From: Pseudomonadota bacterium
Lineage (GTDB): Bacteria; Pseudomonadota; Gammaproteobacteria; Burkholderiales; Casimicrobiaceae
Assembly (NCBI GenBank): GCA_022709775.1
Contig: JAKLIE010000061.1
Coordinates: 1-8,043, forward strand
Direction of reading: 5' to 3'
Length of the DNA stretch: 8,043 bases
The stretch's first letter is position 1. Every line of letters begins with the position of its first letter. Of this stretch, positions 1-8,043 are shown one piece after another. The position numbers and the translations under genes were made by a program. The notes under the pieces are model-generated. The model was not told the DNA's origin. It saw nothing but the letters and a program-made list of their open reading frames with translations, and did not search any database.

Positions 1-14
1 TGCCGCGCGCCGGT

Positions 15-1001
15 TCAGGGTACGACCTTGACGCCGCGGACGACCTGCAGGTTCCAGGCCTTCGCGTAGTCGACGTTCGGCTTCGCGAGGCGGGTGAGCT
101 TCAGGAACTCGACGGTGGCGCGCCAGCGTGCGTCGGTCATCGTGAGCAGCCCGTCGCGCTTCGCGTCGCCGCTGTCGACGATGCCGTGCTCCCTGAGCTT
201 GCGGTGACCGAACGCGAGGAGCTCGTCGGTCATCTGCGGATTGTCCTTCCTGATGAGCGCGTTGCCGGGCGCGGGGTTCGCGAGGTAGCTCTTCCAGCCT
301 TCGGCCGACGCGAGGACGAAGCGCGCGAGCGCGTCGCGCCGCTTGTCGAGCGTGTCGCGCCGCACGACGAGCGCCTCCGAGTAGGGCGGGTAGCCATAGT
401 CGGCGAGCAGGAACACGACCGGCTTCACGCCCGCCTTCTCGATCGAGAACGGCTCGGACGTCGCGAAACCCTGCTGCGAAAGCGTCTTGTCGGCGAGGAA
501 CGGCTGCACCGAGAAGCCGTACGGCCGCTTCTGGTCGTCCGAGAAGCCGAACTGCTGGCGCAGCCACGGCCAGTACGTCGTGTTCGCCGCGGCCGCGATC
601 GCGATCGGCTTGCCCTTGAGCTGCTCGATCTTGGCGGTGCCCGGCTGCGCGATGATCACGGTCGGGTTCTTCTGGAACGTCGCCGCGATCGCGACGACCG
701 GCACGTCCTGCTCGATCGCGGAAAGGACCTGGAGGCCGTCGGCCATCGCGACGTCGATCTGGCCGGCCGCGAGCAGCTGCAGCCCGTTGACCTGGGGGCC
801 GCCCATCTTGATCGTCACGTCGAGGTCGTGTTTCCTGTAGATGCCCTCGGCGAGCGCCTGGTAGAAGCCGCCGTGCTCGGCCTGCGCGAGCCAGTCGGTC
901 GCGAAGACGATGCGGTCGGGCGCCTGCGCGTGCGCGGGCGAGAGCGCGCCGGCGGCCGCGAGCGCGGCGGCGGCGAGACGGGCGGCGAACGTGCGGATCA
1001 T
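15..1001 (-). CDS. ABC transporter substrate-binding protein, NMT1/THI5-like (SsuA/ThiY type)
   Basis: This is the periplasmic solute-binding component of an ABC importer, 328 aa from the chosen start. Residues 1-25 form a Sec signal peptide: a short basic start (MIRTFAARL), an Ala/Leu core and a likely cleavage after AHA at 25. The mature N-terminus reads IVFATDWLAQAEHGGFYQA, followed by KHDLDVTIK, a GGPQVNGLQLLAAGQIDVAM segment and a SEPFSIEKAG segment. These are typical of the NMT1/THI5-like domain found in proteins that bind thiamine-pyrimidine precursors, sulfonates, nitrate or riboflavin. The D-W-(x)n-HGGFY segment is closest in feel to pyrimidine-precursor binders, but I cannot assign the ligand. 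An ATG 21 bases upstream is in frame, but the inner ATG at 999-1001 has GGAGG six bases before it and begins a normal signal peptide, so I chose it. No permease or ATPase is visible; they could lie beyond the left edge, downstream on this strand. Family assignment is firm and substrate unknown. Confidence 0.9.
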   Translation of the reverse strand: MIRTFAARLAAAALAAAGALSPAHAQAPDRIVFATDWLAQAEHGGFYQALAEGIYRKHDLDVTIKMGGPQVNGLQLLAAGQIDVAMADGLQVLSAIEQDVPVVAIAATFQKNPTVIIAQPGTAKIEQLKGKPIAIAAAANTTYWPWLRQQFGFSDDQKRPYGFSVQPFLADKTLSQQGFATSEPFSIEKAGVKPVVFLLADYGYPPYSEALVVRRDTLDKRRDALARFVLASAEGWKSYLANPAPGNALIRKDNPQMTDELLAFGHRKLREHGIVDSGDAKRDGLLTMTDARWRATVEFLKLTRLAKPNVDYAKAWNLQVVRGVKVVP

Positions 1002-1007
1002 CGGGGG

Positions 1008-1012
1008 CCTCC
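1008..1012 (-). promoter_or_regulatory. Ribosome binding site deciding the start of the substrate-binding protein
   Basis: On the minus strand the sequence reads GGAGG, then six bases (CCCCCG), then ATG at 1001-999. This is a near-ideal Shine-Dalgarno sequence and spacing. It favours the inner start over the in-frame ATG at 1022-1020, which has no comparable site. Confidence 0.75.
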
Positions 1013-1030
1013 GGGTCGGCATGACGCGCG

Positions 1031-1036
1031 ATTATG
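1031..1036 (-). promoter_or_regulatory. Candidate -10 box for the substrate-binding protein gene
   Basis: The minus strand reads CATAAT, five of six matches to the sigma70 -10 consensus, in otherwise GC-rich DNA. Transcription would begin near 1024 and give a leader of about 22 bases that contains the GGAGG site. I could not find a convincing -35 box at 16-18 bases spacing, so this rests on the -10 box alone. Confidence 0.35.
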
Positions 1037-1155
1037 CGCGAAGCCGGAGCCGCGCGGCATCCCTCGCCGGACGGGCGGCCCGCCCCCACGCGCAGCAGGG
1101 GAAACCGGACGAACACGACGTCCGAAAACGGCGAGTCGGGCCCGGACCGCCCGGC

Positions 1156-1161
1156 TATGAT
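1156..1161 (+). promoter_or_regulatory. Candidate -10 box TATGAT, possibly giving a leaderless ada-alkA mRNA
   Basis: TATGAT matches the -10 consensus at five of six bases. A start site about seven bases downstream would fall at 1168-1169, on the preferred ATG of the Ada-AlkA gene. No good -35 box is seen near 1132-1139, which would fit a promoter needing an activator such as the methylated Ada domain. That last point is inference. No clear Shine-Dalgarno sequence lies before the ATG. Confidence 0.4.
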
Positions 1162-1168
1162 CCGTCCC

Positions 1169-2602
1169 ATGACCCTCGATACCGACGCCTGCTGGCGGGC
1201 GCTCTCCGCCCACGATGCGCGTTTCGACGGCCGGTTCTTCGTCGGCGTCGCGACGACCGGTATCTACTGCCGGCCGGTCTGCAACGTCCGCACGCCGCGT
1301 CGCGAGAACTGCCGGTATTTCGCCAGCGCCGCGGCCGCCGAGGCCAGCGGATTCCGTCCGTGCCTCCGGTGCCGTCCCGAGCTCGCGCCCGGTCACGCGG
1401 CGATCGACGCGTCGTCGCGGCTCGCGCAGGGCGCGGTCGACCTGATCGAGTCCGGGGCGATGGACGAGGGCGGCCTCGCGCGCCTCGCCGAGCGCGTCGG
1501 CGTGTCGGACCGGCACCTGCGCCGCGTGTTCGACGCCGAGTTCGGCGTCTCGCCGGTCGAGTACGCGCAGACGCACCGGCTGCTGCTCGCCAAGCGCCTC
1601 TTGACCGACACGCGGCTCCCGGTCACCGACGTCGCGCTCGCGAGCGGCTTCTCGAGCGTGCGCCGGTTCAACGCGCTGTTTCGCGAACGCTACCGGATGG
1701 CGCCGTCGAGGCTGCGCGGCGAGGCGGCGGCCGACAATGCGTCCGACTGGCTCGTGTTCGAGCTGGCCTATCGCCCGCCCTACGATTTCGACGCGATCCT
1801 CGGATTCCTGCGTGACCGCGCGATCGACGGCATCGAGTCGGCCGGCGACGCCGCGTACCTTCGCACCGTGGCGGTGACGCGCGGCGGCACGACGCACGCG
1901 GGCCGCGTCGACGTCCGCCATCATCCGCGGCGCCACGCGCTGCGCGTGTCGCTGTCGGCGTCGCTCGCGCGCGTCGTGCCCGCGGTCCTCGGCCGCGCGC
2001 GGCACGCGTTCGACCTCGCCGCGGATCCGCGCGAGATCGGGGCGACGCTCGGCGACCTCGCGCGCGGGCATCCCGGCCTGCGCGTGCCGGGCACGTTCGA
2101 CGGCTTCGAGCTGGCGGTGCGAGCGATCGTCGGGCAGCAGGTGTCGGTGAAGGCGGCGCGTACATTGCTCGGGCGTCTCGTCGCCGCGCACGGCGAAACG
2201 GCCGAGCTGCCGGGGACCGGTCCGACGAGGCTCTTCCCGAGCGCACGCGCGATCGCGGCGTTGCCGCCCGCCGATCTCGCGCGCATCGGCCTGGTCGCTG
2301 CGCGAGCGCGAGCCGTGCATGCGCTGGCATCGGCAGTCGATGCGGGCACGGTGAGCCTCGAGCCGGGCGCCGACGTGGACGCATCGATGCGGTCGCTCGT
2401 CGAGCTGCCGGGCATCGGCGACTGGACGGCGAGCTACATCGCGATGCGCGCGCTGCGCTGGCCCGACGCGTTTCCGGCCGGCGACCTCGTCGTCAAGCGC
2501 GCGCTGGGCGTCACGACCGCCGCCCGCGCGGAGATCGCCAGCGCGGCGTGGCGTCCGTGGCGCGCGTACGCGGTCATGCATCTGTGGAAGGGATCGTCAT
2601 GA
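1169..2602 (+). CDS. alkA: Ada metal-binding / AraC HTH / AlkA 3-methyladenine DNA glycosylase fusion
   Basis: This is a 477 aa cytoplasmic DNA-repair and regulatory fusion. Residues 8-75 form the Ada N-terminal zinc domain, with Cys34, Cys38, Cys65 and Cys68 in the same spacing as the four zinc Cys of E. coli Ada. The first would accept methyl from phosphotriesters and switch on DNA binding. Residues about 85-183 are an AraC-type double helix-turn-helix (ARLAERVGVSDRHLRRVF; DVALASGFSSVRRFNALFR). From about 190 to 285 lies the AlkA N-terminal domain, and from about 300 the HhH-GPD glycosylase fold, with the hairpin LPGIGDWTASY at 413-423 and catalytic Asp439 in FPAGDLVVKR. It should excise 3-methyladenine and related alkylated bases and probably autoregulates the operon. 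The Ada methyltransferase half is absent and is supplied by the next gene, which overlaps by ATGA. An ATG at 1157 would add four residues, but it lies inside the TATGAT box; starts upstream of that add non-conserved sequence. Confidence 0.93.
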   Translation: MTLDTDACWRALSAHDARFDGRFFVGVATTGIYCRPVCNVRTPRRENCRYFASAAAAEASGFRPCLRCRPELAPGHAAIDASSRLAQGAVDLIESGAMDEGGLARLAERVGVSDRHLRRVFDAEFGVSPVEYAQTHRLLLAKRLLTDTRLPVTDVALASGFSSVRRFNALFRERYRMAPSRLRGEAAADNASDWLVFELAYRPPYDFDAILGFLRDRAIDGIESAGDAAYLRTVAVTRGGTTHAGRVDVRHHPRRHALRVSLSASLARVVPAVLGRARHAFDLAADPREIGATLGDLARGHPGLRVPGTFDGFELAVRAIVGQQVSVKAARTLLGRLVAAHGETAELPGTGPTRLFPSARAIAALPPADLARIGLVAARARAVHALASAVDAGTVSLEPGADVDASMRSLVELPGIGDWTASYIAMRALRWPDAFPAGDLVVKRALGVTTAARAEIASAAWRPWRAYAVMHLWKGSS

Positions 2603-3135
2603 ACGAAATCGTCAGGTGGTGCCGCATCGAGACTCCGCTCGGGACCGTTCGCATCGCCGCGCGCGGCGATGCGATAGCGGGGCTCTGGTTCGATGGACAG
2701 AAGTACGACGCGGTGGCCGACGACGCATGGCGCGAGTCGCCGGGCGATCCGATGCTGCGCGATGCCGTGCGCCAGCTCCGCGAGTACTTCAAGGGACGGC
2801 GCGAGCGCTTCGACCTCCCGCTCGCGCCGGAGGGCACGACCTTTCAGAGGGGCGTGTGGCGCGCGATCGCGAAAGTGCCCGCGGGCAGGACCGCGTCGTA
2901 CGGCGACCTCGCTCGGCGGATCGGGCGGCCGTCGTCGGTGCGCGCCGTCGGCGCGGCGGTGGGGCGCAACCCGCTGTCGGTCGTCGTGCCTTGCCACCGG
3001 ATCGTCGGGTCCGACGGCTCGCTCACCGGCTACGCGGGCGGGCTCGCGCGCAAGCGTGCGCTGCTCGCGCTCGAGCGCGTGGAGATCGACCCGGCGCGCG
3101 ATGCGATCGCCGCGAGGCGTGCGGGCGCCCCGTGA
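2599..3135 (+). CDS. ogt: Methylated-DNA--[protein]-cysteine S-methyltransferase (Ogt/MGMT family)
   Basis: This is a 178 aa suicide repair protein that transfers alkyl groups from O6-alkylguanine (and O4-alkylthymine) in DNA to its own cysteine. The active-site motif PCHRIV is present, with acceptor Cys132. Also visible are the DNA-binding helix around RAVGAAVGRNPL (Arg115, the likely base-flipping 'finger'; Asn124, hinge), Tyr101 in ASYGDLA, and the C-terminal GYAGGLARKRALLALE. The N-terminal ribonuclease-like domain is short, which fits the usual Ogt length of about 160-180 aa. The start is ATG at 2599, which overlaps the TGA of the preceding Ada-AlkA gene and has GGAAGGGA at 2586-2593 as ribosome binding site, so translation is probably coupled. 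An in-frame ATG 51 bases upstream lies within the preceding gene and is not needed. Function is firm from the motif. Confidence 0.95.
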   Translation: MNEIVRWCRIETPLGTVRIAARGDAIAGLWFDGQKYDAVADDAWRESPGDPMLRDAVRQLREYFKGRRERFDLPLAPEGTTFQRGVWRAIAKVPAGRTASYGDLARRIGRPSSVRAVGAAVGRNPLSVVVPCHRIVGSDGSLTGYAGGLARKRALLALERVEIDPARDAIAARRAGAP

Positions 3136-4028
3136 GTGCGATGCGTTCGTCCGACCTCGTCCGGCTGCTCGCGCTCGCCGTGATCTGGAGCGCGTCGTTC
3201 GTCTTCATCCGCGTGCTGGCGCCGCCGCTCGGGCCCGTGTGGACGGCGACGCTGCGCGTGCTCGTCGCCGGCATCGCGCTCGTCGGCTGGTTCGCCGCGA
3301 CCGGCTTCGACGCGGATGTGCGGCGGCACGGGCGCGCGTACCTGTTCGTCGGTCTCGTCAATTCGGCCGCGCCGTTCCTGCTGTTCTCGTGGGCGGCGCT
3401 GACGCTACCGGCCTCGTACCTCGTGATCTTCAATGCGGCGGCGCCGATGTTCACGGCGATCGCCGCGGCCGCCTGGCTCGGGGAGCGTCTGTCCGGCGCG
3501 AAAGTCGCGGGGCTCGCGGTCGGCGCCGCGGGTGTCGCGCTGGTGAGCCGCGCGGGTCCGCTGGAACCGACGCCTCCAGTCGTCGCGGCGGTGGCCGCCA
3601 GCCTCGCGGGCGCGCTCTGCTATGCGCTCGCGGGCGTGTGGCTCAAGCGCCATGGCGCCGGGCTGAAGCCGATGGCGATCGCCGGATGGAGCCAGCTCGG
3701 TGCGGGAGCGGTGCTGCTCCCGGTCGCTGCGGCGACGCCGATGCCGGGGCCGGTTACGCCGGCGATCGTCGCGAATCTCCTCGCGCTCGCGCTGCTGTGC
3801 AGCGGCGTGGCCTACCTGCTCTACTACCGGCTCATCAGCGACGTCGGACCGACGCGCGCGATGACGGTGACGTTCCTGATGCCTGCGCTGGGCATGCTGT
3901 GGGGTGTGCTGTTCCTCGGCGAGACCGTGAACGCGACCATGTTCGCCGGCGCCGCGCTCGTGGTCGGCGGGACCGCCGCCGTGCTGCGGCCGCCTCGACC
4001 CGCGCCGAAGCTCGGACTGCGCCGCTGA
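3132..4028 (+). CDS. EamA-family (DMT superfamily) inner-membrane transporter
   Basis: This is a 298 aa integral membrane protein with about ten hydrophobic segments in two repeats, the standard architecture of two EamA domains. The first repeat runs roughly from residue 9 to 140 (first helix LLALAVIWSASFVFIRVL; later ASYLVIFNAAAPMFTAIAA followed by WLGERLS). The second runs from about 150 to 288, with GPTRAMTVTFLMPALGMLWG and then LFLGETV in the matching place. The paired ERLS and GETV segments after the fourth helix of each half are typical of the family. Substrates in this family are metabolites or amino acids, usually exported; none can be named here. GTG at 3132 overlaps the Ogt stop (GTGA) and is preceded by GAGG at 3114-3117. 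ATG at 3141 is an alternative that removes three residues. Its place as third gene of a DNA-alkylation repair operon is not explained by its family. Confidence 0.9.
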   Translation: MSAMRSSDLVRLLALAVIWSASFVFIRVLAPPLGPVWTATLRVLVAGIALVGWFAATGFDADVRRHGRAYLFVGLVNSAAPFLLFSWAALTLPASYLVIFNAAAPMFTAIAAAAWLGERLSGAKVAGLAVGAAGVALVSRAGPLEPTPPVVAAVAASLAGALCYALAGVWLKRHGAGLKPMAIAGWSQLGAGAVLLPVAAATPMPGPVTPAIVANLLALALLCSGVAYLLYYRLISDVGPTRAMTVTFLMPALGMLWGVLFLGETVNATMFAGAALVVGGTAAVLRPPRPAPKLGLRR

Positions 4029-4068
4029 CGGTCGGCCGGAACCTGCGGCGAAAGCCGACGATCGACGC

Positions 4069-4097
4069 TTGCCCGCCGGCGCGCGCCCGTTCATAGT
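4069..4097 (+). promoter_or_regulatory. Candidate sigma70 promoter for the hydrolase-TPR operon
   Basis: TTGCCC at 4069-4074 (four of six to TTGACA) is followed after exactly 17 bases by CATAGT at 4092-4097 (four of six to TATAAT). It lies in the 135-base gap after the EamA gene and would start transcription near 4104, about 60 bases before the hydrolase ATG. I see no terminator with a T-run between the EamA stop and this site, so read-through from the upstream operon is possible. Confidence 0.4.
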
Positions 4098-4163
4098 CGG
4101 GGGTGCGTCGCGGCCGCCGATCGGCGAAGCGCGGGCGCGGCCGAAACCTTCCCCGACGTCCCG

Positions 4164-5087
4164 ATGCTCCTCGATCCTGGCGTTGCCGACTACCTCGCGC
4201 GCGTCGCGGCCGCGGTACCGCCGCTCGCCGAGCCGACGCCCGCCGCACGCCGCAATCGGATGGAGCTGATCGCGCGACGCTTCCCCGCGCCGGAAGACAC
4301 GGTTGCGCGCGGCGACGCGTGGATCGCGCTGCATGGCCGGGAACTGGCTGTTCGGATCTACCGGCCGCGCGAAGGCGTCCTGCCGGCAATCGTCTATCTG
4401 CACGGCGGCGGCTGGGTCGCGGGCAGTCTCGCGACTCACGACGGCGCGTGCGCCGCGCTCGCACAGGACGCCGACGCGGTGGTGGCGAGCGTCCACTACC
4501 GCCGCGCGCCCGAAAGCCCGTTCCCCGCGCCGAACGACGACGCGTACGCGGCGCTCGCATGGGTCGCGGAGCACGCCGACGCGCTGGCGGTCGACCGCAC
4601 GCGCATTGCCGTCGCCGGCGACAGCGCGGGAGCGCACCTCGCGGTCGGCTGCGCGATCGAGGCGCGCGATCGCGGCGGACCCGCGATCGCGCTTCAGCTC
4701 CTGATCTATCCGGTCGTCGAGCCGGCGTTCGACACGCCGAGCTATCTCGCCCACGCGTCGTCGCCGACGCTGACGCGCGACGACATGATCTGGTACTGGC
4801 GCCAGTACTTGCCGGAAGGTGCGGACGACGGGAGCGCGCGCGCGGTGCCGACCCGCGATTCGCTGGCGGGCCTGCCCCGCGCGCACGTCGTCGTCGCAGG
4901 GCTCGACCCGCTGCGCGACGAGGGCGTGGCGCTCGCATCCCGATTCGCGAAGGCGGGCGTCGCTTCGACCCTTGCCGAGGCGCCGTCGCTGCCGCACGGC
5001 TTCCTTCGCGCCGGGCCGTACGCGGCGGCCGCACGTTCCGCTCAGGCCGCGCTGGGCGCTGCGGCACGCGCCGCACTGCACGGGTGA
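4164..5087 (+). CDS. Alpha/beta hydrolase, HSL family (family IV carboxylesterase/lipase)
   Basis: This is a 307 aa soluble esterase-like protein without a signal peptide. The hormone-sensitive-lipase hallmarks are all present. The oxyanion-hole motif HGGGW lies at 80-84, and HYRRAPE at 111-117 follows the next strand. The nucleophile elbow GDSAGAHL has Ser154. Asp248 in GLDPLRDEG and His278 in LPHGF complete the triad. The N-terminal 40 residues or so form the cap region usual in this family. Members hydrolyse short- to medium-chain acyl esters; the natural substrate cannot be read from sequence. The start ATG at 4164 has no clear ribosome binding site, but no better start lies between the previous stop and the conserved domain, and the length fits the family (about 300-320 aa). 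The next gene starts four bases after the stop, so the two are probably co-transcribed. Confidence 0.93.
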   Translation: MLLDPGVADYLARVAAAVPPLAEPTPAARRNRMELIARRFPAPEDTVARGDAWIALHGRELAVRIYRPREGVLPAIVYLHGGGWVAGSLATHDGACAALAQDADAVVASVHYRRAPESPFPAPNDDAYAALAWVAEHADALAVDRTRIAVAGDSAGAHLAVGCAIEARDRGGPAIALQLLIYPVVEPAFDTPSYLAHASSPTLTRDDMIWYWRQYLPEGADDGSARAVPTRDSLAGLPRAHVVVAGLDPLRDEGVALASRFAKAGVASTLAEAPSLPHGFLRAGPYAAAARSAQAALGAAARAALHG

Positions 5088-5091
5088 CCCG

Positions 5092-5994
5092 ATGGCCGAT
5101 CCCGACCGCCCCCCGCCGAAGCTCTCGTCGCCGCCGCGCGAGCCGACGTCGCCCTCCGATCCGACCGGCATCGACGACGGCAAGGGCGGCATCGCGCTCG
5201 GCACGCGGCGCCCGGCGCTGCGCGCGACCGCGTGGCTCGCCCTCTTCGTCGTGCTGGTCGCGATCGCGGCGCTCGCCTGGCGGACGATGGAGCGCAAGGC
5301 GGTCGAGCGGACCTACGCCGAGGGCGTGCGGGCGCTCGCGGAGGGCCGCCCCGGGGACGCACGGGCCGCGTTCGACCGCGCGATCGCGAAGCGGCCCGAG
5401 TGGGGTGCGGCGTGGAGGCAGCGCGGCTTCGCGGCGGGCAAGCCCGCCGACGCCATCGCCGACTTCGGCCGGGCGATCGCGCTCGACGGCAGCGATGCCG
5501 ACGCGTACGCGGCGCGCGGCCGCGCGTGGATGCAGGCGCAGGAGCCGGCAAGGGCGATCGGTGATTTCGACCGGGCGCTTTCGATCGCGGTGTCCAGCGG
5601 CACCGACCCGGCGACCGTCGCGTCCTGGCGCGCGGAGCGGGCCGCGGCCCGAGTCGCGGCGGGGGACTTCGCGGCCGCGCTGGACGACTGGAGGAAGGTG
5701 GTCGCGGCGCGCGGCGCACCGGAGGATCACCGCAACCTCGCGGCGGCGCTGGCGGCGGGCGGCGACTGGCATGCCGCGCACGATGCCTACGATCGCGCCA
5801 TCGCTGCCTCACCCCAGCCGGAGTGGCTCGGCGAGCGCGCGCTTGTGCTGATCGAGCTCGGCGACGACGAGGCGGCAGGCGCCGACCTCGAGCGCTGCGC
5901 GCGAGCCGATCCTTCGTGCACCCAGCGTTTCGGCGCGCTCGCCGGACAGCGCGCGCGGGACCTCGGGCGTGTGCCCCCTGCGGGAGCGCTCTAG
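5092..5994 (+). CDS. Membrane-anchored tetratricopeptide-repeat protein
   Basis: This is a 300 aa protein of unknown specific role. Residues 1-42 are polar and proline-rich (probably disordered). Residues about 43-63 form one transmembrane helix (WLALFVVLVAIAALAW). From about 71 to 275 there are six TPR-like units with the pattern of small residues and a final AxxxFxxAI/L: GDARAAFDRAIA, ADAIADFGRAIAL, ARAIGDFDRALSI, AAALDDWRKVV, HAAHDAYDRAIA and EAAGADLERCARADP. Basic residues lie on both sides of the helix, so the side on which the TPR part sits is uncertain; periplasmic is a guess. TPR arrays bind protein partners and no enzyme motif is visible. The ATG follows the hydrolase stop by four bases, with GGGTGA just before, suggesting coupling. 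Its TAG stop shares two bases with the terminal repeat of the following structured element, so the present C-terminus may have been set by that element. Confidence 0.82.
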   Translation: MADPDRPPPKLSSPPREPTSPSDPTGIDDGKGGIALGTRRPALRATAWLALFVVLVAIAALAWRTMERKAVERTYAEGVRALAEGRPGDARAAFDRAIAKRPEWGAAWRQRGFAAGKPADAIADFGRAIALDGSDADAYAARGRAWMQAQEPARAIGDFDRALSIAVSSGTDPATVASWRAERAAARVAAGDFAAALDDWRKVVAARGAPEDHRNLAAALAAGGDWHAAHDAYDRAIAASPQPEWLGERALVLIELGDDEAAGADLERCARADPSCTQRFGALAGQRARDLGRVPPAGAL

Positions 5995-6016
5995 GGCCTG
6001 TTAGCGCCATCGGGGC
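5993..6016 (+). repeat. Left terminal inverted repeat of the structured element
   Basis: The 24 bases beginning AGGGCCTGTTAGCGC are the reverse complement of 6236-6259 with only two non-Watson-Crick positions (6008 and 6015). The first two bases also form the end of the TAG stop of the TPR gene. I see no clear direct duplication flanking the two ends. Confidence 0.85.
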
Positions 6017-6235
6017 ACTCGCGCCGGTGCCGCGCCGGCCGCAGGGCCAGGCGCGAGTCGGCCGTGTGCTTCCAGCACACCACAAGCGAGCGACAACGCC
6101 ATGCGGCCAGCGCGGCACCGGCCCTCCGGGTGATCTCGGGAAACGGCCGCCCTCGGCGTTGCACGTCCTCGCAGTAGGCCGGCTACTGCTTGCGGAGTGC
6201 GCCTTGATGGCGGCCGTTTCCCGAGTCACGCGATC

Positions 6236-6259
6236 GTCCCGATAGCGCTAACAGGCCCT
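6236..6259 (-). repeat. Right terminal inverted repeat of the structured element
   Basis: This is the mate of the left terminal repeat, ending GCGCTAACAGGCCCT. Read on the minus strand it starts AGGGCCTGTTAGCGCTATCGG against AGGGCCTGTTAGCGCCATCGG on the left, a single difference in the first 21 bases. Confidence 0.85.
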
Positions 6260-6283
6260 GGCCTCGTCGGAGCGCGCGAGACC

Positions 6284-6306
6284 GGAGCCGTATAATCCGC
6301 GGCTCC
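6284..6306 (+). promoter_or_regulatory. Consensus -10 box within a perfect inverted repeat, upstream of the patatin gene
   Basis: TATAAT at 6291-6296 is a perfect -10 box, giving an expected start near 6303 and a leader of about 26 bases before the GTG at 6329. It is flanked by GGAGCCG (6284-6290) and its exact reverse complement CGGCTCC (6300-6306), separated by nine bases. The palindrome would place an operator for a dimeric regulator right over the -10 box. No good -35 match is present at 16-18 bases, so the promoter may depend on an activator or be weak. Confidence 0.45.
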
Positions 6307-6328
6307 TCCGGTCCGGGCATCCCTCGTC

Positions 6329-7774
6329 GTGTCGCGTCTGCGCATCGTTCCGTGGTTCCTCGCCGTCGTCGCGCTGGCGCTCGCCGGCTGCGCGACGCGT
6401 CCGATCAACGCGCCGCTAGGGCAGATCGACCGCAAGGCGGGCTACCGGTACGAGACCCGCGCCGACCGCTCCGAAAACGATCCGTCGACCGTCGTCGTGC
6501 TCGCGTTCTCGGGGGGCGGCATGCGCGCGGCGGCGTTCTCCTACGGCGTGCTCGAGGAGCTGCGGCGGACCGGGGTCACGATCCACGGCAGGCGTTCGCG
6601 GCTCATAGACGAGATCGACCTGATCGCCGGCGTGTCGGGCGGCAGCTTCACCGCGCTCGCATTCGGCCTGCACGGCGAGCGCCTGTTCGACGACTACGAG
6701 CAGCGCTTCCTGAAGCGCGACGTCCAGGGCGAGCTCCTGGCGCGGCTTCTCTCGCCGGGGAACTGGGCGAGCCTCTCGTCCGACGGCTGGGGCCGCTCCG
6801 AGCTCGCGGCCGGGCTCTGGGACGAGCTTCTCTTCCACGGCAAGACGTATGCCGACCTGATGGCCGCCCCGGGGCCGATGATCCGGACGACGGCGACGGA
6901 GATCTCGACGGGCTCGCGACTCACGTTTTCGCAGAACGAATTCGACCTGATCTGCTCCGACCTCGCGTCGGTCCCGATCTCGCGCGCCGCAGCGGCGTCG
7001 TCGGCCGTGCCGCTCGTGATGTCGCCGGTCACGATCAACAACTACGGCGGCACCTGCGGCTACGAGATGCCGTACTGGGCGCGCCAGTTCGAGGATACCC
7101 GGAACCGGCTGCGGCCGGCGGGCCGCGCGCTGCAGCGGATCAAGGAGATGAAGGCGCTGCAGGACGGTGCGAACCGCCCCTACCTGCACCTGCTCGATGG
7201 CGGGCTCGCGGACAACCTGGGCGTGCGCGGAGTCCTCGAGTCGCTGGAAGAGCTCGAGGCTAGTCCCGTGCTGCGCAAGAGCGCGCGCATCTCGCGCATC
7301 GATCGCATGGTCGTGATCGTCGTCAACTCGCTTTCGGTGCCAAGGACCGACTGGGACCGCTCGGCGAAGCCTCCCGGCGACCTCGAGATCCTGCTCAAGG
7401 CGACCGGCGTGCCGATCGACCGGTACTCGTACGAGGGCGTCGAGCTCCTGCGCGACATCGTCGCGCGCTGGAGCACGCTGCGCGCGCTGGGCGAGGCCGG
7501 CGCGTTCGCGGGTGGAAACAACCCGGCGCTCGCGCGCGCGGTCGACGTGCCCGACATCGAGCTCTACGCGATCGACGTGAGCTTCGACGCCCACCCGTCC
7601 GCGGCGGAGCGCGCGTACCTGAACGATCTGCCGACGTCGTGGGTCCTCACCTCCGAGCAGGTCGACCGGCTGCGCGCGGCGGCGGGGGAGATCCTCCGAT
7701 CCTCGGACGAGTACGGGCGGATGCTGCAGGACTTCGCGGCGCCGCCGGCGCCGCCTGGATGGAGCCCCAAATGA
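6329..7774 (+). CDS. Patatin-like phospholipase family lipoprotein
   Basis: This is a 481 aa predicted lipid-acyl hydrolase attached to the outer membrane. Residues 1-21 are a lipoprotein signal (basic SRLR, hydrophobic core, lipobox LAGC with Cys21). Ala at +2 gives no inner-membrane retention signal, so the outer membrane is likely. The patatin domain starts at about residue 55 with the oxyanion motif SGGGMRA at 61-67, then the nucleophile elbow GVSGG with Ser103, and the catalytic dyad Asp290 in the DGGLADN motif. Residues after about 305 form a C-terminal extension that I do not recognise; it does not look like the beta-barrel of PlpD-type proteins. GTG at 6329 is the only start that gives a complete signal peptide, though no Shine-Dalgarno sequence is visible. 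The stop TGA overlaps the next ATG (ATGA), indicating one operon. Family members cleave phospholipids; the specific substrate is not readable here. Confidence 0.93.
   Translation: MSRLRIVPWFLAVVALALAGCATRPINAPLGQIDRKAGYRYETRADRSENDPSTVVVLAFSGGGMRAAAFSYGVLEELRRTGVTIHGRRSRLIDEIDLIAGVSGGSFTALAFGLHGERLFDDYEQRFLKRDVQGELLARLLSPGNWASLSSDGWGRSELAAGLWDELLFHGKTYADLMAAPGPMIRTTATEISTGSRLTFSQNEFDLICSDLASVPISRAAAASSAVPLVMSPVTINNYGGTCGYEMPYWARQFEDTRNRLRPAGRALQRIKEMKALQDGANRPYLHLLDGGLADNLGVRGVLESLEELEASPVLRKSARISRIDRMVVIVVNSLSVPRTDWDRSAKPPGDLEILLKATGVPIDRYSYEGVELLRDIVARWSTLRALGEAGAFAGGNNPALARAVDVPDIELYAIDVSFDAHPSAAERAYLNDLPTSWVLTSEQVDRLRAAAGEILRSSDEYGRMLQDFAAPPAPPGWSPK
7761..7764 (+). promoter_or_regulatory. 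Ribosome binding site for the aldehyde dehydrogenase
   Basis: GGAG lies six bases before the ATG at 7771, inside the last codons of the patatin gene. It supports a start that overlaps the patatin stop codon. Confidence 0.6.
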
Positions 7775-8043
7775 ACGCCTCCCTGCTGCAGGGTGCTTCG
7801 ACGCCAACGCCGCACGCCGACCTCCTGCGCCTGTTCGAGGCGCAGCGTGCCGCGTTCGTGCGGGACCCGAATCCCGACGCTGCCCTGCGTCGAGACCGCC
7901 TCGCGCGGCTCCTGGCACTGGCCCGCGAGCACGAGCAGGATTTCGTCGCCGCGATCGACCGCGACTTCGGGCACCGGTCGTCGCACGAGACGCGCCTCGC
8001 CGAGCTCTACATCGTCACGGCGGCTGCTCGATACGCGCTCGCG
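7771..8043 (+). CDS. Coniferyl aldehyde dehydrogenase-like protein, N-terminal part (runs off the window)
   Basis: The first 91 residues of an NAD(P)-dependent aldehyde dehydrogenase are present; the frame is open to the last base. The sequence LLRLFEAQRAAFVRDPNP (residues 18-35), then RRDRLARLLALAREHEQDFVAAIDRDFGHRS, then HETRLAEL, matches the beginning of the coniferyl aldehyde dehydrogenase (CalB-type) group. In that group the helical N-terminus carries RxxRLxxL and a DFGxRSxxET motif. The catalytic Cys and Glu lie beyond the window edge and cannot be checked. The reaction in this group is oxidation of an aromatic or fatty aldehyde to the acid; the exact substrate is often unknown despite the name. 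The start ATG overlaps the patatin stop as ATGA and has GGAG six bases upstream. Co-translation with a lipid hydrolase suggests membrane-lipid or fatty-aldehyde turnover rather than lignin metabolism, which is inference. Confidence 0.85.
   Translation, partial: MNASLLQGASTPTPHADLLRLFEAQRAAFVRDPNPDAALRRDRLARLLALAREHEQDFVAAIDRDFGHRSSHETRLAELYIVTAAARYALA

Follow-up and report, generated by a model that had tools for sequence, protein, structure and literature searches.

In this study, we asked what an almost completely self-complementary stretch of DNA at the end of a TPR-repeat gene is, and, if it is a mobile repeat, what moves it. The original prediction had placed three long helices in a 267-base unit (5993 to 6259) of the window, i.e., of the whole 8,043-nucleotide stretch analyzed, with linkers of 12 and 4 bases at their junction and no reading frame to account for them. 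The three helices lie where they had been placed, and the element folds on both strands into a Y made of an outer stem, two long arms and a 7-nt mini-hairpin (Table 1), with RNA folding energies of -192.3 kcal/mol on the plus strand and -198.9 kcal/mol on the minus strand. None of 200 dinucleotide shuffles folded as well (z = -13.4 and -12.9), and with DNA parameters the fold still reached a z score of -11.5. The nested helices stand, but comparison with relatives moves the boundary of the element proper to 5994-6258, where its terminal bases read GGGCC...GGCCC, and assigns the outermost A-T pair (5993/6259) to the flanking TA; likewise, the 12-base linker starts with the mini-hairpin, and the 4-base one is paired in the minimum-energy fold. 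The absence of a reading frame holds for the element—which has no coding capacity and, at 265 bp, falls under the 500-bp MITE limit—but not for its edge, since the stop codon of the upstream gene spans the left boundary. The patatin-like protein encoded next to the element is 85% identical to a Burkholderiales MAG protein and 70% and 65% identical to two Casimicrobiaceae MAG proteins, which makes a betaproteobacterial origin of the window probable. Elsewhere in the window (1034-3135), a gene for an Ada-AlkA fusion protein adjoins an O6-methylguanine methyltransferase gene.

Table 1. Parts of the Y element and of its flanks, in window coordinates
Feature	Position	Strand	Basis or remark
Complete Y element, 265 bp	5994..6258	.	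Ends GGGCCTGTTAGCGC ... GCGCTAACAGGCCC; length and ends match 123 copies
Left flanking TA, target site	5992..5993	.	Preceding C and the element's first G give CTAG; left TA in 99/121 copies with readable flanks
Right flank TG	6259..6260	.	Presumed second TA, decayed; right TA in 101/121 copies
Outer stem, left strand (terminal inverted repeat)	5994..6022	+	Minimum-energy fold, 29 pairs, three in flank
Outer stem, right strand	6230..6258	+	Minimum-energy fold
Arm 1, long stem with imperfect conserved tip	6023..6122	+	Model R2: 30.9 bits, E 2.2e-6, 6023-6121
Mini-hairpin CCTCCGG between the arms	6123..6129	+	Fold; 7 nt in 88/110 relatives folding with two long arms
Arm 2, same kind of arm, inverted	6130..6229	-	Minus-strand reading CAAGGCGC ... 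GCAACGCCG; model R2: 68.8 bits, E 5e-16, 6130-6231
TAG stop of the upstream TPR-repeat gene	5992..5994	+	ORF 4819-5994, TPR domains; at the left boundary of the element

The window element is a member of an extensive family of mobile elements that carry no genes. A two-end pattern run against 84,980 species genomes returned at least 120 stretches, and a distant nucleotide search of plasmids returned one Variovorax paradoxus record (92% of the query at 69.5% identity), whose copy folds as in the window with different arm sequences. The resulting set of 123 copies comprises the listed pattern matches, the window and the plasmid copy, and its hosts are a sample: among the matches listed, the records are titled as alpha-, beta-, gamma- and zetaproteobacteria, with a small number of MAGs from other phyla, whose labels, such as Bacteroidetes or Acidobacteria, may reflect binning errors. 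Although the pattern permitted 247 to 277 bp, 115 of the 123 copies (among the matches listed) measure 263 to 268 bp. The fold with two long arms is found in 110 copies, the other 13 lacking it as minimum-energy structure; within these 110, 92 have an outer stem reaching position 32-33, and arm 1 and arm 2 are 98 to 101 nt long in 91 and 88 copies, respectively. Each arm consists of a conserved imperfect tip flanked by a variable stem. Of 178 arms, 127 carry the tip motif, CAAGGCG...GCAACGCCG, reading inward and none carries it reading outward, the other 51 lacking it as defined; the element is thus a pair of similar ends in inverted orientation.

A model built from 40 arms with the window left out (R2) recovered both window arms (Table 1), its next match there (E 0.0066) being arm 2 on the opposite strand; in 100 kb of a high-GC Streptomyces plasmid, R2 gave one match at E 0.96 and R1 none, these RNA models being only roughly calibrated. 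Through the arm model we reached outer stems other than GGGCCTGTTA, for instance CTAAGACAAACG, TTAACCCGGCAA, GTGGTCCATGCG, GTAGTCCTTCAA, GTGTCCTGTCAC, GAGCCTGTCTAT and GAACCTATCTCA; several end types co-occur in one genome, and some are distantly alike. In a refolding of 24 elements, which between them had about ten distinct end types, all had a length of 261 to 287 bp and an outer stem of 23 to 32 bp, 22 had both arms at 93 to 101 nt, 19 had the 7-nt mini-hairpin, and 13 had TA on both sides. This shows that the layout—outer stem, two inward arms of ∼99 nt and mini-hairpin—is kept while stems and ends vary widely.

The exact type-1 pattern occurs in 10 of 274 genomes of Variovorax's class, and the arm was found in 36 of 114 genomes of that class and in 63 of 200 genomes of the phylum; hence, these elements could be among the most widespread non-coding mobile elements of Proteobacteria. 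Because at most 35 (class) and 20 (phylum) candidates per genome were scored with the arm model, the copy numbers from these two scans are lower bounds. One 2.6-Mb genome holds 45 forward and 46 reverse ends, and Variovorax sp. MHTC-1 holds 22 exact copies, of which 18 were compared: 17 share a mean pairwise identity of 98.4% (minimum, 96.2%), and the remaining one, of equal length, is 49% identical to them. These near-identical dispersed copies and the 123 members of the family bear out the suggestion that the element is a copied repeat. Among the 17 similar MHTC-1 copies (L177-L194 except L186), the central loop CCG[A/G/C]AGG occurs in three forms, as if one base of the mini-hairpin loop were a mutation hotspot. 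A second small palindrome, ∼CGCCCCGAAGGAAGTGCCCTTGGGG, is nested within Y elements of Thiodiazotropha and of a Burkholderiales MAG (L122, L128-L132, and L054 at ∼2985-3010). A search of the open-access literature by sequence strings and concepts returned no description of the Y element.

Our data show TA to be the insertion target, with a preference for YTAR, and a TA to lie on either side of the inserted element. Among the matches listed, 86 of 121 type-1 copies have TA on both sides, 28 on one side and 7 on neither; a pyrimidine (C or T) precedes the left TA in 97 of 99 cases, and a purine (G or A) follows the right TA in 95 of 102. A nested insertion, in which a type-2 element sits within a type-1 end, reads GGGCCTGT-TA-[element]-TA-ACAC (L197), and an empty site in a relative (L292) reads AATGGCTTAGACGAG where MHTC-1 (L193) has GATGGCCTA-[element]-TAGACGAG in a gapless alignment, although an element-borne TA would look identical to a target duplication in both cases. 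At this MHTC-1 locus, relatives have CTAG or TTAG where MHTC-1 has CTA-element-TAG. It is the only one of six Variovorax loci compared with a gapless empty site carrying TA; at L194 the gapless relative has CTGG, an end-to-end remnant of 18 bp is present in one relative at L188, and the three remaining loci aligned poorly or on one side only, with no clean junction. The insertions are thus shown to be dispersed, recent and targeted to TA, and "MITE-like," as the original prediction had it, is an apt description of a short, gene-less element with terminal inverted repeats and TA on both sides.

Several observations concern what is left behind or placed inside. Other Variovorax genomes carry CTAGGNCCTAG sequences at a stop codon at the site orthologous to L193 (L271, L273 and L283), which are possibly minimal remnants. 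Solo 14-bp ends (L169, L172-L174, two in L175, and L122 at 912), mostly TA-flanked as CTA-GGGCCTGTTAGCRC-TAG and six of them in Dyella mobilis, are either slippage products or excision footprints; for these and for the end-to-end fusions an excision footprint need not be invoked, since short direct repeats (CTA, GTTAAC) at the junctions make replication slippage across the palindrome sufficient. One Y element of Variovorax sp. MHTC-1 has an IS630-family copy inserted at a TA within its right end (L139, 1111-2490). Two arms lying 5 kb apart in one genome (L245) belong to a mirror-image contig, an apparent assembly artifact around a long palindromic element. A phage or plasmid origin was set aside as well: places covering at least 80% of the query occur in 1 of 72,556 plasmid records and in 0 of 50,697 phage records, and IMG/VR gave three stretches.

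The position of the window copy at a stop codon is repeated in the family. The junction TAG ends an open frame of at least 100 codons in 40 of 105 copies (600-nt flank), compared to 78 of 403 CTAG sites taken as control from other places in these loci (p = 1.4e-4); an open frame was taken to run between two stops, with no start codon required, and in GC-rich DNA some are spurious, in the control alike. In MHTC-1, 16 of the 18 copies have such a frame. A type-1 element has G as its first base and C as its last; inserted into CTAG, it re-creates TAG on either side, and therefore a type-1 insertion at a TAG stop should be nearly harmless. IS870 of Agrobacterium likewise inserts at CTAG with a stop codon formed at the junction; it encodes a transposase, whereas the Y element carries none.

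Which molecule is under constraint bears directly on the first of the alternatives. Structural constraint had been predicted, with RNA and cruciform DNA as the candidates, and the alignment of 92 arms agrees: all 28 pairs covary, with changes on both sides, pairing cells amount to 86.6% compared to 52.5% in shuffles, and the covariation score is 0.808 compared to 0.216 (standard deviation, 0.009), with 0 of 500 shuffles as high. Homologues thus exist, and pairing is preserved in them, although template-directed correction, rather than selection, can also keep palindromes near-perfect. Within the variable stems, all four Watson-Crick pairs substitute for one another and G-T is seldom seen, making up 8 of the 707 standard pairs at positions 15 to 20 of the outer stem, where independent columns would give 16%, and 5 of 496 at arm columns 12 to 18; these columns were picked post hoc, and the wider shares are 4.0% in distal columns 9 to 19, 10.4% near the tip, and 5.1% in tip and hairpin. 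RNA helices generally tolerate about a tenth G-U pairs, and we therefore read the constraint as probably acting on DNA. The rarity of G-T in variable stems and the arrangement of the arms as inverted copies favor the DNA side of the predicted pair, i.e., folded DNA over RNA. A structured RNA, or a bidirectional terminator or mRNA-stability element spread by selection at gene ends, would accord with the extreme stability as RNA and with the excess of stop codons at the junction, yet such an excess is also expected if insertions inside genes are lost, and the scarcity of G-U, the inverted symmetry of the tip motif, the clean insertion at TA and the near-identical dispersed copies argue against it, as does the lack of an evident orientation preference in one genome, MHTC-1, where copies lie in both orientations relative to the adjacent gene. 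We regard this explanation as very improbable. One RNA family had been named specifically, the Betaproteobacteria toxic small RNA (RF02278), and here the prediction found no support: the window has no match to it or to any other Rfam family at E ≤ 1, and seven related loci have none at the gathering threshold, so that the copies tested match no Rfam family.

Two further explanations accept mobile DNA and differ in the enzyme. The elements could be MITEs of the ordinary sort, which arose by internal deletion from several DDE insertion sequences (IS5- or IS630-like) and are moved by transposases that bind the ends, with the Y fold an incidental by-product or an aid to synapsis. Ends such as GAGCCTGTC, GAACCTATCT and GGGCCTGTT, together with the CTAG target and the flanking TA, presumably resemble IS5-family ends, and small size and a multicopy state are typical of MITEs (PMC10969869). 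Derivatives of different insertion sequences are, however, unlikely to have arms, tips, mini-hairpin and length in common, and the enzyme did not turn up where this explanation would place it. In 20 regions (±5 kb) around apparently single ends in two genomes, we recognized no autonomous version and no second end enclosing a transposase gene; these regions held truncated copies, short solo ends, strings matching by chance, partners that were degenerate or shortened and, in one case, a gap in the assembly. Of their 131 ORFs of at least 150 codons, 9 were annotated, with no transposases, and the genes lying between weak end-like strings had housekeeping functions. PF13340 was absent above the cutoff from all four genomes tested and PF13358 from three of them, and of the three PF13358 matches in the fourth, one is the IS630 copy within a Y element and the other two lie away from any end, so an IS427-like (PF13340) or IS630-like (PF13358) partner is absent or unrelated there. 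PF01609 (DDE_Tnp_1) occurs in 22 of 36 arm-bearing and 36 of 78 other genomes, a difference that is not significant (p = 0.16). On balance, we consider this explanation unlikely. The alternative of a RAYT-type Y1 (HUH) transposase that works on a folded single strand, as proposed for REPINs, with the right TA borne by the element and no duplication, we think somewhat less likely again. The layout of imperfect hairpins in inverted pairs is REPIN-like, such an enzyme, inserting 3′ of TA, would produce an identical sequence, and PF01797 (Y1), present in all of the first eight genomes, occurs in 30 of 36 arm-bearing compared to 42 of 78 other genomes (p = 0.003); but this link is not significant when genomes of similar size are compared (p = 0.16 and 0.69 for the two size classes), PF01797 is missing from six arm-bearing genomes, including one that has 25 arm matches, and none of 15 RAYT loci (±1.5 kb) contains an arm or an exact end, four of them having end-like strings that are single or unpaired and carry at most two mismatches. 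A candidate RAYT partner is thus present but not adjacent. No gene family of another kind emerged beside the copies, where annotated ORFs are housekeeping genes; the largest similarity clusters (18, 13, 5 and 4 loci) among 2,500 open frames from 121 sources, each judged from a single representative, are histidine kinases, ABC ATPases, zinc dehydrogenases and chemotaxis receptors. Ends common to the elements and an autonomous mover were not seen in the genomes examined.

Given these data, the window element is probably non-autonomous, MITE-like mobile DNA whose folded form, more than its end sequence, would be recognized by an enzyme acting in trans. In this mechanism, the DNA would fold into the Y, as a single strand or a cruciform, and the folded DNA would be under selection; an enzyme encoded elsewhere would recognize the shape and the arm tips more than any fixed end sequence and would then cut and join at the TA where the outer stem of the Y ends. 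Against this folded-DNA reading stand the 13 of 123 copies without two long arms, the 51 of 178 arms without the tip motif, and the 35 of 121 type-1 copies without TA on one or both sides. More tentatively, and with more doubt than belief, we speculate that there may be a phylum-wide class of transposition in which one chromosomal enzyme acting in trans reads the Y shape and arm tips, so that the ends, of which about ten types were seen with several in one genome, drift while the three-dimensional substrate stays fixed.

The Y element shares features with several known systems. Integron attC sites and IS200/IS605 ends are recognized by structure rather than sequence and contain imperfect hairpins; they offer a working resemblance only, as Y copies are dispersed singly with TA on both sides and no adjacent recombinase gene was recognized. 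With REP sequences and REPINs, in which imperfect hairpins form inverted pairs, the Y element shares this layout, high copy number and lack of genes. By the definition in PMC3733652, the REPIN/RAYT system has a GTAG-type tag beside a 20- to 40-bp palindrome, whereas Y arms are ∼99 nt long, the flank is YTAR, the ends carry no GTAG tag, and the element flanks a RAYT gene in none of the 15 loci. The RF02278 RNAs are also multicopy and non-coding, but much shorter than the Y element, those listed being 57 to 92 nt in B. cenocepacia (PMC4603805) and 93 to 115 nt in Herbaspirillum (PMC7011215), and their covariance model gave no match at E ≤ 1. Similar in kind are the bacterial MITEs RUP, Correia/NEMIS and ERIC/IRU/RU-1, which, according to PMC2229807 and PMC10969869, are likewise short, non-coding and multicopy, with terminal TA and inverted repeats, stable folds and a mover mostly unidentified. 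Each of these is described in PMC2229807 as restricted to one host group and ∼100 to 200 bp in size, whereas the Y family keeps ∼265 bp and its fold across records named as alpha-, beta-, gamma- and zetaproteobacteria, with varying ends and stems and two inverted arms with conserved tips. ERIC/RU-1, described there as a 127-bp enterobacterial element, is set apart by that description from a 265-bp element with three helices.

Taken together, these elements offer an example in which DNA secondary structure seems to be better conserved than sequence. Landing on TAG stop codons and restoring them suggests a route by which an element could reach tens of copies in a genome without harm. With its fold, its TA-flanked insertions and its dispersed copies, the Y element is a clear test case for what moves the TA-flanked MITEs of bacteria.
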